Of a DNA stretch of 64,000 nt, positions 1-64,000 are shown piece by piece (position 1 is the first letter of the stretch; each line of letters begins with the position of its first letter). Made by a program: the position numbers and the translations under genes. Source of the stretch: a virus. The notes beneath the pieces are model-generated. The model searched no databases and was not told the origin of the DNA. It worked only from the letters and a program-made list of their open reading frames with translations. The stretch lies in IMG/VR virus record IMGVR_UViG_3300028610_001072, positions 1-64,000 of that record; one strand, 5' to 3'.

Positions 1-22
1 ATATCTGCTGTGCATCATTCAT
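1..22 (-). CDS. 5' end of a truncated gene, beginning MNDAQQI
   Basis: An ATG at 22-20 overlaps the TGA stop of the preceding gene in an ATGA junction, and a GAGG Shine-Dalgarno lies 7 nt upstream. Only seven codons are inside the window. By position, following portal and the MuF-like protein, it could be a head gene such as a scaffold or protease, but nothing visible proves this. Confidence 0.5.
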
Positions 23-426
23 GCTGGGACCTCAAACTTTTCCAGTAATGTATTGATGGTGTCGCGCAGTCGGGTAAGTTCCTCACGATCTTGGATTGCC
101 GATACATCAGCACCTTTCCCAAGGAATAGGGCCGGGAAAATAATCTGCACATGCTCTCTTATTTTAAGTAGAGTTTGGGCAAACTCATTAGGTAAAAATC
201 TTTCCTCGCCCTTGATTACCAATAATGATTTATCCGTGAGTTCGATAGCGCTCACTTCGGCATCGCCCACCGGAAGGACAGGGGGACGGATTCCTGTACG
301 CATTTCAATGGCATCCTCTATCATTATTCTCTTCTCTATTGGCATTTCCCGGTGGATTACAACGATGGTTTTATCCGTGATCTCAATCGTGGCTATCTGC
401 TTCATTAGAATTAAATCGTTCTTCAT
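19..426 (-). CDS. Hypothetical head-module protein (135 aa)
   Basis: I do not recognise this protein. It has an AGGGAA ribosome site before its ATG. The sequence is beta-rich for about 85 residues, with two similar stretches (EITDKTIVVI and ELTDKSLLVI) suggesting an internally duplicated small fold, then an amphipathic helix with a leucine-rich C terminus. It follows portal and the MuF-like protein in the packaging/head operon, so a structural or morphogenetic role is likely by context only. Confidence 0.75.
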   Translation of the reverse strand: MKNDLILMKQIATIEITDKTIVVIHREMPIEKRIMIEDAIEMRTGIRPPVLPVGDAEVSAIELTDKSLLVIKGEERFLPNEFAQTLLKIREHVQIIFPALFLGKGADVSAIQDREELTRLRDTINTLLEKFEVPA

Positions 427-434
427 ATTATTCC

Positions 435-1703
435 CTATGCTGCTTTCCCTATTTTGATGTGTGGATTAGCCTTCAGGAATTCAGCATGTTCTGCTTTTGA
501 TTTGTCGTCAACAGCGAATTCCACCCGGCCATTCTTCAGGTAGTACAGGTCAGGTATCCACTCTGACCACCGGCACCGGCAATTTGGATGCAGGGGAAGC
601 ACCGGCATTGCTTGCTCATGGTGCTCTCGATCCCGCATTTTATGGTTCTCGATCTTACGACCAGAGAGGCCACGACCAACATTACTCTTACCTACCCAAA
701 TTTCATTCTCCCAGCGTTCCGTCACCCCTCGGTATTCCTTCGAGGTTGGGTCCAGCCCTTCAGGACTCGGCGGCGGTTTGTGCGTTACCCGGTAAATCTT
801 TTTATGGACGTGGCTCTCGCAATATTGGCAGGCGTCAGCATGGCTATTCCCCAGCACATAACCGCCTTCCGGTTGACTGGCAATAAATCCATCACTGGCA
901 GACCTGTTAGCCTCAGTTATCGCCACCCGCTCCCAGTCCCGGTTTAAAACTGAATTCTCACTGAGCGCCATGTCCCGCATTAGTTTCCGAGCCAGCTCCC
1001 CTCGAGATGTCCGGTTCTGAATACCCTCGAGGATAATGTTTTGAATCTGCCCCTTCGCCCGGTTGGTTACTCCAGTGATATTCATACTGGCGTACTGGTA
1101 TGCAAACTTTATTGCATTCACCTCGATAGGATTGAGCTTCAGTAGCATGATCGCATCGCGCAGGGTCTTGGGAAGCTTCGAGAGGTCGATCTTGATTTTC
1201 TTCCCCATCAACTCTTTACCGGACAATTTGGCGGCGGTGGCTGACTGGACAATAATCTTCTGTACCTTGGCCCGGTCCACATGCAGAGCGTTCATCAATA
1301 TACCCTCGAGCCGGTTCATATCCTCATCTGAGAGCGGTTCGCCGTTGGCTTGGTACAGGACCTTGGCTTTTGATTTGATCAGCGAGAATGACCGACGCTG
1401 GTATGATTTGACCATTGTTTGGGGCAGCCCTAAATCCTTCAGGATCGCACTGATGATTCCTTTAGCATCCCACAGGGCATAGAACTCTTTTTCCAGCTCC
1501 CAGATCACCGGGTCCAGATGTGGTGCCGTGATCCGTTCACCCTTGGCCGCCTTATGCAGATCGTACTCCTGAGCATAGCCGTTCAGCTTCAATGCCTTGG
1601 ACATCTCATCTACCGCTTGGCGGCGGATTGATTCGTCAGCGGATATTAGTCGGGCTGGTATCTGGAGTTCTAACTTCATTTTCTTCTTCATCGTCTTCAT
1701 CAT
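435..1703 (-). CDS. Phage head morphogenesis protein, Mu gpF / SPP1 gp7-like
   Basis: Minor head protein that in this family associates with portal and is packaged with DNA. The N-terminal 230 residues are helical. The C-terminal third carries the MuF signature: an AITEANRSAS segment, HADACQYC (C-x2-C), then LHPNCRCRW, the usual metal-binding and conserved tail of the domain. It starts inside the end of the portal gene (about 68 nt overlap), with several candidate ATGs (1703, 1700, 1691, 1679) and no clear Shine-Dalgarno to choose among them. Family assignment is firm; the exact start is not. Confidence 0.88.
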   Translation of the reverse strand: MMKTMKKKMKLELQIPARLISADESIRRQAVDEMSKALKLNGYAQEYDLHKAAKGERITAPHLDPVIWELEKEFYALWDAKGIISAILKDLGLPQTMVKSYQRRSFSLIKSKAKVLYQANGEPLSDEDMNRLEGILMNALHVDRAKVQKIIVQSATAAKLSGKELMGKKIKIDLSKLPKTLRDAIMLLKLNPIEVNAIKFAYQYASMNITGVTNRAKGQIQNIILEGIQNRTSRGELARKLMRDMALSENSVLNRDWERVAITEANRSASDGFIASQPEGGYVLGNSHADACQYCESHVHKKIYRVTHKPPPSPEGLDPTSKEYRGVTERWENEIWVGKSNVGRGLSGRKIENHKMRDREHHEQAMPVLPLHPNCRCRWSEWIPDLYYLKNGRVEFAVDDKSKAEHAEFLKANPHIKIGKAA

Positions 1704-3684
1704 TTAGGATTGTAATAGCCACAATTGCCTTGTTGAGATTTTCATTGCCGGAGCGGCGTTCCTTACCTTGCTTGGTGGCTTTACCGTTACCGTTGGGGGA
1801 TGCCTTCTGGCCGGGTGGTAGATCACTACCCCCGCTGGGATCGGCAAACTGTTCGCCCCCTATGTAATCCCTGCCACCTTCACCATCGCCTTCCTCACCG
1901 GGGAACATTCCCATACCCATCTGCTCCTGCTGCTTAGCCTGTAGAGCTGCGGTGATGAGCTGTATGAATTGGTCATTGCTCGAGCCGGGGAGATCGTAGA
2001 TATTTATCCCTGCTATCTCCAGTTCCGCTTCCTTTTTGTCAGCGGCCACTAGCAGATCATTCATTGATTCGGTGGTAGCAAGTCCTTGGAGTTCGAGCTC
2101 TTTTTTCTTGCCTTCATCCTCGACATCCAATCCGAGAAAGGCCCATTGTAACCCCTCGATACCGGTGAGCTCTTCGACAATCATACTGCTGTTGATAATC
2201 TCTCGAAAATAGTTTAAGAAAAACCTCAGCCCTTCATCCTGTGACCGGACTACCGCGCCTTCCTCTTCGCTTTTACTGAATAACTTCTGCTTACCCAGTG
2301 TGTTTTTCTGGGATGCCAAACTGATGCTCTCCGGGGACATTCCCGCGAAGGTACACAGGATTGAGAATAGTGTTGATACCCACAGGAAATCTTCCATTTC
2401 CTTGGATGAGTCGTGGAACTTGATAAAGCTGGGCTTCACTCCCTTGGGTGTACCGAGCACTGGATATTTCCAATGATCCTTCCGCCCGGATGCCATACCC
2501 CAGATCAGCTTCCTGAAGAGTTCCATTTCTTCACGACTGAAGCCGTCTTCCGTGGCTCCCTCGATGGCGATCATTCCCTTGGGCATTGTCCCGGTACTAC
2601 GGCGGGTGTAGTTGTAGATAATACTGTCAACGATGTAGCGCAGTATCTCCAGACCTTTTTCAATGATGCTATAGCCTTGGAACTGCTCCTCGATATTGGT
2701 GGTGCCGAAGGCATGGCTCAGGATCATATTTTCATCGGTATAGCCAGCCCGGCGTTCCTTATGGCGGTCTACCTGAATATATCGGATTTCATCGATGTAC
2801 TCCATGTGTATGCCGGAATTCTCGAGAGCCTTGGTATAATCGGCTTTGTCCCAGCGCCAACTATCTACCCCTGTATTAGTCCGGTTGGTGGTTGGTACTA
2901 CATGAAAAATCGTACCGGCGTCCTGCAATACCCAGCCTAATGGCTTTCCCCGGAAGTCGAATTTTTTATCCAGACTTCCTCGTTGTCTCACGGTTTCAAT
3001 TGCAATCTTATCCAGATCGAAAAAGTCCTGATACCCATAGCATAGGAATTTTGTCAGGCTTGGCCGCTCTTCATTTGGCACGAAGAAAAACTGCCGGGCA
3101 AATACATTTTGGAACTTGGCTATGGTATCCTGCTCTTTTTTCGTAGCCTTCCGCTCAGGGTCAATGAACTCCAGCGCAAAGCCCGGTTTTTTCCCGTCGG
3201 AAGCAGTAGCGAATTCTGCCAATTGGTGATACCGGTATTGCTTGATCATCTGAGGTGCTGCGCTGGTCCCCGCCCGGCGCAATAACACTGGCTTTACCCG
3301 CTCATGGGGGAAGTCATAATTGTCCACACTATCCCGGTGAATATCCGGGTCAATCTGCATGGTCATCATCATGTTGGTGAAATTGCTGACCTGCCGTTTC
3401 AGTATCTCGTTGGATGCCTTGCCCTTCATCATCTCGTCGTACTCAGCACGGGCAGCCGGATCGGTTTTCAGTATCTGATCCAAATCGGCAATATCATCCT
3501 TATTAACCGCTAGGAATGCTTTCACTAATGGCATGGTTTGCCCGGATAGTTCAGCTCCCATTTTTTCAACGGCTGGGCCGCCACCGGCGATTAATTTCTC
3601 AGCCATATCATCAAGGGCTTGGCGGTTTGCAAATTGATCTGGGGCTTCCCAGTCTTCGCGGTCAGTCTTTGTTGTGTCATTCAT
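1636..3684 (-). CDS. Portal protein
   Basis: Dodecameric connector at the capsid vertex through which terminase pumps DNA and to which the neck attaches. The body (about residues 90-520) shows the wing-stem-clip pattern of large portal proteins, including FGTTNIEEQFQGYSIIEKG before the long stem helix and a C-terminal SKSEEEGAVVRSQDEGLR stretch typical of the family. The tail is a disordered acidic, glycine-rich region ending NDEDDEEEN. I place the start at 3684 (MNDTTKTD) because GGAGA lies correctly before it; the upstream in-frame start at 3726 has none. It lies between terminase and the MuF gene, as in many phages. Confidence 0.9.
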   Translation of the reverse strand: MNDTTKTDREDWEAPDQFANRQALDDMAEKLIAGGGPAVEKMGAELSGQTMPLVKAFLAVNKDDIADLDQILKTDPAARAEYDEMMKGKASNEILKRQVSNFTNMMMTMQIDPDIHRDSVDNYDFPHERVKPVLLRRAGTSAAPQMIKQYRYHQLAEFATASDGKKPGFALEFIDPERKATKKEQDTIAKFQNVFARQFFFVPNEERPSLTKFLCYGYQDFFDLDKIAIETVRQRGSLDKKFDFRGKPLGWVLQDAGTIFHVVPTTNRTNTGVDSWRWDKADYTKALENSGIHMEYIDEIRYIQVDRHKERRAGYTDENMILSHAFGTTNIEEQFQGYSIIEKGLEILRYIVDSIIYNYTRRSTGTMPKGMIAIEGATEDGFSREEMELFRKLIWGMASGRKDHWKYPVLGTPKGVKPSFIKFHDSSKEMEDFLWVSTLFSILCTFAGMSPESISLASQKNTLGKQKLFSKSEEEGAVVRSQDEGLRFFLNYFREIINSSMIVEELTGIEGLQWAFLGLDVEDEGKKKELELQGLATTESMNDLLVAADKKEAELEIAGINIYDLPGSSNDQFIQLITAALQAKQQEQMGMGMFPGEEGDGEGGRDYIGGEQFADPSGGSDLPPGQKASPNGNGKATKQGKERRSGNENLNKAIVAITILNDEDDEEENEVRTPDTSPTNIR

Positions 3685-3792
3685 AATTTCTCCGAAAATG
3701 CAAAAAAGTTCCGGGGACGCAGACACGCCACTTGGAACTTTTGCCGCCTGAAGTTAGATGATCTCGCGTTATTATGCCATCTCTAATTTTAC

Positions 3793-4131
3793 TCATGCCT
3801 GATTCTTTATGGCCGTTGAGAGGGCTTCTTCTACCGTATCGCCCCGGCCCCCGGATTTGATATATGATCTCACATGGTCTGTAATCACTGCCAGCAGGTT
3901 GACTGATGGTTCCTTGAAATCTTCCGGTACATCGAACTTGATTTCATAGGCTTTTACATCCTGCATGTGGGGGATCGCCTGACAGTGGAATCCCAATGTC
4001 ATAGCGCCATCCTGTTGCACCAGTGAGATCGTGACGTTGTAGCCAATCAATTTCCTGATCCGCTCCATGAATTCATAGATGTCCCAGAACTCGTTTTTGT
4101 ACTTCGGCTGCTTGGCAATCTTTTTAGCCAT
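3793..4131 (-). CDS. Hypothetical protein (112 aa)
   Basis: Unrecognised small protein in the late operon between terminase and portal. The start at 4131 (MAKKIAKQ) is chosen for the GGGGGGA ribosome site; the in-frame start at 4155 would sit inside the upstream gene. Basic N terminus, then an alpha/beta body. It overlaps the stop of the upstream gene by 8 nt, so it is translationally coupled. Confidence 0.7.
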   Translation of the reverse strand: MAKKIAKQPKYKNEFWDIYEFMERIRKLIGYNVTISLVQQDGAMTLGFHCQAIPHMQDVKAYEIKFDVPEDFKEPSVNLLAVITDHVRSYIKSGGRGDTVEEALSTAIKNQA

Positions 4132-4321
4132 CTGGTCCCCCCTCTGTATCCACACCTTTCAACGGTGCGCTATACCCATCATATATCATTCTACCACCTA
4201 CTCGATAGAAGTAATGGGCGGTTTTGTTGCTGTCTATTATAATGAGATCGTAGTTCTCTGAGGTATATACCATGATAGGGGTTGCCGATTCTATTTTTTG
4301 AATTAATCTTCTCATATCCAT
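4124..4321 (-). CDS. Hypothetical small protein (65 aa)
   Basis: Short beta-rich protein (MVYTSENYDLIIIDSN, then HYFYRVGG) of unknown function. Its ribosome site is weak, but it fits neatly between its neighbours and its end overlaps the next gene by 8 nt. No motif assigns a role. Confidence 0.6.
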   Translation of the reverse strand: MDMRRLIQKIESATPIMVYTSENYDLIIIDSNKTAHYFYRVGGRMIYDGYSAPLKGVDTEGGPDG

Positions 4322-4393
4322 TTCATATCCGGGGCCTCTCGTCCTAAAAGACCCCGGAAGACCCTATTTTATTTTCAACTCATATTGAGCTGG

Positions 4394-4867
4394 TTACGAT
4401 GCCTTTTTCTTCTGAGCCGGGATTGGGAAAATCTCGGTCTGCCTGCCAACATCCTTAAGGACGTTCTCAGCTTCTTTCATCAGCTTCAGGACCTTGAACC
4501 GGCATTCCTCAGTAATTGATTCGTGGGCCTCACCACCTGATTTGAGGTGTGGACCGTTGAGCGTCATGTGCTGGCCGCAGTTTAAGGTGATGACCGATTG
4601 GATGCTCACACCGATACCGCCATCGCTTTGATGGGATACACTGACGCCAGCCACCCTGATGCGTTTACTGTACTGATCGTCCGGCAACTCAGCATGTACC
4701 GGCACGTCAACGGCTAATGCCTTTAGGCACTTCAGGAAGGCGTTGTGTGGCACCTGTCCGCTTTTAAACGTTGCCTCGTACTTGTCATCCTCGGTGCCAT
4801 CAATAGGCATATCCCACTTGATGATTAAGCCCTTGCTGTCGTATTTGATTACTCTGTATTCTCGCAT
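4394..4867 (-). CDS. Hypothetical protein (157 aa)
   Basis: Unknown protein with a strong GGGGA ribosome site. The central region (residues about 68-95, ending in VIT) is beta-rich, and the C terminus is a charged helix ending in a lysine run. It follows the small XRE-like regulator gene with a 2-nt gap. Confidence 0.72.
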   Translation of the reverse strand: MREYRVIKYDSKGLIIKWDMPIDGTEDDKYEATFKSGQVPHNAFLKCLKALAVDVPVHAELPDDQYSKRIRVAGVSVSHQSDGGIGVSIQSVITLNCGQHMTLNGPHLKSGGEAHESITEECRFKVLKLMKEAENVLKDVGRQTEIFPIPAQKKKAS

Positions 4868-4869
4868 GG

Positions 4870-5112
4870 TTAGTCCCCTATGGTTGGTTTTATGGTACTC
4901 TTGAACTTATCGAAAAACACTTCCGGTGATTGCCGGTAAAATTCGCACAGCCGGACAAAGGTGTCTATGGTTGGTGTGGTATCGCCATTGATGATTGTAT
5001 ATACTCCCGGCGTTGTTAGATTGGTCCCTTTGGCAATATCGTTATAGGTGTGTGCATTTGCCATTCGCAGGTCCTGCATCCGCCGCTTGAAGTATTTTTT
5101 ATTGAATTTCAT
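4870..5112 (-). CDS. XRE/Cro-family helix-turn-helix regulator (80 aa)
   Basis: Small DNA-binding protein. Residues about 9-65 form the five-helix Cro/C1 fold, with AHTYNDIAKGTNLTTPGVYTI as helix 2-turn-helix 3 and INGDTTPTIDTFVRLCEFY following in the canonical order. There is no second domain, so a Cro-like or accessory regulator is likely. Its stop nearly abuts the next gene and its start overlaps the previous stop (ATGA). Target operators are not evident. It sits oddly within the late operon, so it may tune late transcription. Confidence 0.85.
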   Translation of the reverse strand: MKFNKKYFKRRMQDLRMANAHTYNDIAKGTNLTTPGVYTIINGDTTPTIDTFVRLCEFYRQSPEVFFDKFKSTIKPTIGD

Positions 5113-5405
5113 TTCTTAACCTCGTCAGGTTCCCACCATGCTATCAGGCAGGGATACCGTTTGGTTCGTTGTACTTTCTCTTTGGCATATTTCATAATCG
5201 GGATTCCCCCGACGGTGATCTCTGTAATTGTTTTCTCTGATAAATCCCACGCATTAATTATTGTGTCCGTGAGGGTTGGGTTGGTGACTCCGTGATCCGC
5301 CAACCGTTTTAGTTTCCGCCTTCCCAGTTCCCGGTATGCCAAGACTGCCTGACTGCATCTCTCCGCTGCGATGATCGTGTGGTCGTTGACTAGGAAGAGC
5401 TTCAT
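5109..5405 (-). CDS. Hypothetical protein (98 aa)
   Basis: Unrecognised. The N terminus (MKLFLVNDHTIIAAERCSQA) resembles small phage proteins that adopt a ferredoxin-like fold, but I see no diagnostic motif. It has a GAGG ribosome site, and its end overlaps the XRE gene by 4 nt. Confidence 0.7.
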   Translation of the reverse strand: MKLFLVNDHTIIAAERCSQAVLAYRELGRRKLKRLADHGVTNPTLTDTIINAWDLSEKTITEITVGGIPIMKYAKEKVQRTKRYPCLIAWWEPDEVKK

Positions 5406-5606
5406 TCATTGTGGCCTCTTTATACTGTGGAGAAGATCACCTGTTAATACTATATTATTGACTCCTCTTCCTAGCTTCTGGCTTTGTCGAAAATTGTATC
5501 GCGTCATGCCGGTTGGAAACATATTATTCTCATCCATGCACTGTTCACACTGGGGAGAAAATTTCTTATGTTTTTTACAGGCCACTCGGATTACTGTGGT
5601 GCTCAT
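5406..5606 (-). CDS. Hypothetical Cys/His-containing small protein (66 aa)
   Basis: Residues 9-23 hold C-x3-H and C-x2-C (ACKKHKKFSPQCEQC), a possible zinc knuckle. An AAGGA ribosome site precedes the ATG. It lies directly downstream of the tRNA-His gene on the same strand. Function unknown. Confidence 0.65.
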   Translation of the reverse strand: MSTTVIRVACKKHKKFSPQCEQCMDENNMFPTGMTRYNFRQSQKLGRGVNNIVLTGDLLHSIKRPQ

Positions 5607-5627
5607 ATTATCGGTTCCTTATTGTTT

Positions 5628-5705
5628 TGGGGTGCAAGGGGGGAGTCGAACCCCCAATCTCTCGGGCCACAACCGAGTGGCTTTACCAATTTGCCCACAA
5701 GCACC
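5628..5705 (-). tRNA. tRNA-His (GTG), CCA encoded
   Basis: Reverse-complement folding gives an extra 5' G (G-1), a 7-bp acceptor, a GGC/GCC D stem, an anticodon stem CTCGG/CCGAG with loop TTGTGGC (anticodon GTG), and a T arm GGGGG-TTCGACT-CCCCC. C73 is followed by genomic CCA. G-1 opposite C73 is the histidine identity element, which supports the call. Oddity: positions 5:68 and 6:67 of the acceptor stem are U-U mismatches, so the tRNA may be partly decayed. It lies between terminase and small late genes. Confidence 0.88.
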
Positions 5706-5712
5706 ATAATTC

Positions 5713-7923
5713 TCATATTATCAGATTCCTTTTGGTTGTTACCTTGAGGTCGGCTCGGAGATCGGATTCCGTCTGCCCTAGATGCTGGTCAATATCCTGA
5801 GCAAGCTGCTCCATACCGCCGCTTATAAGTGATGTGCTCTGGGGAGTTACCTTACCGCTTCGCTCGATACCCAACTTTGCCATCCGGGAGTTGAGAGTAT
5901 TCACCCACTTGACCCAACTCTGGTAAAGCATATCCACCATTGGCTCTGACCATTTCACCTTGTACCGTGCCCTGAGCCAGATGCGCATCTCAGCATTATT
6001 GCTCGGTTTCTTCTGGTTGGTATCGACAAAATCTTTGTAGGCTATATCGAACAGGATTAGCATTTGATCCAGCTCTTTATCCACATCCTCTTCAGAGTCT
6101 TCCCCTACATCGATGCTGAGCCGCTTGCCTTGGTAGCCATACTGGCAGATCAGATTATTGCAGATCACGGTTGCGTCCCAGACATCCTTTGAACCACCAT
6201 CCGGGTGATCGATCTTGTGATTGCCCTCGAGAATGATTTGGTGCATTTCAGTTTGCAGTAGATCATGGTCCAGATACTCGACTGCATTATTCCATACCAG
6301 ATGCCGGAACAATCGCCCATAGAGTAGCTGCATTGCATTTGTGAATGATAGCCGCTCGCAATTACCCACTCCCACATCCAGCGCCTTTTGCCGGATGCTC
6401 TCTGTCTGGAAGCTGTCAAAGTGGAAGGCCCGGCTCCGGGGGAAATGATCCCGGAACATCTTCATCATAACATCTTCTACATTCATGTAGTCGATCCCCC
6501 AGCCCGGCTTCTTCGCTTCCCAAACAAGTATAATGTCGATCACCGGCCTGCAATCGATGGTGGTTTCCTTGACCTCTTCAATACCTTCCTTGGTGCGGAC
6601 ATGGTAAGTGAAGGTAGCCACGTCCCGGTCCATCTTTTCAGGGTAGCCGCCCACTATGACCAGCCGGTCCTTATTGATCGCATAGTCGCCGCCCCAGTAT
6701 CGGTCCCGATTATCTCCGACTACTTTCAGGAGCTCCAGTGCGGTGTATGGGACTCGCTTCGGCTCCCCCTTGACTACCTCGTCACGGTGGGTAATGACTT
6801 CCTTCACCTGCACCGGTGATACCAGTTTGGGATTGGCACAATCATTGATCTTGCCAAAGTGAGGCATGAAGAATCCAAATACATTCGGGGGAACTATGGC
6901 CCGCCAGCGGCGGTCGGCATCGATTGGGTCTTTCGCTCGATCCTCTTTATAGGCGGCCTTTTTCGCTTTCTGGTCCTTATTGTTGAATACATACGTTGCA
7001 TACCATGCAGTCAGCACACCGTTGACAATTTCCATCTTGTTCTCTTTCGGAGCCTTGGAATAATAGTCGAAGGTCTCCACCAACAGGTCATTCACTTCCT
7101 GCTCGGGATATGCGAACATTATGGTTAATCGGTGATGGGGATTTGTGAAGCGGGTTTTCTGGTTGGTGTAGGCAGTTTTATATTGATGAGCGGCCACTGC
7201 AAATTTGGCACTGGTATTGGCCCGGCTCGGTTCATCCTCGATGGTGATCCAGATCGTATAACCTTCAACTGATTTGGCCGTCGTATCCAAGCAGTACACC
7301 CGGATGTCTCCGTACAGGTCATTACGGTTGGGGATGATCATCTCTTTTTCTTTGATGTCCCCTTGGCCGAACTGCTTCAGCCTGAAGCCTTGGTGCTCTG
7401 CGAACCAGTTATTGCCGCTGATGGGATCGCGGGTCAACCTTATGATGTCCCCCAGCGATCTATAGAATACGTTTTTGGCCTGCTGGGCATTCACCTGTGA
7501 ATAGTTCAGGATGTCGAATGGCTCATTGTGGGCCAGTCCGAAATAACTATGTGGGTCTTCGAGGCAGCACCAGAGATATATCGCATACACTACGATCCGG
7601 GACACAGTGAAATTCTTTCCGCCACCTTGACCGATTTTCAGGATGGCCTGCTCGACTGCGAAAAACCATTTGGCTGGGTCCTTGCCGAATATCCCATTGA
7701 TGACTTTTTTCTGGGCCTCTGATAGTGATTTGGTGCCGATGAATGTTTCGATGAATTCAATAGGTCCGACGGGATCAGTGCGCCACAATCGGCCTGATCG
7801 CTCTTGGTACTCAGCCTCAGCCATACGGCCAGCTTCCCGCTCATAGAACGCCATCTCTTGCGGGAGCTCACTCGCTGATTGAGACAAGTTTGGTGAAGTA
7901 GGTGTCCTTGTTATTCCGTTCAT
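5713..7923 (-). CDS. terL: Terminase large subunit
   Basis: ATP-driven DNA packaging motor and headful/site nuclease. Walker A is GQGGGKNF (residues 98-105), and the Walker B and catalytic carboxylate region is WITIEDEPSRA (226-235). A second domain with WGGDYAINKDRLVIVGG and a later HKIDHPDGGSKDVWD motif matches the RNase H-like nuclease with spaced acidic residues. As given it overlaps the small-subunit gene by 56 nt; an internal ATG at 7854 (MAFYEREAG) would remove the overlap, and neither start has a strong ribosome site. At 736 residues it is long for the family but all core motifs are present. Confidence 0.93.
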   Translation of the reverse strand: MNGITRTPTSPNLSQSASELPQEMAFYEREAGRMAEAEYQERSGRLWRTDPVGPIEFIETFIGTKSLSEAQKKVINGIFGKDPAKWFFAVEQAILKIGQGGGKNFTVSRIVVYAIYLWCCLEDPHSYFGLAHNEPFDILNYSQVNAQQAKNVFYRSLGDIIRLTRDPISGNNWFAEHQGFRLKQFGQGDIKEKEMIIPNRNDLYGDIRVYCLDTTAKSVEGYTIWITIEDEPSRANTSAKFAVAAHQYKTAYTNQKTRFTNPHHRLTIMFAYPEQEVNDLLVETFDYYSKAPKENKMEIVNGVLTAWYATYVFNNKDQKAKKAAYKEDRAKDPIDADRRWRAIVPPNVFGFFMPHFGKINDCANPKLVSPVQVKEVITHRDEVVKGEPKRVPYTALELLKVVGDNRDRYWGGDYAINKDRLVIVGGYPEKMDRDVATFTYHVRTKEGIEEVKETTIDCRPVIDIILVWEAKKPGWGIDYMNVEDVMMKMFRDHFPRSRAFHFDSFQTESIRQKALDVGVGNCERLSFTNAMQLLYGRLFRHLVWNNAVEYLDHDLLQTEMHQIILEGNHKIDHPDGGSKDVWDATVICNNLICQYGYQGKRLSIDVGEDSEEDVDKELDQMLILFDIAYKDFVDTNQKKPSNNAEMRIWLRARYKVKWSEPMVDMLYQSWVKWVNTLNSRMAKLGIERSGKVTPQSTSLISGGMEQLAQDIDQHLGQTESDLRADLKVTTKRNLII

Positions 7924-8860
7924 TGACCCGCTTTACGATGTTTTCCATTAGCTGATTGGCGAACTCTGGGGGAATCCTAAATTCTTTATCTTTGATGGTA
8001 ATTGGCTTCCTCACTTCCTCACCCACTGTTTCAATCAGTACCCGCCACAATTCAATGTACTGATGCAGGATGTCCTGATAACTGGCCCCCTCAAATAATT
8101 TCTGTGCTCGTAGCTCCATTCTATCTGTGATCGATCCGAAGTCCCGGCGCAACTTCGCGGTGTAATCCATGTACTGTGCGACTGTGATGTCGCAATCGTC
8201 ATAGAGCTTCTGGATGTGGGCTTCCATGTACCGGGTTTTCAAGAGGTCAAGCTGGATAGCCAACACTCTGGTTCCCGCAAAGTTTTCCATCTCTCCATTG
8301 ACGCCATCTAACAAACTTCCAAAGACCAATTTATATAACTCATCATCGTGATTGATCACATGATCCTCGAATGCCTTCAGGTAGACGTTGTGCCGGAGAT
8401 CATTCGGTCCCAGCACTTTCTCGATGGCTCGCATATCGGGCCGGATGTAGGTTTCTTTCATCCGAACCACAACCTTCAGCGTCTCCAGAACCTTGCCGGT
8501 CTCCTCGTCACGGATTTCCTCAGTGCTTTCATCCCTGAGAGTGACAACATGCCCCGAGAGGAGTTTGCCCAATCCATCCAGTGCCTTGATCATCTCCCCT
8601 TGGAATGCCCGCTCTTTAACCTTTTGGTGAGCGATACGCGCACGCGCAACAACGTCGCTAAGTTCGCTATACCTCTCAATCCATCTATAAAAAGTGGATC
8701 GGTGGACATTAAGCGCCTTATGACAGTCTTCTACCCGCCCTGTGTCAAATATAATATTTTCAACTGTTTGAAGCATCGACGGGTTGTAGGATACCCGTGA
8801 TTTGCGCGGTTTTGTTTTCGCTGGCAGCGACTTCTTACGACTTTTCGGTTTTTTTACCAT
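7868..8860 (-). CDS. terS: Terminase small subunit-like protein
   Basis: DNA-recognition partner of TerL. A lysine-rich N terminus precedes a helix-turn-helix (about residues 42-75, with CHKALNVHRSTFYRWIERY) like that of TerS proteins, which bind pac or cos. The remaining 250 residues are helical and may mediate oligomerisation. It has an AGGGA ribosome site and is the first gene of the packaging operon, just after a strong promoter (8882-8910). The assignment rests on the helix-turn-helix plus position directly before terL; at 330 residues it is longer than a typical TerS. Confidence 0.82.
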   Translation of the reverse strand: MVKKPKSRKKSLPAKTKPRKSRVSYNPSMLQTVENIIFDTGRVEDCHKALNVHRSTFYRWIERYSELSDVVARARIAHQKVKERAFQGEMIKALDGLGKLLSGHVVTLRDESTEEIRDEETGKVLETLKVVVRMKETYIRPDMRAIEKVLGPNDLRHNVYLKAFEDHVINHDDELYKLVFGSLLDGVNGEMENFAGTRVLAIQLDLLKTRYMEAHIQKLYDDCDITVAQYMDYTAKLRRDFGSITDRMELRAQKLFEGASYQDILHQYIELWRVLIETVGEEVRKPITIKDKEFRIPPEFANQLMENIVKRVNERNNKDTYFTKLVSISE

Positions 8861-8881
8861 AGTCCCTATTCTCGGTATCGG

Positions 8882-8910
8882 ATATTAACCAACAAGTCGC
8901 TTTAGTGCAA
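8882..8910 (-). promoter_or_regulatory. Sigma70-like promoter for the packaging/head operon
   Basis: On the minus strand TTGCAC (-35, 8905-8910) and TAATAT (-10, 8882-8887) are separated by exactly 17 nt and lie just upstream of the small terminase gene. The promoter begins where the upstream terminator ends, a classic operon boundary. Confidence 0.72.
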
Positions 8911-8945
8911 AAAAAAAGGGTGAGGCCGCTAAGCCCCACCCTTTT
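8909..8945 (-). terminator. Strong Rho-independent terminator
   Basis: The stem AAGGGTG/CACCCTT, extended by GGC/GCC past one mismatch, with a 6-nt loop, is followed on the minus strand by nine T residues. It closes the operon that carries the tas gene, the array and five small genes. The A-run on the other side gives a weaker plus-strand signal. Confidence 0.85.
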
Positions 8946-8961
8946 CGGTGGTAATCTGGAG

Positions 8962-9138
8962 TCAATCCCTCATCCCTTGCGGGGGTGCTGCTGACTGCCG
9001 GGTCCGTTTGCCGGTGTGTTGTTCGCCATCCTTATGACTGGCCTTTTCCTCAGACTGATCGCTGGATTCGTCTCCAGAGTCACTACCTTCGCCGTCAGTT
9101 TCCGATTCAGTAGTCTCGGTTTTTTCCTCATCGCTCAT
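8962..9138 (-). CDS. Small acidic disordered protein (58 aa)
   Basis: The ORF starts MSDEEKTETT and ends PPQGMRD. It is rich in Glu, Ser, Asp and Gly, has no hydrophobic core, and turns basic toward the C terminus. AGGAAAGGATC upstream is a strong ribosome site. It is the last gene before the terminator. The composition suggests a DNA-mimic-like or flexible adaptor peptide, but no function can be assigned. Confidence 0.65.
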   Translation of the reverse strand: MSDEEKTETTESETDGEGSDSGDESSDQSEEKASHKDGEQHTGKRTRQSAAPPQGMRD

Positions 9139-9176
9139 GGTATGATCCTTTCCTGTTTACGTTGACTGAGCGTTCA
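9139..9176 (-). repeat. Repeated gene-leader element, copy 1
   Basis: Minus strand: GAACGCTCAGTCAACG, then TAAACAGGAAAGGATC before the 58-residue gene. Very similar elements precede the genes starting at 9428 and 10547. Shared core: CAGTCAACGT followed by an A-rich ribosome site. Confidence 0.5.
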
Positions 9177-9428
9177 CTAGGTTGGCATATCAGGGGTATG
9201 CACTGTGGAAGGATGCTCGGCTTGCCATTGTTCCATCGCAGTGGCCTGTCTGATACAGGCTCCTATCATAGCATCACTTGCCCCTTGCTTGGCGGCTTGG
9301 TTTGCATATTCCCTCACTGCGTTAGGTGCCGCAGGGTCCTGCCCCCTGATTAAGAATACAGGCTCGTCTTCCGGGATGATATTCTCCGGGTCCTGTATCC
9401 TGTTGTAATCCTCTCTGGCATGTTTCAC
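9177..9428 (-). CDS. Hypothetical protein (83 aa), GTG start
   Basis: Starts with GTG at 9428 behind AAAGGATC at good spacing. Helical, alanine- and glutamine-rich, no recognised domain. Its leader matches those of two other genes in this cluster (see the leader repeats at 9139-9176, 9429-9466 and 10548-10583). Confidence 0.62.
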   Translation of the reverse strand: MKHAREDYNRIQDPENIIPEDEPVFLIRGQDPAAPNAVREYANQAAKQGASDAMIGACIRQATAMEQWQAEHPSTVHTPDMPT

Positions 9429-9466
9429 GTCGATCCTTTCTTATTAACGTTGACTGGTGTTCATTA
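9429..9466 (-). repeat. Repeated gene-leader element, copy 2
   Basis: Minus strand: GAACACCAGTCAACGTTAA, then TAAGAAAGGATC before the GTG of the 83-residue gene. The end of the upstream gene (NTSQR stop) is encoded inside the element. Confidence 0.5.
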
Positions 9467-9776
9467 AACTCTTCTTCGATAAAATCTCTTCCACTTCCTG
9501 ATATGTTTTCGACTTCCGGCATGGCCTGCATGTTACCTGATCGAGATCGCTTAATTTCTCTGGCTCTCCCTTATCAGCTATTGATTCCCCGAAATCCATA
9601 TCGTCTGCAATTAGAGCCGATGCACAGGAGTCTCTGCCACAGCCGGTGATCCCCCCAATATTGAATAATTTACTCTCTTTTAGGGTATCAACCAGATGAT
9701 ACTTGGACATATCCGGCATCATGCCATACTTCATGCGGCCAGCCCATGCGATTATATAGAATCTTGGCTCATCCAT
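9444..9776 (-). CDS. Hypothetical zinc-binding-like protein (110 aa)
   Basis: Contains C-x4-C (GCGRDSCASA) and C-x2-C (TCRPCRKSKTY) about 35 residues apart, suggestive of one zinc site. The N terminus MDEPRFYIIAWAGR is hydrophobic but not a membrane helix. It overlaps the downstream end of the first paralogous helical gene by 8 nt. Function unknown. Confidence 0.65.
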   Translation of the reverse strand: MDEPRFYIIAWAGRMKYGMMPDMSKYHLVDTLKESKLFNIGGITGCGRDSCASALIADDMDFGESIADKGEPEKLSDLDQVTCRPCRKSKTYQEVEEILSKKSLMNTSQR

Positions 9777-10155
9777 TTTTCTGCCACCACATTAATGATT
9801 CTTCAGCCTTGGTTAATGCCAGTGCTCGCTCTCTGGTAGCGATCAATCTCCGTTCATCCTCTGAGAATGTTACAGCCTCTTGTATTTCATTCATCCGGGC
9901 GATCACTTTTTTAAGCAGGTCCTCTGGCTCTTCCCGGCCAACTATGGTGTTGATGAATGTCATCGCCCGCTTATTGATCGCCTCGTATGCAGGGCCGTCC
10001 AATAATGTCAGCAAGACCTTCAGATGATCCGCTGCTATTTTTGACACACCCGCCAGTTCAGCAATATCAAGCACCTCTGATAATTGAACCAGTGCTTCGT
10101 TGGCTATTTTAATAAACTCCCATTGGTCATTGATTAATTGTCGTGGCTTTTCCAT
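9769..10155 (-). CDS. Helical protein, paralogue of the 10155-10547 gene
   Basis: An all-helical 128-residue protein sharing its plan with its upstream neighbour: a RxxINDxxxxI start, a central AxxFIN..G.E.PE.LL..VIARMN block and a C-terminal ERALALTKAEESLMWW helix. The C-terminal helix resembles that of small phage proteins labelled Acb2/Tad1-hairpin (anti-CBASS/anti-Thoeris); this is a resemblance from memory, not a demonstrated match. It overlaps its paralogue by 1 nt, indicating tandem duplication. Confidence 0.7.
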   Translation of the reverse strand: MEKPRQLINDQWEFIKIANEALVQLSEVLDIAELAGVSKIAADHLKVLLTLLDGPAYEAINKRAMTFINTIVGREEPEDLLKKVIARMNEIQEAVTFSEDERRLIATRERALALTKAEESLMWWQKNG

Positions 10156-10547
10156 TATTTACCCAGTCCTTTCTCCAGCCAGAGTAATGATTCTTCAGCC
10201 TTGGTGATCGCTATTGCCCGCTCTCTCAGGCCCTTCTCCCTCTCTGGAATATCTGCTAGTGTGAGCTGTGAGGCGTTCATTGCGATGGCCTGATCTTTAT
10301 TCAACCGTGCAATTATATTTTCGAGCAACTGCTCTGGCTGTTCCTTCCCATAAACCATATTGACATATTCCAATGCACGGGCCGCGAGGATTGTATATCT
10401 CTCCCCGTGTAGTAGACTGCTCAGGGCTTCCCATTTGAAAGCCTGTTGCATTTCATCGTGATCCATTGAGACTATCGCGGTGTGTGTATCCTGAATCTCA
10501 CGGATCAGTTGATGCAGGTCATTGATAATGTCTCGGGGGTCTTCCAT
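10155..10547 (-). CDS. Helical protein, tandem paralogue of the 9769-10155 gene
   Basis: 130 residues. It aligns with the next gene through ALEYVNMVYGKEQPEQLLENI versus AMTFINTIVGREEPEDLLKKV and ERAIAITKAEESLLWLEKG versus ERALALTKAEESLMWWQKN. AGGAGAAA upstream is a good ribosome site. It is the first protein gene downstream of the interspaced guide array, in the same transcription direction. Function unknown; an anti-defence role is a weak inference from the C-terminal helix and the location. Confidence 0.7.
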   Translation of the reverse strand: MEDPRDIINDLHQLIREIQDTHTAIVSMDHDEMQQAFKWEALSSLLHGERYTILAARALEYVNMVYGKEQPEQLLENIIARLNKDQAIAMNASQLTLADIPEREKGLRERAIAITKAEESLLWLEKGLGK

Positions 10548-10583
10548 GCTATTTCTCCTATTTAACTTGACTGGGCTTCAACT
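10548..10583 (-). repeat. Repeated gene-leader element, copy 3
   Basis: Minus strand: GAAGCCCAGTCAAGTTAA, then ATAGGAGAAATAGC before the ATG of the 130-residue paralogue. It is the most diverged of the three copies and lies at the downstream edge of the guide array. Confidence 0.45.
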
Positions 10584-10592
10584 ACCTAATTT

Positions 10593-12350
10593 TATTCGCT
10601 TAGTACAAATGGGTTTCTATGGAATATTGGCTCGCTGTCAAATGTTGGTTTTCTTCTTGATTCCGGCTCACTTATCTCCTTTGGTTTGCTAAACTAGAAG
10701 TGGCTCACTTTGCGATTTGGGGTTGCTATCGATTTATGGTTCGCTGATGGTTGTTGGGTTCCTTAAAATCTATGGCTCACTCCCTTTAAATGGGTTACTA
10801 GGTTCGATTGGTACGCTATATATTATCGGGTTGCTTTTCTATGTATGGCTCGCTGATTACATTCGGGTTGCTCGATCATTCCGGCTCGCTGCTCTATATC
10901 GGGCTTCTAACTTTGCACGACTCACTTAACATCAATGGGTTTCTATTGATTACAGGTCCACTTGAGTTCATTTGGATTGCTTTGATGCTTTGATTCATTT
11001 GGTCACTTTGGATTGCTATATGTTATCGGTTCACTCATTTTGTTTGGTTTGCTTTCCGCCCGTTGGTTCACTCAAATACTTACGGGTTGCTCTCTGCCTT
11101 CGGTACACTCCACTAATATGGATTCCTTAAATCTTACGGTTCGCTGATATTTATTGGGTTGCTCATTTTACACGGCTCACTCAACTTATATGGATTCCTT
11201 AAACCTTACGGTTCGTTGTAGATCACTGGGATTCTCTTTCTGCCTGACTCGCTTTAAAATGATGGGTTCCTTGACCTTTCTGGCTCGCTACAATCGGATG
11301 GATTCCTTGATCGTGCTGGCTCACTTGTATTTTTTGGGTTGCTATTCCGGCTTGATTCACTTCTGCTTATTGGGTTGCTATTCATCAATGGTTCACTAAT
11401 AGGTAACGGGGCTACTTTTCATTTCCGGTTCACTCAATACTTACGGGTTACTTTCATGTGTTGGTTCACTTGTATGGAATGGATTCCTTTCATAGTCTGG
11501 TACACTGGACATGGCCGGGTTCCTCAGATTCATTGGCTCGCTACCATCGCAAGGGTTTCTTATCAAAATTGACTCACTTGGTTCCATTGGATTTCTCAAA
11601 ACATTTGGTACGCTGTTCGTTCTCGGATTTCTCAATATGACTGGCACACTTCCTTTTGTTGGATTACTGGGATCATGTGATTCGCTACTGTTTATTGGTA
11701 TCCTTATCTGTTATTGGCCCGCTAAACTAATCTGGATTCCTTTGACCTATCGGCCCACTTGCTGGAAACGGGTTGCTGGACTCTATCTCGGTACACTTCA
11801 TGGATTCGGGTTCCTATCCGATATTGGTTCGCCTTTAATACTATGGATTGCTTCTCTTGTTTGGCGCACTTCGTTTAGCATGGATTCCTGACACTACTTT
11901 GATCCGTTTGTTTTCAACGGGTTACTACCGAAGGGTGGCCCGCTTTAACGTTGTGGTTTTCTTAATGTTGTTGACTCACTTTAAGTTGTCGTTGTAATTG
12001 CATACCTTGATTCACTTCTCATCAATGGTTTCCTTGATGGGTATGGTTCGCTTTTAACTCCGGGTTACTTGGTTCCTTGGCTCACTCAACGATACTGGAT
12101 TCCTTGTCATAGTTGGTTCGCTACTTATTACCGGGTTGCTTGATTCGATTGACTCACTTATTCAAAACCGGGTTACTATTTAACGATGGTACGCTGTGCG
12201 TGTTTGGGTTTCTTTTTGACTACGCATCTTACTGGCTCGCTGTTGTTGATTGGGCTACTCAATTCAGTTGGCTCGCTGGCTTCAGTCGGGTTTCTTGTAC
12301 TTTCCGGCCCGCTGAACATTAATGGATGACTTTGATTAATCAGCGTTGCT
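10593..12350 (-). repeat. TIGR-type array: alternating short repeats with about 95 unique spacers, 36-nt period
   Basis: Two degenerate 8-nt motifs alternate along 1.76 kb. On the plus strand they read GGYTCRCT and GGRTTNCT; in the tas direction AGYGARCC and AGNAAYCC. By hand count there are 48 of each. About 80 of 95 gaps are exactly 10 nt; eleven are 11 nt, two 9, one 12 and one 20. The base before each GG on plus is nearly always T or C, so the unit is better seen as a 9-nt repeat plus 9-nt spacer, twice per 36 nt. Spacers are unique and the terminal repeats (10593, 12324, 12343) are degenerate. There is no continuous reading frame on either strand. This matches the published tandem interspaced guide RNA layout, whose transcripts are cut into 36-nt guides with two spacers. 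Orientation is inferred from the adjacent tas gene. Confidence 0.9.
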
Positions 12351-12458
12351 ATTTTTTCGGTTTCGCCGTGCCTTGATCCATCCATAGACTATCACAAGCA
12401 CTCCCGCGATCCATCCAATAATAGGCCCAATAATTAGTTCATGGTGGAGAAATGTCAT
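12336..12458 (-). CDS. 40-residue single-pass membrane protein coupled to tas
   Basis: The ATG overlaps the tas stop in an ATGA junction. The sequence starts MTFLHHELIIGP and continues as one hydrophobic helix (about residues 8-28, including GWIAGVLVIVYG), followed by a basic tail KARRNRKN, predicting N-out/C-in topology. It ends inside the degenerate first repeats of the array, so it sits exactly between tas and array. It could be an unrelated small holin-like or spanin-like protein, or a partner of the Tas system. It is too short for homology inference. Confidence 0.6.
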   Translation of the reverse strand: MTFLHHELIIGPIIGWIAGVLVIVYGWIKARRNRKNSNAD

Positions 12459-13351
12459 CCTACCTTCCGGTGCTCATCCAATCCCAGTTTCTCAACATGG
12501 TAAGGCTTCGATACCGGCAGACCTTCCAACTGTCTCCACTTAACATAGAGATCAATCAGGAATATCTTCACCATCTTGCGGATCGCCATCGCATGACGGT
12601 GCCCCGGCTTCTCCTCTTCACCATAAACCGGATGACTCTCCAGCCGGTGCTTCTCATTCTCATAGATGTCGGCATATATCGAGCCGGTTCTCAGGAATGA
12701 TGGCCCCAACACACCAATCAATTTAGTCTTTAACAATGGGTTGAAGGTGATCGAATTGCGCTTGGCGGGTTTTTTGTTCTTATCTATATAATCCACTTCA
12801 ACCAAGTGGTTTTTGGTGCGATTGCGTCCCTTACCATCGGGAACTGTGCAACGCTTGGGATCGGTTGCCACATCAAGACCGGCATAAGCCCATAACGATG
12901 ATGGATAATCAGCCTTGTAGATGTCGAACTCACTGATAATGATGGCCCCCATTGCCGGACCAACCCCCACAACCTTTTCCAAGAACTTGGTCCAGAGGGG
13001 GAAAGCTACCAATTCCTTTCCCAGTCCCCGGAACTGGCGCTCTTCCTGCTTCAGCAGGTCAAGGTAATGCCCTATAAGTGTCATCTCTGAGTCTGTGGAG
13101 ATTATGCCCTCGCCTTCCGGGTCCAGTGTGACCACGCCGTCCGTGATCCGGGTATATTCCTTGCGGAGCTTCCCCAGCAGACTTTGCTTTTTCTTATCAG
13201 ACAGGTCTTTTTCCTTGGTGCCGGGATCAATCCCCAGCTTCACTTTAAAATTACCAACCAGCCTATTTCCCATCTGGATGCGTAACTCCTGAATGTCATA
13301 GGTCCCTCTGACCATTGACCTTAATAATTCCCAACTTCTTCCACGTTTCAT
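12455..13351 (-). CDS. tas: Tas-like protein (TIGR-associated, Nop/IS110 C-terminal fold, no nuclease domain)
   Basis: 298 residues with an AGGAGA ribosome site. Residues 117-165 carry the signature shared by IS110-family C-terminal (Transposase_20) domains and Tas proteins: EKVVGVGPAMGAIIISEF, then SLWAYAGLDV. The C terminus has HRHAMAIRKMVKIFL, then LYVKWRQLEG, and Y285 in SKPYH. The helical N-terminal 115 residues lack the DEDD catalytic domain of IS110 transposases, and no HNH or RuvC motif is present. No IS ends or target duplications flank it. With the 36-nt interspaced array directly downstream, the best reading is a nuclease-less Tas that binds processed guides and DNA. Established: the Nop-domain Tas/TIGR family. 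Inferred: this protein's guide binding. An IS110 transposase annotation would be misleading. Confidence 0.87.
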   Translation of the reverse strand: MKRGRSWELLRSMVRGTYDIQELRIQMGNRLVGNFKVKLGIDPGTKEKDLSDKKKQSLLGKLRKEYTRITDGVVTLDPEGEGIISTDSEMTLIGHYLDLLKQEERQFRGLGKELVAFPLWTKFLEKVVGVGPAMGAIIISEFDIYKADYPSSLWAYAGLDVATDPKRCTVPDGKGRNRTKNHLVEVDYIDKNKKPAKRNSITFNPLLKTKLIGVLGPSFLRTGSIYADIYENEKHRLESHPVYGEEEKPGHRHAMAIRKMVKIFLIDLYVKWRQLEGLPVSKPYHVEKLGLDEHRKVG

Positions 13352-13378
13352 CGGTATTCTCCTGTTTTGTTGTTTGCT

Positions 13379-13561
13379 TCAAATTTTTCCTCTCCCGATA
13401 CAGGTGGGACATGCTAACTCTTTTCCGTCCCGCTTGATTGAGCGATCCCCCTTGCACTCCGGGCATATCTTGGTTGGCCGATGCTCTCCCAGCATTTCAT
13501 CAACCTCAGTCTGCATTTCGTCAAGTTGCCGCTGGAGCCTGTCGAGATGGGATTCGCTCAT
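13379..13561 (-). CDS. Small DnaJ-type zinc-finger protein (60 aa)
   Basis: An N-terminal amphipathic helix (residues 5-25, heptad-like LDRLQRQLDEMQTEVDEM) is followed by two C-x2-C-x-G-x-G-like halves: CPECKGDRS and CPTCIGRGK. This is one zinc centre of the DnaJ cysteine-rich domain. It lacks a J domain. It lies directly upstream of tas with a 27-nt gap. Role unknown; similar mini-fingers are frequent in phage operons. Confidence 0.75.
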   Translation of the reverse strand: MSESHLDRLQRQLDEMQTEVDEMLGEHRPTKICPECKGDRSIKRDGKELACPTCIGRGKI

Positions 13562-13564
13562 TTC

Positions 13565-13738
13565 TTATTGCTTCACTATGTATAATGTAATCGAGGACCC
13601 AAATATATACAGGACCACGGCACCAAAAATGTAGGGCAGGTCCGTGTACCACGGCTTCCCTAATTCTACCGCTACTCCCATTATCCAAATCAGGTATGGT
13701 ACGAAAACTGCTACTACTGCTCGCTCCATGAAATTCAT
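13565..13738 (-). CDS. Small two-helix membrane protein (57 aa)
   Basis: Start at ATG 13738 (MNFMERAV), chosen because GGAG lies 6 nt upstream; the earlier TTG at 13750 would overlap that ribosome site. Two hydrophobic segments (about residues 5-22 and 34-55), separated by a short polar turn, predict a helical hairpin. Size and topology fit a holin, but there is no lysis gene beside it; the transglycosylase is at 29 kb. Confidence 0.65.
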   Translation of the reverse strand: MNFMERAVVAVFVPYLIWIMGVAVELGKPWYTDLPYIFGAVVLYIFGSSITLYIVKQ

Positions 13739-13752
13739 ACGGCGCTCCAATT

Positions 13753-14100
13753 TTAATTAATACTGCTGTACCGCCATTCCCACTTATGAGCCATATCCCA
13801 CCACGGACCTTCGCCGCCAGTTCGCTCGGTGATGATTAAATCATCGCCGTAGAGGCCAGTTGTGGCCTGATCATCAACCTTGGAGATTTTGGTTCTCCTG
13901 TCCCGAAGGATGATACACCTGTCTGCATCAGGTTTTTTCAGGACGCTGTGCCAAGGGGCATCGTGCCATTTACCCCCGCCTCTCAATTCCTGATTGTTCT
14001 CCCAGTATTGAGCCTTGTGGCATCGGGTACATTGCCTTTGCATTGCAGCGTCCCTTGAGAATTCCATCCACTTGTGCTTGACTATACATAACCATTTCAT
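13753..14100 (-). CDS. Hypothetical protein with zinc-knuckle motif (115 aa)
   Basis: N-terminal CTRCHKAQYW (C-x2-C) with an upstream Cys/His pair (LCIVKHKW) resembles a short treble-clef found in small phage proteins. The C terminus is tryptophan-rich (GPWWDMAHKWEWRY). It overlaps the upstream gene by 4 nt. Function unknown. Confidence 0.68.
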   Translation of the reverse strand: MKWLCIVKHKWMEFSRDAAMQRQCTRCHKAQYWENNQELRGGGKWHDAPWHSVLKKPDADRCIILRDRRTKISKVDDQATTGLYGDDLIITERTGGEGPWWDMAHKWEWRYSSIN

Positions 14101-14591
14101 TGTCCGATACCTTCCTTCACTGTTGCGATCCTCTTCAATGTAAGTTTGTCATGCTCCAGATAATAGCCGTGCAGCTCTTCAATCTCCGTCAGCAACTCGA
14201 GCAACGTGGTGATGTCCGCCTGCTGGCTTTCAATCTTCGTCGCCTGTGTCTGGGAATACTCCGGGAGTACCAGTTCCCCTATCTTATTGACCATCCATTC
14301 CCAAGGATTAGCCTGTGCTGCGGTCTCGTCAAATATATCCATGACCTTCTTTTTCAGACCAACCTGACCGCCCTTGGTCAGCATCTCTTCCAGTGCCACA
14401 CCCTTCCGGCCCAACTCAATTGTTTCGGCCATCTCGGTCATTGCATGTTGGTAGATGTCAGCTTGGATACCGGCTTTCACGAAGTCTGCTCTTGGCACGT
14501 TAAATATTGTTGTCTCAATGGCTTCCATGAGTATCCGCCCTACCTCAGCGGCTATGTGGTCACTTTGGGCTGGCAATTTCAGATTTCCCAT
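14097..14591 (-). CDS. Hypothetical helical protein (164 aa)
   Basis: Start at 14591 (MGNLKLPAQ), supported by GAGG upstream; the longer in-frame version runs back through the neighbouring gene. Mostly helical with a C-terminal coiled-coil-like region (TTLLELLTEIEELHGYYLEH). No recognised family. Confidence 0.7.
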   Translation of the reverse strand: MGNLKLPAQSDHIAAEVGRILMEAIETTIFNVPRADFVKAGIQADIYQHAMTEMAETIELGRKGVALEEMLTKGGQVGLKKKVMDIFDETAAQANPWEWMVNKIGELVLPEYSQTQATKIESQQADITTLLELLTEIEELHGYYLEHDKLTLKRIATVKEGIGQ

Positions 14592-14793
14592 TTTGTACCT
14601 CGTTTTTGTTGCGGAGAACTGTCTCCGCATTTTTTATATCCCGTGATATTCGCAATCGCCGCCGCATTCTTGAATGTTTTCCCTTGGCAACAATTAACCG
14701 TTCCCCCAAAATAGATCGACATAGAGGACTGATTGTATCTTTAGCAAGTGACCCCTCGATTATCAGTATTATTTCCTGCTCAATGATTATCAT
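14560..14793 (-). CDS. Possible small basic protein (77 aa)
   Basis: A plausible ORF filling a 240-nt space, with a GAGG-containing leader. A hydrophobic N terminus (MIIIEQEIILIIEG) is followed by an Arg/Lys-rich body (RMRRRLRISRD). It overlaps the next gene by 32 nt. It could be a chance ORF. Confidence 0.42.
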   Translation of the reverse strand: MIIIEQEIILIIEGSLAKDTISPLCRSILGERLIVAKGKHSRMRRRLRISRDIKNAETVLRNKNEVQNGKSEIASPK

Positions 14794-14837
14794 CTGCTTT
14801 TATCCTCTTCCCACCCCCCCCCTCAGCAGCTACGTGA

Positions 14838-15095
14838 TCACTTTGCTGGGGGAGTTTGAGATTCATTGGATGATTCTCCGCCTAGCATTAGAACATTGGG
14901 CTTGATGCCTGTCATTTTCGCATAGTCCATTTCCAATTTGAGGGTGGAAATAACCTTTCCGGTCGCATTGGTGATGGCATTGATCGCTGCTGGTGAGGTT
15001 TTGCCACTCCGTAGATTCTCGATTTCCTCAAGTAGAATACTGCGCAGATCGTTGATTGTTTTGACTTCCTGTACTTTAACTTCGTTGTCAGGCAT
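14838..15095 (-). CDS. Hypothetical small helical protein (85 aa)
   Basis: Start at 15095 (MPDNEVKV), chosen for GGGAGG upstream. Two helices around a KTSPAAINAITNATGKVIS segment. Similar short proteins occur next to phage zinc-finger/HNH-like genes, but I cannot name the family. It overlaps the upstream zinc-ribbon gene by 8 nt. Confidence 0.68.
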   Translation of the reverse strand: MPDNEVKVQEVKTINDLRSILLEEIENLRSGKTSPAAINAITNATGKVISTLKLEMDYAKMTGIKPNVLMLGGESSNESQTPPAK

Positions 15096-15756
15096 TGTGT
15101 GCCTCCCTTGCTTCTCGTTTAAGCTGCGTGTGCAGCATTTGAATCTCAACTAATTCGTCAGGGACTTCAGACCTCTTTAGTGTGGTGTGCCTAGTAAGAA
15201 TACCCCTCGCACTGGTTGTCCCTTTGGGGTACATCCTCATCGCTATTGTCCTACACGGTATAGAGCAGTATTTCCCCCTATCTTTCTGCTTTCCCAGCCC
15301 ACTAACGGACCACCTTCTCCAAAAGAATTGACCACAAATTTGACAATTCCCCCTGACAAGCGTGGGTTGCTCTGGTGCGCATTTAGCACATTTGGGTGAG
15401 CAGTATATTCTCTTGTCAATTCCATATCTAATACCTTTTGTAATATTTCTTATTGGTCCACCACACCGCAGGCACCGAAACGCTGCGATCTTTTTATCAA
15501 TTACCGCCATTTGACACTCTCGAGAACAATGCGTTGCAGTGTAGCTGTTTGATCTTAGTTCAGGTGTATCGGCATGACGACCGCAATTACTACAACGCCA
15601 AGCGTTTCTCCGAGCGCCTAATCCCTTCCTTCTACATGCTATCGAGCAGTATTTGGTAGTCGCAACAATGGCTGGGTTTACTCGGAAGGCGATCCCACAC
15701 TGGATACAAATTTTATTCGGTGGTTTCACGATGTACAACACGGTGCTTGAGGGCAT
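15088..15756 (-). CDS. Multi-zinc-ribbon protein (four treble-clef-like units)
   Basis: 222 residues with four repeated C-x2-C ... C-x3-C modules: CIQCG/YCSIAC, CSNCG/HCSREC, CLRCG/YCSPKC and CQICG/YCSIPC. They are spaced about 35-50 residues apart. The basic C-terminal 50 residues are helical. Such fingers resemble the DNA-binding ends of homing endonucleases, but no HNH or GIY-YIG catalytic motif is present. A nucleic-acid-binding adaptor is the best guess. Confidence 0.75.
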   Translation of the reverse strand: MPSSTVLYIVKPPNKICIQCGIAFRVNPAIVATTKYCSIACRRKGLGARRNAWRCSNCGRHADTPELRSNSYTATHCSRECQMAVIDKKIAAFRCLRCGGPIRNITKGIRYGIDKRIYCSPKCAKCAPEQPTLVRGNCQICGQFFWRRWSVSGLGKQKDRGKYCSIPCRTIAMRMYPKGTTSARGILTRHTTLKRSEVPDELVEIQMLHTQLKREAREAHNA

Positions 15757-15772
15757 GCAGTACGGCCCATAC

Positions 15773-16180
15773 TTATCCCTTTACCTCACACCATTGTTCG
15801 CCGTCCCATTCCCAGCCGTTAGTCACTACCCAAGCATAAGGCATGATCCACGGCTCTTTAAATAATATCTCTGCAATTATTGTCTGGTAGGGAAATCTGC
15901 CATTGGCGGTCTCGTCCCATCCAATGAACTTCGAGTATATTCCGATTAATACCTTGCCGAATATATGCCATTCATTTATCGGCTCTGGTAATTTCGCGGC
16001 ATGGTTGCGATCCGTCGTCCAATCGAATTCATGGGCCACCGCTCCCTTGCATACTTCGCAGATCATTACCTCGGGATCATTCTTATCCCAATCTACTGGA
16101 CCGGGTTCACACTCGCATATTGTGTATCCGAGTATCTTGGCGATCTGGAGATTAATCTGCTGCGGTGTCGGCCATTTCAT
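15773..16180 (-). CDS. Hypothetical protein, possible phage ABA-sandwich fold
   Basis: Start at 16180 (MKWPTPQQ) behind GAGTGAGA; the longer ORF would overlap the preceding gene. The LQIAKILGY helix, the DWTTDRNHAAKLPEPI segment and the C-terminal WEWDGEQW faintly resemble phage ABA-sandwich proteins that pair with aspartate/asparagine-rich partners. ICEVCKG gives one C-x2-C. Low certainty on family. Confidence 0.62.
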   Translation of the reverse strand: MKWPTPQQINLQIAKILGYTICECEPGPVDWDKNDPEVMICEVCKGAVAHEFDWTTDRNHAAKLPEPINEWHIFGKVLIGIYSKFIGWDETANGRFPYQTIIAEILFKEPWIMPYAWVVTNGWEWDGEQWCEVKG

Positions 16181-16182
16181 TG

Positions 16183-16401
16183 TTATCTCACTCTCTTGTA
16201 TTCGTACATTGTCCAACCAGCCTTCATTAATTCGCTTGCGGTAGCTACAAATTCGTGCAAGTTATCCTTGTTGAAAATGAACTCGGGGGAACTCTTCTGT
16301 ATCTCAGTAGTCCATAGTTGCTTTTCATCCGGCCCATACGATACTAATATCCCCTGACTGTTATGTAGCCCGTAAAGCGTGTCCACTGCTGGAGTTGCCA
16401 T
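16183..16401 (-). CDS. Hypothetical small protein (72 aa)
   Basis: Unrecognised beta/alpha protein; the middle reads LVSYGPDEKQLWTTEIQ. It overlaps the preceding gene by 41 nt and ends 2 nt before the next start. No motif. Confidence 0.6.
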   Translation of the reverse strand: MATPAVDTLYGLHNSQGILVSYGPDEKQLWTTEIQKSSPEFIFNKDNLHEFVATASELMKAGWTMYEYKRVR

Positions 16402-16582
16402 TGTTTACCACCTTCCCTTTATCGATGAACATAGGGCAATCATTCAGCCCCCTGTAAAATTTATCCCAGTTCCGATGCTCACTCAGCGGCGGTGTGCTCC
16501 TGTAGCAATTCTCCTGAAGGTGACAGGCTTCCGCTAAGCAGCCGGTGATATTCGCCAGTGATCTATGCTTTACTTCGGCCAC
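16361..16582 (-). CDS. Hypothetical Cys-rich small protein (73 aa)
   Basis: Contains CLAEACHLQENC and a later DCPMF, four cysteines that could bind a metal. It overlaps its downstream neighbour by 41 nt and its upstream neighbour by 13 nt. Confidence 0.6.
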   Translation of the reverse strand: MAEVKHRSLANITGCLAEACHLQENCYRSTPPLSEHRNWDKFYRGLNDCPMFIDKGKVVNNGNSSSGHALRAT

Positions 16583-16680
16583 GGTGAGTTATTCCTTTTG
16601 ATTTCACCCTCGCAATCGAGTCCATCCTGTGCAGCTTTCGCTCCCAATTGAACCAGCCTGTAAATTCCTGCCATAATCAT
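16570..16680 (-). CDS. Very small protein (36 aa)
   Basis: ATG at 16680 with GGGAG upstream; an alternative start is at 16674. Short helix MAGIYRLVQLGAKAAQDG, then a polar tail ending SPWPK. It overlaps the next start by 13 nt. Supported only by its ribosome site and packing in the operon. Confidence 0.45.
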   Translation of the reverse strand: MIMAGIYRLVQLGAKAAQDGLDCEGEIKRNNSPWPK

Positions 16681-16692
16681 ACTCCCTTATTG

Positions 16693-17319
16693 TTAATCGC
16701 TCTGGGTGAATGTCCTCAAAGCAGACGTACTCCCATATCTCCGGTCCCGCCGATCTGTTTTCATTATTGGATGATGCCATGTCTCGGTTTTACAATGATG
16801 GCACCAGACTACTCTGCATTCGGTGGGATGTTCAGCTATAAACTTGCTCCCAAAGTTGTGGCACCACTCACAGAGCCATGAAGTTATTGTCGTCCTGCGC
16901 TCCTCTGGTGGATCGATTGCCGCAATCTTGATGTCGTCTCTACTGCACACAAAATCCTTCATTTCCCGCGCTCTCCGATCTATGTACCGGCGGTAGGGGC
17001 TGTATTCCATGAAATACTGCGGATCACAGCCTTCCCGGATCGGTACGATGCGATCCCTGCCGGTGCGCTTTGTCATCATCCGCCTGACTGGCATCTCAGT
17101 CTCCGGGTCCCAGTTCTCTATGACATCACCCATCGATGAAAATCTGCTGACCCCTGATTTCATATCAGTACAGTGCCTGCACAGTCGCTTGTTGGCATAG
17201 CCTGCTGATCCCTTATTCGTTACCCGATGACCACACTCCAGAGTATCCACAATATTGAATGCACCAGCGGATGTGCGCTCTGGTCGGTAGGTCCGTGTGC
17301 TGACTACTTTTCTAAGCAT
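16693..17319 (-). CDS. Hypothetical zinc-binding protein (208 aa)
   Basis: Start at 17319 (MLRKVVSTRTY) with AGGGGC upstream. Two cysteine clusters: LECGH with RLCRHC near the N terminus, and WLCEWCHNFG with VWCHHCKTETWHH in the C-terminal quarter. Arg-rich throughout. Likely binds nucleic acid through zinc modules. No catalytic motif recognised. Confidence 0.68.
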   Translation of the reverse strand: MLRKVVSTRTYRPERTSAGAFNIVDTLECGHRVTNKGSAGYANKRLCRHCTDMKSGVSRFSSMGDVIENWDPETEMPVRRMMTKRTGRDRIVPIREGCDPQYFMEYSPYRRYIDRRAREMKDFVCSRDDIKIAAIDPPEERRTTITSWLCEWCHNFGSKFIAEHPTECRVVWCHHCKTETWHHPIMKTDRRDRRYGSTSALRTFTQSD

Positions 17320-17330
17320 TTCGGTGCCCC

Positions 17331-17720
17331 TTATAGGTCGTTGCCGTTGATGATGTTCCAAGTTATCTGCAACTCTCTGAGAGCTGCCCGCGCTTTTTCG
17401 GTATCGCAAAATGATGATACCATCTCCCCCTTGATCTGACTCATCCGGGATTCAATATGTTTCTTGGTCCTGTCCATAAGTTCCAACTGGCCCTCGTTAT
17501 GAACCTGCGCCATAGTTCTGTGCGGCTCATCGCCCGGCAGTGAAGTGATTCGACCTGTCTCTGCCAGTTCCATAACCGGCTTAATTTCGTTCATCGTATC
17601 TTTATAGAATTGATCCCCCACTGGGCCTAATGGACCCTTCTGGGATGCAACAGCAACCTTATCAATGAGGCCACTGATTATCTGACCCACGGCCAGCACT
17701 GTTTTGTTATTTTTTTCCAT
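17331..17720 (-). CDS. Hypothetical helical protein (129 aa)
   Basis: No recognised domain. An N-terminal helix (TVLAVGQIISGLIDK) and a C-terminal helix rich in charged residues flank a polar loop. It sits between two recognisable genes in the accessory operon. Confidence 0.65.
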   Translation of the reverse strand: MEKNNKTVLAVGQIISGLIDKVAVASQKGPLGPVGDQFYKDTMNEIKPVMELAETGRITSLPGDEPHRTMAQVHNEGQLELMDRTKKHIESRMSQIKGEMVSSFCDTEKARAALRELQITWNIINGNDL

Positions 17721-17752
17721 GCTAAAACTCCTCTAAGGTCAACAGATTAATC

Positions 17753-18508
17753 TTATTTCTCTTCCGGTTCCAGTTTCCGCGATACCATCATGTAGGTGAT
17801 CACCCATACCCAGTTGTTCAACTCCCACGGGTAGCCACGCTTCGCATTGATGATGTCCCATAATATTTTGTAATGAAATACATAGGTGTACGCTCCCTGC
17901 GGTTCATCCGAGTGCATCACTTTGTCAATATGCCCCCTGTGTTTGACTCCCTCAGCTTTGGCCTGCTCTTCAGTAATATCCTGAATCCGCTGGACATCAA
18001 TATTGACAGTCTCTAGTTCCAACCTGCTTGCCCACCTTGGCATAAACATCGGTGGCCGCCAGCGGCCTATAAGCTTGCCATTGGACTGGCGCTTCCAATC
18101 CTCATCAGTGTTCGCACGGTAGAATACTGGCGTACCTTCAGGCACCATCGATGGGGGGTAGTGATTGTAACCGTCCTCAAAGGCGAAGGTCTCTTTTACC
18201 CAGAGTCTGTCGCCAATATCTCCGTAGGGACACCTGACTGTATAGGTCCCCTTATCCCCCAGAAATATAAATTGTGCTTTCCCCCTGACTACAATTGGGG
18301 GGCCGAATATTTCAGACAGGTCCACATCTTCCGGTAATGGGAATCGTGCCTTGCCAGTCTTCATGTGGCCGCATTCCTTGCACTTCCCTATTTCCTTTAT
18401 CCCCTTGATGGTGATCACCCGGCGGGTCTGGGTCTTCTGGATACTGGTGTCAGGTTCCATAGTATCCCGCACACTTTTGGCGGTCATTGTGATTGGATAT
18501 TCAGCCAT
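17753..18508 (-). CDS. ASCH-like phage protein (251 aa)
   Basis: Shows the full pattern of a common phage family: N-terminal KTQTRRVI, CPYGDIGDRLWVKETF, then RWRPPMFMPRWASR and IQDITEEQAKAEGV, ending LWDIINAK and NNWVWVITY. ASCH/PUA-like folds bind RNA or modified nucleosides. KCKECGH adds a C-x2-C insert. Role in the phage unknown; possibly binding of modified bases. It overlaps the next gene by 8 nt. Confidence 0.8.
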   Translation of the reverse strand: MAEYPITMTAKSVRDTMEPDTSIQKTQTRRVITIKGIKEIGKCKECGHMKTGKARFPLPEDVDLSEIFGPPIVVRGKAQFIFLGDKGTYTVRCPYGDIGDRLWVKETFAFEDGYNHYPPSMVPEGTPVFYRANTDEDWKRQSNGKLIGRWRPPMFMPRWASRLELETVNIDVQRIQDITEEQAKAEGVKHRGHIDKVMHSDEPQGAYTYVFHYKILWDIINAKRGYPWELNNWVWVITYMMVSRKLEPEEK

Positions 18509-19316
18509 TGATTCGGTCCCGCTTTGGGTCCAGCCACGGTAGCTGATACCGGGTTCTCAGGTCGTTACATATCAGCAGGATATTCATCTCATCACTGCCC
18601 GGCTCCGCATTGACTACCTCGGGATTGTGCTTTTCCATGTAACTCAGGACAGCCCTGACTTTTGTGCGAAGTTTTTCCGCATTTAATCGAGTATCCACCC
18701 GCTTTTTGTAACCAACGGCCCGGCTTAGGAAGTTAGATAATTGGGTGCTCTCCCTGACCGCTTCAGATAAGAATGCCAGTCCTATATTGGTCCCCAGCCA
18801 TTGAATGATCGTGGCAGCTACTTTGGCATCGCGCTGGGTTGGCTCGGGGATTAGGTATTTGAGAAATCCGTACTTACCATTATCCGTATTCCTTTTGACC
18901 CAGTGATGTGCAAGCGTTATCTCGGATTCATTGCGGAGATTATCCGACAGGCGATGGTCGTCATAGCCCTTATGTTCGAGGAATCGCCGGGTAGATTTTA
19001 ACTCCCCCGGTGCCTTCGCCGGTGTCCAAGTATCTTCCTTGTCCGGGTAATTGCCGGGATAGTGAGTCTCCGTATCCGTCTCGAAGTATTTGAATCGCTT
19101 GGCATTATAGATCGCAAATACTGGTCTCCCGGCCCCCTGAATCTTGAGCCATACCCTTTGTCCGTCAGCGGGTTGGTCGGTTGACAGGTTGAAGTATTGA
19201 GCTTTATACAGTTGCTTGAACCGGCGAATGATCTCGCGGACGACCTCTCCCAATGCTTTTGTGGCAGCAATGTTCAGCTTGTCCTGTAGCAGCTTAGTTA
19301 GTGTTTTGGTTTTCAT
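18501..19316 (-). CDS. Hypothetical protein (271 aa)
   Basis: Start at 19316 (MKTKTLTKLL) behind GGGAGG. Helical N terminus, a beta-rich middle (VWLKIQGAGRPVFAIYNAKR) and a long helical C terminus. No family recognised. Confidence 0.66.
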   Translation of the reverse strand: MKTKTLTKLLQDKLNIAATKALGEVVREIIRRFKQLYKAQYFNLSTDQPADGQRVWLKIQGAGRPVFAIYNAKRFKYFETDTETHYPGNYPDKEDTWTPAKAPGELKSTRRFLEHKGYDDHRLSDNLRNESEITLAHHWVKRNTDNGKYGFLKYLIPEPTQRDAKVAATIIQWLGTNIGLAFLSEAVRESTQLSNFLSRAVGYKKRVDTRLNAEKLRTKVRAVLSYMEKHNPEVVNAEPGSDEMNILLICNDLRTRYQLPWLDPKRDRING

Positions 19317-19366
19317 TGAAATATCCTCCCATAGATATTTGATTCGCAATCAGTCGTTAAAAGATT

Positions 19367-19942
19367 CTATGATCCGTTGGTATTCTCCCGCCGCCGGGCA
19401 TAGTCATCTGCGAACATCCCCTTGGGGAATTTGAGTTCGCTCTGATGGCCGGGATATTCCTTCCCGCACCACGTACATACTCCATCGAGCACCAGTCGCC
19501 CTTCGCAGTCGTCTTCGGTGCATTCACTGGCAATACCAAAATCTATCATCTCATTGGCGAATAGATACGGGACCGGTCCCGGTATCGGAGTCGGGGGATT
19601 GTTGCAGCCCCAGTGACCATCAGTGTTGGCATGTGCCCACCGGCCCGGCTTTTTGGATATGCCTGATAGTACCCCATCCTGATCCAGTATGGCCGGGGAA
19701 TTATCCTTGCAGTATCCACATACGATCTGGGATGAGGCTGGTTTACCGCCGTGGTACTGCACATATTTCGTGAGCTCCAGGAGCCGCCTTTCGATAAACA
19801 TCAGGGCTATGATATGCGCCCCCTGGATTTGACCCGGATCGTCTGTGAACCATAAGTTCGTTCTGAGTTTGTGCAGGAGAAGCTGGATTCTATCCTGTGC
19901 CTCATGGTATTGCTCGGCCATTAGCTGAGTGGGTGATGTCAT
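19367..19942 (-). CDS. Hypothetical zinc-ribbon protein (191 aa)
   Basis: Start at 19942 (MTSPTQLM) overlapping the upstream stop, with GGAGAA upstream. Cysteine pairs CGYC and CTWC, plus SECTEDDCEG, suggest one or two zinc sites. The N terminus is a long helix. No catalytic residues apparent. Confidence 0.66.
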   Translation of the reverse strand: MTSPTQLMAEQYHEAQDRIQLLLHKLRTNLWFTDDPGQIQGAHIIALMFIERRLLELTKYVQYHGGKPASSQIVCGYCKDNSPAILDQDGVLSGISKKPGRWAHANTDGHWGCNNPPTPIPGPVPYLFANEMIDFGIASECTEDDCEGRLVLDGVCTWCGKEYPGHQSELKFPKGMFADDYARRRENTNGS

Positions 19943-20448
19943 TAGATCGTTTCTCCTGTCTGGCGTAGGTCCGAGATAAGCCCCTGCCATTTACCCCTTT
20001 TCTGTCCATCAGGTACAAACGCCGTTGCATAGGGTGGTGCCAGTGCGGTTATTCTCCCGAATACCGGGAGCCTGACGGTTTCACCATTCTCAAATGTCGG
20101 CGGGGTAGCTGGTTCCTGCTTAACAGCCTTCGGTTTGGCCTTCCGTTTGGCCTTCGGCTTGTTGGCATCGAGCAGCTTCACCAGTCGGCACTTACGATCT
20201 GACCACTGGCATTTTTTGCTACCAACTTTCTCCAGTATGCCCGCTTTGATCATCTCAGAGATTCGCGGCTGGGCTAATGCGCGATGGTGATGACTGCCAA
20301 ATAATTTCTCGGCGGCTTCCCGGTCAGTATAGGTGCCACCCTTGATGAACAATCCCAATACCACTTTTTCGCGGGCCTCTTTATCAAGGTCCTTATAGGC
20401 TTCTAGGGAGTTCTCATCCATCTGTTGATTGGGTCTCTTGGTAGACAT
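19942..20448 (-). CDS. Winged-helix DNA-binding protein (168 aa)
   Basis: Residues 25-95 look like a winged helix: TYTDREAAEKLFG, then a recognition-helix region PRISEMIKAGILEKVGSKK. A Lys/Pro-rich linker (KPKAKRKAKPKA) leads to a small beta domain with ENGETVRLPVFGRITALAPP. The arrangement resembles replication- or transcription-control proteins of phages. Function inferred only at the level of DNA binding. Confidence 0.7.
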   Translation of the reverse strand: MSTKRPNQQMDENSLEAYKDLDKEAREKVVLGLFIKGGTYTDREAAEKLFGSHHHRALAQPRISEMIKAGILEKVGSKKCQWSDRKCRLVKLLDANKPKAKRKAKPKAVKQEPATPPTFENGETVRLPVFGRITALAPPYATAFVPDGQKRGKWQGLISDLRQTGETI

Positions 20449-20449
20449 A

Positions 20450-20704
20450 TCACTCCCCCGAATCTGATGGCGCTGGTGCTAGATTGAACGCCGCATCCTC
20501 GAACTCATGGATAGTGACCCCGATACTGCGGCTGGGATCATTCTCATCCACCAGTTGTTTGGTGAATGTGGTCTTCCCGCCGGGTGGAGCCTTGGCAGTT
20601 ATCTGTTGTGGAACTGATGACTCGATGATGCTCACTTCCCTCGCGCCCTTCAGCACGATCTTGGAGTTGCCCACCGTGAGATGAATATCAAATACCTTAT
20701 TCAT
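20450..20704 (-). CDS. Hypothetical small beta-rich protein (84 aa)
   Basis: Alternating hydrophobic pattern (FDIHLTVGNSKIVLKG) followed by a Pro/Gly linker. Its stop lies 1 nt from the next start. No known domain. Confidence 0.6.
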   Translation of the reverse strand: MNKVFDIHLTVGNSKIVLKGAREVSIIESSVPQQITAKAPPGGKTTFTKQLVDENDPSRSIGVTIHEFEDAAFNLAPAPSDSGE

Positions 20705-20795
20705 GTGATTTCCCTATTTTATTGATTTACCTTACTTGATGGATCAGTTTCTTGAATAGCTCCATTTCCAATCGGCTCCGACGATTGGGTAGGAC

Positions 20796-21272
20796 TCATT
20801 TTGAATGTCCGTTCCTGAGTTTGAAGGTTGTCCGGGCATGGAAATTTTCGATCTCCCGAGCAGCGATTTCATTATCCATTTCGATGTAGATAGTATCCCC
20901 CAGCTTATAACCCACGAAGCCCTGTACCGAAACTGGAATGGATTCGTCGTCGGAGTCATCGTCTCTGACCTGAAGTTCCCCCCACTGGCGGCCAAGGCGC
21001 AGACCTTCCTGACTTACGATTTCCTTCAGGGTCTCAACTTGTGATATGACAATCTCCCGCAGGTCTCCCATTGGTGCAATTTCCTGCCACTCCTCAAGTC
21101 GGGTGATCATCTTATCGTAACTGTCCAGCCGAATAAGCGACAATAATCCCATGACCTTTTTCATGCGCTCGCTGTCCAGCCTGATCCCCCCGGCGGCCAG
21201 TGCAGTCATTAATCTGGCTTCGTGAGGAGAAATATTCTTCTCCTCACAGTATTTCTGGAAGTTCCCCATCAT
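20796..21272 (-). CDS. Hypothetical protein (158 aa)
   Basis: GGGGGAGA ribosome site before tandem ATGs (21272, 21269). Helical N-terminal two thirds, an acidic DDDSDDES linker and a beta-rich C terminus. No family recognised. Confidence 0.66.
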   Translation of the reverse strand: MMGNFQKYCEEKNISPHEARLMTALAAGGIRLDSERMKKVMGLLSLIRLDSYDKMITRLEEWQEIAPMGDLREIVISQVETLKEIVSQEGLRLGRQWGELQVRDDDSDDESIPVSVQGFVGYKLGDTIYIEMDNEIAAREIENFHARTTFKLRNGHSK

Positions 21273-21308
21273 TCTATTTATCTCCCCCTAACGAGATAGT
21301 AGCTGGTA

Positions 21309-21614
21309 CTATATCAGGTTGATATTCGCGCCGTTGGTACGGTCAGAAATTTTCTTCTCATACCCCTTGACTTCATTGCCCATGAACTCGATCAGCTTTT
21401 CGTAGTATTCTTCTTCAGTGAAGATACCTTTCTCGATCAGTAACGCCACCAGTGCGCCTTGATCGGACATAACGGTATTGATGCCGGTACGCATACTCTT
21501 CGCCGTGGTGGAACTATGATCATGGGTCATCATTATCGCAACCCCGGCCTGCATCCCATGAGCTAGCTTCAGGTACTCTTTCCGTAACTGATCGACTGTT
21601 TTTTTCTTCGCCAT
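21309..21614 (-). CDS. Hypothetical helical protein (101 aa)
   Basis: AGGAGAT ribosome site. Two long amphipathic helices with the motif GIFTEEEYYEKLIEFM, a segment often seen in phage coiled proteins. It lies just downstream of the largest intergenic gap in this part of the operon. Confidence 0.66.
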   Translation of the reverse strand: MAKKKTVDQLRKEYLKLAHGMQAGVAIMMTHDHSSTTAKSMRTGINTVMSDQGALVALLIEKGIFTEEEYYEKLIEFMGNEVKGYEKKISDRTNGANINLI

Positions 21615-21652
21615 CGGTTTTATCTCCTGTAATTAACTTTTAAGTGAATTAT

Positions 21653-21708
21653 GGCTCACCCATGAGCCGCAAATACTAATTACCTACTAATAAATACTAA
21701 ATTAGTAT
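21653..21708 (-). promoter_or_regulatory. Hairpin plus ACTAAT repeats in an intergenic gap
   Basis: GGCTCA-CCCA-TGAGCC (21653-21668) forms a 6-bp hairpin with no U-run. Next to it are three ACTAA(T) repeats and a near-palindrome ATACTA-AAT-TAGTAT (21694-21708). The gap separates two genes of an otherwise tightly packed operon. An operator or processing site is possible. Confidence 0.35.
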
Positions 21709-21709
21709 A

Positions 21710-22153
21710 TCACCTGCTGTAAATCGCTCTGAGGGTCTTGGCCTCATGGATCGCCTTGTAGAATTCGACCCGCCAGTCTGCCTCAATATCGTGATCGACC
21801 GTCTTCGTGTTCTGCCCCATCAGGTAGGCCCCATCATAGCATTCATCGAGGGCTTCATCCAGATTGTTCCGGCCAGTCGTCGTAAGGATACCGTACTGCA
21901 CCAGATCGTTCCTCAATCCTTCGATACCTTCCCGGCCACCCGCGCCAGCAAATCCTTTGCGGACACCATCGACTATCAACCGGCGTACACAAATTGCAAT
22001 GATGTCGAATATCCGGGGATTCTCATCCCGGATAGTGTTTAGGTCTGCGCTCAGTTCCTCGATCCCTTGGTTCATGCGGATCAACTCCAGTTGGTCCATT
22101 ACGAATCCGGCGGTTTCTTTCTCGCGTTCAGTTACTTCGGATGTTCCGGTCAT
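21710..22153 (-). CDS. Hypothetical helical protein (147 aa)
   Basis: Start placed at 22153 (MTGTSEV) for Shine-Dalgarno spacing; 22162 is also possible. Helical with a glycine loop KGFAGAGGREGIEG in the middle. No family recognised. It overlaps the upstream gene. Confidence 0.65.
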   Translation of the reverse strand: MTGTSEVTEREKETAGFVMDQLELIRMNQGIEELSADLNTIRDENPRIFDIIAICVRRLIVDGVRKGFAGAGGREGIEGLRNDLVQYGILTTTGRNNLDEALDECYDGAYLMGQNTKTVDHDIEADWRVEFYKAIHEAKTLRAIYSR

Positions 22154-22430
22154 TTTCTCCATCTCCTAGTTCGATTGTTGTGTTTCTGAATCCCAGTAGC
22201 TGGAGATGCTGCCCGGCTTTCGGGTCCGGCTTGAATCCCAGCTCTCTCAAAGTCATTGTCACCAAAGGTTCTTGTGGTAAATCTCCTACATACTCCGAGC
22301 AGGCCACGGATTTATCAGTGACCTTCCGCCGGTGCCAGCGGGTAATGATGCAGCCCTGCTCACTGGCAAATACACAGTCCCCGCAAGTCTTCCCGGCCAC
22401 ATCGAAATTGAGCTGATCATTGATTCTCAT
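22128..22430 (-). CDS. Small Cys-cluster protein (100 aa)
   Basis: The N-terminal cluster GKTCGDCVFASEQGC, then a Trp/Arg segment and VACSEY, resembles a recurrent phage motif; a second example is at 26693-27022. Four cysteines probably bind zinc. The C terminus is polar and disordered. Function unknown. Confidence 0.66.
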   Translation of the reverse strand: MRINDQLNFDVAGKTCGDCVFASEQGCIITRWHRRKVTDKSVACSEYVGDLPQEPLVTMTLRELGFKPDPKAGQHLQLLGFRNTTIELGDGENDRNIRSN

Positions 22431-22714
22431 GCTCGAACTTCCTTATAGGCTTGATCCCAAAGTTGTTTATTTCTACCCCCTATACCTCGGCCTGCACTTG
22501 CTGCTTTCGACAGAACCCACCTGGGGCCATATTCCTCTGCCATTAATTCCTCGAACCTAAGTCTGGTGGCTTCATCATTCCCCGCGACCACCTCATAAGC
22601 CTCTACTTCGATTGGGATTCGTGGGTCCATTGCGAGTAGCTTTGCCACAAATTCTTCGTTACTCTCTGAGAATACTAATGCTTGGGCGAGAGTGTCAACG
22701 TCGTTTTTGTTCAT
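22427..22714 (-). CDS. Hypothetical helical protein (95 aa)
   Basis: Helical throughout, ending with GRGIGGRNKQLWDQAYKEV, suggestive of a nucleic-acid- or partner-binding tail. It overlaps the downstream gene by 4 nt. Not recognised. Confidence 0.62.
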   Translation of the reverse strand: MNKNDVDTLAQALVFSESNEEFVAKLLAMDPRIPIEVEAYEVVAGNDEATRLRFEELMAEEYGPRWVLSKAASAGRGIGGRNKQLWDQAYKEVRA

Positions 22715-22717
22715 TCC

Positions 22718-22972
22718 CTAACCGCCCCCCTGCTGTTTGTACTTCCAGTTTTTCAGATAGAGATTGCCCTCAGTATCACATCTCATTATGCTAAAGTCCA
22801 GCCATGCCCCATTGCCGGGCAGCGAGCCAGTCTGTACCCATGCCGCTTTGTCAGCCAAGTGGAGCACATACGGGTGAGGTAGTTCTTCCCAACCCTTCAG
22901 GATGGTGTACTTGTTGATGTCCATCTCCATGATGACATCTAAGCAGCCCAGTAAATCCTGATACTTACTCAT
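22718..22972 (-). CDS. Hypothetical small protein (84 aa)
   Basis: Start at 22972 (MSKYQDLLG) with AGGAAG upstream, overlapping the previous stop. The C-terminal half is beta-rich (NLYLKNWKYKQQGGG). No domain recognised. Confidence 0.62.
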   Translation of the reverse strand: MSKYQDLLGCLDVIMEMDINKYTILKGWEELPHPYVLHLADKAAWVQTGSLPGNGAWLDFSIMRCDTEGNLYLKNWKYKQQGGG

Positions 22973-23259
22973 GTGACTTCCTGACTGATGGTATATTCGT
23001 GTTTGGCCGCCCAGACCAGTGCCTTGTGCTGATCCTTGAAAGCTGGCGAGCACTCCAATGGTCCACCGGTGATCCCCGCTGCTTTATCCTGCATGACTCC
23101 AATGGTGTAGACATCGATGATCCCGGTTTTTTGACTATTGGTTATCGGGAGACCAGTCTCAGGATCGATTTTATACCGCTTATCGAAAGTGATGTCGTGA
23201 AGTATCTCCACCCCCCACTCTTCCAGTACCATCTTGCCCTGATCACTAAGCTGGCTCAT
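22969..23259 (-). CDS. Hypothetical protein (96 aa)
   Basis: Three adjacent ATGs (23265, 23262, 23259). I favour 23259 because AAAAGGA then sits 5 nt upstream. Mixed alpha/beta, no motif. It overlaps the upstream gene by 14 nt. Confidence 0.6.
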   Translation of the reverse strand: MSQLSDQGKMVLEEWGVEILHDITFDKRYKIDPETGLPITNSQKTGIIDVYTIGVMQDKAAGITGGPLECSPAFKDQHKALVWAAKHEYTISQEVT

Positions 23260-23698
23260 CATCATCCTTTTCCATAGCAATGGAGTATTTCAGTTTGATG
23301 GCCTCTTTATCCAATGTTTTCGCTTTCGCCTTCATATCTGTGACCCGCTTGACCACTTCTCGGTTCTCGGGGGTATTCAGCGCCAGTTGCTTGCCACTCT
23401 CTCTGCTACGCTTTTTCTTTGTATCGATAGTCCAGTATTCGCCACCCTCGGTTTGTGAGGTCACGGTTACAATTTTAAATGCCTGTTCGCGGAAATTGGG
23501 ATTGGTGAGAATGATTGCCTCAAAGCGGTCAAATTCCTTTTCAACCTTGATGAACTTATCGATGCGCTTCCGCACGTCCTTGATTTTCTCCCTGCCGTAG
23601 ATGGGATTTTTGGCACCTGCTAATTCGCATTCCCATTGCTCGGTATTATCCTGATACCAGACCTCGACTCCCTTATATTCATGATTACCTATTCTCAT
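23246..23698 (-). CDS. Hypothetical protein (150 aa)
   Basis: The N-terminal beta segment (HEYKGVEVWYQDNTEQWECEL) is typical of small phage accessory proteins; the rest is charged and helical. The leader CATAGGGGAAAGCG before its ATG is identical to that of the next upstream gene (24176). Confidence 0.64.
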   Translation of the reverse strand: MRIGNHEYKGVEVWYQDNTEQWECELAGAKNPIYGREKIKDVRKRIDKFIKVEKEFDRFEAIILTNPNFREQAFKIVTVTSQTEGGEYWTIDTKKKRSRESGKQLALNTPENREVVKRVTDMKAKAKTLDKEAIKLKYSIAMEKDDDEPA

Positions 23699-24176
23699 CG
23701 CTTTCCCCTATGATTGATTTTAGCAGTTCTGGGTGATCCCTCCCCGGACCTATGCGCTTCAGCTTTGCAGCGGTTTCATGCCCGATGTCGGTATGATTAT
23801 TGCCGCTGATCTTGGCTATCTTACTGTAGCCATGATCCTGTATAAATTTTATTATATAGTAGAGCGGGGTATCATCCAGCGATGGCTGCATGACAACATC
23901 TTCAAAATTTAGTTTATCGCCATCAATATCCTTCAGGCCGGTCCAGTTCTCAATCCCAATTCCCATGTATCGCTTGGCATGTTCTGCGAGATGATGCTCC
24001 AGCAACCATGCGGCCTGTCGCATACACCCGCTCCACCAGCGATAGGTTTGGATTAGATTTGTTTCCCGCTGCTTATCAGGGGCATCGCTGGAAAACTTGA
24101 CGTTCCCTGCATGGATCATATCTGCCGTTTCTTCAATGTCGTCGGCATACTGCTTCAATATCTCAATCGTGTTCAT
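23685..24176 (-). CDS. Hypothetical protein (163 aa)
   Basis: Helical N-terminal half with RWWSGCMRQAAWLLEHHL, polar C terminus. It shares its leader sequence with the following gene and ends in IGESDENR, while its upstream neighbour ends in IGESDEHD, because the leader is read as coding in both. No domain recognised. Confidence 0.64.
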   Translation of the reverse strand: MNTIEILKQYADDIEETADMIHAGNVKFSSDAPDKQRETNLIQTYRWWSGCMRQAAWLLEHHLAEHAKRYMGIGIENWTGLKDIDGDKLNFEDVVMQPSLDDTPLYYIIKFIQDHGYSKIAKISGNNHTDIGHETAAKLKRIGPGRDHPELLKSIIGESDENR

Positions 24177-24924
24177 CGCTTTCCCCTATGTTAGTTTTGC
24201 CGGTCCCCAGTAGGTTCGCACCACCTGTATCGATTAAGGCTTGGAAAGAATCGCTATCCCCAGTAACTCGGACCATGAGCTCAATCAGATTCCGCATACC
24301 CTCTCTGAGATTGGTGAAATAATCCTCTCGCTCCTGTGTCCATTCCATCCAGCGGTATTTACCATCGCTGTAGCCAAACTGCCTGTCCCCACGGGGATTA
24401 CCACCCTCAACATAATGTGTATAATCGTGCTGGCCTGTGTATTCATTATTCATAGGGCCGCCGTATGTGTAGGGTTGGGTATAAGTCACCAGACTGCCAT
24501 ACTCCTGCCGCTCACATATAATAAAATCGAGACTTACTTCGTCCAATCTCTCATGCTCATAATGGTTGCTATCCTTACCCCTGCTGTATTTGAATATATA
24601 GAGGATGACTTTGGTTATCTGAGGTTTCTCCAGTAGGAATGCCCCAAAATAGAGCTCCGCTTTTTCGATGACAGCTTTCTCGATCTCACCAACAAGAGCT
24701 GGCTCGCGGGTATGTATTGATCTAACCGAGATGCCGCCCATCAATTCCGCGATCTCTGGGTTGGTTGGCTTGAAGTCCTTCCACTCTTCCGGTGCAGCGA
24801 TGTAGAAGAGCTTGCTCTTGGGACTATACATCAGGTGGGTTTCCCATACTGTATGCTCAGGGATTTCTTTGCCCTCGTCACCCTTGAATTTTGGAAGGAT
24901 GTCCACTTTGCGAATTTTAGCCAT
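24163..24924 (-). CDS. Hypothetical protein (253 aa)
   Basis: Alpha/beta protein with aromatic-rich central region (YTQPYTYGGP, GQHDYTHYVEGG) and a C-terminal helix. No catalytic signature seen. It overlaps both neighbours slightly. Confidence 0.64.
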   Translation of the reverse strand: MAKIRKVDILPKFKGDEGKEIPEHTVWETHLMYSPKSKLFYIAAPEEWKDFKPTNPEIAELMGGISVRSIHTREPALVGEIEKAVIEKAELYFGAFLLEKPQITKVILYIFKYSRGKDSNHYEHERLDEVSLDFIICERQEYGSLVTYTQPYTYGGPMNNEYTGQHDYTHYVEGGNPRGDRQFGYSDGKYRWMEWTQEREDYFTNLREGMRNLIELMVRVTGDSDSFQALIDTGGANLLGTGKTNIGESDEHD

Positions 24925-25141
24925 TGATGTCCCCTACCTTGATATTGCCCAAACTATAGTAACCATTGCCACCTGCTATCAGCTTCCCCTCTGCGAGCAT
25001 GGTATCCACTACGACCTCATCGATCACGGTATTCTTACCCAGTCGAAATCTTGTGCCTTGTATCGAGCGTAACTTGGCTCCCCGTGCCATGCGGCGGATC
25101 ACCAGACTTTGCTGATACTCAAAACGGGACGATTTGCTCAT
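24917..25141 (-). CDS. Hypothetical small basic protein (74 aa)
   Basis: Basic N terminus (FEYQQSLVIRRMARGAKLR), then a small beta domain ending NGYYSLGNIKVGD. Possibly nucleic-acid-binding. Not recognised. Confidence 0.6.
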   Translation of the reverse strand: MSKSSRFEYQQSLVIRRMARGAKLRSIQGTRFRLGKNTVIDEVVVDTMLAEGKLIAGGNGYYSLGNIKVGDING

Positions 25142-25580
25142 CTGCCCTACCTTCTGTTTTTAACCATTCATTGTAGATTAGGATATTGCGCCCTTCCTCT
25201 GCTGTGGCGTTGATCGGATCGAATGTTGTTGGATCGTAAGTAGCTGGATCGAATGCCGGTGGTTTCGTCTCATCAGGCTCCTCAATCGTCTCAGGTCTGT
25301 CATCCACTGGGTCATCGATAGGGGCCTTCGTATCAACCGTATCGGTTTTATCCCGGTACTTCTTTTTCAGTAGATATACATTACCCCCGCTGTCGATCCT
25401 CAATGATGATAGCGCCACCCACTTATTGATTGCCCCTCTGGCCGTGATCATTACCCTGTCACCTTCCACCGCATCGATGCAGGGCCTATTCATCTTGAAC
25501 ATCGCCTCGAGCAATGTGTAATTATCCCGCTCCTCGTCGGTGATCTCCTTGGCAAGCTTCAGGAAGAGGCTGTACTTCAT
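25119..25580 (-). CDS. Hypothetical protein with Asp-Pro repeats (153 aa)
   Basis: Start at 25580 (MKYSLFLKL), overlapping the stop of the 57-residue gene (ATGA) with GGAG 8 nt upstream. The C-terminal linker has FDP-ATYDP-TTFDP imperfect repeats in an acidic, proline-rich stretch. The N-terminal half is a small folded domain. Confidence 0.65.
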   Translation of the reverse strand: MKYSLFLKLAKEITDEERDNYTLLEAMFKMNRPCIDAVEGDRVMITARGAINKWVALSSLRIDSGGNVYLLKKKYRDKTDTVDTKAPIDDPVDDRPETIEEPDETKPPAFDPATYDPTTFDPINATAEEGRNILIYNEWLKTEGRADEQIVPF

Positions 25581-25750
25581 TGCCATTGCTCCGGCTTGGT
25601 ATCAGACGCTGGGCAGAGAGTATGCTTCCCCACCGTCTTGGCATGTTTATGAAGTTTTCCCTCTTTACTGACCCGAATCGCCCTCAGACATTGTGAGCAG
25701 ATCACCCGGTTTAAATTCAGTCTCTTATGGCTCGTTGTCAGATGGTTCAT
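25577..25750 (-). CDS. Small zinc-finger-like protein (57 aa)
   Basis: Starts MNHLTTSHKRLN and contains VICSQCLRAIRV (C-x2-C), then HKHAKTVGKHTLC, a plausible Cys2-His-Cys zinc site. GAGGGA precedes the ATG. ATGA overlaps join it to both neighbours, which supports its reality. Confidence 0.68.
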   Translation of the reverse strand: MNHLTTSHKRLNLNRVICSQCLRAIRVSKEGKLHKHAKTVGKHTLCPASDTKPEQWQ

Positions 25751-26046
25751 ACTTCGGTCCCTCGATAGTCATACAATCCTGATACCGGATCGGTTAGCTC
25801 ATAGATATGATGCAGGGTTTCACGCTCCTCTGATTGCTGATTGGCATCACGGATGAAAATTTCATCGGCATATTCCCCCTCGCAAAATATATCGAAGGAT
25901 ATAGTTGTATATTTGCCCAACATTATGGAGGCAGCCTTACCGGGACACGCTCTCCCTGTTATACCGTCAAGGGGACCATGTACGAAATGGAAATATTTCC
26001 CATGACAGGTCTCGAGGGTGTAGGTGCCTTCTTCACATAAGCTCAT
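25747..26046 (-). CDS. Hypothetical protein (99 aa)
   Basis: Start at ATG 26046 (MSLCEEGTYT); the in-frame TTG upstream lies inside the methyltransferase gene. Beta-rich with FHFVHGPLDGITG and a C-terminal YELTDPVSGLYDYRG. Possibly a small cupin- or Ig-like fold. Unknown. Confidence 0.63.
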   Translation of the reverse strand: MSLCEEGTYTLETCHGKYFHFVHGPLDGITGRACPGKAASIMLGKYTTISFDIFCEGEYADEIFIRDANQQSEERETLHHIYELTDPVSGLYDYRGTEV

Positions 26047-26696
26047 CAAAATATCCCTATCTGGTTGCCGCTGGATTCATTCGGCATTACCTCTTTCTCA
26101 GTACCCTTAAACTTTTTCTGAGCCTCGTCGAATTCCATTACTTTTTTGGCTACGCATAGCAACCGGGCTGCATTATTGGGTCCCACAAATAGGGGGTGGT
26201 ATGCCACGGCTTCCATACCGTTTTCATTGTAGGCCGGTATCTGAATGATGTGCATGATCATACACAATCCGCCTATCTCCAATACCTTGGCCGCTTCGCG
26301 TTGAATCCGCATCGGTCTCGGTAGGTGATCGCCATGCTCCGTCCACTCGCTGGAGTAGCCTGCATTGTACGGCGGGTCAGCCATGATAATATCATACTGG
26401 GAGTCAGTGGGTAAACTATCATAGTGGCATACAATATCTGCCCCCGTCTCATAGCGAATGTCCGTGGTGATGGCTCCATACTTTTCCTTCAGCTCCCCGG
26501 ACCCGGAGAACATCTCCAGTATGCGTTGGCCCTCGAGCGGGTAATGAGCGTTCAGGTAGGAAATGAACCTACCCGGATACCGTTGCTTCTGGCCGGTGCT
26601 GGGACTGGGACCAGTGGCGAAGGGTGTCACGTCCAGATCATTGAAGTAGAACTTCTGAATCCCGTTCACTACCTCGGCATGAATGTTTTCCATCAT
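26046..26696 (-). CDS. DNA adenine/cytosine-N4 methyltransferase-like protein
   Basis: SAM-dependent methyltransferase. Motif I is EMFSGSGELK (residues 61-70) and catalytic motif IV is DPPY at 107-110 (IMADPPYNAGYSSEW). DPPY indicates methylation of an exocyclic amino group, N6-adenine or N4-cytosine. No target-recognition domain is obvious in 216 residues, so it may act on many sites or with a partner. No restriction enzyme is adjacent, consistent with protection of phage DNA against host restriction. Confidence 0.82.
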   Translation of the reverse strand: MMENIHAEVVNGIQKFYFNDLDVTPFATGPSPSTGQKQRYPGRFISYLNAHYPLEGQRILEMFSGSGELKEKYGAITTDIRYETGADIVCHYDSLPTDSQYDIIMADPPYNAGYSSEWTEHGDHLPRPMRIQREAAKVLEIGGLCMIMHIIQIPAYNENGMEAVAYHPLFVGPNNAARLLCVAKKVMEFDEAQKKFKGTEKEVMPNESSGNQIGIF

Positions 26697-27022
26697 TGCT
26701 TGGTAAACCCCCTATGCTTACCGCAACCGTCTTCGGTACTGACTCTCGGCCAGCCGGAAATCTCTTCCAATTTAGTCGGCGTTGTCTGCGCCACAATGCT
26801 CACCGTCGGGGGATTGATGCGGCATTGCTTGACTGTCCCATTATCCCGGTAGGCAAAAACGCAGTTGCCACAGGACCTGCCATGCGGCTCGAATTCATAC
26901 TGGCCTATAGCCTTCAGTATCGCAGTAATTACTAAGAGCTCTGACCGTATCTCCGCGATCCCATTTGAGATGGCTGACCACCATGTCTTGATCGACGGCC
27001 ATTGTTTTTTGTGAAATTTCAT
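26693..27022 (-). CDS. Small Cys-cluster protein (109 aa)
   Basis: HGRSCGNCVFAYR, then QCRINPPTVS, then SGWPRVSTEDGCGKH: the common phage pattern CGxC ... CR..PP ... WP.V..D..CG, predicted to bind zinc. The N-terminal helix is amphipathic. Second such protein in the window. Confidence 0.72.
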   Translation of the reverse strand: MKFHKKQWPSIKTWWSAISNGIAEIRSELLVITAILKAIGQYEFEPHGRSCGNCVFAYRDNGTVKQCRINPPTVSIVAQTTPTKLEEISGWPRVSTEDGCGKHRGFTKQ

Positions 27023-27768
27023 AATATTGTTCCTTTGGTTAAGTCTCTGATCGCAGCTTCTACGTCCGGGCTGAGAGCATCCTTATGCCCTTCCGGGTCT
27101 CCAATTTGAATGTGGCCGCCCCGCATTCCAATCTTGATCCCTGCAATAATATCATTGGTGTATCCGTCCGGGGGCCGCTTCATTGTCAGTACCCTTTTCA
27201 CGTACTCCACAGAACTATGATCAATTATCCACTGGCATTCCATTTCATTTAATCGGTAGTCCAGATTCAGTATCCGGGGGATGTCCTGAAATATGAAGAA
27301 CGGCTTGAAGGTATCCTCATATCTATAGAACCGCAGCAGGTACTCGCGCTTCGTTGACTGCTCCACCAGCATTTGTAGCATCTGGGCGTACTTAATCAGC
27401 CTTTCTACTCCCCACTCGCTGAGAGCGTAGTCATCCAGTGTCAGCCCCCCTTCCATCAGGCTCTTGAAATAACTGTCCTCTGGGGGATGAACCTTATACC
27501 AGCGGTACATACTGCACAGGATCGCTACGGGATCGCGCAATAGAATATTGATGTTAGCCCCTATCGGGTACTGTGTTGGCTTTGTCATCTCTGGTAGATC
27601 GGGAATATTGATGTTATGAAATCCGAAATGTGTAACCTTGACCCAGTATCGCAACCAGCTCCAGCCTACCGGACTGGCCGTTCCGATGTACTGCGTCAGG
27701 AATAATATCAGCAGAAGTTCCAGCCGATTTTTCCCGCTCTTGGGATAGGAGAGTAGGATATTTCTCAT
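27019..27768 (-). CDS. Sulfotransferase-like protein
   Basis: 249 residues from ATG 27768, which has AGAGGTGAT upstream; the GTG at 27777 lies within that site. The N terminus has LLSYPKSGKNRLE, the PAPS 5'-phosphosulfate loop (usually SYPKSGTTW). INILLRDPVAILCSMYRWYK matches the 3'-phosphate-binding strand-helix (RDPxxxxxSxY). A C-terminal RGGHIQIGDPEGHKDALSP resembles the RxGxxGxW region. Likely transfers sulfate from PAPS to a glycan or small molecule in the infected cell. The third Trp of the final motif is absent. Confidence 0.78.
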   Translation of the reverse strand: MRNILLSYPKSGKNRLELLLILFLTQYIGTASPVGWSWLRYWVKVTHFGFHNINIPDLPEMTKPTQYPIGANINILLRDPVAILCSMYRWYKVHPPEDSYFKSLMEGGLTLDDYALSEWGVERLIKYAQMLQMLVEQSTKREYLLRFYRYEDTFKPFFIFQDIPRILNLDYRLNEMECQWIIDHSSVEYVKRVLTMKRPPDGYTNDIIAGIKIGMRGGHIQIGDPEGHKDALSPDVEAAIRDLTKGTIL

Positions 27769-27773
27769 TTTAA

Positions 27774-27974
27774 TCACCTCTTTCCTAGTGTTGCTGTATG
27801 GACTTCATAGATTTTTCTTTTTAGTTTTTGCGCACTGCCTTTGCCAAATAATTCATTGGCAGCATTTGTCACACTATCTAAGTACATGTCACGCCCCTGA
27901 AGTTCTAATATAGCCTGTTTTGATTCACCGTCACGAAATCCACGATTATACTCTTTTTTACAGTTTTTACACAT
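27774..27974 (-). CDS. Hypothetical small protein (66 aa)
   Basis: Begins MCKNCKKEYNRGFRDGES, a C-x2-C followed by the RGF.DG helix seen in many small phage proteins, with a basic C terminus. Function unknown. Confidence 0.62.
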   Translation of the reverse strand: MCKNCKKEYNRGFRDGESKQAILELQGRDMYLDSVTNAANELFGKGSAQKLKRKIYEVHTATLGKR

Positions 27975-27997
27975 CTCTCAAGCCTTTCCTAGTGCCG

Positions 27998-28339
27998 CTA
28001 TTCATGCCATACAAGTCCACAACTATTACATCCCATTTGATAGCCATCCATTTCTGGTAGCCCCCTACTGGCATCTGCTTCCTGAAATCCGCCCCCATGC
28101 ATTTCTACGTCAATGCTCCCACATTCACATTTCGGGCCTTTCGGGCTTTTAACCAAGGCTCTCAATCGTTCAATCTCCTGCTGTGCTGCGGATAGTTCAG
28201 TTTGGAGTTGAGTTTTTGTTGGACGCAATATTTTAACAAGCCCATCACGAACTGAGATATTATACAATACCGAATATTTAGAATAGAAAAGATTTAAGGC
28301 TTCGTCTATTTTTTTGATTTTTTCTGCTCTGTCGTTCAT
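27998..28339 (-). CDS. Coiled-coil plus zinc-ribbon protein (113 aa)
   Basis: Residues 1-65 are helical with a heptad-like segment (QTELSAAQQEIERLRALV). The C terminus holds CECG and CNSCG about 30 residues apart, a classic zinc ribbon of the Lar-like or DUF type. Without the full Lar signature I leave it unnamed. Confidence 0.7.
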   Translation of the reverse strand: MNDRAEKIKKIDEALNLFYSKYSVLYNISVRDGLVKILRPTKTQLQTELSAAQQEIERLRALVKSPKGPKCECGSIDVEMHGGGFQEADASRGLPEMDGYQMGCNSCGLVWHE

Positions 28340-28363
28340 TTTGACTGCCCCATTTTTAATGGC

Positions 28364-28564
28364 TTAGGCATGACCATTCTTCCTTCGGTGTGGTGACATA
28401 TTTGTCGCTGGGCCAGTGACAGAATTGTCACCAGTTTTTCCCCGTAATTTGTCGAGGTTAGATACTGTCTTATCCACAGTATCCACAATCTTTTCAACAT
28501 CCTCTGGTTCAACCGGCTCAACCTCTCCAGATTTGATGTCCTTGGGAGCTGGTACTGCTTTCAT
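28364..28564 (-). CDS. Hypothetical small acidic/polar protein (66 aa)
   Basis: Start overlaps the upstream stop in an ATGA junction, which favours this frame over the alternative ORF 28336-28521. Largely disordered (EPVEPEDVEKIVDTVDKT). Function unknown. Confidence 0.58.
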   Translation of the reverse strand: MKAVPAPKDIKSGEVEPVEPEDVEKIVDTVDKTVSNLDKLRGKTGDNSVTGPATNMSPHRRKNGHA

Positions 28565-28767
28565 TCTGACACCTCATGGGGGTAGTTTGTTTCTTTTAAT
28601 TTTCTCTCGATGGTATGGCTGCTTTTTTTCCCTATCTGAAATTGGTCCTTCCAAGTTAATTTGAATGAAGGATGTAGAAACCAAGTGAGCCACATACGAA
28701 TTACGTCCCACCAATTGTCGGGATATATGAAAATTGATTCGTAGTCTTCATTGTAATAATATTTCAT
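28561..28767 (-). CDS. Hypothetical small protein (68 aa), possible membrane association
   Basis: Start at 28767 (MKYYYNEDYES), overlapping the previous stop (ATGA). Aromatic segment NWWDVIRMWLTWFLHPSF could associate with the membrane. Basic C-terminal half. Unknown. Confidence 0.6.
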   Translation of the reverse strand: MKYYYNEDYESIFIYPDNWWDVIRMWLTWFLHPSFKLTWKDQFQIGKKSSHTIERKLKETNYPHEVSE

Positions 28768-29105
28768 ATTATCTGTACCTTTTTTATCCTGCATCTCCAG
28801 ACTGGCAGGGTTTTAAATTTGATCTTCATTCCCAGTGGCAGGCGTTTGGATAGCTGCTCGGTTAGAAATTTGACATCCTTGGGTCTTGCGCTGATCATTA
28901 TAGTGAACTTCTCACCTTCCCCGGTATGGTCAATCACTCCAGCCCTGTTCCATGCCAGCATTGCTGATTTGATGTCCCCTAGTTTCTTGAATGCCAGCCC
29001 GCTGTAGGGGCAGACAAACTCCATAACCCTACAATAATCCTGCGCCTCTGGGTGGTAATATATGCACCCTGCTTCACCGCAGGGATCGTGATTCAGATGC
29101 TCCAT
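28764..29105 (-). CDS. Hypothetical Cys-rich protein (113 aa)
   Basis: N-terminal cluster DPCGEAGCIYYHPEAQDYC, then VCPYSG, and a C-terminal beta segment ending RCRIKKVQ. Probably one zinc site. Not recognised. Confidence 0.62.
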   Translation of the reverse strand: MEHLNHDPCGEAGCIYYHPEAQDYCRVMEFVCPYSGLAFKKLGDIKSAMLAWNRAGVIDHTGEGEKFTIMISARPKDVKFLTEQLSKRLPLGMKIKFKTLPVWRCRIKKVQII

Positions 29106-29144
29106 AATGGCCTCGTCATTTTCAATTTGAATAGCTTCATGTTT

Positions 29145-29804
29145 TTACCTATCAGGGGGATTTCCATCCTCGACCTCTACTTTGATTGTTTTCAGAAACT
29201 TGACCCGTGCATTGAATACATCGCCGTAGGTTTTTCGGATAGCCCACTTTTTCCAGCCTGCATATTTCTGGGCGGCATATTTCCATGCCTGATGCTCGCT
29301 GTACTTCTTATCGATGAACCATTTCCGGTGATGCTCGAACAGGAACAGGGTCAGGTCTGCTGCATACTCGAAATCGTTCTCCAGTAGGTCGATCACCGTG
29401 GCATCATCCCAGTCTTCCAGATCGCCAAGGTCAGCATTCTTTCGGAGCTTCTGGCGGATGTGATTAGCTGTGCCAAGTGACATACCGAATTCCCCGTAGG
29501 ATGGCTCACCGTGATCCTCTTTCAATCCCAGAGATGATTCCATCCATGCCAGCCCGGCCAGTGTATGGCCGCGCCTTGGGTCCTGCTGCTCGCCATACCT
29601 GATACATCGGCGGGCGAATTCCTTCTGCTCATCGGTGGCCCACTTATCCCACTCCTGCATTGGAGTTAAGATAGCAGCTATTTTATCCTTGGCAAGCAGG
29701 AGCTGCACTTTCAACAGCGCCACTCCGACTGTACCAAGATATATGAATGTTGATCTCTTCAAAATATTACCTCGTCTGATTACCCTATCTATGAAAGTAC
29801 GCAT
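29145..29804 (-). CDS. Lytic transglycosylase-like endolysin with N-terminal hydrophobic segment
   Basis: Peptidoglycan hydrolase. LAGLAWMESSLG places the catalytic Glu at residue 89, followed by GEFGMSLGTANHI, the SLT-like substrate loop. Residues about 19-38 (TFIYLGTVGVALLKVQLLLA) form a hydrophobic segment that could be a signal-anchor, as in SAR endolysins. The C terminus is aromatic and helical. This is the best lysis candidate in the window; no holin is adjacent, though small hairpin membrane proteins occur elsewhere. It overlaps the upstream gene by 20 nt. Confidence 0.75.
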   Translation of the reverse strand: MRTFIDRVIRRGNILKRSTFIYLGTVGVALLKVQLLLAKDKIAAILTPMQEWDKWATDEQKEFARRCIRYGEQQDPRRGHTLAGLAWMESSLGLKEDHGEPSYGEFGMSLGTANHIRQKLRKNADLGDLEDWDDATVIDLLENDFEYAADLTLFLFEHHRKWFIDKKYSEHQAWKYAAQKYAGWKKWAIRKTYGDVFNARVKFLKTIKVEVEDGNPPDR

Positions 29805-30546
29805 TGGTCCTTTGGCCCCTTGGTTGCTTCACAATGCACCAGTTACTCTCGATCTTCTTCAGGTTAGCCATGAGGGTGGCTTTTCGTGGAATAGTTGTCA
29901 GGCGGGATTGGTGGTGCTCTTCAATAAGATGCGATATGATCTGGCCGATCTCGCACCCCGGATGAGCTTCGATATATTTCTTGACGATTTCGATCATCTC
30001 TTTATAAGGGGTAAAATATCCACCCCCTTTTGTTCCAGCATTAGAGTAATTGGAAGTTAAACGATGATTGTCCGTAATCAAGGGAAGAATGGTCTTTTTT
30101 ATATATTTGTGATGGCCTCGTTGTATCACGGGGGGGACCACTTGATCAATGTTGTCGTCCTGCATAAAAACCTCGAATACTCCAACCTTGTAATCGCGGC
30201 AGACCTGTATGGCGAACTCCCGATCATCACTGCGGATCACATGATTGAAGACAGGATGGCGGCGGGCGGAAATCGCAACGCTAGAGCAGTGGACATATCT
30301 CCGGTTCCTAACAGCTTGCCGGATCACCGTCATGCTTAGGTTCTTTTTGAGTTCGATCCCATGTAGGAGAGGTCCCTTCATCCCTATGATGTCCACAATC
30401 GGGGACCCCATTCCACCCATCCGCACTTCTTGAAATATCTCGTTCTCCTGCTGCTCCAGAAACTGAACCACCAAGGGGGCAAGGTCCGCTTCAGTGAATA
30501 TGCCAATTTTAGGTTCGGACATCATTGAATTCGCTGTCATCGACAT
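29785..30546 (-). CDS. PD-(D/E)XK nuclease-like protein with C-terminal winged helix
   Basis: Residues 50-90 carry PIVDIIGM ... LHGIELKKNLSMTVIRQAVRN: D52, E65-x-K67 and a downstream Gln, the spacing of PD-(D/E)XK enzymes. The C-terminal 70 residues (IGQIISHLIEEH ... TLMANLKKIESNWCIV) look like a winged helix. A DNA-cutting or repair role is inferred. Start is uncertain: 30546 overlaps the upstream gene by 38 nt, while 30525/30522 have no good ribosome site. Confidence 0.62.
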   Translation of the reverse strand: MSMTANSMMSEPKIGIFTEADLAPLVVQFLEQQENEIFQEVRMGGMGSPIVDIIGMKGPLLHGIELKKNLSMTVIRQAVRNRRYVHCSSVAISARRHPVFNHVIRSDDREFAIQVCRDYKVGVFEVFMQDDNIDQVVPPVIQRGHHKYIKKTILPLITDNHRLTSNYSNAGTKGGGYFTPYKEMIEIVKKYIEAHPGCEIGQIISHLIEEHHQSRLTTIPRKATLMANLKKIESNWCIVKQPRGQRTNAYFHR

Positions 30547-30817
30547 AAAAATTATCCCGGTCCATATTTTGCATCATACCCATCATTATGTGCTCGTAGC
30601 GTTCCACCCCCTTGATGGTAGAGAATGGTGCCGTGACTGGCACTATCTGGACCGTTTCCCCATCCATAGATTTTACCAGTAGGCTGGGGACTTGAGGATC
30701 GCGGACCCGCTTCCCATTCTCACAATGAGGACAGTCCGATTCCGGTGCCAGCGCCTTGCTCGTCACATTGCAATCACGACTTGAGCAGTTCGTGAAGTGA
30801 TTGTTATCATTTGTCAT
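30509..30817 (-). CDS. Hypothetical Cys-containing protein (102 aa)
   Basis: The N-terminal region has CSSRDC and CPHCENGKRV, a possible rubredoxin-like knuckle, then a beta-rich segment and a Met-rich helix (HIMMGMMQNM). Function unknown. Confidence 0.62.
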   Translation of the reverse strand: MTNDNNHFTNCSSRDCNVTSKALAPESDCPHCENGKRVRDPQVPSLLVKSMDGETVQIVPVTAPFSTIKGVERYEHIMMGMMQNMDRDNFYVDDSEFNDVRT

Positions 30818-31131
30818 GTGTTATTCTTCCTTACTTTTGCAACCGCTCTTACCATCTCGGGGGTCACGATTTCTGCCATCGTTGACCGCAGTTGTTTTGA
30901 TATTTCTCCCTTTGAATGATTCGGCTCCAGTATCGCATAGGCATTCATTATAACGATGGGACACTCCAGCAACATCAGCCTGACCGATCCCATTGAATTA
31001 CAGGTATGGCACACCCGGCGGCAGATGAAGGGAAAGCGGGATTGCAGCCATGCCCTAGTACCCACGACGCTGACATTGCCATGCACCGGCACCCCTATCG
31101 GGCCGGATGAAATATCAGCCATCTCAGGCAT
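30814..31131 (-). CDS. Hypothetical protein (105 aa)
   Basis: Contains RRVCHTCNSMGSVRLMLLECP, one C-x2-C with a further cysteine. C-terminal helix charged. It overlaps both neighbours by a few nt. Not recognised. Confidence 0.6.
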   Translation of the reverse strand: MPEMADISSGPIGVPVHGNVSVVGTRAWLQSRFPFICRRVCHTCNSMGSVRLMLLECPIVIMNAYAILEPNHSKGEISKQLRSTMAEIVTPEMVRAVAKVRKNNT

Positions 31132-31363
31132 CGATGACCCCTAGATGCTTGGCAAGTGTTTCGACGCTCTTAGCAAGTATTGGGCAGCCGTAGTTATAGA
31201 TATGTCGAATGTCAAGGTCCATGTCACGGCCTGCTGCTGGGCCGATGTAGACTTTCTTTTCCCCCTCGGGATTGGTAAAGCAAACTATCCCGAAGCTGCC
31301 GTCCTGTATTGAATGTATCCAGACCACTTCATCGATCTTGGCTTGGTTGATATGTGTTATCAT
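31124..31363 (-). CDS. Hypothetical protein (79 aa)
   Basis: Beta-rich N-terminal half (VVWIHSIQDGSFGIVCFTNPEG), helical end. No motif. ATGA-type overlap with the upstream gene. Confidence 0.6.
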   Translation of the reverse strand: MITHINQAKIDEVVWIHSIQDGSFGIVCFTNPEGEKKVYIGPAAGRDMDLDIRHIYNYGCPILAKSVETLAKHLGVIDA

Positions 31364-31707
31364 GGTCGTCTTAACCTTATTTTAGTTGCTATAGCTCTAA
31401 TTATTAGCCGGATTTTTTTTCGGCCATGAGCCTTCAGCCGTTCTCTTTCTTCCATTAAGTAGTTATGCTGGTTATACCTGTGGATTAGTGCGTCCATTAG
31501 TTCATCCGGGCAATCACTGAATACTGCCACGGCTTGACAATTCGTGTTGCCAACTGTCCCCGGCCCCCGGAGTACCATACTCTCAGTTTTTTGCCTGCGT
31601 GCAATCCAGCCGGGGCTACCCTTTTCAATCCGATCATCCCGGCGACGGGTTGCCCTGTTGGGGGAGTAGTGGCTCCGCTGAATGTGTTTCGGTAGTTCGC
31701 GTTTCAT
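31360..31707 (-). CDS. Hypothetical basic protein (115 aa)
   Basis: Very Arg/Lys-rich at both ends (HYSPNRATRRRDDR; KKIRLIIRAIATKIRLRR), consistent with nucleic-acid binding. No recognised domain. Confidence 0.6.
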   Translation of the reverse strand: MKRELPKHIQRSHYSPNRATRRRDDRIEKGSPGWIARRQKTESMVLRGPGTVGNTNCQAVAVFSDCPDELMDALIHRYNQHNYLMEERERLKAHGRKKIRLIIRAIATKIRLRRP

Positions 31708-32123
31708 AATTGGACCTCAATCTCGGTTGGTAGTTTCCACAGTCCCTGCTTCCCCAGAACGGGTATTGGCACATCGAGCTTGCGGATATTTTTAAATTTC
31801 CATGCGTACCGACCTTCCATCCACTCACCCACCATTTTCTCGGTATCATTCATCTCCATGATCATTCGGTGGGTCATTTCGAGGCAGTTGACTATTTCTA
31901 CGACGCCCACAACAGCCCCCAGCGGTAGGTCCTCGACCTTCAGGTCCGGGGCCACGATAGCCGTCTGGGCTGCATTCATGTAATAGCTGTGAAAACTATG
32001 TTTCCCGGCTGCATGAATAGCCAGCGGGCCAGTGTGGTTAGTGAACCAGTACCGAGTCTCATATTGCTTAATCCCCATTGCCACCAGAGTAGCCCACGGC
32101 TGCCATAATGTTATTGCGTACAT
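31704..32123 (-). CDS. ASCH-domain protein (139 aa)
   Basis: Begins MYAITLWQPWATLVAMGIKQYETR, the diagnostic ASCH start, followed by GPLAIHAAGKHSF, LPLGAVVGVVEIVNC and RYAWKFKNIRKLDVPIPVLGKQGLWKL. ASCH domains bind RNA or modified nucleosides, and some are amidohydrolases of N4-acetylcytidine. This is the second ASCH-type gene in the window. Confidence 0.87.
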   Translation of the reverse strand: MYAITLWQPWATLVAMGIKQYETRYWFTNHTGPLAIHAAGKHSFHSYYMNAAQTAIVAPDLKVEDLPLGAVVGVVEIVNCLEMTHRMIMEMNDTEKMVGEWMEGRYAWKFKNIRKLDVPIPVLGKQGLWKLPTEIEVQL

Positions 32124-32296
32124 TTGTTTTCGTCTCCATTGATGTCCAGTTGCCCCTTTTTGGAGGATTTTTTCCTGAAGTCCTTCCGAATCTTCTTCAG
32201 TTTCTCCGTCAGGGTGATATGGGTTAGCGCCACCTCTTCATCGTGGTTTGGCGCTCGATCCATTTTCAGATATTCAAGAAATTGGGTCCCACGCAT
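32111..32296 (-). CDS. Hypothetical small basic protein (61 aa)
   Basis: Short, Lys-rich helix (LTEKLKKIRKDFRKKSSKKG). It overlaps the ASCH gene by 13 nt and abuts the TOPRIM gene. Unknown. Confidence 0.58.
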   Translation of the reverse strand: MRGTQFLEYLKMDRAPNHDEEVALTHITLTEKLKKIRKDFRKKSSKKGQLDINGDENKCTQ

Positions 32297-33312
32297 TAGC
32301 TTCCATCCTCTTCTTCGTCGTCGTCAGTGCCATAGCCCATTTCTTCCATCGCTTCTTTCATGCTGGCCTTGTACTCCCGCTCCTGATCCTGAGCTGCTTC
32401 CCACTCATCAGGATCAGTTATCTCCGAAACGGCGTCCATGATTATTTCGCTCATGGTTGTTGGGGGAAGTGCATCCAGCTCCCATGACCTGCTGCCATAC
32501 TCTTCGATATATGCTGCTCTCCTGCTGTCGCTCATCTTGGCCGGGTCTGATGGTGGATTCAGTTCGTTGATCTGATCCATGCTTAGGGCAATCCGCCTGA
32601 AGTGCCAGTGCTCATGTAAATAATATCCCTCATGCCCCAGAAATAGATCGAGCCGCTTGGAGATGTCATCGCTCATATCCATCCCGGACGGATCGTGGTC
32701 TCCCATGTGGAAGATGTACGGCACCTGATCATTTTCCATGTGCTCACGCATTCGCTCCGCTGCTTTCCACATTGCTGACTGGGATGAATACCCCCTGCAT
32801 GAAAAGTACGGTACATCGAGTGCTCGGCATGTCGGCTTGATCACACCAGTCAGAGCGTCTTTCTCGATCCAGATTTCTGGCCTGTGCTGCTGGTCTTTCC
32901 ACCAGTCAGTATGAAATTGGTCATAGGCGATCTGCATCAAATCGGCGGGATCATCCCAGCTATGCTTCCACTCCAGTTTTCGGGTGATGTCTTCCATCAA
33001 TTCCCAGTCGATCTCGCCAGCCAGTCGGGCATCATTCACTATTCCGCCCATCCACTTATAATTCGGATCGGCATTTTTCGTGCTCGCTGGGTCCTCACCC
33101 TTTGGGTCTCTGCGCCACTTGCCGCTTGGCAATCGGCTCCATCTGCGATCTTCAGGGAATAGGTCTCTGGCGACAAACTGGTAGTAGAGCTGTCTCAGGG
33201 TCATATTCGGAAATCCCTGTGCTTTATACTCATTTAGAATACCGACCGCTTCACCGATGATATACTGATGTACGGCGGTGAATTCTTTATCTATGTATGC
33301 GATGTATGGCAT
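32296..33312 (-). CDS. TOPRIM-domain protein, Spo11/topoisomerase VI-A-like
   Basis: The N-terminal part has NMTLRQLYYQFVARDLF and GGIVNDARLAGEIDW. The TOPRIM fold follows: IWIEKDALTG with Glu150, then RGYSSQSAMWKAAERM and MGDHDPSGMDMSDDI with Asp205-x-Asp207. The order resembles the DNA-cleaving A subunit of type IIB topoisomerases and phage homologues, where the metal-binding Glu and DxD are conserved. No B subunit (GHKL ATPase) is visible nearby. Acidic tail. DNA metabolism role likely; exact reaction unknown. Confidence 0.75.
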   Translation of the reverse strand: MPYIAYIDKEFTAVHQYIIGEAVGILNEYKAQGFPNMTLRQLYYQFVARDLFPEDRRWSRLPSGKWRRDPKGEDPASTKNADPNYKWMGGIVNDARLAGEIDWELMEDITRKLEWKHSWDDPADLMQIAYDQFHTDWWKDQQHRPEIWIEKDALTGVIKPTCRALDVPYFSCRGYSSQSAMWKAAERMREHMENDQVPYIFHMGDHDPSGMDMSDDISKRLDLFLGHEGYYLHEHWHFRRIALSMDQINELNPPSDPAKMSDSRRAAYIEEYGSRSWELDALPPTTMSEIIMDAVSEITDPDEWEAAQDQEREYKASMKEAMEEMGYGTDDDEEEDGS

Positions 33313-33737
33313 TATTGCAGCTCCTCGAAATAGCTGGCCTGCTCTTCGACACTCACCTGCACCTCGATGTCATCCGCTCCACATTTCATACATTTGACGG
33401 TGGTGGATATATCGGCCCCGTAGAACATTTTCATGTACCGGGAATTTTTAATCGGCTTCCCGTGACGGTCCTTGTCCTGCAACCGACTATCGAGTGTGGC
33501 CGAAGTATCCTGAATCTCAAATTCCAATTCATCATCGTCCTCAGAATCCCGGCAGTCGTGCTCGATTTCTTTTTCATATTCGATATTGGCTTCCTTCAGC
33601 TCGCCGCCGCATTCGGCACAATCCAGCACTACCCGGACCTCGCCAGTCAAGTGACCGTCCACAATATCCTCGCTGGTGATCTCAGGCTCAACATCCTCAC
33701 CATAGGATACGAATTTCATACAGTCTCCACATCTCAT
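33312..33737 (-). CDS. Zinc-ribbon protein with acidic linker (141 aa)
   Basis: Three C-x2-C units: MRCGDC at the start, LDCAECGG near 40 and VKCMKCGA near 118. Between them lies an acidic stretch (DSEDDDELEFEI). A nucleic-acid- or polymerase-associated adaptor is possible; no named family. Confidence 0.68.
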   Translation of the reverse strand: MRCGDCMKFVSYGEDVEPEITSEDIVDGHLTGEVRVVLDCAECGGELKEANIEYEKEIEHDCRDSEDDDELEFEIQDTSATLDSRLQDKDRHGKPIKNSRYMKMFYGADISTTVKCMKCGADDIEVQVSVEEQASYFEELQ

Positions 33738-33817
33738 TGTTTAGTCCCTTTCCCTATTATCTGAAAAGACTCGATATAGATTTTGGCCTAGCTCATATTT
33801 GGATTTATTTAAAGTCA

Positions 33818-34036
33818 TCAGATTTTCATTCTCCTATAAAATATTGTGTCTGTGATAATACCGTGAAATGCTCCTACGGTAAGTACAAGAGCGGCGATAT
33901 TGAGTAGGTGCCAATGAAACCGGATAACCAGCATCCAAAAAACACCACTTACAAATATCACGCCCAGTGAGTACCAATAATACGAAAATAATCTTATGAT
34001 CCAGTGTACTTTTGGGTCATCAATATACATTTCCAT
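33818..34036 (-). CDS. Two-helix membrane protein (72 aa)
   Basis: Start at 34036 (MEMYIDDP), overlapping the radical SAM stop (TGATG) with GAGG 8 nt upstream; a longer frame would extend inside that gene. Two transmembrane segments (about 17-37 and 43-62) and a basic C-terminal end. Holin-like size and topology, but no lysis gene adjoins. Confidence 0.65.
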   Translation of the reverse strand: MEMYIDDPKVHWIIRLFSYYWYSLGVIFVSGVFWMLVIRFHWHLLNIAALVLTVGAFHGIITDTIFYRRMKI

Positions 34037-34839
34037 CAGAATGTCCTCTTTTCCCATTGGTGGTCCCGCAGCAGCGCCAAATATGCTTCCAACTCGTAGT
34101 GACCATATTGCGCCAGTACAAAATGTCTCTTTACGTTCCCCCAATTAGACCCGGCCAGTAGGCACACAATCCTATCGTGTATCTTGTAGGCGAGATGGTA
34201 GATTATCCCGCACTTGGGAGTATCGGTACTGAGTATGCGCCAGTCGAAAGCAGTTTCTATTCTTACTCCTGTCAGCACGATTTTATAGTTCTTCAACATT
34301 TCAACAACCTCTATATCCTCCAGTATATACAAATCCTCAAACGTCATCTCGAAATTATCTCCGTCCAGCCAGCGCATACGCTTGATCTGGTCCCACAGCT
34401 CCCACTGAACAATATCGGTATCTCGGAAGCCTTCGCCAATATTCAGGAATAAGGTTCGGTCTCCCCTGTCAAATATCCCAAAATTTTCTTGCACTAACTT
34501 AAAATTCACTAATTCAGCACGGCTCATATCGTCATGTAAGGTGAGGGTTATTCCGTCGGCAATGTTCAAAACATCGAACAGATCACCATTGAATAGAGTA
34601 GTGTGAAAATATATTCTCGAACTGGGATTAATCGTTCGCAAAGAGCCAATGAGCGATTTTAGTTTATCAGGGTCCAGAAGAGGCTCCCCCCCTGTAATTA
34701 CATAAGTGCCGTAACTGGGTATGCTGCCCGGCCCGGATATTATATTGGCCTGCTCAACAACCGATGGATATTGATTTATACAGTAGTTGCAATTACGGTG
34801 GCAATCCATAGTTATAATAATCCTTGCTATTGCTTTCAT
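34036..34839 (-). CDS. Radical SAM enzyme
   Basis: The N terminus has IIITMDCHRNCNYCINQYP: Cys13-x3-Cys17-x2-Cys20 binds the 4Fe-4S cluster. YVITGGEPLLDPDKL is the GGEP SAM-binding motif. At 267 residues it has the core barrel and no second cluster domain. The substrate is unknown. QueE-like enzymes for 7-deazaguanine DNA modification are one option, but no other pathway gene is visible, so I leave it open. Confidence 0.85.
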   Translation of the reverse strand: MKAIARIIITMDCHRNCNYCINQYPSVVEQANIISGPGSIPSYGTYVITGGEPLLDPDKLKSLIGSLRTINPSSRIYFHTTLFNGDLFDVLNIADGITLTLHDDMSRAELVNFKLVQENFGIFDRGDRTLFLNIGEGFRDTDIVQWELWDQIKRMRWLDGDNFEMTFEDLYILEDIEVVEMLKNYKIVLTGVRIETAFDWRILSTDTPKCGIIYHLAYKIHDRIVCLLAGSNWGNVKRHFVLAQYGHYELEAYLALLRDHQWEKRTF

Positions 34840-35030
34840 TTCAACAATCTCTTAATTATGTTACCCGAGTGAATGGCGAAAAGTGAGCCGGGAAAACCGA
34901 AGGCCAGAGTTGCAGTAAGGTGTTCCAGCCCCAGACACGCCTGTTTCCCGTAGGTTTCCCCGGCGAAGTTTTCAGAATGAATGACCTCATCGCGGAAGGC
35001 CCATTTGATTGCGCTTCGACGGCGGAACAA
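34836..35030 (-). CDS. Possible small protein (64 aa), TTG start
   Basis: No ATG is available; a TTG at 35030 follows GGGAG. Its end overlaps the radical SAM start (ATGA), which argues for translation, but it overlaps the PolX gene by 44 nt. Sequence includes LTATLAFGFPGSLFAIHSG. Weakly supported. Confidence 0.38.
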   Translation of the reverse strand: MFRRRSAIKWAFRDEVIHSENFAGETYGKQACLGLEHLTATLAFGFPGSLFAIHSGNIIKRLLK

Positions 35031-35550
35031 CTCCCATCCCCAGCAAATCGAAAACGCTTTTTTCCGTCGGTGTTGGCATTTTTTCCACCGGATTGCCGTT
35101 AGCGTCCAGCCGATGAAGATGCCCCTCGACTCCCTTGTACCCCCACTTTCTCCAACGTTTGCCCATGAACTGCGAGAATTCTGATGACCCGGTGCGGATC
35201 ATGTAGATGAATCCCCAATTATCATGCCCGGCCATAAATAGATCGAGCTGAACCTTTTCTTTCAACATAAATTGGGTGTACTTCCCTGTACCGGGATCAC
35301 CTTTGAGAATTTCCGCGCCCGCATCAGAGAGCACTTTTGCAAAGCCCTTTACCCGGATCATTTTTTTATCAAAAAGACCGTTAGAGATTTCGGTTTCCAT
35401 TGGGATGCAAACAATCTCAATATCCCCCACCCGTGAGCACCTACGGCGGACTGAACCGGCTATTTGAATCTTATCGCAGAACGGCTTCAGTAATTCCACA
35501 TACCGGTCGGCAATATTCTTTGCCATAATAAAATTGATCCGCTTTTTCAT
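34987..35550 (-). CDS. PolX-family nucleotidyltransferase
   Basis: Start at 35550 (MKKRINFIM), overlapping the previous stop and preceded by AAAGGGTG. IAGSVRRRCSRVGDIEIV is the polymerase beta palm signature, with Asp43 and Glu45 (D-x-E) and a third acidic residue in QLDLF (Asp103). TGSSEFSQFMGKRWRKWG matches the nucleotide-binding/thumb region. It lacks the 8-kDa helix-hairpin-helix and PHP domains, so it is a minimal PolX core. Gap-filling repair or nucleotide addition is plausible. Confidence 0.82.
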   Translation of the reverse strand: MKKRINFIMAKNIADRYVELLKPFCDKIQIAGSVRRRCSRVGDIEIVCIPMETEISNGLFDKKMIRVKGFAKVLSDAGAEILKGDPGTGKYTQFMLKEKVQLDLFMAGHDNWGFIYMIRTGSSEFSQFMGKRWRKWGYKGVEGHLHRLDANGNPVEKMPTPTEKSVFDLLGMGVVPPSKRNQMGLPR

Positions 35551-35924
35551 CACCCTTTGCCTTTCATCCAACAATTTGCATGGATCGTAAAAAATGCCTC
35601 GACTAAATCTTGTGATTCCGTATCAGTGACCATATGGCCTTCCGGGAAAGCAGCATCACCCTTGCAGATTATGCATACCAATTCCCGGCCTTGGCGTTGT
35701 ATCCATAATGACAATTCTCGATATAATTCTTCTGTTGGGTAGCCCATTTTCCCAGATGGGGTATTCCCAATAAGCCAACCGTCTTCCTCTGGAGTTGAAT
35801 GCGGTTTGGGACAGATACAGACCTCGAAATATTCTTCGTGATCCTCACAATATGGCATCCCATCCTTGAGCGGTAGATGCTCCGGTTCCTTGATTGGATG
35901 AGGGCAGCCCATTACAACTTTCAT
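35550..35924 (-). CDS. Hypothetical Cys/His-rich protein (124 aa)
   Basis: Contains GCPHP, YCEDHEEYFEVCICPK and VCIICKGDAAF, several probable zinc ligands, and ends in NCWMKGKG. It may be a degenerate HNH-like or treble-clef fold. Not assigned. Confidence 0.65.
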   Translation of the reverse strand: MKVVMGCPHPIKEPEHLPLKDGMPYCEDHEEYFEVCICPKPHSTPEEDGWLIGNTPSGKMGYPTEELYRELSLWIQRQGRELVCIICKGDAAFPEGHMVTDTESQDLVEAFFTIHANCWMKGKG

Positions 35925-36199
35925 GCCTGCTGCCCTTCCTCAACTAATCGCTTCCGGCGTCTAACCGTGCGGTAACGCTCTTCAATGAAGTGTATTAGGA
36001 ACATCCAATCCTTATATCTCATGGTCTCGAGGTCCTTACCGGGGTCAGTGACCAGAGTTTGTAGCAGATTCCCTAGTGATTCTTCACCAAGGCCCTGCGG
36101 GTAGGGAGCTTTCCACTGTTCTAAAAGATCAGCAAAATATTCTCTGGTCCGTTCCTTGATTGGCGTTATTGTAATTGCTGGGGGATGTGGGACACTCAT
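35921..36199 (-). CDS. Hypothetical protein (92 aa)
   Basis: Start at 36199 (MSVPHPPAI) with GGAGAA upstream, overlapping the previous stop (ATGA). C-terminal helical and basic (RYRTVRRRKRLVEEG). Unknown. Confidence 0.62.
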   Translation of the reverse strand: MSVPHPPAITITPIKERTREYFADLLEQWKAPYPQGLGEESLGNLLQTLVTDPGKDLETMRYKDWMFLIHFIEERYRTVRRRKRLVEEGQQA

Positions 36200-36327
36200 A
36201 CATATTCTCCGTGGTAAGATAGCTCCCGGACACATTCATCATAGGTCCCTGTGTAAATACAATTACTAAAGATGTACGCTGAATATGTACCGTTTGAATT
36301 GCGGGTTATTCTCACGGCCTTAGTCAT
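36196..36327 (-). CDS. Very small protein (43 aa)
   Basis: ATG at 36327 preceded by AGGAGC. MTKAVRITRNSNGTYSAYI, then a segment with two cysteines, ending HGEYV. It overlaps the RuvC stop by 8 nt and the next start by ATGA. The strong ribosome site and double overlap support it. Confidence 0.6.
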   Translation of the reverse strand: MTKAVRITRNSNGTYSAYIFSNCIYTGTYDECVRELSYHGEYV

Positions 36328-36943
36328 TGGATTGCTCCTGAATTTTTTGATCCAGCTTCAACCGGCGGCCTCTCCAGCAGCCTATCCCGATGGCATCTGA
36401 TTCGTCATTATTTTTCTCCTCAAGCTTTAGATTGAAGATGGTATTCACAATGTTCCGGGTAACTGATTTGCGCTGCTTACCCTTCCATATCTGAGCACTC
36501 ACAAATTCAATTTGCTCAACGCATCCCACCAGTGAGGCGGCGATAATTCCTACGGCAAAATTATTCTGCCCCAATGATTTTTTTGTCATCGACTTACCAG
36601 AGCGCCTGCTCACATTTCGGTCGTAACTAAATCCCTCTGGCTTCTCGATAATCACCACATCGATTCGGCGGGCCTGAATAACAGCTTCGTGCTGCTTACT
36701 ATATGGCTGCTCGGCTGGATCAACATCTATCATCGGCGGTTTTTCCGGGAAATCCTGATTGTTCCGCTTGATGAGCTCCAAGAGAAGTTCCTTAATCTCA
36801 AATACCCGCTCAGCATCACCCTTCATTTTCGTGCGAAGAGTCCCTGATCCCAGTAGACCTTCCCCTCGATCAATATCCTGCTCAGTGTCCAGCACTGCCC
36901 AGCCTATATTGTTTATGGATGCGTCAATTGCCAGAATTCTCAT
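36320..36943 (-). CDS. ruvC: RuvC-like Holliday junction resolvase
   Basis: 207 residues from ATG 36943, preceded by GAGGATCG. RILAIDASINNIGWAV gives Asp7, VVIIEKPEG gives Glu100, and a C-terminal NNDESDAIGIG supplies the last Asp pair: the four-acid RNase H-fold set. It resolves recombination and replication intermediates before packaging. It overlaps the replication gene by 20 nt. Its presence in the same genome as a nuclease-less Tas is noteworthy but not evidence of partnership. Confidence 0.87.
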   Translation of the reverse strand: MRILAIDASINNIGWAVLDTEQDIDRGEGLLGSGTLRTKMKGDAERVFEIKELLLELIKRNNQDFPEKPPMIDVDPAEQPYSKQHEAVIQARRIDVVIIEKPEGFSYDRNVSRRSGKSMTKKSLGQNNFAVGIIAASLVGCVEQIEFVSAQIWKGKQRKSVTRNIVNTIFNLKLEEKNNDESDAIGIGCWRGRRLKLDQKIQEQSND

Positions 36944-37883
36944 TATTTCGATCCTCATTTACTTTTTTGATCAATACTTTCAATACCGTCCCAATCTGAT
37001 CTCGAGACATATCTTTATCCTTACACTCAAGGACAGTACGGGTCACATCATATCGTGGGCTTGGATGATCCTCACAGAAATTGACTGGCATTTGCATTTG
37101 TTCATCAATCCTATCGTGCTCCTCGACCTTGACCACATTAACCTGCTCGATACAACCAAGGCAGGCATAGAATCTGGATTTCTTTTCCGGCATGATCATC
37201 GCCACATACTCGTCGATCTTCTTCCAATGGAAAAAACTCGACATGGACTTAACCCGCCCATCAGGCGGATGGTCCTCTGTGCGCTTCAGGAACTCCCCAC
37301 AGGCTTTGACGGTGATAGCCATGCCTAGCCTTTGGATCGTTGCAGTGATGTCGCTCTTGTAGCTTCCAGAGGCCGATTTGGGCAATTTGAATGCCTTGTG
37401 CATTATAACCCAGACTTCCTGAAATTCTTCGTCTCCACTCTTCGTCTTTTTTGTGTCTTCTGTAGTGTCTATATTAGAGGGTGACGTATCTGTCACTGCT
37501 CCAGTGACATTTTTGTCACCACCCGATGACAAATTTGTCTCCGCCCCGGTGACTTTTTTATCACTCTTACGGTGAAACTTCTTCGATTTGTGGATAACTA
37601 TGGTCAGCCCATGATGGGTATTGCGGGTGTGGATATAATCTCCATCGCGCAGAATATCCAAGTATCGCAGATACTGGCGTCTGGTGATGGGCAGCTCTTT
37701 TTCAAAGGTCTTGTACGTGACTGGCGTTCCACCAAGCACGTAGCCGTTGCCATTCTCTTCCTTGGTTACTTTGTCAATCAGCATACCAAACAACCAGATG
37801 GCGTTGCCCATCTTTTTCCAGTGCTTCGCCTTGAATAATCCACTCCAGATTAACAAGGGAAACGAGTCATCCGTTGAGGTCAT
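36924..37883 (-). CDS. Replication-initiation-like winged-helix protein (319 aa)
   Basis: Start at 37883 (MTSTDDSF) behind GGGGGG. The N-terminal 110 residues (GNAIWLFGMLIDKV ... TPVTYKTFEKELPITRRQYLRYLDIL) form a winged-helix DNA-binding domain like those of phage O/DnaD-type initiators. A low-complexity Thr/Ser linker with repeated VTGA follows, then a helical region (QEVWVIMHKAFKL) and a zinc-like C-x2-C (ACLGC) pair. It sits between RuvC and SbcCD in the replication/recombination cluster. Confidence 0.68.
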   Translation of the reverse strand: MTSTDDSFPLLIWSGLFKAKHWKKMGNAIWLFGMLIDKVTKEENGNGYVLGGTPVTYKTFEKELPITRRQYLRYLDILRDGDYIHTRNTHHGLTIVIHKSKKFHRKSDKKVTGAETNLSSGGDKNVTGAVTDTSPSNIDTTEDTKKTKSGDEEFQEVWVIMHKAFKLPKSASGSYKSDITATIQRLGMAITVKACGEFLKRTEDHPPDGRVKSMSSFFHWKKIDEYVAMIMPEKKSRFYACLGCIEQVNVVKVEEHDRIDEQMQMPVNFCEDHPSPRYDVTRTVLECKDKDMSRDQIGTVLKVLIKKVNEDRNNENSGN

Positions 37884-37940
37884 AGGGACCCCCCAAGGGG
37901 ACGAGCCAGCCGGACCCACCCCCATTGTTTAAGCAGCTTA

Positions 37941-40900
37941 TCATAGAATCTCTACGGCTGCTCCACCATCGACGGATATTACATGGATTGTGGTGTCAGC
38001 CACTTCCTGCAATACCGGGACATGGGTGATGTAGAAGAACTGGCCGAACTCAGCTCCCAGCTTCTCAATCATGCGGCGGGCCAGCAATAGATTGGGTGGA
38101 TCAAATGCCCCCCAGCCCTCGTCGAATATGCAGTGATTGATTGTTACGCCGGTGGCTTCGGCCTGAATCTTTGCCATAGCCGCCCTGAGTGAATAGCCGA
38201 TGGCTACCCGTTGGAAGCCGGACGCTTCGCTCAGTGGATGATTACCACGATCATCATTGAACGTGATCACGACTTCATCCTTTTCCTTCCCGTCTTGAGT
38301 ATCCTTAATTGGATCGATCTTGACCCGCAATGCTGAATCGAATCCTTCATCCACACATAGGAACTCATTAGCGAATTCCGCGAAACGTGGCAGGGATTTC
38401 TCCATCAGCAAATAAGGTATCCCATCCCGGCTGACTGCGGCCAAGTAATGTACGAAAGCGTTGATCCGGGACAGCCCTGATCTGTTGGTCTCTTCCAGCC
38501 CCCCAAGGTCAGCTCGAATTCCATCCAGTCGCTCGAGGCTCTGCTTCAGTGCTCCAATTTGACCAACCACACTATCGCGCTGAGTTTCAATACTCGTAAT
38601 GTTGGTGCTCAGGCTATCCACGGAGAGCGATAGGGTAGCTGTATCCACGGCTTCACCCATCGCTGCCAACTTGGAAATTACCTGAGCGAGATCGGTGTTC
38701 AGCTTATTCAGGTTGGATTGGGCATTCTTCAATTCGGTATCGGCCACAAGGACCTTTGCCTGAACATCATCCCAATTCTGCTCTTTCTCTTTATTGAGAT
38801 CGAAGCGCAACGTCAAAATCTCGGTTTTGGCAGTGTCGTACTGGGTTTGGTTGATCTCATGGGTAGTCTGCCGGGCATTGATCTGCTCAGTCAGTTCAGT
38901 GATCTCGGTATCAACCTTAGCCTTGGCATTAGCCTGTTGCTTGATGACCCGATCATTTTCGGAATGATCAGGGGGGTTGGCTACCAAATCATCATGGGTC
39001 TGCTTTAATGTGACCATTTCAGCTTTGGCCTCGTTGGCATTCTTCAGCAGCTTGCATTCGCTCTGGATGTCCATGCCAATACAGGGGACCTCAGCGGTTA
39101 GTGCAGCGGTCTCTTCAGCCCCTATAACAGCAAGGTTCGCCGCACTGACTTGATTCCGATGCTGCTCATCGGCGTTATTTTTCTGATTTTGAATGGCATC
39201 GATACCCCCTTGGTGATTCGTGGATGCGGTCTGAAGGCCATTGCGTTGGGTGAGCAGGGTAGTCTGTTCGGTGCTGAACTCCTGCATCAAGTTGGCTAGC
39301 TCAGTTTGAAGTTCCTGTTGAGTATCGTGCTTGGATTGGAGATCGGCTTGCCGCTGGATACCAGCAGTGACCTGATCCTTTTTTGATAGGATGCTGGTCA
39401 GGCTGACAATCGATGTTGAGGTTGTCCCGACTGATCCTTCGAGTTCTGCTTTCTGGGTCTCCAGTGCAGTGCGATCATCCGTGATCTTTCGAGCGTCATC
39501 TATCTTGCGCTGAGCTTTAGTCCGTTGGGTACGCAGGGTTTCGATTTGCTCAACCTTTTGATCCTTGGACTCACCGAGCTGGGTCATTGATTTCCTGATG
39601 TCGGCTTCCTGCTCCAACTCAGTTTGCAGGTTCTCCATTTTCATGGTGACATTTTCATAATCACCACGGAGAGCCTTCAACTGATTCTCAGCGGCTTTGC
39701 GCCGAAGATCAAAGGCAGTGAAGTTCATAGCTTCTTGAAGAGTTTCCTTCATCTCAGATGGTGATAGGCCACACAGGCGATCAATATCCTGCTGTGATCC
39801 AAATCGGGTTGACCGATACATATTGTAGCTGCCTACCAGTTTCTCAAGAGATATTTGGGTTTCTTTGGAATCGCCCTCATTCATTGGTTCCCAGCTCTCA
39901 CCAACTTTCTTACTGAGGGTGATCACGCTGCTGGCTTTCTCCCCCGTCTTATCCAGCTTTAAGGTTCGACTGGCCCGGTACTGCACAGCCGTCTCGTTCT
40001 GCTCACTGGCTGTAAACCAACTCGTTACCACTGTATCTGTGCAGCCAAGCCGGACAGCCGTATTGAGCTGGCTCCCCTTGCGGAGTTTCTTCCAGTTGAC
40101 AAAACGTTCCAGTTCAGCCACCTGCGATTTACCGACGTGGTTGAGGCCGGTGATGCAGATAATGCTGCCCAGCTCATCAAAGTTGATGTCCACATCGATC
40201 AGCGGCTTGAAATTCACCCCCTTGATTCGCTGGAGCTTATAGTTGACCCCCTGAAGTTGATGGAGCACATCTGGGGGAATGTTGGCGGCCACTGCCTGAT
40301 TGATCTCTTTCATCAGTGGGAGACTGGCCGCTCGATCCTCGTCCAGCTCTGACCATATTGTGAGCATGTCATCCATGCCGCCTTCGGCGTTCAGTTTTTC
40401 TGCCCGGATGCGGATTGGGTCCACGGTATCAACCATTACCTTATGACTGTGGACTTCGCGCTTATCCAGCATTCCCTCAATCATCGGGATGTCTATCAAG
40501 CTGCGCCGCTCGCTGGCGATTTCGATCCGTACCCGGACCTTGGCATCCTTGATTGCAATTGGCTCGATGGCCTTGAATACCACATCCACCGGGTCAACAT
40601 TGAGATCGCTGAAACTTTCCTTGGGAACTTCCACCGTCAACATCTGGTGGGCCACCGGGATTTCAACAGGCACATGCTGCCCGGCTACGAGGTCCCAGAG
40701 CTCGAAACTGGGGATCATCTTTTCCTGTCCGAAAGTCATGGGTGCCGGTGCGCCGCTGTAGACTATTGATCCTACGCTCTGGCGCTTATGCAGATGGCCG
40801 TACATCACAGCATCAAAGTGATCACCTATCCAGTGCCGGTCGATGACCAGATCATTCTCAGCCGTGAGGACTTTCTCGCTATCGGCCACACCGCCGTTGA

Positions 40901-41462
40901 CCGTGCCATGCCCTACCAAGATCGGTATCTTGCCATTTGCCTTGAGTTCACCGGCCTCGACAGAGATTGCCAGTAAGATAGCTTCCATCTTTTTGGTCAG
41001 CTCTGCATCAACGTTGCGGGGTTCCACTTCATCGGTCTTCGCCAGATAAAGGTATTTGGACGGATGAGGCAAGGTGAAAAATCGTACATCTGGTAATTCA
41101 GGGCTAACAAGTAGCCCCGGCTTTGAACTTATCAATAGCCGATCATGCAGTGTTGGTACATCCGTTTTTAATCGCGCCAGTAGCCCCGTCACGGCATCAA
41201 CCCGGTCATAGCGGTTAGATAGGTCGTGATTGCCCGGTATTACGATTGTAGGGGCAATCTCAGCACATCTGAGTACGCTCTCACGGATAATCAGAGCTTC
41301 CTGTGGGGATATGATTCCCCGCTTCATTATCAGATCGCCAGCTATTACAATGGCTTCTGGTTTGATGTCCTCAGCCTGTGCGACTATGAAGTCGATGGCG
41401 GGACCAATTACGTCGGCCAAGGCATCGGTAAAATGCCAGTCAGCCGTATGTAGTATTCTCAT
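37941..41462 (-). CDS. sbcCD: Fused Mre11-Rad50 (SbcD-SbcC) nuclease/ATPase
   Basis: One 1173-residue chain joins two proteins normally encoded separately. Residues 1-340 are the SbcD phosphoesterase: ADWH (7-10), AGDL (41-44), GNHD (77-80), GHG (184-186) and GHLH (222-225), all metal ligands. From 408 the Rad50 ATPase begins with Walker A GLNHVGKS (439-446), then about 550 residues of coiled coil. The C-terminal lobe has a diverged signature SEASGFQRVAIG and Walker B NHCIFDEGWG, then FYITHV. A canonical CxxC hook is not seen; the coil apex has PCIGMDIQSEC. DNA-end processing in phage recombination is likely. Confidence 0.88.
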   Translation of the reverse strand: MRILHTADWHFTDALADVIGPAIDFIVAQAEDIKPEAIVIAGDLIMKRGIISPQEALIIRESVLRCAEIAPTIVIPGNHDLSNRYDRVDAVTGLLARLKTDVPTLHDRLLISSKPGLLVSPELPDVRFFTLPHPSKYLYLAKTDEVEPRNVDAELTKKMEAILLAISVEAGELKANGKIPILVGHGTVNGGVADSEKVLTAENDLVIDRHWIGDHFDAVMYGHLHKRQSVGSIVYSGAPAPMTFGQEKMIPSFELWDLVAGQHVPVEIPVAHQMLTVEVPKESFSDLNVDPVDVVFKAIEPIAIKDAKVRVRIEIASERRSLIDIPMIEGMLDKREVHSHKVMVDTVDPIRIRAEKLNAEGGMDDMLTIWSELDEDRAASLPLMKEINQAVAANIPPDVLHQLQGVNYKLQRIKGVNFKPLIDVDINFDELGSIICITGLNHVGKSQVAELERFVNWKKLRKGSQLNTAVRLGCTDTVVTSWFTASEQNETAVQYRASRTLKLDKTGEKASSVITLSKKVGESWEPMNEGDSKETQISLEKLVGSYNMYRSTRFGSQQDIDRLCGLSPSEMKETLQEAMNFTAFDLRRKAAENQLKALRGDYENVTMKMENLQTELEQEADIRKSMTQLGESKDQKVEQIETLRTQRTKAQRKIDDARKITDDRTALETQKAELEGSVGTTSTSIVSLTSILSKKDQVTAGIQRQADLQSKHDTQQELQTELANLMQEFSTEQTTLLTQRNGLQTASTNHQGGIDAIQNQKNNADEQHRNQVSAANLAVIGAEETAALTAEVPCIGMDIQSECKLLKNANEAKAEMVTLKQTHDDLVANPPDHSENDRVIKQQANAKAKVDTEITELTEQINARQTTHEINQTQYDTAKTEILTLRFDLNKEKEQNWDDVQAKVLVADTELKNAQSNLNKLNTDLAQVISKLAAMGEAVDTATLSLSVDSLSTNITSIETQRDSVVGQIGALKQSLERLDGIRADLGGLEETNRSGLSRINAFVHYLAAVSRDGIPYLLMEKSLPRFAEFANEFLCVDEGFDSALRVKIDPIKDTQDGKEKDEVVITFNDDRGNHPLSEASGFQRVAIGYSLRAAMAKIQAEATGVTINHCIFDEGWGAFDPPNLLLARRMIEKLGAEFGQFFYITHVPVLQEVADTTIHVISVDGGAAVEIL

Positions 41463-41474
41463 GGTTCGCAGTCC

Positions 41475-42605
41475 TTAGTGTGGTAGCCCGTCGGGCTTTG
41501 GTTGGTCGTATGCCCACATCAGATTTTTCACCTGATCCTCACCGCTTCGCTTCTCCCAGTTAGCGACTTCGATAATGAGCACTTCATCGGTCCCTTTGGC
41601 CTTGAGCTGACGCGATTCAATCAGATGCTCCATTTGCCTGAAACGGGCCGTTATGTCCATTTCCTTACATTGCAGCTCGAACTCTTTCCGCAGGTCATCA
41701 GCATTAGGTTGGGTTATATCATCATTATTAGACTCTGGGGAGTCATCGAAATCGGCATTAATAACACCCGGCATCCCACTGGGGGGATTGTCGCCAGCGG
41801 GATAGGTCATCCCGGTTGCATGTGACCCTGCGGCAATTACCTCAGCGCGGGTTTTAGGGTCGGCGGCCAGCTCTTCTACATTCCTGTCGATCCGGGCAAC
41901 CACGAAGGGCTTTTCCAGCTCTGCTTTAGTGTACCACGGCTTCAGGTTTGTGATCTGGCGGACCAGTCGATTTTTCGCGCCGGTCTCAGCTAACTGGAGA
42001 CCATGCTTCCGCATCTCGATCTCTCGAGCACGGCATTTTCGCTCGATGTGTACTTTAGCTTCGGCGTCGGTGAACGGTGTTAGCTTCCGCTTGGTTTTGG
42101 GGCCGCTCCATGTACCCAGATTTTTAGCCTCATGCTGCTGGGTCAGGTTCTCAAACATCTCTTCGACGTAGGCGCGGACATCAATACTCTTGGTGCCTGA
42201 TACTTCCATCTTGCTGCCATCAGGTTTTGTCACCCGCCCAACAATAAGATACTCGAAGTAGTCCCGGTCAGACCGGTCATCCTTGCGCCCGCTCTTTTCA
42301 GGAACGGAGTCAATGCCCATTGCGAACCAGAGTTTATCCAATGCGGTTTTGGTGGGCGAGAGCTTATCAACCCATGTCTTTTTGCCCCCTATTGTTACTT
42401 CGGTTCTCCCAAGGGTAAAAACTTCTTGAGCGTCGGGGTCCGAGTTGATCACTACGGTTTCGACTGTCAGCTTACTAAATCGCTGGACGCTCTCCACCAT
42501 TGTTTTGGAAGGTAGTAATGGGTTGTATTTGTCGATGGGATATTTGGTATCGAAATCGCTCACTGATACAAGTGCAGTCGAGATCGATGGTGTTTCTGTT
42601 GTCAT
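41475..42605 (-). CDS. Possible recombination/annealing protein (376 aa)
   Basis: Located directly upstream of the SbcCD fusion. The centre has AETGAKNRLVRQITNLK, then YTKAELEKPFVVARID, a pattern I associate with phage annealing/Rad52-like or DNA-handling proteins, but with little certainty. The C-terminal 100 residues include an acidic linker and a helix. GGAG ribosome site. A recombination partner is a reasonable guess from position. Confidence 0.55.
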   Translation of the reverse strand: MTTETPSISTALVSVSDFDTKYPIDKYNPLLPSKTMVESVQRFSKLTVETVVINSDPDAQEVFTLGRTEVTIGGKKTWVDKLSPTKTALDKLWFAMGIDSVPEKSGRKDDRSDRDYFEYLIVGRVTKPDGSKMEVSGTKSIDVRAYVEEMFENLTQQHEAKNLGTWSGPKTKRKLTPFTDAEAKVHIERKCRAREIEMRKHGLQLAETGAKNRLVRQITNLKPWYTKAELEKPFVVARIDRNVEELAADPKTRAEVIAAGSHATGMTYPAGDNPPSGMPGVINADFDDSPESNNDDITQPNADDLRKEFELQCKEMDITARFRQMEHLIESRQLKAKGTDEVLIIEVANWEKRSGEDQVKNLMWAYDQPKPDGLPH

Positions 42606-42702
42606 TTGATTCTCCAGACGGTTGTTATTAAATCTGTTCTAACACCCTATACATCCAACATTCCCAGAGCCTACAAACGAGACTGTGTGAACGAGAATTC
42701 CC

Positions 42703-42713
42703 ATTATAGGGAG
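42703..42713 (-). promoter_or_regulatory. Possible -10 element upstream of the recombination operon
   Basis: TATAAT on the minus strand at 42703-42708 lies in the 108-nt gap between the repressor-like gene and the 376-residue gene. No convincing -35 is present at the right distance, so it may need an activator or be chance. Confidence 0.3.
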
Positions 42714-42902
42714 CTATTGCGGTGATTTCCCCCTTAAGCTTTTCATTCGCTTGTGCTTCTGAATATGCCCCTTAACCCCCCGGCGGATTTCCGCTGAAAG
42801 AGTTCGCTCTCCCTCGGTAGCCATCTGCCGGAGATAGGTAATATCATCATCATCAAATCTTACAGGAATGGGGGACGTTTTGGACTTTTCCACATTTGGC
42901 AT
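42714..42902 (-). CDS. Ribbon-helix-helix (Arc/CopG-type) regulator (62 aa)
   Basis: Start at 42902 (MPNVEKSK) behind GGAGAT; the longer in-frame extension covers its own promoter. PIPVRFDDDDITYLRQMA, then ERTLSAEIRRGVKGHI is the beta-strand plus two-helix RHH fold. A palindrome, ATACC-ACTCC-GGTAT at 42941-42955, sits between its -35 and -10, so autorepression is likely. It is divergent from the J-domain gene and may control both directions. Confidence 0.82.
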   Translation of the reverse strand: MPNVEKSKTSPIPVRFDDDDITYLRQMATEGERTLSAEIRRGVKGHIQKHKRMKSLRGKSPQ

Positions 42903-42935
42903 AATATCTCCATTGGTGTATAACAGCGTATAAAA

Positions 42936-42963
42936 TCTATATACCACTCCGGTATTTATGCAA
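42936..42963 (-). promoter_or_regulatory. Promoter and operator of the RHH gene
   Basis: Minus strand: -35 TTGCAT (42958-42963), 16-nt spacer, -10 TATAGA (42936-42941). The inverted repeat ATACC-N5-GGTAT (42941-42955) lies within the spacer, a typical repressor position. A second, looser GTATA/TATAC pair flanks the -10. Confidence 0.6.
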
Positions 42964-42991
42964 GCATTATTTTTATTTAATTTGATCCTCG

Positions 42992-43318
42992 ATGGAGCTG
43001 CCTGCCATATTCTCAACCCTTGAATTATCACCAGCAATCACTACGCTCCCCCCGGATTTTAATCCCCTCGATACCGTGAAACATCTGGCTGCACTGATGG
43101 ATACAGCTAAGGCTAACTATCGGCGGCTATCAATGGAATACCACCCGGATAGGGGGGGGGATATTGAGGCTATGAAGCGGTTGAATGAAGCTTATGAACA
43201 GGTACAGAAACTGCGGATCGCCCCCCGGCAGATGCCGGTTGTATCAATCGTTATCGACGCCAGTGGCATGAGTGTTCACACCGCCACATCGACCGCTACC
43301 AGCGGTTGGTCTTTCTAA
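42992..43318 (+). CDS. J-domain (DnaJ-like) protein, the only plus-strand gene
   Basis: 108 residues. ANYRRLSMEYHPDRGGDIEAMKRLNEAYEQV carries helix II, the HPD tripeptide and helix III of the J domain, which stimulates Hsp70/DnaK ATPase. It lacks the Gly/Phe, zinc-finger and substrate-binding domains of full DnaJ. The ribosome site is weak. Divergent from the RHH gene across an 89-nt region. It might recruit host DnaK for replication or assembly, as lambda and others exploit this chaperone. Confidence 0.83.
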   Translation: MELPAIFSTLELSPAITTLPPDFNPLDTVKHLAALMDTAKANYRRLSMEYHPDRGGDIEAMKRLNEAYEQVQKLRIAPRQMPVVSIVIDASGMSVHTATSTATSGWSF

Positions 43319-43321
43319 AGC

Positions 43322-43367
43322 AAGACCCCCGACAACAGAGCATAGGGATCTCCGTCACCGGGGGCTT
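43322..43367. terminator. Hairpin between convergent genes
   Basis: AAG(A)CCCCCG pairs with CGGGGGCTT across a 27-nt loop. There is no U-run on either side, so an intrinsic terminator is uncertain, but the position between a plus-strand and a minus-strand gene end fits a transcription barrier. Confidence 0.45.
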
Positions 43368-43421
43368 ATGGGACTCAACCAGCATACAGTTCCAAGGGCA
43401 TTGCCAGCGTCCCACTTTTAA

Positions 43422-43985
43422 TTAATAGTCTTCTTCAGGCTCCGTAAACAGCCAGTCCAGTTCGTTCAGCACAAACGGTTCGAGCCGTGGTTTGTCCTCT
43501 ACAAGATCGCTGGCGCTGGGGTTGTTCTTATCTCCCTTCACAACCGTTGCCGGAAGAGCACTGAGTATATCTTCAAGGCTGAATTGCAGGATGCCGGTGA
43601 GTGTGACTTCCTGCTTTAGACCCTCTTCGCTGTATTCGGTTAGCTTCAGCATCTTCTCGTCGTAATTGTCGTCACCCTTCCTAATCTCATACCCATTCGG
43701 GCCGGGTGTGCCACCCAAATCCTTGATGAATTTGCTGACGGCTTCATTATACTTCTCAACCTCAGCCTTAACCTTTCCCAGTGCCTTGGATATGCGGTAG
43801 GTCATCTTTATAGTCAGCGGCTTTTCAGCTAAATAATTCAGTGCTCCGAAACTTGTGATGAGTTGTTTTATTGTCAATACCACCTCTTCACCGCCGCTTT
43901 TTTTGGCATCCGTTTTCTCGGCTTCAATTTTTTCCTTCCGAGTAGTGGTTTTTCCGTTGGTCTCTTCTTCGCTTTTGGTCCCCAT
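43422..43985 (-). CDS. Hypothetical protein (187 aa)
   Basis: Lys/Glu/Thr-rich disordered N terminus (about 35 residues), then a helical domain with LNYLAEKPLTIKMTYRISKAL, a beta/loop region and an acidic C terminus. It follows the tail-fibre genes. Function unknown. Confidence 0.66.
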   Translation of the reverse strand: MGTKSEEETNGKTTTRKEKIEAEKTDAKKSGGEEVVLTIKQLITSFGALNYLAEKPLTIKMTYRISKALGKVKAEVEKYNEAVSKFIKDLGGTPGPNGYEIRKGDDNYDEKMLKLTEYSEEGLKQEVTLTGILQFSLEDILSALPATVVKGDKNNPSASDLVEDKPRLEPFVLNELDWLFTEPEEDY

Positions 43986-44022
43986 TGGTTAGTCCCTTTT
44001 TATTCGTGTATTACTGGACGGC

Positions 44023-44295
44023 CTATCCGTTCTTTAATAATTCCGCTGCTTCTGCTATGGCTTCGCGCTCAGCCCTGTTCATGTATTCTGGTTGTGCAAA
44101 TACAGCCTCCAAAAGTTCATCCTCATTTGTCACCAGTGGGTTGGCCAACATTCGAGGCATTTCAGATTTAACTAATCTTTTTTTGCACTTGTTTGCCTTA
44201 CCGTCTAGGGCTAGTTGAATCCAACTCTCCACACTAATAACCTCATGTGCCATCACTTTATAATTTAAGTCTGAAATTTTTACTATAATTTGCAT
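44023..44295 (-). CDS. Small protein downstream of the fibre gene (90 aa)
   Basis: QIIVKISDLNYKVMAHEVIS, then WIQLALDGKANKCKKRLVK: this pattern recurs in phages as a small gene near tail-fibre or structural genes. Possibly an assembly factor. Not firmly assigned. Confidence 0.66.
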   Translation of the reverse strand: MQIIVKISDLNYKVMAHEVISVESWIQLALDGKANKCKKRLVKSEMPRMLANPLVTNEDELLEAVFAQPEYMNRAEREAIAEAAELLKNG

Positions 44296-44304
44296 TGTAT
44301 TTCC

Positions 44305-47300
44305 TTACGTTGCCAAAAACCCTGAGAAAACTGTGGTTTGATTGCTTGTCACTCCAACAATATCTGATTGCGGTAATCCACCACTTTGATAAAACTCAAC
44401 AAATGCTGTATCACCATCATCCATTTCAGTGGTAACGCTAATATTGGCAGTGAATTGAGCAAGGTCTGCTGTAAAATTTGGATCAATTATCCACTGGTAT
44501 CTACGTTTTGTTGTAGTAATATAGATTCTATAATTTGAAGCACCAGTATCAAGAGAATCAATACGAACAGCAGTATTAAGTTGATACTTCCCGTCAACTG
44601 GCGCAGTAAATATGTCCGTACCATTATTATAATCACCACCTTGGTCAAATACTTCAGTATTAAATTCTACTGGATGGTATGTATTTACCGATTTATTAGA
44701 GTCTGTGACACTATTGTAGGCCAAAAACGCTGGATTTAGTGGTAGCGTCCTCTCACCATCCGTAGTTATTTGCTCAAGTAATGTTCCACCACTTGTCCTG
44801 AGTTGGAACGGGTCGTCGATCTTTAATTCAACAGCAATATATCCACCTTGGGCAACATACGGATGGTGCAAGCCCCAAGCATTACCCGGCCCCATGAACC
44901 CTTCATTTGCGCCCTCGTCTGGTACTGTATAGCTGTTGAATGTAGCATTGTATCCATTCATAGAAACGTGGGCATTATTGGGGATGTACGGATGCGTGTG
45001 ACTGTTTTTGGATGTAGAGGTATTGGCAACAAGATCAATCTCTGTTGGCGTAGAAGCAAGCGAGTCACCAGCAATCCTCAGACTGCCAACAGAAGCCTGC
45101 CCGTTAATCGCTGCTGCGCCAGCACAAAGGATGCTGGCAAAGTCGCCAACACCAGCCGAAGTGATCCCATAGGTCGAGGCATTTCCAACGTACAATCCAC
45201 CCTTGAGCCATAAATCACCAAGAGTACCCGTAAGCTGTGCCAGAGCAGTCGTGGCGTTCATAAAAACAAAGCCACGCGCTGTACCAGATTTCATGCGGAA
45301 ATACATATTATAGTCAGCAGTGTTCGTGATGTACCCGCCCCAAGTGCCGTTACCGTCGGCACTCATATGAATGGAATAATCGTCGCTATTCCAAAATCTA
45401 TACCCAGCTCCGTCGGCTCCTCTGGTACGCACTTCGTTAAGGTCGTATATATCGTAACCATCCATGTCGATAGAGCCAGCCATCGTACCGCCAGATAGGG
45501 GCAGGTATCCATGATCATGATTTCCACGCGCTACTTGAGTTGACCCAGCACCTATTCCAAGACTAATAAATCCTGAACTATTCCTGCCAACCACGGCATT
45601 GATGCCAATAGCTAATGCTGAATAAGGCCCAGTGCTACCTGCATTTCGTAATCCTATAGTATATGCGCCGCCTGTATGGGAAGTAACCTGATGACTGCTC
45701 GGGACTCTTGCATCAGATAATCTGGCGTCATCTCCCTCACAAACCTTACCTGTAGTTGAACCGAAATCCGCAGATATAGTACCGACGCCTATGATGGGAC
45801 TTGGCGATGCGATAATTCCTGTCCCTGCTCCTACTGAGGTTACTGTTCCGCCACCAGCAGTTAATGAGACCCACGCTGAATCTAATAAAGCTTCTATTTT
45901 ATCAGGTGTGCCAGCAGTATATCTCATCGCGCCATTAACATTCGCTCCTGCTGTGCCCCCTAATATAAGGTGCCGAGTAACATATAAGTCCTCTTGGAAA
46001 AGTGAATCGCCTCGGAATGTTTTGATCGCCCAATTATCCCCTGAAGCACCAGCCGCTATTGGAGCATCAGCATATACCGCAACATTCTCTCCTGACCCAG
46101 AGTTTAGCGAATGAAACCACCCACCATATCCATGCGAGGTTGAACTATTATTTTGAATGGTAGATGAGCCATAGAATGCGTATCTCCACTTCGCATAATT
46201 GTCCAGATCGGCACTACTGTAAGAAGCACTCACTACCGTTGTTGACCCAGTTGTATTTGTAAAGGCATTACTAAAGACCGCTGTATTACCTCGGGTGGCA
46301 TTGTAAGCATATATATACCCCCCATAAATATTCGTGTAATGGTTGGCATCAAGAGGATTACGAATTTTCATACCAGAGTTTCCACTGCCCTCAATGTTTT
46401 CATCAATTATAACCACTTCCCCATCGTCATCGTAAAAGATAAGATTATTACCTGCGCCCCCCATTTCAATCCTCTGAAGAGAGGCGGCGGTCTTAAATAT
46501 CCCCCCCTGAATAACATTACTCGCTGTTGCTATGAAGGTCCCGTCCAGTGTGAAGTCACCCTTCATGTAGAACTCGTCGTCTGCCCCTTCACTTGTGTTC
46601 GGATGATTATTCCAGTTGATAAAGCTGGTACTATTCCCGAGAAACATGCGCGGATCGCTGGGGTAAAATACTTCAAATCCTGAACCGAGTGTGGTTATGA
46701 GAGCTGCGTTGGTGTTGTTTAGTGACATTCCTATCGGTGGAGAACCTGAAACGCTTGCCATATAACCAGTATTTATTGTCCAGCCAGTCGGACCGCCTAT
46801 ATATCCTGTGTCAGCCGTGAGATCGCCGCGAATTATCAATCCATCCGTGGGATTGTATTTCAGATACTTGGTTGATTCCCCGATGGCGATCCCATACCTA
46901 ACATTGGTTTCCCCTAAAAATCCCTTGGTATTACCAATTCGGACCCGAGTGGTCAGGACTGACTGTGGCGCACCGGCATGAGTGAAAATATCTATGTAGG
47001 GAGCATTGGTCCGATCCGCCGTCAGGATGATTCCACCTTGTCCCGATATTCCATAATCTGCAATGGCCGTGCCAATGGTGAATGTGTGCGCTGCCCCAGC
47101 TACCCACGTTGCGGTATAGTTGTAATGGGTGCCGCCTGTTAATGTCCCAGCCCCCGGTGTGAACCAGACTTCATTTGTCCCGTCATCCATAACGCAGAAT
47201 GATGCCGATCCCAATGGGTTGCTGCCGCTGGGTGGCTTCGTAACCTTGAGGTTGAATGTACCTGAGCCAGTAGTTACTGCATTTGCAAATAATTCCCCTG

Positions 47301-48744
47301 CTGAAACTGCTATAACCTGAGTACCACGGGTGACGGCCATCTCCTGAAATACAAACATCTGCGCGGCTATGTTGCCGCGAACCACAGTATTGTTGAACTC
47401 TGAATTACCGGCACCATCAATCTCCCAGCCTGTAGACCCGGAGACAAAATCTTCCATCCCTATGACTTTGCCAGCACCATCGATCTTGATTCGGTTCGAG
47501 GTTGCCCCCACATATATTAGGCCAAGGAAGTTCCCCGTTGTCGCTGTGAGCACTCCGCCCATTGTGACATTGAATGGAGCACTGCCTATGGCGGTGGCTC
47601 CAGCCCAGATTCCAGCCCCAGCCTTCATCTGGACCCTTGTGGCATCTGCTCCCGCATAAATTCCCTCAGTTGGGTCTAGGGTCATCCCTGCGGCACTTAG
47701 AACACTCCCTGACCATGTGAGTCCCGCCCCCATGCTAAAGCGGCCTGAAGCATCTGCGTAGAAGCCTGTATCGGCATTCCCGTAGTTACCAGCTCCCGCA
47801 TAAATCGCTGTTGTAGCTTCTGCTGCGGTTCCAATGATTGTGATCTTGTTGCTATGGGACCCAACTGTCAAGGTCCCTAAGATGTATCCGGTGGTGGCCG
47901 TCAGTACCCCTGAAATCTCTACGCCGGTGGCATGGAGCGTACCATCCTTTTCTACTGCGTAGGCTGCCAGTGTGGGATCAGTCTTGTGGCCGATCCACTG
48001 CCGGTAGCTGGCATGGGTTGCATCCATCCGAACAACATCATTGCCCGCCTGATCTCCCAGTATGATGTAACCAGCACTATTTAGTTCTGCATTGTTTTTC
48101 GACAGGCTTGAGGGGTTTGCGTCCCAGCCGGATAGAGTTGCCAGCGATACTGCCTGACTGTCTACCCAGTTGGCATGTTGATACCCGGTATCTTCGTTGC
48201 TTCCGCCGACACCATTGAAATAGGCATAGACCTTGATCGTGACATAATTATCCGCTGGTATCTTGATTGAGAAGTCCCGTGCTGCACTGTCAATCTTCCG
48301 GGATGGTGATGTGCCCGAAATCGCTTGGCTTGAACTTGCTCCATGTTCCCACCTGACCACAAATCCTTGATGTTTGTTCGTGGCGTCCGGTGTATAGGTC
48401 CATTGGATATAAGCATCTGACTCGATCCGGGTAATAACGTGAGTGATGGGAGCGGCCCCGTCGCCAAACGTACCAGATGGGGGAGTGTCATTAAGGAATT
48501 GTTCGCTGGACTCGAACTCTGACATATCCACGATCTCGATGCCGTAAATATCATCAGAATCAATAGTGTTCCGCCCGGAGAATAGAACGTTATATTTCCC
48601 TGTACCCGGCTCGACAAACTCCCAGTAGCCATCGGCTATCGAATGAGTTGTGTTAATCGTTGCGCCGGTGGTGAAATCCACCAGTGCAACAGCCACACCG
48701 GACAGGCCGCGAATATAGCCGCTAATATTCTCCCGCTGGGTCAC
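44305..48744 (-). CDS. Large tail fibre / receptor-binding protein with C1q-like tip (1479 aa)
   Basis: The N-terminal 230 residues hold small beta domains, one fibronectin-III-like (IQWTYTPDAT ... VRWEHG). The middle has repeated shaft segments such as GVLTATTGYILGTLTVG and GVLTATTGNFLG, Gly/Ala/Ser-rich as in trimeric fibres. The last 150 residues match a C1q/TNF-like trimerisation domain: AFLAYNS, then VEFNTEVFDQGGDY, then FTAPVDGKYQLNTAVR. Such tips bind host surface. It is the largest virion gene here. Confidence 0.83.
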   Translation of the reverse strand: MTQRENISGYIRGLSGVAVALVDFTTGATINTTHSIADGYWEFVEPGTGKYNVLFSGRNTIDSDDIYGIEIVDMSEFESSEQFLNDTPPSGTFGDGAAPITHVITRIESDAYIQWTYTPDATNKHQGFVVRWEHGASSSQAISGTSPSRKIDSAARDFSIKIPADNYVTIKVYAYFNGVGGSNEDTGYQHANWVDSQAVSLATLSGWDANPSSLSKNNAELNSAGYIILGDQAGNDVVRMDATHASYRQWIGHKTDPTLAAYAVEKDGTLHATGVEISGVLTATTGYILGTLTVGSHSNKITIIGTAAEATTAIYAGAGNYGNADTGFYADASGRFSMGAGLTWSGSVLSAAGMTLDPTEGIYAGADATRVQMKAGAGIWAGATAIGSAPFNVTMGGVLTATTGNFLGLIYVGATSNRIKIDGAGKVIGMEDFVSGSTGWEIDGAGNSEFNNTVVRGNIAAQMFVFQEMAVTRGTQVIAVSAGELFANAVTTGSGTFNLKVTKPPSGSNPLGSASFCVMDDGTNEVWFTPGAGTLTGGTHYNYTATWVAGAAHTFTIGTAIADYGISGQGGIILTADRTNAPYIDIFTHAGAPQSVLTTRVRIGNTKGFLGETNVRYGIAIGESTKYLKYNPTDGLIIRGDLTADTGYIGGPTGWTINTGYMASVSGSPPIGMSLNNTNAALITTLGSGFEVFYPSDPRMFLGNSTSFINWNNHPNTSEGADDEFYMKGDFTLDGTFIATASNVIQGGIFKTAASLQRIEMGGAGNNLIFYDDDGEVVIIDENIEGSGNSGMKIRNPLDANHYTNIYGGYIYAYNATRGNTAVFSNAFTNTTGSTTVVSASYSSADLDNYAKWRYAFYGSSTIQNNSSTSHGYGGWFHSLNSGSGENVAVYADAPIAAGASGDNWAIKTFRGDSLFQEDLYVTRHLILGGTAGANVNGAMRYTAGTPDKIEALLDSAWVSLTAGGGTVTSVGAGTGIIASPSPIIGVGTISADFGSTTGKVCEGDDARLSDARVPSSHQVTSHTGGAYTIGLRNAGSTGPYSALAIGINAVVGRNSSGFISLGIGAGSTQVARGNHDHGYLPLSGGTMAGSIDMDGYDIYDLNEVRTRGADGAGYRFWNSDDYSIHMSADGNGTWGGYITNTADYNMYFRMKSGTARGFVFMNATTALAQLTGTLGDLWLKGGLYVGNASTYGITSAGVGDFASILCAGAAAINGQASVGSLRIAGDSLASTPTEIDLVANTSTSKNSHTHPYIPNNAHVSMNGYNATFNSYTVPDEGANEGFMGPGNAWGLHHPYVAQGGYIAVELKIDDPFQLRTSGGTLLEQITTDGERTLPLNPAFLAYNSVTDSNKSVNTYHPVEFNTEVFDQGGDYNNGTDIFTAPVDGKYQLNTAVRIDSLDTGASNYRIYITTTKRRYQWIIDPNFTADLAQFTANISVTTEMDDGDTAFVEFYQSGGLPQSDIVGVTSNQTTVFSGFLAT

Positions 48745-48746
48745 TA

Positions 48747-49145
48747 TTACACTCCGCCAAGATCGATAAATACCGTGGCATCAGCGCCGGTTGTATCATG
48801 GGAATTATTTGTGAGTTTGATCGATGTTATATCGGTATCCACCAACATGAACTGAGTCCCAGTCATGGTGATCTCACCGCCGCCATCATTGATCAATAGT
48901 TCAATCGTGGCATCTGTCTCGGTATAGGTCGTTGGAAACACCGCCTTGATATACAGGAACTTGACTGTAGTGATCCCACCCAGACCTACTACGACATTAG
49001 CGCCAGCCTTTGCCAGTACAATGTCGGTCTTCAGGGGCATGGTCAGACCGGTCATGGCAATCGAGTAACTGCCTTGCAACCGTACATCACCAAGCTCGGC
49101 CCCTTCGGCTTCCATTGAATAGTTGATTTTTCCTATATTTTTCAT
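48747..49145 (-). CDS. Hypothetical virion protein (132 aa)
   Basis: Beta-rich, Gly/Thr-rich sequence (SYSIAMTGLTMPLKTDI; GANVVVGLGGITTVKF) in the distal tail module between two fibre-type genes. Probably a small fibre adaptor. No family recognised. Confidence 0.66.
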   Translation of the reverse strand: MKNIGKINYSMEAEGAELGDVRLQGSYSIAMTGLTMPLKTDIVLAKAGANVVVGLGGITTVKFLYIKAVFPTTYTETDATIELLINDGGGEITMTGTQFMLVDTDITSIKLTNNSHDTTGADATVFIDLGGV

Positions 49146-49157
49146 CCCTACAGCTCC

Positions 49158-51149
49158 TTATAAATTCGCACCTTGGTTACTAAATTGTACTGGGGCCTCT
49201 GTGAGTCCTTCAGCATAGATAATGAACAGGTCTGCCGTGAAGGCCGCTTGGACCGAGCCTGACTCGGCAGAATCATAACAATCGACTGTTACAAATCCAG
49301 CAGTGAACTCTGCCGTGGTCATTTCTACCTCAGCTTGCCCTGTTGCATTAAAGGTAATGTTCACGGATCCCGCTTCAGCATTATCACGATATATCCTGAC
49401 CAGTCCCCGTGCGGAGTCGTTCCGGGCGAAAGTTTTGACATCTATCGCCAGCTTGACGATCTTGGCTGAGTTAGGCAGATATACCTGTTTCTGATACCGA
49501 GCCACCTTGCCGTCATCCGTTGCATCGACACTGAGGTCCGGTGCTGGCAATACCTTTTCATTCGAGCGGATTATCGTACCACCGGCAATTGCGGACCCTT
49601 CGACTTCATTGGATACACTGTTATTCGCCCGGCGAATCCTAACCCGGATACCTACCTCTGTTCCGGGTGATGTCGTAACAACGAATTCGCTATTGCTGGT
49701 TGAACCTACTTGGCTACTTCCCCAACGTGGCCGCTTCCCGTCAAAAGCCCAGCAATATTCAAATGCTGTGATCACTTCAGTCAGGTCCGCCCAGTCAACC
49801 AACACACCATCCGTAACAGGGGTCATGGTGATCAATGGCATGAGTACGCTATCATTGGCGTCATCATCCGAGCCTGCCCAGATGTTCCCCAGATTGGTGA
49901 ATGCACTGGTGTTCTGGCTCAGGGAGTTATCCTTCGCCGCCACATACACATCATATTTGTCACCTATAGGAACTACAATCTTGACCTGAAGCTCGCTGAG
50001 GGAAGTATCGAAGCCCTGCAAGGTGTATTCCTGCGGATCGGCATTTGCTACCGTTGTTCCGTTTCGATACGTCAGCACTAGCTGGATAATGTACTCCCTG
50101 ATCCCTGACGCATCGGTAACAGCTTCCCAGCGGGGAATGATGTTGACCGTATTGTTTGAAACTCCCAGCCCTGCATTTATGATCTGCTCTTGGGTCAGGC
50201 TGACCAGCACAGGGGCTGGTGGTGGAGTTATGTCGATCTGGCGCTGTCCCTTCAGTTTCAAAATAATATCGCCCCGCTTATCTATGATAGTCAGGGTCCC
50301 GCCGGTATTGCTGACCTGTGCCAGCCATAGTTCGTGCTGGTCGGCATCATTGATTGGACCCACTGAAGAGAGCTGGACAGTGATATTGTAGGAGTCGTCT
50401 CTCCGGGTGTATTCGGTGTCGCCCCCTGTAGGATAGCCACCTTCAAAGTTCCCAGTGACACTTTCCACACTGGCATATTCAATGATCACATCGTAATTGG
50501 CCGAGTCAGCGGGGATCGTATAGCCGCTGCCACCATTATAGGTATGTGGATATGCTCCCTCGCTCAGACCGAATATCTCATTGGTGGCATCGAGACTGGC
50601 GGGAGCCACGAATTCAACTTCCGAGCTGCCGCCGGTAGTAGCTGACTTCACTAAGATGTAGTCCCCGGATGTTATGGGATTACCTACTGAGTCTGCCCTG
50701 AATGCTATTGTCCCAAATCCAGCAGCATTGATAGCCGCTACTATTTCATCGATGGTGGTGGCCGCCGGGGTAGCTCCCCGGCAATCAATTTCGGCAGCTC
50801 CGGCGTCATCTACATCAATCTTGACATTGTAATTTGTCGAGAGGTCGATGGGACTAGATAAGTCAACTGTTCCGATGTATTCACCGCTGGCCGAATCATC
50901 TACTGCGAGATAGAGCCGCTGCCCAAATTTGTCGTATCCAACTCCGGCCTTGACATTAATCACTCCGCCACCGGCATCGACCACCTGAAGGTCAGTATCC
51001 GCCAATGAATCAATGATCAAGCCGCCTTCTGTTGACATAATATCGACCAAGCGATCTGTCACGGCATCCGATGTTAAATCCCGATGAGTCTTGAAAACAT
51101 TATCGGTTAGCCCTGTTGGGAATAATGCTGATGGTATCTTGCCGCTCAT
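49158..51149 (-). CDS. Tail fibre/baseplate structural protein with FN3-like domains (663 aa)
   Basis: The N terminus (SGKIPSALFPTGLTDNVF) is followed by beta domains; the middle has fibronectin-like strands (PRWEAVTDASGIREYIIQL and VDWADLTEVITAFEYCW). Ser/Thr/Gly/Asp-rich with few charged clusters, as in virion surface proteins. It lies between the fibre genes and the baseplate operon. Confidence 0.75.
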   Translation of the reverse strand: MSGKIPSALFPTGLTDNVFKTHRDLTSDAVTDRLVDIMSTEGGLIIDSLADTDLQVVDAGGGVINVKAGVGYDKFGQRLYLAVDDSASGEYIGTVDLSSPIDLSTNYNVKIDVDDAGAAEIDCRGATPAATTIDEIVAAINAAGFGTIAFRADSVGNPITSGDYILVKSATTGGSSEVEFVAPASLDATNEIFGLSEGAYPHTYNGGSGYTIPADSANYDVIIEYASVESVTGNFEGGYPTGGDTEYTRRDDSYNITVQLSSVGPINDADQHELWLAQVSNTGGTLTIIDKRGDIILKLKGQRQIDITPPPAPVLVSLTQEQIINAGLGVSNNTVNIIPRWEAVTDASGIREYIIQLVLTYRNGTTVANADPQEYTLQGFDTSLSELQVKIVVPIGDKYDVYVAAKDNSLSQNTSAFTNLGNIWAGSDDDANDSVLMPLITMTPVTDGVLVDWADLTEVITAFEYCWAFDGKRPRWGSSQVGSTSNSEFVVTTSPGTEVGIRVRIRRANNSVSNEVEGSAIAGGTIIRSNEKVLPAPDLSVDATDDGKVARYQKQVYLPNSAKIVKLAIDVKTFARNDSARGLVRIYRDNAEAGSVNITFNATGQAEVEMTTAEFTAGFVTVDCYDSAESGSVQAAFTADLFIIYAEGLTEAPVQFSNQGANL

Positions 51150-51164
51150 TGTTCTAATCCTTTA

Positions 51165-52472
51165 TTAATGTTGCTGATCCGGGCTGTAATCAATTTTAAG
51201 GACAACTGCGTAACGGGAGCCGTTTGCAGTGGCCTGTTTCCCAATCATTAAATCTCCAGAAGTTGAGTCTGCCCAAATATACAAATAATCATCTCCGGCA
51301 GAGGGCCTGAATCTCCAGCCCGGCAAAGTGCCTGCGCCTGATCTTCCACTCTCTGAATAAAATAGCCCGACAGCTAAATCGGCATCCGGTGTAACATCTT
51401 TTATCCCTGTTACTATATTATTATCCTCTGCACCCCCCGGAATGCCCTTGGCTACGTCTGCGCCATCCTCTTTCATTCTGCCTAAGATGGTTATCATTCG
51501 ATCTCGCCAGTTAATCGAATCATCCAATGTAATAGCGTTTGTATCATTCGCCATCGCTTGGTCGGCCCATATCGTCCCACCGCCGTAGAGGTCCGGGTCT
51601 GGGGAGTCCCCCTGATTTAATGTGGATGTGCGGTGCCGGACGTTATCATTGATTGGAATCTTGCCCGCTTCAGCAGCCTCATTGGAATCAACAAGCTTCC
51701 CGGCCAGAGTTACTGAAATCTTTCCCGCTGCGCCTATTGTTGAAAGCTGGGGAATGTTCAGATTACCTGTCCCCACTTCCATGCCAAGTAAGGACGTATC
51801 TAACTGTCCTGCCGATGACCCTAACTCGGGAATATCTCCAGCCACTTGGCCTACATCACGGCCATCTACCGAGTCGGCATCCTTGCCAGTCAAAGTAGCT
51901 GGTATATTAGAGAGCGGAAGATCACCACTTGCATCGAGGATGGGAACATTCCCCGCTTCTGCACCTGCATGTCTTCCATCAACTTTATCGGCATTCAAAT
52001 TCGTGACTACCGGCTTGGCCGCATCAACTGACTGGCTGCTGTTGTCGGTTAGTATAGTGCCGGAACTATCCGCCTTGGCCGCCAGTGCTGCCCCGAGTTC
52101 CTGAATAGCTGCTTCAACATCCGTGCCGGAGATGTATGCACCGGCATCGACAATGGATACTTGTGCCGCTGCCATGCTATGCGGATCGGCCACACTATCA
52201 GCATGATCCTGTAGAGCTGTATAGCCGTGCTGGAATACCGCCTTGAAGACTCCCCCCACATAGACCTCGTATATGCCTTGAGGAAGAGCTGCTACCCCCC
52301 CAGCGGTTTCAATTTTATAATAACCTGTGGCCCCTATTTCAGTTGTTGCAATGGCACCCCCCGGATAGGCATTTCCGTGCAAAACAAGTTCCACGGTTTC
52401 CCCGGTATCCAATCCGCCGGTGGAAAGGTCTATCAGTGGCAGGACTAAATTTGGTGACGCTAAAGTACCCAT
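51165..52472 (-). CDS. Tail fibre protein (435 aa)
   Basis: Contains the fibre signature LNADKVDGRHAG and a second DADSVDGRDVG, repeated beads with IPI/VPI segments, and an N-terminal beta domain (ELVLHGNAYPGGAI). Followed by a C-terminal globular domain (LPGWRFRPSAGDDYLYIWAD). It directly follows the gpI-like baseplate gene, the usual fibre position. Confidence 0.8.
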   Translation of the reverse strand: MGTLASPNLVLPLIDLSTGGLDTGETVELVLHGNAYPGGAIATTEIGATGYYKIETAGGVAALPQGIYEVYVGGVFKAVFQHGYTALQDHADSVADPHSMAAAQVSIVDAGAYISGTDVEAAIQELGAALAAKADSSGTILTDNSSQSVDAAKPVVTNLNADKVDGRHAGAEAGNVPILDASGDLPLSNIPATLTGKDADSVDGRDVGQVAGDIPELGSSAGQLDTSLLGMEVGTGNLNIPQLSTIGAAGKISVTLAGKLVDSNEAAEAGKIPINDNVRHRTSTLNQGDSPDPDLYGGGTIWADQAMANDTNAITLDDSINWRDRMITILGRMKEDGADVAKGIPGGAEDNNIVTGIKDVTPDADLAVGLFYSESGRSGAGTLPGWRFRPSAGDDYLYIWADSTSGDLMIGKQATANGSRYAVVLKIDYSPDQQH

Positions 52473-52483
52473 TTTCTACCTCT

Positions 52484-53473
52484 CTAATTGCCGATAGTCG
52501 GCAGTATTGTAATTGCTTTCTCAGCTTCGCCATAGCGTTGCTGGGTAGCCGTCAAGCCCTTCAGGATGAAACTCCTGAAAATATAATGATTAAAACTGCG
52601 ATAAGTGGTCATTGTCAGGGTCAGCCTGAATTGGGCATATTGCTCCAGTTGCACTCCCTGTACCCATTGGTTCCGCTGGTACGGAGTCCATGCGTTCCAA
52701 GCTACTTCATCCGATGAAAACCGGACCTCGATCAGCACATCATGGTCTAAATCCCATGCTGCATAATCAGCCCAATCTACCAACCATTGATAGTTTGCGT
52801 AAGTGGCTCCCAGATCGATATTCCCAAAGGTGTATACTGGACTTTCATTCTCGGGGATTAGGGTGTTTTTATCATTGATAAAGCCCGTATTGGTAATCGT
52901 GAATGTTACGCCATCGAGCAGGTTTGCGTCCCTGATTGACTCATAGCCCCCACTCGCTCCATAAGCATCAATGGAGTCGATCCCCGCCTGAACATGCAGG
53001 GGCATTATTGCGCTCAATTGCGCCTCGAGAGATGCTTCCGTTCCGGGAGTATCATTCCAAAATTGAATCCATTCTGATCCCACACCGCCTAAAGCCCAAC
53101 CGGTTCCAAGCCCTGATACCCCCAGTACAAATCTCATCTTCTGATTGTACGGAGTAACCTGTGCTATCTCCCGCCCTTCCCTTTCCAATCCCGCCTGTGT
53201 GCCACGTTCCTGATGGGTCTTAATGGCATTCATTATGCGAATGCCCATGATCTTATCAGTATCGTTGTAATGGCGTACAAGGCCGTAATCTGCCGCAAGG
53301 GCATCCAACATCGAGGGATTGCCGTTTTCGATGGCAAGCCCGTCTTTGAACGTATCTGTGTCCAGATTAAGCTGATCTATCGCGGCTCCAATTGGGCCTA
53401 GCAGACTATCAAGGCGGGTGCCCCGGGTGATGAATGCCGGTAGTTTCGCTTTGATGTTGTCCAGTGTGCTCAT
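52484..53473 (-). CDS. Baseplate/tail protein I-like (329 aa)
   Basis: Position directly after the gpJ-like gene (1-nt overlap) matches phage P2-type J-I-H order. The N-terminal 130 residues (LDSLLGPIGAAIDQLN ... LAADYGLVRHYNDTD ... THQERGTQAGLERE) match Tail_P2_I-like proteins. The C-terminal half is a beta-sandwich that could bind the fibre. It is longer than P2 gpI (about 180), so a fused domain is likely. Confidence 0.74.
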   Translation of the reverse strand: MSTLDNIKAKLPAFITRGTRLDSLLGPIGAAIDQLNLDTDTFKDGLAIENGNPSMLDALAADYGLVRHYNDTDKIMGIRIMNAIKTHQERGTQAGLEREGREIAQVTPYNQKMRFVLGVSGLGTGWALGGVGSEWIQFWNDTPGTEASLEAQLSAIMPLHVQAGIDSIDAYGASGGYESIRDANLLDGVTFTITNTGFINDKNTLIPENESPVYTFGNIDLGATYANYQWLVDWADYAAWDLDHDVLIEVRFSSDEVAWNAWTPYQRNQWVQGVQLEQYAQFRLTLTMTTYRSFNHYIFRSFILKGLTATQQRYGEAEKAITILPTIGN

Positions 53474-54543
53474 TACCAGTCCGTTATCTGTAGTGATGAA
53501 AAGCTGGGAAGTGAGTAATCACCAACAGTGATATTTGTCGAGGGACTGAATGCTGTTAGTGATACTTCATCCACGCCTAGAGTTGATCCCACTAATGAGT
53601 ATAGGTCGGTCCAGTCAAGGTCGGTCCCCCAATCCCACTCCCTGTAGTCGAGATATAATCTGAGGTTCTTGGTAATCTTGCTGGTGACTTCTACCAACTC
53701 ATATCCCGAAGCACGGCGCACCTGAGCAACGAGGGTGATGGCCGCCCAGACAATATTTGCACAAACTATCACTACTCCCAGTGGGGCCTTGCTCTGAATA
53801 TAGTTTGCAATCTGGTCAAGGTCCGATGTCGTGAATAGTCCGGCGTTGGCCTTTACCAGATGAACCACGATTGTTTTATCGCTATAAGTTGGGTGTCCGT
53901 ACTGGGGTCTCGCTCGGATTACATCATCGCGGGCTTCCAATGCCCATGCTTCGTAACTGGCCTCAATCCCCTGAGATATTGTCGCCAACTGAATGATCGC
54001 CCGATTGCGGAGCTGTTCGTCAGCCTCAGCATTGTAGCCGCCGTCTGTGGGAGCAGCATTGCTTACGGCGGTCAAGCCGCTTACCTCGTCCACCATGACA
54101 GAAATTTCTCCGGCATTCACATTCCCTATCTCTCCTGCAACCGCTGCCTCAATATCCACGTCCACCCGCCCTATGGCCGGTACTGTGTCTCCCTCTGTAG
54201 TAACAAATCCAATCCCGTCAGGAGTTGCCAATTTCATGCCTGATGGAATCGCTGTTGTACTGGTGCCGGAAAAAGTTACAACCTTAGCTGCTTTCGTGGC
54301 CCCCCGCCGTATTATTGATCGAGGAGCTACCGCTGTATCGAGATCGGTCCCACTGGCATAGATGATCCGAGCTGAGCGATAGACCTTGTAGAGATTGTAG
54401 TACACTTGGGCCAGTATCGCTGCAATTGAATTATAGATACTTCGCATTACCCCCCCCTGATTGAAATCGGTGAGGTCTGAATTATTATTCCGCGCCCACT
54501 GGATCATATCAGCGAGAATTTGTTTGCGTGTTTTGATTATCAT
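53473..54543 (-). CDS. Baseplate J-like wedge protein
   Basis: Classical Baseplate_J/gp47 family: N-terminal QGGVMRSIYNSIAAILAQVY, then GTDLDTAVAPRSIIRRGATKA, VVTFSGTSTTAIPSGMKLATPDGI, AAVAGEIGNVNAGEISVM and a C-terminal VDEVSLTAFSPSTNITVGD. Forms the inner baseplate wedge of contractile tails. Confidence 0.92.
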   Translation of the reverse strand: MIIKTRKQILADMIQWARNNNSDLTDFNQGGVMRSIYNSIAAILAQVYYNLYKVYRSARIIYASGTDLDTAVAPRSIIRRGATKAAKVVTFSGTSTTAIPSGMKLATPDGIGFVTTEGDTVPAIGRVDVDIEAAVAGEIGNVNAGEISVMVDEVSGLTAVSNAAPTDGGYNAEADEQLRNRAIIQLATISQGIEASYEAWALEARDDVIRARPQYGHPTYSDKTIVVHLVKANAGLFTTSDLDQIANYIQSKAPLGVVIVCANIVWAAITLVAQVRRASGYELVEVTSKITKNLRLYLDYREWDWGTDLDWTDLYSLVGSTLGVDEVSLTAFSPSTNITVGDYSLPSFSSLQITDW

Positions 54544-55790
54544 GTCAACCTCAGACTTGCCTCTAAGTCAGCCTCTGTTAAATGGTTCACGGGTGTAACC
54601 TGATATTTCACCTTGAAGGCATCCTGCTCCCTTATTGCAGTAATCCCTGTAACGGATGCAATTCGAGGGTTGGTCATTAATGCCCGTTTTATTTCTGTTG
54701 AAATCATCTCCCCCGCTATCCGGGGAACGGCTCCGTTGCTTATCTGTAGAATCCTGTTGCCATACTCCGGGTCTTCGGGGATCGCTCCCGCCGGTGTTTG
54801 GATAATATTGTCGAGTGATTGGAATAAGTTGGCTGTGTGCTGGTTGAGAACCAGATCGCCGCCTTGAACTTCGAGATCGTTGGTCAGGTCCCGCCCCAGA
54901 ACCTTAACCCCGCTCTGTGAATCCAGCACAAAATTATTTGCCAGCCTCGCGTTGTTTGTTGGTTCTGAATAGGGTATCGAGAGCTCGCGTCCGTTCCAGT
55001 CGTCTGCAAATATATCTGATGGAGTCAGGTCGTTGAATTCCATGATTAGCGGAGCTTTATCTGCATCTCCTAATTCTCTTTGGGCCACTCGTTCTAATGA
55101 CTCCCCGGTGCGGATAAATACTTTTTTCACCGGCACTTCGATCTTGTTTGTATTGCTATCGGTGGCCGTCCGGTAATATGCCGGTATGTTGAATAAGGTC
55201 TCAAGTTCCAGCCGGAGATTGTCCAGTATATTGAGCAGTCCATATAGGTTAGTCGTCGCCGGTGTTGCCCGTGTCTGAAGGCTCAGCCTACGTGCGCCGG
55301 TTATGTCGGGATTAAGTTCGGCTCCAGTGCGGTGCGCCCATGCCAGTAGGTCTTCTGTTCGACTTTCCCTACTGTCAAATTCCGCATTGGTATCCTTGAC
55401 CTGATTGTCCACAAAATTGTATATGTTCCTCACCAATTTCAGGGCTTGGGTGATATTATCCATCGATGTAGCTACCCTGCGAAGAGCTTTGCGGGTCTCC
55501 TCAATTACCGTCGAGTGCCGGGGGGGATTAGTTGTCCCAAACAGAGCTTGATCATCGAATGGATTCAGCGATCCCGGTGTCTCAAATATGTTAATTAAAT
55601 CCCTGAAGAGCTCCCCGCTGCCATAGGCATGAATATCTTTTTCAGCATCTCTAATCTTGAGCAGCAGGACTTGTAATTGAATGAATCGTTTCCTGACTCC
55701 TGCTCGGACAATAGTAGCTGCAAAATTGTTAGAGCGAATCGGGTCACGGCTTTCCATCTCTTTAGTGATCTCAATCTCGAGAAAATTCAT
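54540..55790 (-). CDS. gp25/gpW-like baseplate wedge with LysM-like segment (416 aa)
   Basis: The last 120 residues (EDPEYGNRILQISNGAV ... IKRALMTNPRIASVTGI) match gp25-like wedge proteins, which nucleate the sheath. Residues about 215-275 (VPVKKVFIRTGESLERVAQ ... LIMEFNDLTPSDIFADDW) look like a LysM-type linker seen in baseplate proteins. The N-terminal half is helical. gp25 homologues are usually about 110-140 residues, so this is a fused, larger form. It overlaps gpJ by 4 nt. Confidence 0.82.
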   Translation of the reverse strand: MNFLEIEITKEMESRDPIRSNNFAATIVRAGVRKRFIQLQVLLLKIRDAEKDIHAYGSGELFRDLINIFETPGSLNPFDDQALFGTTNPPRHSTVIEETRKALRRVATSMDNITQALKLVRNIYNFVDNQVKDTNAEFDSRESRTEDLLAWAHRTGAELNPDITGARRLSLQTRATPATTNLYGLLNILDNLRLELETLFNIPAYYRTATDSNTNKIEVPVKKVFIRTGESLERVAQRELGDADKAPLIMEFNDLTPSDIFADDWNGRELSIPYSEPTNNARLANNFVLDSQSGVKVLGRDLTNDLEVQGGDLVLNQHTANLFQSLDNIIQTPAGAIPEDPEYGNRILQISNGAVPRIAGEMISTEIKRALMTNPRIASVTGITAIREQDAFKVKYQVTPVNHLTEADLEASLRLT

Positions 55791-56380
55791 AAGACTACAT
55801 TCCCTAGATTGTTGATTGTATTCGAGACGGTTTGCGTTACCTGCTCAACCACGCTCCCAAGTATTACATCCTCGAGAGGGCTGCCTGTGATGGGACGCAG
55901 AACGGTTGACTTAACCGTATAGGTCCAGAGCATGTTTCTGGATATGCTCTCCCCCAGTGACATGCTTATCAATTCGACCTCGAGGAAATGCTGTGACACA
56001 TGGCTCATCAACCAAACTTCCGGTAATTCCCCGTCGTCATCCCTCTCATGGGATAAATCGACCAGCCATTCCAGAAACTGTATCCAGCCAAATCCGTTAT
56101 ATAGCCCCCCGTTAAAATAGCCCTTCGTGTTATATCCGAAGGTTCCACTTATATCGAAAGGACTGGGGGCCGGGCCAAAGTCATCCACCCAACCGCCTTC
56201 CTGAGTAGATGTTACGGTTGTTAAATATTGCTTGAGATATGTCAGTGTCTCAGGCATTACCGGGAACTGCATGATGACTGGCGTTGCTATCCCGAGTATC
56301 TTCTTCCACACTATCAGCGATAGCATATTCGGCGGCTGTCGCTCGTTCACACCGTAGACCAGTGGCGGCAAGAGGGGCAT
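55787..56380 (-). CDS. Baseplate/tail hub-associated protein (197 aa)
   Basis: Start at 56380 (MPLLPPLVYG), overlapping the previous stop (TAATG) with GAGGT upstream. Beta-rich with FPVMPETLTYLKQY and GTFGYNTKGYFNGG. The FPVMPE-type segment resembles proteins that cap the hub/tail tube near the LysM gene. Exact family not named. Confidence 0.68.
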   Translation of the reverse strand: MPLLPPLVYGVNERQPPNMLSLIVWKKILGIATPVIMQFPVMPETLTYLKQYLTTVTSTQEGGWVDDFGPAPSPFDISGTFGYNTKGYFNGGLYNGFGWIQFLEWLVDLSHERDDDGELPEVWLMSHVSQHFLEVELISMSLGESISRNMLWTYTVKSTVLRPITGSPLEDVILGSVVEQVTQTVSNTINNLGNVVL

Positions 56381-56601
56381 TACGATACCTCGCAATCAAT
56401 TGTTTTTAAATTCTTCGTCACTACTATCTGCCCTGTAGCATTCGTAACCACTTCACCCGCTGGGACCTTTACCTCGAGATTGACTTTTAGATAATCTACA
56501 ATGGCCCCTGCCATGAGTTCTATTGCGTCATCTTGGTTGTCCGGCTTGCCCGCCATCGCGGTAAGCATCGCACTTTTTAATCCGTCCTTCGAGATACCCA
56601 T
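56380..56601 (-). CDS. Hypothetical small baseplate protein (73 aa)
   Basis: Helix, then a beta hairpin (LEVKVPAGEVVTNATGQIVV). Located between spike and hub-associated genes. Unknown. Confidence 0.65.
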   Translation of the reverse strand: MGISKDGLKSAMLTAMAGKPDNQDDAIELMAGAIVDYLKVNLEVKVPAGEVVTNATGQIVVTKNLKTIDCEVS

Positions 56602-56602
56602 C

Positions 56603-57277
56603 TCATGCCTTCACGTTTTTATTCCCAATGGAATGCTTGGCCCCTGTAATTATGCAGACAGGCAGATTATTCACCAACAACTTTGTCAAGTTATCCCCGA
56701 GCTCGACAGTAGCGCCATCTACTTTCGCGGTGCCTTTGGCAACGGCACTTATATCACCATCGGCTGTTGCCGAGATATTCCCCTTGGCCGTCACCGTTGC
56801 GCTCCCATCCGTACCCACATACACATTCCCATCTGATATGATGGTTGTATCACCGGCGGCCTCGATGTTGATCTTACCCTCTTTCCCCTGAGCTTTTATG
56901 TTCAGGCTTCCCAATTCCCCCGATAGGGTGAGGGTTAAGTTGCCGTTGGTATCAGTATGCACCTCAATCTTGCCTGTCACTTCAGTAAGGATACCCTTAT
57001 CATCTCTCGGACCAACTTCGTGGATCAGATGAATGTCGTCTCGCTCTGAACCTTCAATCCGGGGATCGCCGTGGAGCAGTACCTTGTCGAGCACTACCGG
57101 ATTGTCGTTGCTCTCGATGTATCCAACCAGCACATAATCGCCCGGCTGGAGATTCCAATACACCCGGCCAGCAATTTTCACATCAGGGATTATCTCACTG
57201 GTGGATCGGAACTCAATATCAACGCTATGATGAGCTGGGTTGACCTTTACGACTTTGGCATCTCGGAGCACTATCAA
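56603..57277 (-). CDS. Baseplate spike, gpV/gp5-like (224 aa)
   Basis: An OB-fold N terminus (VVKVNPAHHSVDIEF ... GDYVLVGYIESNDNPVVL) followed by repeated short beta strands (GNVYVGTDGSATVTAKG, GDISAVAKGTAKV), the intertwined beta-helix of the membrane-piercing needle. It overlaps the gpD-like hub gene by 4 nt. Confidence 0.87.
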   Translation of the reverse strand: MIVLRDAKVVKVNPAHHSVDIEFRSTSEIIPDVKIAGRVYWNLQPGDYVLVGYIESNDNPVVLDKVLLHGDPRIEGSERDDIHLIHEVGPRDDKGILTEVTGKIEVHTDTNGNLTLTLSGELGSLNIKAQGKEGKINIEAAGDTTIISDGNVYVGTDGSATVTAKGNISATADGDISAVAKGTAKVDGATVELGDNLTKLLVNNLPVCIITGAKHSIGNKNVKA

Positions 57278-58650
57278 ATTCCTTTCAGGAAGTTCATTCC
57301 GGCCTCGTAGAGATTATCGCGGGTGTCCCGCCGCAATCCCCTACTGATGGCAACATTGGTGGTGAAGGGCTGGCCGAAAGCCCAATTATTGCTGACCCCT
57401 GTAACGTAAAATTCTGTATTCAGGTCCTCACGGAAAATCCTATCACCGGCTCGAATGTTTGAGTTGCCCATTAAGGTCATCGAGCCACCTTCCATTCGGT
57501 GATTATCCCTATTCCAGAGATACAGCTTATTCCGATAATACTCATACCGTTCCAGTGATCCGTCGGTGGTTTTACCGTCTCCCACAATAGGGATATAATT
57601 CAGGCTAACCTGATTATCTCTGGTGCCAATTTCTTTTACCAGCGGGGAGTCAATCAGCGGATGGAACGTGGCATATTCCGCATCCGCCCCTGTAAACTTA
57701 TCCGATGAGAGGACCGCAAACACTGAGTAGGCATTGCCATGATCTCTTGATATGCGCTCTTCCCGGATGTCACTGGGGTTGATCACATGAAACGCACTGC
57801 CCCCAATCCAGTTTTTGGTGTCGTGCCAACTGCTGATTCGGGATTCGCCCAGCGCACTTTCCGCACTTTCGGGGTCCTTTTTTCCGTGGCTGAATGGTGT
57901 CGGTCTGGACCTCAGTACCAATTTCCCATCCCTCGAATCTGTCCACAACTCGTTGAATGGTTCTTGGATATACGTTTTGAAATAATCCCATACGCTACCG
58001 GCGTAAGGACTAATTCCCCGTGCAAATATTTTCTCGTCTTTACGGACAAATAACTCGCTGCCAACATCGAGGAAATCCTCTGCTGTTTTCCCCCCGTACA
58101 GCTCCATGCTGAACATAGGCAGATGGGTATATATTTCTATGATGGCTTCATAAGGCGGCTTCTCTGCGAAGTTGAGTAATATCTGCCCCTGCTGAAGTAG
58201 TAGATTTCGATGTGCCAGATCATCGGATAGCCCCAGTGCATTGGTGAAATACTTGATCAGGTCGAATTCCCAGATGGCCGATAATGACCTGCCGGTGATC
58301 TGCACCCCCCGCTTAACGTTCTTGGTCCCCACGACCGTACTTTTCTCCACCTTGTCAACGATCCCGATCATCGTGGTGGTGCCTTCCTCTAATTCGATCT
58401 CCACCACATCTAACGGATGGATCGTATCGTAGTAGTACGACTCTACATCGCTGGGGGGAACCTTATAATAGACCAGTTCGATGCTGAAGGTTCCTGATGC
58501 CGCTCCCATCTTGTTATCGGTCATAATCCTAATAACATCCTTCATGGGAAACTTGGTAATTGCTGGATTGCTGCCAATGCCAAATGATCGCTCTTTCTTC
58601 GTGTGAAAAAGCAAATATGGGCTGGGCCGTCTTTTGGTATAATTTGCCAT
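57274..58650 (-). CDS. Tail hub / late control gpD-like protein (458 aa)
   Basis: Follows the gpD/gp27 fold order: N-terminal beta domain with GTFSIELVYYK and VVEIELEEGTTTMIGIVDKVEK, then KRGVQITGRSLSAIWEF. The later NIRAGDRIFREDLNTEFYVTGVSNNW segment is typical of the hub C terminus. It connects tail tube to spike and precedes it in the operon, as in other myoviruses. Confidence 0.84.
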   Translation of the reverse strand: MANYTKRRPSPYLLFHTKKERSFGIGSNPAITKFPMKDVIRIMTDNKMGAASGTFSIELVYYKVPPSDVESYYYDTIHPLDVVEIELEEGTTTMIGIVDKVEKSTVVGTKNVKRGVQITGRSLSAIWEFDLIKYFTNALGLSDDLAHRNLLLQQGQILLNFAEKPPYEAIIEIYTHLPMFSMELYGGKTAEDFLDVGSELFVRKDEKIFARGISPYAGSVWDYFKTYIQEPFNELWTDSRDGKLVLRSRPTPFSHGKKDPESAESALGESRISSWHDTKNWIGGSAFHVINPSDIREERISRDHGNAYSVFAVLSSDKFTGADAEYATFHPLIDSPLVKEIGTRDNQVSLNYIPIVGDGKTTDGSLERYEYYRNKLYLWNRDNHRMEGGSMTLMGNSNIRAGDRIFREDLNTEFYVTGVSNNWAFGQPFTTNVAISRGLRRDTRDNLYEAGMNFLKGI

Positions 58651-58656
58651 TATAAA

Positions 58657-60393
58657 TTACCGAGGCGGATACATTAACTTTCTTTTGGTTGTTGCATCAT
58701 CACGGGGAATATCGTACTGTGATAATATCGACTTCGCTGCTTCCGAGCCAAGACCCATTTCCGCAATTGCCAGTGCTCCCCGCAGGAATAGTTCATTGGC
58801 TTTTTCAAATGCCAGTGCTGCAACTTCGATTTTTCCAATCTCGGTAGCAACTGCCCGCATCTGAACCTCGAATCCGGTAGCGCCTCGCATCTCTTCAACT
58901 CGCTTTGCAAAGTCTATTGGGAGTCCCTGATCGCTCATATCACCGAGCATTTTCCCGCCTAGAGATTTCCTTAATTCCAGCCAACTATTAATACCTTTGT
59001 CTGGATTATACAACGCTGAAATTGGTATCCCTCGACCGAGGCCACCAGTCCATTGATTCAGCAACATAGCTTGGCTGTAAGGATCATCTCCCCCCAGTTC
59101 CCCAGCTATCGCAAAAAATTCTTCCAGTAGTCGCGGGTCCTGTAACCCCTGTTCCTGTAACGCCATCACTTGCCCTATGGAATAATTCCCCGCTCCCTCT
59201 GTCCGGTCCAGTATCCTTCGAGCTGCTTGAAAGCCCATGCCGCCGCCGGTGATCGCCTGATTGAAACTGGTCAACTGCTGCATACCTCGTTGACCTTGGA
59301 ATGGAGTCCCCAGAGTCCCAAGCCTACCGGCGTAACGCCCCATTAAGCCTGAGTCAGCGGTGACTGAGGTTCGCATCACCGTTTCTGTGAGGGTCATCAC
59401 CCCTTGCAGAAATTCCGGCAAGCGGCCCTGCCCTATCCCGGAGCGGACCCCTTCAATGATGGCTTCTTGGAGTCGCCCGAGCGGAATTGGGTCCCTGCGA
59501 TAGCCAGTCATTCCCATCCGGCCAGCAAACTCAACTCCCACCCCTTTATCGATCCCCAAACTTTGAGCCACGTTAACCACATCGTCCATCACGGTGCCAT
59601 GCAATCGCTGACCAGTGAGGCGGATGTAGGATTGCTCCAGTCCGCTCATCTCCTGCAAGGTGGTTGCCGTCAGCATTGCCACTGCTTCAAACTCTTCGCG
59701 GAATGCAGCAGCATCACCCCCCAGCCTTCCAGTCATCGCTGCAATCTGCATCAGGTCGGGAGCGATCTGCTTGAAAGCGTCTTTCCCCTCGACCATCCCT
59801 GAAATAAGTTTATATGCCCCAAAACCTACCAGCCCGGCACCGGCTCCCACCCCCAGCTTAGCGAGGGTCCCCATCCCGGCCATCTTCCCTGTCACCCTGC
59901 TGGCGAACCTGCCCAATCCTGCTTGAGCCATGCTTCGGCCACCGGCCCCACGAATTCCCATTCCAGTGAGATCAGACAATAAATCAGGTGCGGCGGGGTC
60001 TCCGAATCCCTGCTCGGATGCCCACTCTTTTCGGTATGCTTCGCCTTGGACTGAGGTAGTGGTATCAGAGATGTGCTCCTTCCTCAGTTGGTGCATTTCC
60101 TTGTCGATCCGGGCCTGAGCAAATTTGCTACTGGTCCGTTTGCGTTGGTATGCAAGATCGGCCATCCTGTCCTGATGACCTACAGACTCCAAGCGGCTCA
60201 TTAGAGCTATCTGCTCACGGATGTATTGGTTTTGCTTCTTTAGACTATCAGGATGTTGCTGCTCAGCTTCCCGTCGAACTTCATTGAAGTGACCCCAACC
60301 CGCATTCATCTGCCCCAGTGCCGCGATATGCTCTCGCATACCCTCGCCGCCGGTGGTCTTGGCATCTATAGTGATTCCTATGCGGTTTTCCAA
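58657..60393 (-). CDS. Tape measure protein (578 aa)
   Basis: Determines tail length. Helical N-terminal half (QHPDSLKKQNQYIREQIAL), a Gly/Ala hydrophobic stretch (AGAGLVGFGAYKLISGM) and long helical repeats after it. Position between chaperone-like genes and hub. At about 0.15 nm per residue this length would imply a tail tube near 85-90 nm. Confidence 0.83.
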   Translation of the reverse strand: MENRIGITIDAKTTGGEGMREHIAALGQMNAGWGHFNEVRREAEQQHPDSLKKQNQYIREQIALMSRLESVGHQDRMADLAYQRKRTSSKFAQARIDKEMHQLRKEHISDTTTSVQGEAYRKEWASEQGFGDPAAPDLLSDLTGMGIRGAGGRSMAQAGLGRFASRVTGKMAGMGTLAKLGVGAGAGLVGFGAYKLISGMVEGKDAFKQIAPDLMQIAAMTGRLGGDAAAFREEFEAVAMLTATTLQEMSGLEQSYIRLTGQRLHGTVMDDVVNVAQSLGIDKGVGVEFAGRMGMTGYRRDPIPLGRLQEAIIEGVRSGIGQGRLPEFLQGVMTLTETVMRTSVTADSGLMGRYAGRLGTLGTPFQGQRGMQQLTSFNQAITGGGMGFQAARRILDRTEGAGNYSIGQVMALQEQGLQDPRLLEEFFAIAGELGGDDPYSQAMLLNQWTGGLGRGIPISALYNPDKGINSWLELRKSLGGKMLGDMSDQGLPIDFAKRVEEMRGATGFEVQMRAVATEIGKIEVAALAFEKANELFLRGALAIAEMGLGSEAAKSILSQYDIPRDDATTKRKLMYPPR

Positions 60394-60412
60394 ACCTCAA
60401 TTCCTTTCAATC

Positions 60413-60796
60413 TTATTTCAGGTGGCTGGGAAGCTCAATACCGAGTTCGTTTTTCACGGTCTGAGCAAAATCATCATCGCGGTATTCGGTCTGATCGGAT
60501 TCCTTTCCGGGAATCGTCATTTCAGCGCCGCATCGCGGGCAGAGGTCGTCCGAGCCGGGATGAGGCGGCCCCTCATACTTACAATCTTCACAATGCGGTA
60601 TGAGAGCCTTGCGTTGTTCCTCGACCCGACGGTCTAATTCCTGATGAATATAGAATTCTTGGTGAATTCCTTCATCAGTCATATCCAAATAGCGTTGGTC
60701 GGTTGGGGGGAAATTGTATTTTCTCCTGAACCAAATCCGAGTAAAGTCTTTATCTAGGAGCGATAATGCCTCAGCTTTGATCCTTTCCCTCTCCAT
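60413..60796 (-). CDS. Zinc-ribbon protein at the tail-chaperone position (127 aa)
   Basis: RIKAEALSLLDKDFTRIWFRRKYNFPPTDQRYLDMT is a recurrent phage motif found just before tape measure genes. A zinc ribbon follows (HCEDCKYEG ... CPRCGAEM). It overlaps the upstream gene by 26 nt in another frame. Probably the second tail-assembly chaperone component. Confidence 0.72.
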   Translation of the reverse strand: MERERIKAEALSLLDKDFTRIWFRRKYNFPPTDQRYLDMTDEGIHQEFYIHQELDRRVEEQRKALIPHCEDCKYEGPPHPGSDDLCPRCGAEMTIPGKESDQTEYRDDDFAQTVKNELGIELPSHLK

Positions 60797-61133
60797 CGCC
60801 GGAGTCTGGATCGGTAGATTTCTCTTTCCTGAGAAACAACCCGGACTTTACAGTCCATTCCTTCCATAACTCATCAAACTGATCGGATTGCAAGGACTCG
60901 ACGCCTTCAAAATCCTCCGGCGCTTTAACCAATCGACCTTCCATCTCACTGGTTCTGAGCAGATTAAATGCTGCATTTACTTCTGTCGTATTTGGCGACT
61001 GCATCATCTGGCCGTACATGCCATTTGAGATAGTCGCCCTATGAACCGCGATCTGGTTTTGTTCTCCAATAGTGAGGATATTTTTGAAGGTGAATCCTCC
61101 AAATGATACCTTCACTGTCGTAGTTTTATCCAT
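60771..61133 (-). CDS. Tail assembly chaperone-like protein (120 aa)
   Basis: Lies between tail tube and tape measure genes, the chaperone slot. Beta start (VKVSFGGFTFKNILTI), then a helical body (NAAFNLLRTSEMEGRLV). The stop region overlaps the next gene; GGGAAAG near the end is a canonical -1 slippery heptamer, but the -1 frame closes soon after and the downstream gene is in the +1 frame. Recoding is unproven. Confidence 0.66.
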   Translation of the reverse strand: MDKTTTVKVSFGGFTFKNILTIGEQNQIAVHRATISNGMYGQMMQSPNTTEVNAAFNLLRTSEMEGRLVKAPEDFEGVESLQSDQFDELWKEWTVKSGLFLRKEKSTDPDSGDGEGKDQS

Positions 61134-61160
61134 TTTATTTTTCCCTATGTGGATAATTTA

Positions 61161-61595
61161 CTATGGTGAATTTACTGGCTCACCATACATACCTGAACCG
61201 CTCCGCTGAGTGATCGCATTCTCCCCTACCGTTAGGCTGAGGTTGCCAACCTTGCAGCCGGAAATGGTTGCAATATTCTCACCTGTGTACTTGTCCTCGA
61301 TAACAATAATAAATCCCTCTTGTGTGAGGATATATTTCACTATGTCCTTGACGGTTTTACCCGCCCGTGGCCCAAATTTGAGGTCCGCGACAGTGCTCTC
61401 AGTCAGCACAAGTGATGTGAAATTGAAGTTGCCAGAGAACCGAAGAGCCACGATCTCAAAGGGTTCCATTTGCCCGATGGCATAGGCCCCTTGAAGCCCA
61501 TAGTCTTCATTCTCGGTGATGGTGCTCATCACACCAACTTTGGTGCCCCCGAAGAACACCAAGACTCTGGCACCGTGTACTACTTTTTTACTCAT
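61161..61595 (-). CDS. Tail tube protein (144 aa)
   Basis: Small beta protein directly downstream of sheath, with VMSTITENEDYGLQGAYAIG and YILTQEGFIIVIEDKYTGENIATISGCKVGNLSLTVGE. Order sheath-tube-chaperone-tape measure and size fit. Forms the inner tube. Confidence 0.82.
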   Translation of the reverse strand: MSKKVVHGARVLVFFGGTKVGVMSTITENEDYGLQGAYAIGQMEPFEIVALRFSGNFNFTSLVLTESTVADLKFGPRAGKTVKDIVKYILTQEGFIIVIEDKYTGENIATISGCKVGNLSLTVGENAITQRSGSGMYGEPVNSP

Positions 61596-61622
61596 GAGTA
61601 TAGTCTCCTAATTTTGGGCTAA

Positions 61623-63347
61623 TTACAGGACCGCGACGGTCTCAATTAAGAAGAAATTGAATGGATTATTTAGCCTGATTGGAACCTTCACGCTCCAGCC
61701 ATCATCCAATCTGGTAGCCGCCACCGGCTCCCATGCTGGCAAGGGATTATCTGGATCAGAATCATCTCCTGCTAATACACCCTCGGCTTCCTTGGCCTTG
61801 CAGTGGGCTTCGACGAATCCAATTATGGTTGCCCGGCCTACCCCAACCGTCCCGCCAACGAATTCTCTAGCAGCGGCGACTTCCAGCTCTTTATTGAACT
61901 GTCCCGCAGATCGCATTAACGAAATCTCCGGGGATGACTGACTAGCCACATCCCACAAGTTCAGATTGTTCTGGAGAGTATTCACCCCTTGGGTGATCAC
62001 CAGCCCAACACTTTCCATATTCTTCGGAGAAATCGCACCGGCACGAATCAATGTTTCCCGTTGTGCTTTGCTGAATTCGTATTGCAATCCCTGAGCACTG
62101 AAGACCTTCAGGGTTAATGGCTCCTGTACCGGCAGCCCCGCTGCCAGTCCCGCACATTTTGCGGCAAAGAATTTGGGAGCGATGGCTTCTGCTCCTGATC
62201 CGTCATCCGCAAAGTCATCAATCCCACAGGCCACCAATGCCCCGTAGGCAGTATTCATCACTGCCGCTGCCGCTGCCGTTACTGAAACTGATAATGCGGC
62301 TGTGGCCTGAGTGACAAGGCCGAAAAATCCCATACGGAAAAAGGTATTCGACTGGCAATGGGCTGTGACCAAGGCATGATCTGCTGCTGTCTCTGAATCG
62401 ATCCAGATGACCTGACAGTTTGCCTCTTCAATCAGGGTCAGAGCAGCGGTGATTGCTGATGTATCCATCGCAGGGGATGTCCCGCCTGCAAGTAAGGCCC
62501 ACGTAGCCTGTGTAGTAAGCTGAGTCCCATCGACGACTACCGTACCGTCCACGTATGCACTGAGGCTATCCAGAGCATGTTTGGCGATATTCGGATAAGC
62601 TTCCAAGTTCACCGCAGCGGTTTTCACGTCCGCCGCCGCCAGAGTGTTCAGGAAGATACTGGTCAATGTGCCGGTGCCTGATGGTGCAAGACCGAAAATC
62701 GTACATTCCCAATCCGCCAAGGCATCGATAATCGCTACCAGTTTCGAGATGGTATTGTAATCTGACTGGGTGAGATCATAATCGAATTCGACCTCGTCTG
62801 TGGCCGTGGCCCCAGACGCCCCGATTATATGATCCCCTGCTGTGACCTCAATATCTGCCAAGGTTGCGGCCCCGACATATTGAATCGTCATCGCCAGATC
62901 AAGGTTATCAAAAACCTCAAGGTCGTCGGCATAGGCCACGGAGATTTTTGTTGAGTTGGCTGTGGTTCCATCTTCGATTTTAATCTTGATGCTATTAACC
63001 CACAGACCATAATCTTTTGATACTATTTTACCGCTGGTAGCATCATGCTCAGCGGTCGTTGCTGTTTGAGCACGGACAAATCCGCAATAGGGCGCTCCGT
63101 TATGCTGGGGAGAGGGGTTAAAAATATACCCCATCGCCCGCAAGGCGTCACCGCCTCTGAGCACATCTTTTGCACCCGGTTTATCGGTGAACCAGTGAAT
63201 TTCGCTGGGTGCTCCCCCCTCGCTTTCACCAATTACGATCACCCTGCCCGTAGCCAACGGATTGGCTTTGGGTGTGACCCCGACAGTAATTTTGCTTGCT
63301 GCCTGTGGCTCAACCAGAATTCTGTTGTCAAATTTCTGTTGGCTCAT
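61623..63347 (-). CDS. Tail sheath protein (574 aa)
   Basis: Contractile sheath subunit. The N terminus (GVTPKANPLATGRVIVIGESEGG) and the C-terminal core (ITQGVNTLQNNLNLWDVASQSSPEISLMRSAGQFNKELE, a helical region, then VGRATIIGFVEAHCKAKE) are typical. The middle is a variable surface domain. Its presence shows a myovirus. Confidence 0.9.
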   Translation of the reverse strand: MSQQKFDNRILVEPQAASKITVGVTPKANPLATGRVIVIGESEGGAPSEIHWFTDKPGAKDVLRGGDALRAMGYIFNPSPQHNGAPYCGFVRAQTATTAEHDATSGKIVSKDYGLWVNSIKIKIEDGTTANSTKISVAYADDLEVFDNLDLAMTIQYVGAATLADIEVTAGDHIIGASGATATDEVEFDYDLTQSDYNTISKLVAIIDALADWECTIFGLAPSGTGTLTSIFLNTLAAADVKTAAVNLEAYPNIAKHALDSLSAYVDGTVVVDGTQLTTQATWALLAGGTSPAMDTSAITAALTLIEEANCQVIWIDSETAADHALVTAHCQSNTFFRMGFFGLVTQATAALSVSVTAAAAAVMNTAYGALVACGIDDFADDGSGAEAIAPKFFAAKCAGLAAGLPVQEPLTLKVFSAQGLQYEFSKAQRETLIRAGAISPKNMESVGLVITQGVNTLQNNLNLWDVASQSSPEISLMRSAGQFNKELEVAAAREFVGGTVGVGRATIIGFVEAHCKAKEAEGVLAGDDSDPDNPLPAWEPVAATRLDDGWSVKVPIRLNNPFNFFLIETVAVL

Positions 63348-63357
63348 AATTCGCTCC

Positions 63358-63633
63358 TTATGACTTTAAGTATTCCTCAATAAGTTTTTCCCAGTCGCCA
63401 AAGGTCCGGGAACGTAGCGGCTCTTGTTTGGCCGTCTTCATCCAGACTCTAAATCCCTGCTCGAGCACGAATGTAATATCATCACGCTTGGCATTTTCCT
63501 TATACTCAGAAAACGAAATCAACTGCAAAGGTTTCTGCTCCGGCTTTTCCTTTGGGGCTGTTTTTTTGGCTTCAGCCTTTGGGGTATCGGATGCTGCCTC
63601 TGGAGTAATATCCTGCTGCTCATTTTTTGCCAT
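63358..63633 (-). CDS. Hypothetical protein upstream of sheath (91 aa)
   Basis: Low-complexity Lys/Pro/Ala-rich N terminus (about 35 residues), then a small domain LISFSEYKENAKRDDITFVLEQGFRVWM. The position before the sheath gene is often filled by tail-terminator or small adaptor genes. Unknown. Confidence 0.65.
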   Translation of the reverse strand: MAKNEQQDITPEAASDTPKAEAKKTAPKEKPEQKPLQLISFSEYKENAKRDDITFVLEQGFRVWMKTAKQEPLRSRTFGDWEKLIEEYLKS

Positions 63634-63644
63634 TGGTTTTGTCC

Positions 63645-63992
63645 CTAGTTCTGAGGCTCGCCCTTACCTTCCAGCCATGATGCAAGGTTGGGCTGCAATG
63701 TGACCTCTGAGGAGATGGCGCAGGAAAGCATCATCATGCCCCCTACTTGGACCCTATCCCTCACCGCCTCATTTATCACATCGCCCTCAATTAAAATTTC
63801 TACCCATTCCATATCACCGCCCTCTCCACGTATGCAATATTGGCGGATGAACTCTTTTGATTCTCGGAACATCTTGGTGATCGTGTCCCGACGTATCGAG
63901 TTGGGGTCTTCCCAGACCACCTGAATATTATCCATCTCCAGCTCGCCGTAGGTATTCTTTAGGTCTGCTTCGAGCTGCCTGAAATAACCCAT
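63645..63992 (-). CDS. Probable tail/neck completion protein (115 aa)
   Basis: Last gene before the right end. NIQVVWEDPNSIRRDTITKMFRESKEFIRQ resembles tail-terminator/neck proteins and lies just upstream of the sheath operon. The next upstream genes (capsid side) are beyond the window. Start at 63992; upstream context is too short to judge its ribosome site. Confidence 0.6.
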   Translation of the reverse strand: MGYFRQLEADLKNTYGELEMDNIQVVWEDPNSIRRDTITKMFRESKEFIRQYCIRGEGGDMEWVEILIEGDVINEAVRDRVQVGGMMMLSCAISSEVTLQPNLASWLEGKGEPQN

Positions 63993-64000
63993 GTACTGAT

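What the first reader, a model, noticed from the sequence alone, without database searches (positions are those of the whole stretch)
10593..13351. Phage-encoded TIGR-Tas-like system: interspaced guide array beside a nuclease-less Nop/IS110-fold protein
Seen: two alternating degenerate 8-9-nt repeats with unique 9-10-nt spacers, about 48 pairs, 36-nt period, starting about 100 nt downstream of a 298-residue gene on the same strand. Seen: that protein has the GVGPAMGA and YAGLD signatures of IS110 C-terminal/Nop-like domains and no catalytic domain. Established: TIGR-Tas systems of phages pair such Tas proteins with arrays processed into 36-nt, two-spacer guides that direct DNA binding. Inferred: this locus is a TIGR-Tas member acting on rival phages, plasmids or host DNA, and would be missed as an IS110 transposase plus spurious ORFs.
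Basis: partly seen in the sequence, partly recalled or inferred. Interest (0 to 1): 0.97.

Follow-up and report, generated by a model that had tools for sequence, protein, structure and literature searches.

The report
Phage TIGR-TasA guide-RNA array system
A tailed-phage genome carries an intact RNA-guided DNA-binding system of the recently described TIGR-Tas kind: one nuclease-less Tas protein next to 48 tandem two-spacer guide units, whose ends are held together by base pairs that change in step along the array; the system type is known, but comparing about 190 such arrays also shows an unreported link between the two spacers of each guide that bears on how they read their target.

Summary
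On the minus strand, 48 edge repeats (AGYGARYCR) alternate with 48 loop repeats (AGNAAYCCR), mostly with 9-nt spacers and a 36-nt period, starting 124 nt after an intact 298-aa gene. The protein is a Tas: it matches solved TasR (E=2e-16) and TasH, and its predicted fold matches TasR, TasH, IS621 and, weakly, Nop5. It lacks TasR's N-terminal RuvC region, so it is TasA-type. Position 6 of each edge pairs with position 3 of the next edge in 47/47 cases (22 G-C, 23 A-U, 2 G-U), the tigRNA end pairing seen in TasR, here tested unit by unit. About 190 IMG/VR tas loci carry the same array type. The locus is therefore a new member of a known kind.

No target was found: no hit with at most one mismatch in the phage's own 101 kb, and no excess in 1.9 Mb of related loci. 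So the proposed action on rival phages or plasmids is not shown.

New: over 1,641 non-redundant units, the last bases of spacers A and B are Watson-Crick complementary far more than swapped pairs (620 vs 432 expected; 86 of 95 informative arrays; window alone P=2e-5). This suggests that in part of the units both spacers read one shared central base pair.

The parts
12455..13351 (-). tasA: 298-aa Tas protein (Nop/IS110 C-terminal fold with coiled coil), no RuvC or HNH domain
   Evidence: phmmer to 9mty (TIGR-TasR) E=2.3e-16 and 21kl (TasH) 5e-9; profile search 1.6e-26 and 4.7e-19; AF2 pLDDT 83.6, Foldseek top hits TasR 1.9e-9, TasH 4.7e-9, then IS621 and Nop5; query residue 18 aligns to TasR residue 122, so the ~105-residue N-terminal RuvC region is absent
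12336..12458 (-). 40-aa ORF between tasA and the array, start overlapping the tasA stop (ATGA), one hydrophobic stretch; reality uncertain
   Evidence: Sequence and translation; weak DUF2273 / phage membrane-protein matches; not found in relatives
10592..12331 (-). TIGR array: 48 edge (AGYGARYCR) and 48 loop (AGNAAYCCR) repeats, 9-nt spacers, 36-nt modal period; ends in a truncated edge AGCGAA at 10600
   Evidence: autocorrelation, segmentation, edge_i pos6 / edge_i+1 pos3 covariation 47/47, frame-breaking spacings
12332..12352 (-). array leader: partial first unit (candidate spacer, no intact first edge)
   Evidence: Sequence; Faure et al. describe a 5' truncated first edge; weak here
11110..11217 (-). 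diverged unit duplication: guides TAAGGTTTA/TATAAGTTG (edge 11217) and TAAGATTTA/TATTAGTGG (edge 11145); similarity runs from mid-edge to mid-edge

Best explanation
This is a phage-borne TIGR-TasA system. tasA and the array lie on one strand and are probably co-transcribed. The TasA dimer binds the pre-tigRNA, which is cut in the middle of each edge repeat into ~36-nt tigRNAs: half-edge, spacer A, loop, spacer B, half-edge. Each tigRNA is closed by a pair between edge position 6 at its 5' end and position 3 of the next edge at its 3' end, on top of the box C/D-type pair 7-2. The ribonucleoprotein binds double-stranded DNA, with spacer A on one strand and spacer B on the other, over about 17-18 bp, and bends it. 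With no nuclease, the likeliest effect is silencing or exclusion by occupancy of foreign DNA (competing phages, plasmids or host loci). Shown here: the anatomy, the homology, the covarying end pairs, the absence of a nuclease domain and of near-perfect own-genome targets. Inferred from the TasR/TasH/TasA experiments of Faure et al. 2025 (PMC12045711): processing, DNA binding, two-strand geometry. Conjecture: foreign-DNA silencing as the role (about 0.5). The confidence below is for the TIGR-TasA identification and guide anatomy.
For: Tas homology by sequence and fold. Array far above chance. Edge_i pos6 / edge_i+1 pos3 pairs in 47/47, MI 0.79 vs 0.295 best of 100,000 permutations, while no other edge position pair tested, up to three edges apart, exceeds 0.29. 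This is the edge-repeat base pair of the TasR structure (PMC12045711). The same pair is G-C, A-U or G-U in 3238 of 3316 junctions of 189 arrays. Array RNA is less structured than shuffles (z=+3.1), as expected for guides. Reading frame is broken by 34, 37, 38 and 44-nt spacings. No own-genome target with at most 1 mismatch. One tas in this genome, no ParB-like or nuclease neighbour recognised next to it. Purine skew of spacers A and B is anticorrelated within units (r=-0.079, P=0.003) but not between neighbouring units, the sign expected if A and B read opposite strands of one natural DNA stretch.
Against: No target found, so the biological role is untested. No 36-nt RNA evidence. No terminator-like site seen on the minus strand after the array. 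First edge not recognisable. Spacer-pair statistics are weaker than natural coding DNA would give, so many units may not match one contiguous coding target.
Confidence: 0.9

Rival explanations
1. The array regulates the phage's own genes: guides bind the phage genome and time its transcription.
For: TasA has no nuclease, so self-binding would not be lethal; a regulatory role is among those suggested in PMC12045711.
Against: Own 101-kb genome: 0 sites with at most 1 mismatch; 1 with 2 mismatches against 0.58 expected from swapped pairs; with 1-bp overlap the best is 2 mismatches.
Confidence: 0.08
2. RNA targeting, as in box C/D snoRNPs: guides bind host or phage RNA.
For: Nop fold and box C/D-like motifs; weak fold match to archaeal Nop5.
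Against: TasR cut DNA but not RNA substrates (PMC12045711); no fibrillarin-like partner recognised among the neighbours tested; spacers A and B of one unit are linked statistically, as expected of a joint double-stranded target. Not tested directly here.
Confidence: 0.08
3. IS110-type transposase with spurious repeats.
For: Pfam Transposase_20 (E=0.09, below cut-off) and PHROG 4285 'transposase'.
Against: No N-terminal catalytic domain; TasR/TasH match the model far better than IS621; 36-nt arrays accompany most relatives.
Confidence: 0.01
4. The repeats are a translated repeat protein (36 nt = 12 codons).
For: Period divisible by 3 and several open frames of 60-126 aa.
Against: No ORF spans the array; 34/37/38/44-nt spacings shift the frame; conservation is at RNA base-pair level across units.
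Confidence: 0.01
5. TasA bends target DNA to help phage integration or segregation rather than to silence competitors.
For: Suggested in PMC12045711 from the 180-degree bend in TasR and from tasA-parB operons.
Against: No ParB-like gene in the immediate neighbourhood; 48 different guides are many for one integration site. The whole genome was not screened for integrases.
Confidence: 0.08

Closest known systems
TIGR-TasA, dual-repeat type (Faure et al. 2025, PMC12045711; Flavonifractor plautii FpTIGR)
   Same: Solo Nop-domain protein, adjacent dual-repeat array, 9-nt spacers, 36-nt units, phage location.
   Different: 48 units against most often 5-15 reported; edge closing pair mixed about half G-C, half A-U within one array; 40-aa ORF between gene and array.
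TIGR-TasR (PDB 9mty)
   Same: Best sequence and fold match; edge-repeat end pairing; box C/D-like pair.
   Different: Lacks the ~105-residue N-terminal RuvC; repeats start AG and end CC[A/G], not UG...CCA; spacer A and B 3' ends covary, which the TasR paper did not see.
TIGR-TasH of Salicola phage CGphi29 (PDB 21kl, 9w04)
   Same: Fold, array type, edge AGCGAGCCA and loop AGACAACCA.
   Different: No HNH domain here.
IS110/IS621 bridge-RNA recombinases
   Same: Nop-like RNA-binding C-terminal domain (Foldseek 3.6e-3).
   Different: No DEDD domain, no bridge RNA; long array instead.

Membership tests
TIGR-Tas | Tas protein with Nop domain | tested here: met
TIGR-Tas | Array of two alternating 8-12-nt repeats with ~9-nt spacers next to the gene | tested here: met
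TIGR-Tas | Edge repeat half-sites pair across one tigRNA (covariation) | tested here: met
   47/47; 3238/3316 junctions in 189 arrays
TIGR-Tas | Box C/D-type pair within repeats | tested here: met
   Loop 2-7 is G-C in 46/47; edge pos7-next pos2 is C-G or U-G in 44/47, U-A in 1 and C-A in 2
TIGR-Tas | Truncated edges at both array ends and a terminator | tested here: inconclusive
   3' end truncated (AGCGAA); 5' end unclear; no terminator-like site after the array
TIGR-Tas | Processing to 36-nt tigRNA | not testable with these tools
   Needs RNA data
TIGR-Tas | tigRNA-guided DNA binding | not testable with these tools
   Needs biochemistry; no natural target found
TasA subtype | No HNH or RuvC nuclease domain | tested here: met
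TasR | N-terminal RuvC | tested here: not met
   alignment
TasH | N-terminal HNH | tested here: not met
IS110 transposase | N-terminal DEDD RuvC-like domain plus C-terminal domain | tested here: not met
   Only sub-threshold Transposase_20 over residues 123-161; TasR/TasH fit the model better
tasParB operon subtype | ParB-like gene in operon with tasA | tested here: not met
   Neighbours tested in 9444-10547 and 13379-17409 show no ParB match

The most novel reading that the evidence does not exclude
In TasA systems the two spacers of a tigRNA overlap by one base pair at the centre of the target, giving a 17-bp site whose middle pair is read on both strands, and units are born from one contiguous DNA site. 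This would explain why the last bases of spacers A and B are Watson-Crick complementary (A-T 220 vs 153, T-A 256 vs 182, G-C 74 vs 48, C-G 70 vs 49), with G-U disfavoured, in 86 of 95 informative arrays including this one. The alternative, an RNA-RNA pair at the figure-eight crossover, would normally tolerate G-U.
Probability: 0.4. Interest if true: 0.72.

Novelty: new member of a known kind. Interest (0 to 1): 0.5.

Why it matters
It adds a complete, apparently intact TIGR-TasA locus with 48 guides in a tailed phage, and shows that tasA modules like it are common in environmental viruses but hidden under 'transposase' labels. Its edge pairs switch between G-C and A-U along one array, strong evidence from sequence alone that the unit of function and inheritance runs from mid-edge to mid-edge. 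The spacer-end covariation gives a testable rule for how the two guides meet on the target, and a sharper pattern with which to look for natural TIGR targets, which remain unidentified.

Tried and rejected
Own-genome targeting with gaps 0-2 and with 1-bp overlap: no site with at most 1 mismatch, no excess at 2. Targets in tas-flanking DNA of relatives (0.76 Mb, then 1.9 Mb): no excess over swapped pairs. The 13 near-matches at overlap 1 against 5.2 expected collapse to about 7 distinct sites, and the swap control is unfair at that register. Two guides scanned against all of IMG/VR with gaps -1 to 2: 16 hits spread evenly over the four registers for a window guide, which is chance; 13 for a marine guide, mostly in two registers but from a few repeated contigs, and too few to claim. 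Coding 3-periodicity between spacers A and B: no register stands out, so a purely coding contiguous origin is not shown, and the complementary-end units do not show the phase predicted by overlap (z=0.67 where I estimated about 2.5). Compensatory double changes at the spacer ends in homologous units: none among 95 pairs, so neither reading is favoured. Conserved gene neighbourhood across relatives: none. Plasmid homologues: none. PADLOC and Rfam: nothing. Structure of the Acb2/Tad1-like neighbour: pLDDT 47, useless. Second array elsewhere in the genome: none convincing.

Full report
WHAT IS THERE. The window is 64 kb of a 101.5-kb virus record. A terminase large subunit at 5713-7923 and portal, minor head and terminase small subunit matches mark a tailed phage; the host is not known. 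On the minus strand, a 298-aa gene (12455-13351) is followed after 124 nt by 48 edge and 48 loop repeats of 9 nt, alternating, with mostly 9-nt spacers. Self-match at lag 36 is 0.456, against at most 0.319 in shuffles. The region is not coding: no ORF spans it and edge-to-edge spacings of 34, 37, 38 and 44 nt break the frame. The RNA is less structured than shuffles.

THE PROTEIN. It matches the solved TIGR-TasR (9mty, E=2.3e-16) and TasH (21kl, 5e-9) by sequence, more strongly as a 29-member profile. An AlphaFold model (pLDDT 83.6) finds TasR and TasH first, then IS621 and, weakly, Nop5. Its residue 18 aligns with TasR residue 122, so the RuvC region is absent; no HNH is present. This is the TasA architecture. 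Public families would call it a transposase.

THE EDGE PAIR. In the TasR structure (PMC12045711), bases of the two half-edges of one processed tigRNA pair. If that holds here, position 6 of edge i must pair with position 3 of edge i+1. It does in 47 of 47: 22 G-C, 23 A-U, 2 G-U. The mutual information, 0.79 bit, exceeds all of 100,000 permutations (maximum 0.295), and no other edge position pair, within one edge or up to three edges apart, comes near. Most relatives fix one type; this array uses both about equally, in no order different from random. This identifies AGYGARYCR as the edge, fixes the unit as mid-edge to mid-edge, and argues that the array is under selection as RNA.

RELATIVES. 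Three scans of IMG/VR gave over 200 loci (some contigs recur); 189 arrays passed a quality cut, with a median of 17 edges and a maximum of 82. The window's 48 is in the top few per cent. Edge_6/next edge_3 is G-C, A-U or G-U in 3238 of 3316 junctions. Neighbouring genes are not conserved, so the module moves among phages. Eight bacterial MAG contigs also carry a relative. Where tas genes are 93-98% identical, only about half of the units are shared, in the same order, with gains and losses inside the array and end units often kept; this differs from CRISPR's growth at one end. That comparison was made by eye on about a dozen pairs.

TARGETS. From the published rules, the target reads [spA][0-2 bp][rc spB]. 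The phage's own genome has no such site with at most 1 mismatch. Related loci show no excess over swapped pairs, and two whole-IMG/VR scans gave no interpretable hits. The natural targets therefore remain unknown, as in the original paper.

AN UNREPORTED LINK BETWEEN THE SPACERS. Among all 81 position pairs of spacers A and B, only the two last bases covary strongly: they are Watson-Crick complementary (z=12.8). Over 1,641 non-redundant units, 620 are complementary against about 432 expected; 86 arrays lie above expectation and 9 below (P=7e-17); in the window alone 22 of 43 against 11.2 expected, P=2e-5. The signal repeats in two separately fetched halves and is absent between neighbouring units. 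G-U is disfavoured (coefficient -0.27 +/- 0.11). It was found by scanning many statistics, but its size and replication make chance unlikely. The simplest reading is that in a part of the units (about a fifth overall, a third here) both spacers read one shared central base pair. The authors of the TasR study saw no obvious covariation and judged overlap unlikely. Against the reading: the coding-phase signal predicted by overlap is missing, and homologous units do not show that complementary ends resist change. An RNA-RNA pair at the crossover remains possible. In addition, the purine skews of A and B (last base left out) are anticorrelated within units (r=-0.079, P=0.003; natural adjacent DNA gives -0.13) and not across units, as expected if the two read opposite strands of one stretch.

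HOW IT LIKELY WORKS. Shown: anatomy, homology, covarying ends. Inferred from the published TasA/TasR/TasH experiments: processing to ~36 nt and two-strand DNA binding. Conjecture: silencing or exclusion of foreign DNA by occupancy.

LIMITS. No RNA data, no host, no metagenome scan; E-values and z-scores for the spacer link come from post-hoc analysis; array parsing is automatic, and one window unit near 12241 is irregular. No paper held in the library reports the spacer-end covariation, but subscription papers and preprints were not searched.

Noticed in passing
window 9769-10155 and 10155-10547 (minus): Two tandem paralogous genes (39% identical) just downstream of the array have C-termini like the Acb2/Tad1 hairpin domain (Pfam E=0.001 and 0.009, below cut-off; the second also aligns weakly with solved Tad1, E=0.18), hinting at anti-CBASS/anti-Thoeris sponges next to the TIGR array. 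The fold prediction failed.
   Followed up: partly
window 12336-12458 (minus): 40-aa ORF with one hydrophobic stretch, start overlapping the tasA stop codon; absent from relatives.
   Followed up: partly
L010/L011, L034/L038, L049/L052/L054 and others: Closely related TIGR arrays keep unit order and often the end units but gain and lose units throughout the interior, unlike CRISPR growth at one end.
   Followed up: partly
189 IMG/VR arrays; window 10592-12331: Last bases of spacers A and B of the same unit are Watson-Crick complementary more than chance.
   Followed up: yes
L248, L249, L260: Three related viral contigs hold an exact 18-bp gap-0 site for a marine TIGR guide (GAAGGACAT/TCCTTACGA of L049); about one such group is expected by chance.
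   Followed up: partly
window 37941-41462 (minus): 1173-aa protein with an N-terminal calcineurin-like phosphoesterase domain and a weak C-terminal SMC/RecN match, like an SbcD-SbcC fusion.
   Followed up: no
window 15088-15756 (minus): 222-aa multi-zinc-ribbon protein matching phage HNH endonuclease PHROG 1271 over residues 14-88.
   Followed up: no
window 5628-5704 (minus): A single tRNA-His gene just after the terminase large subunit gene.
   Followed up: no
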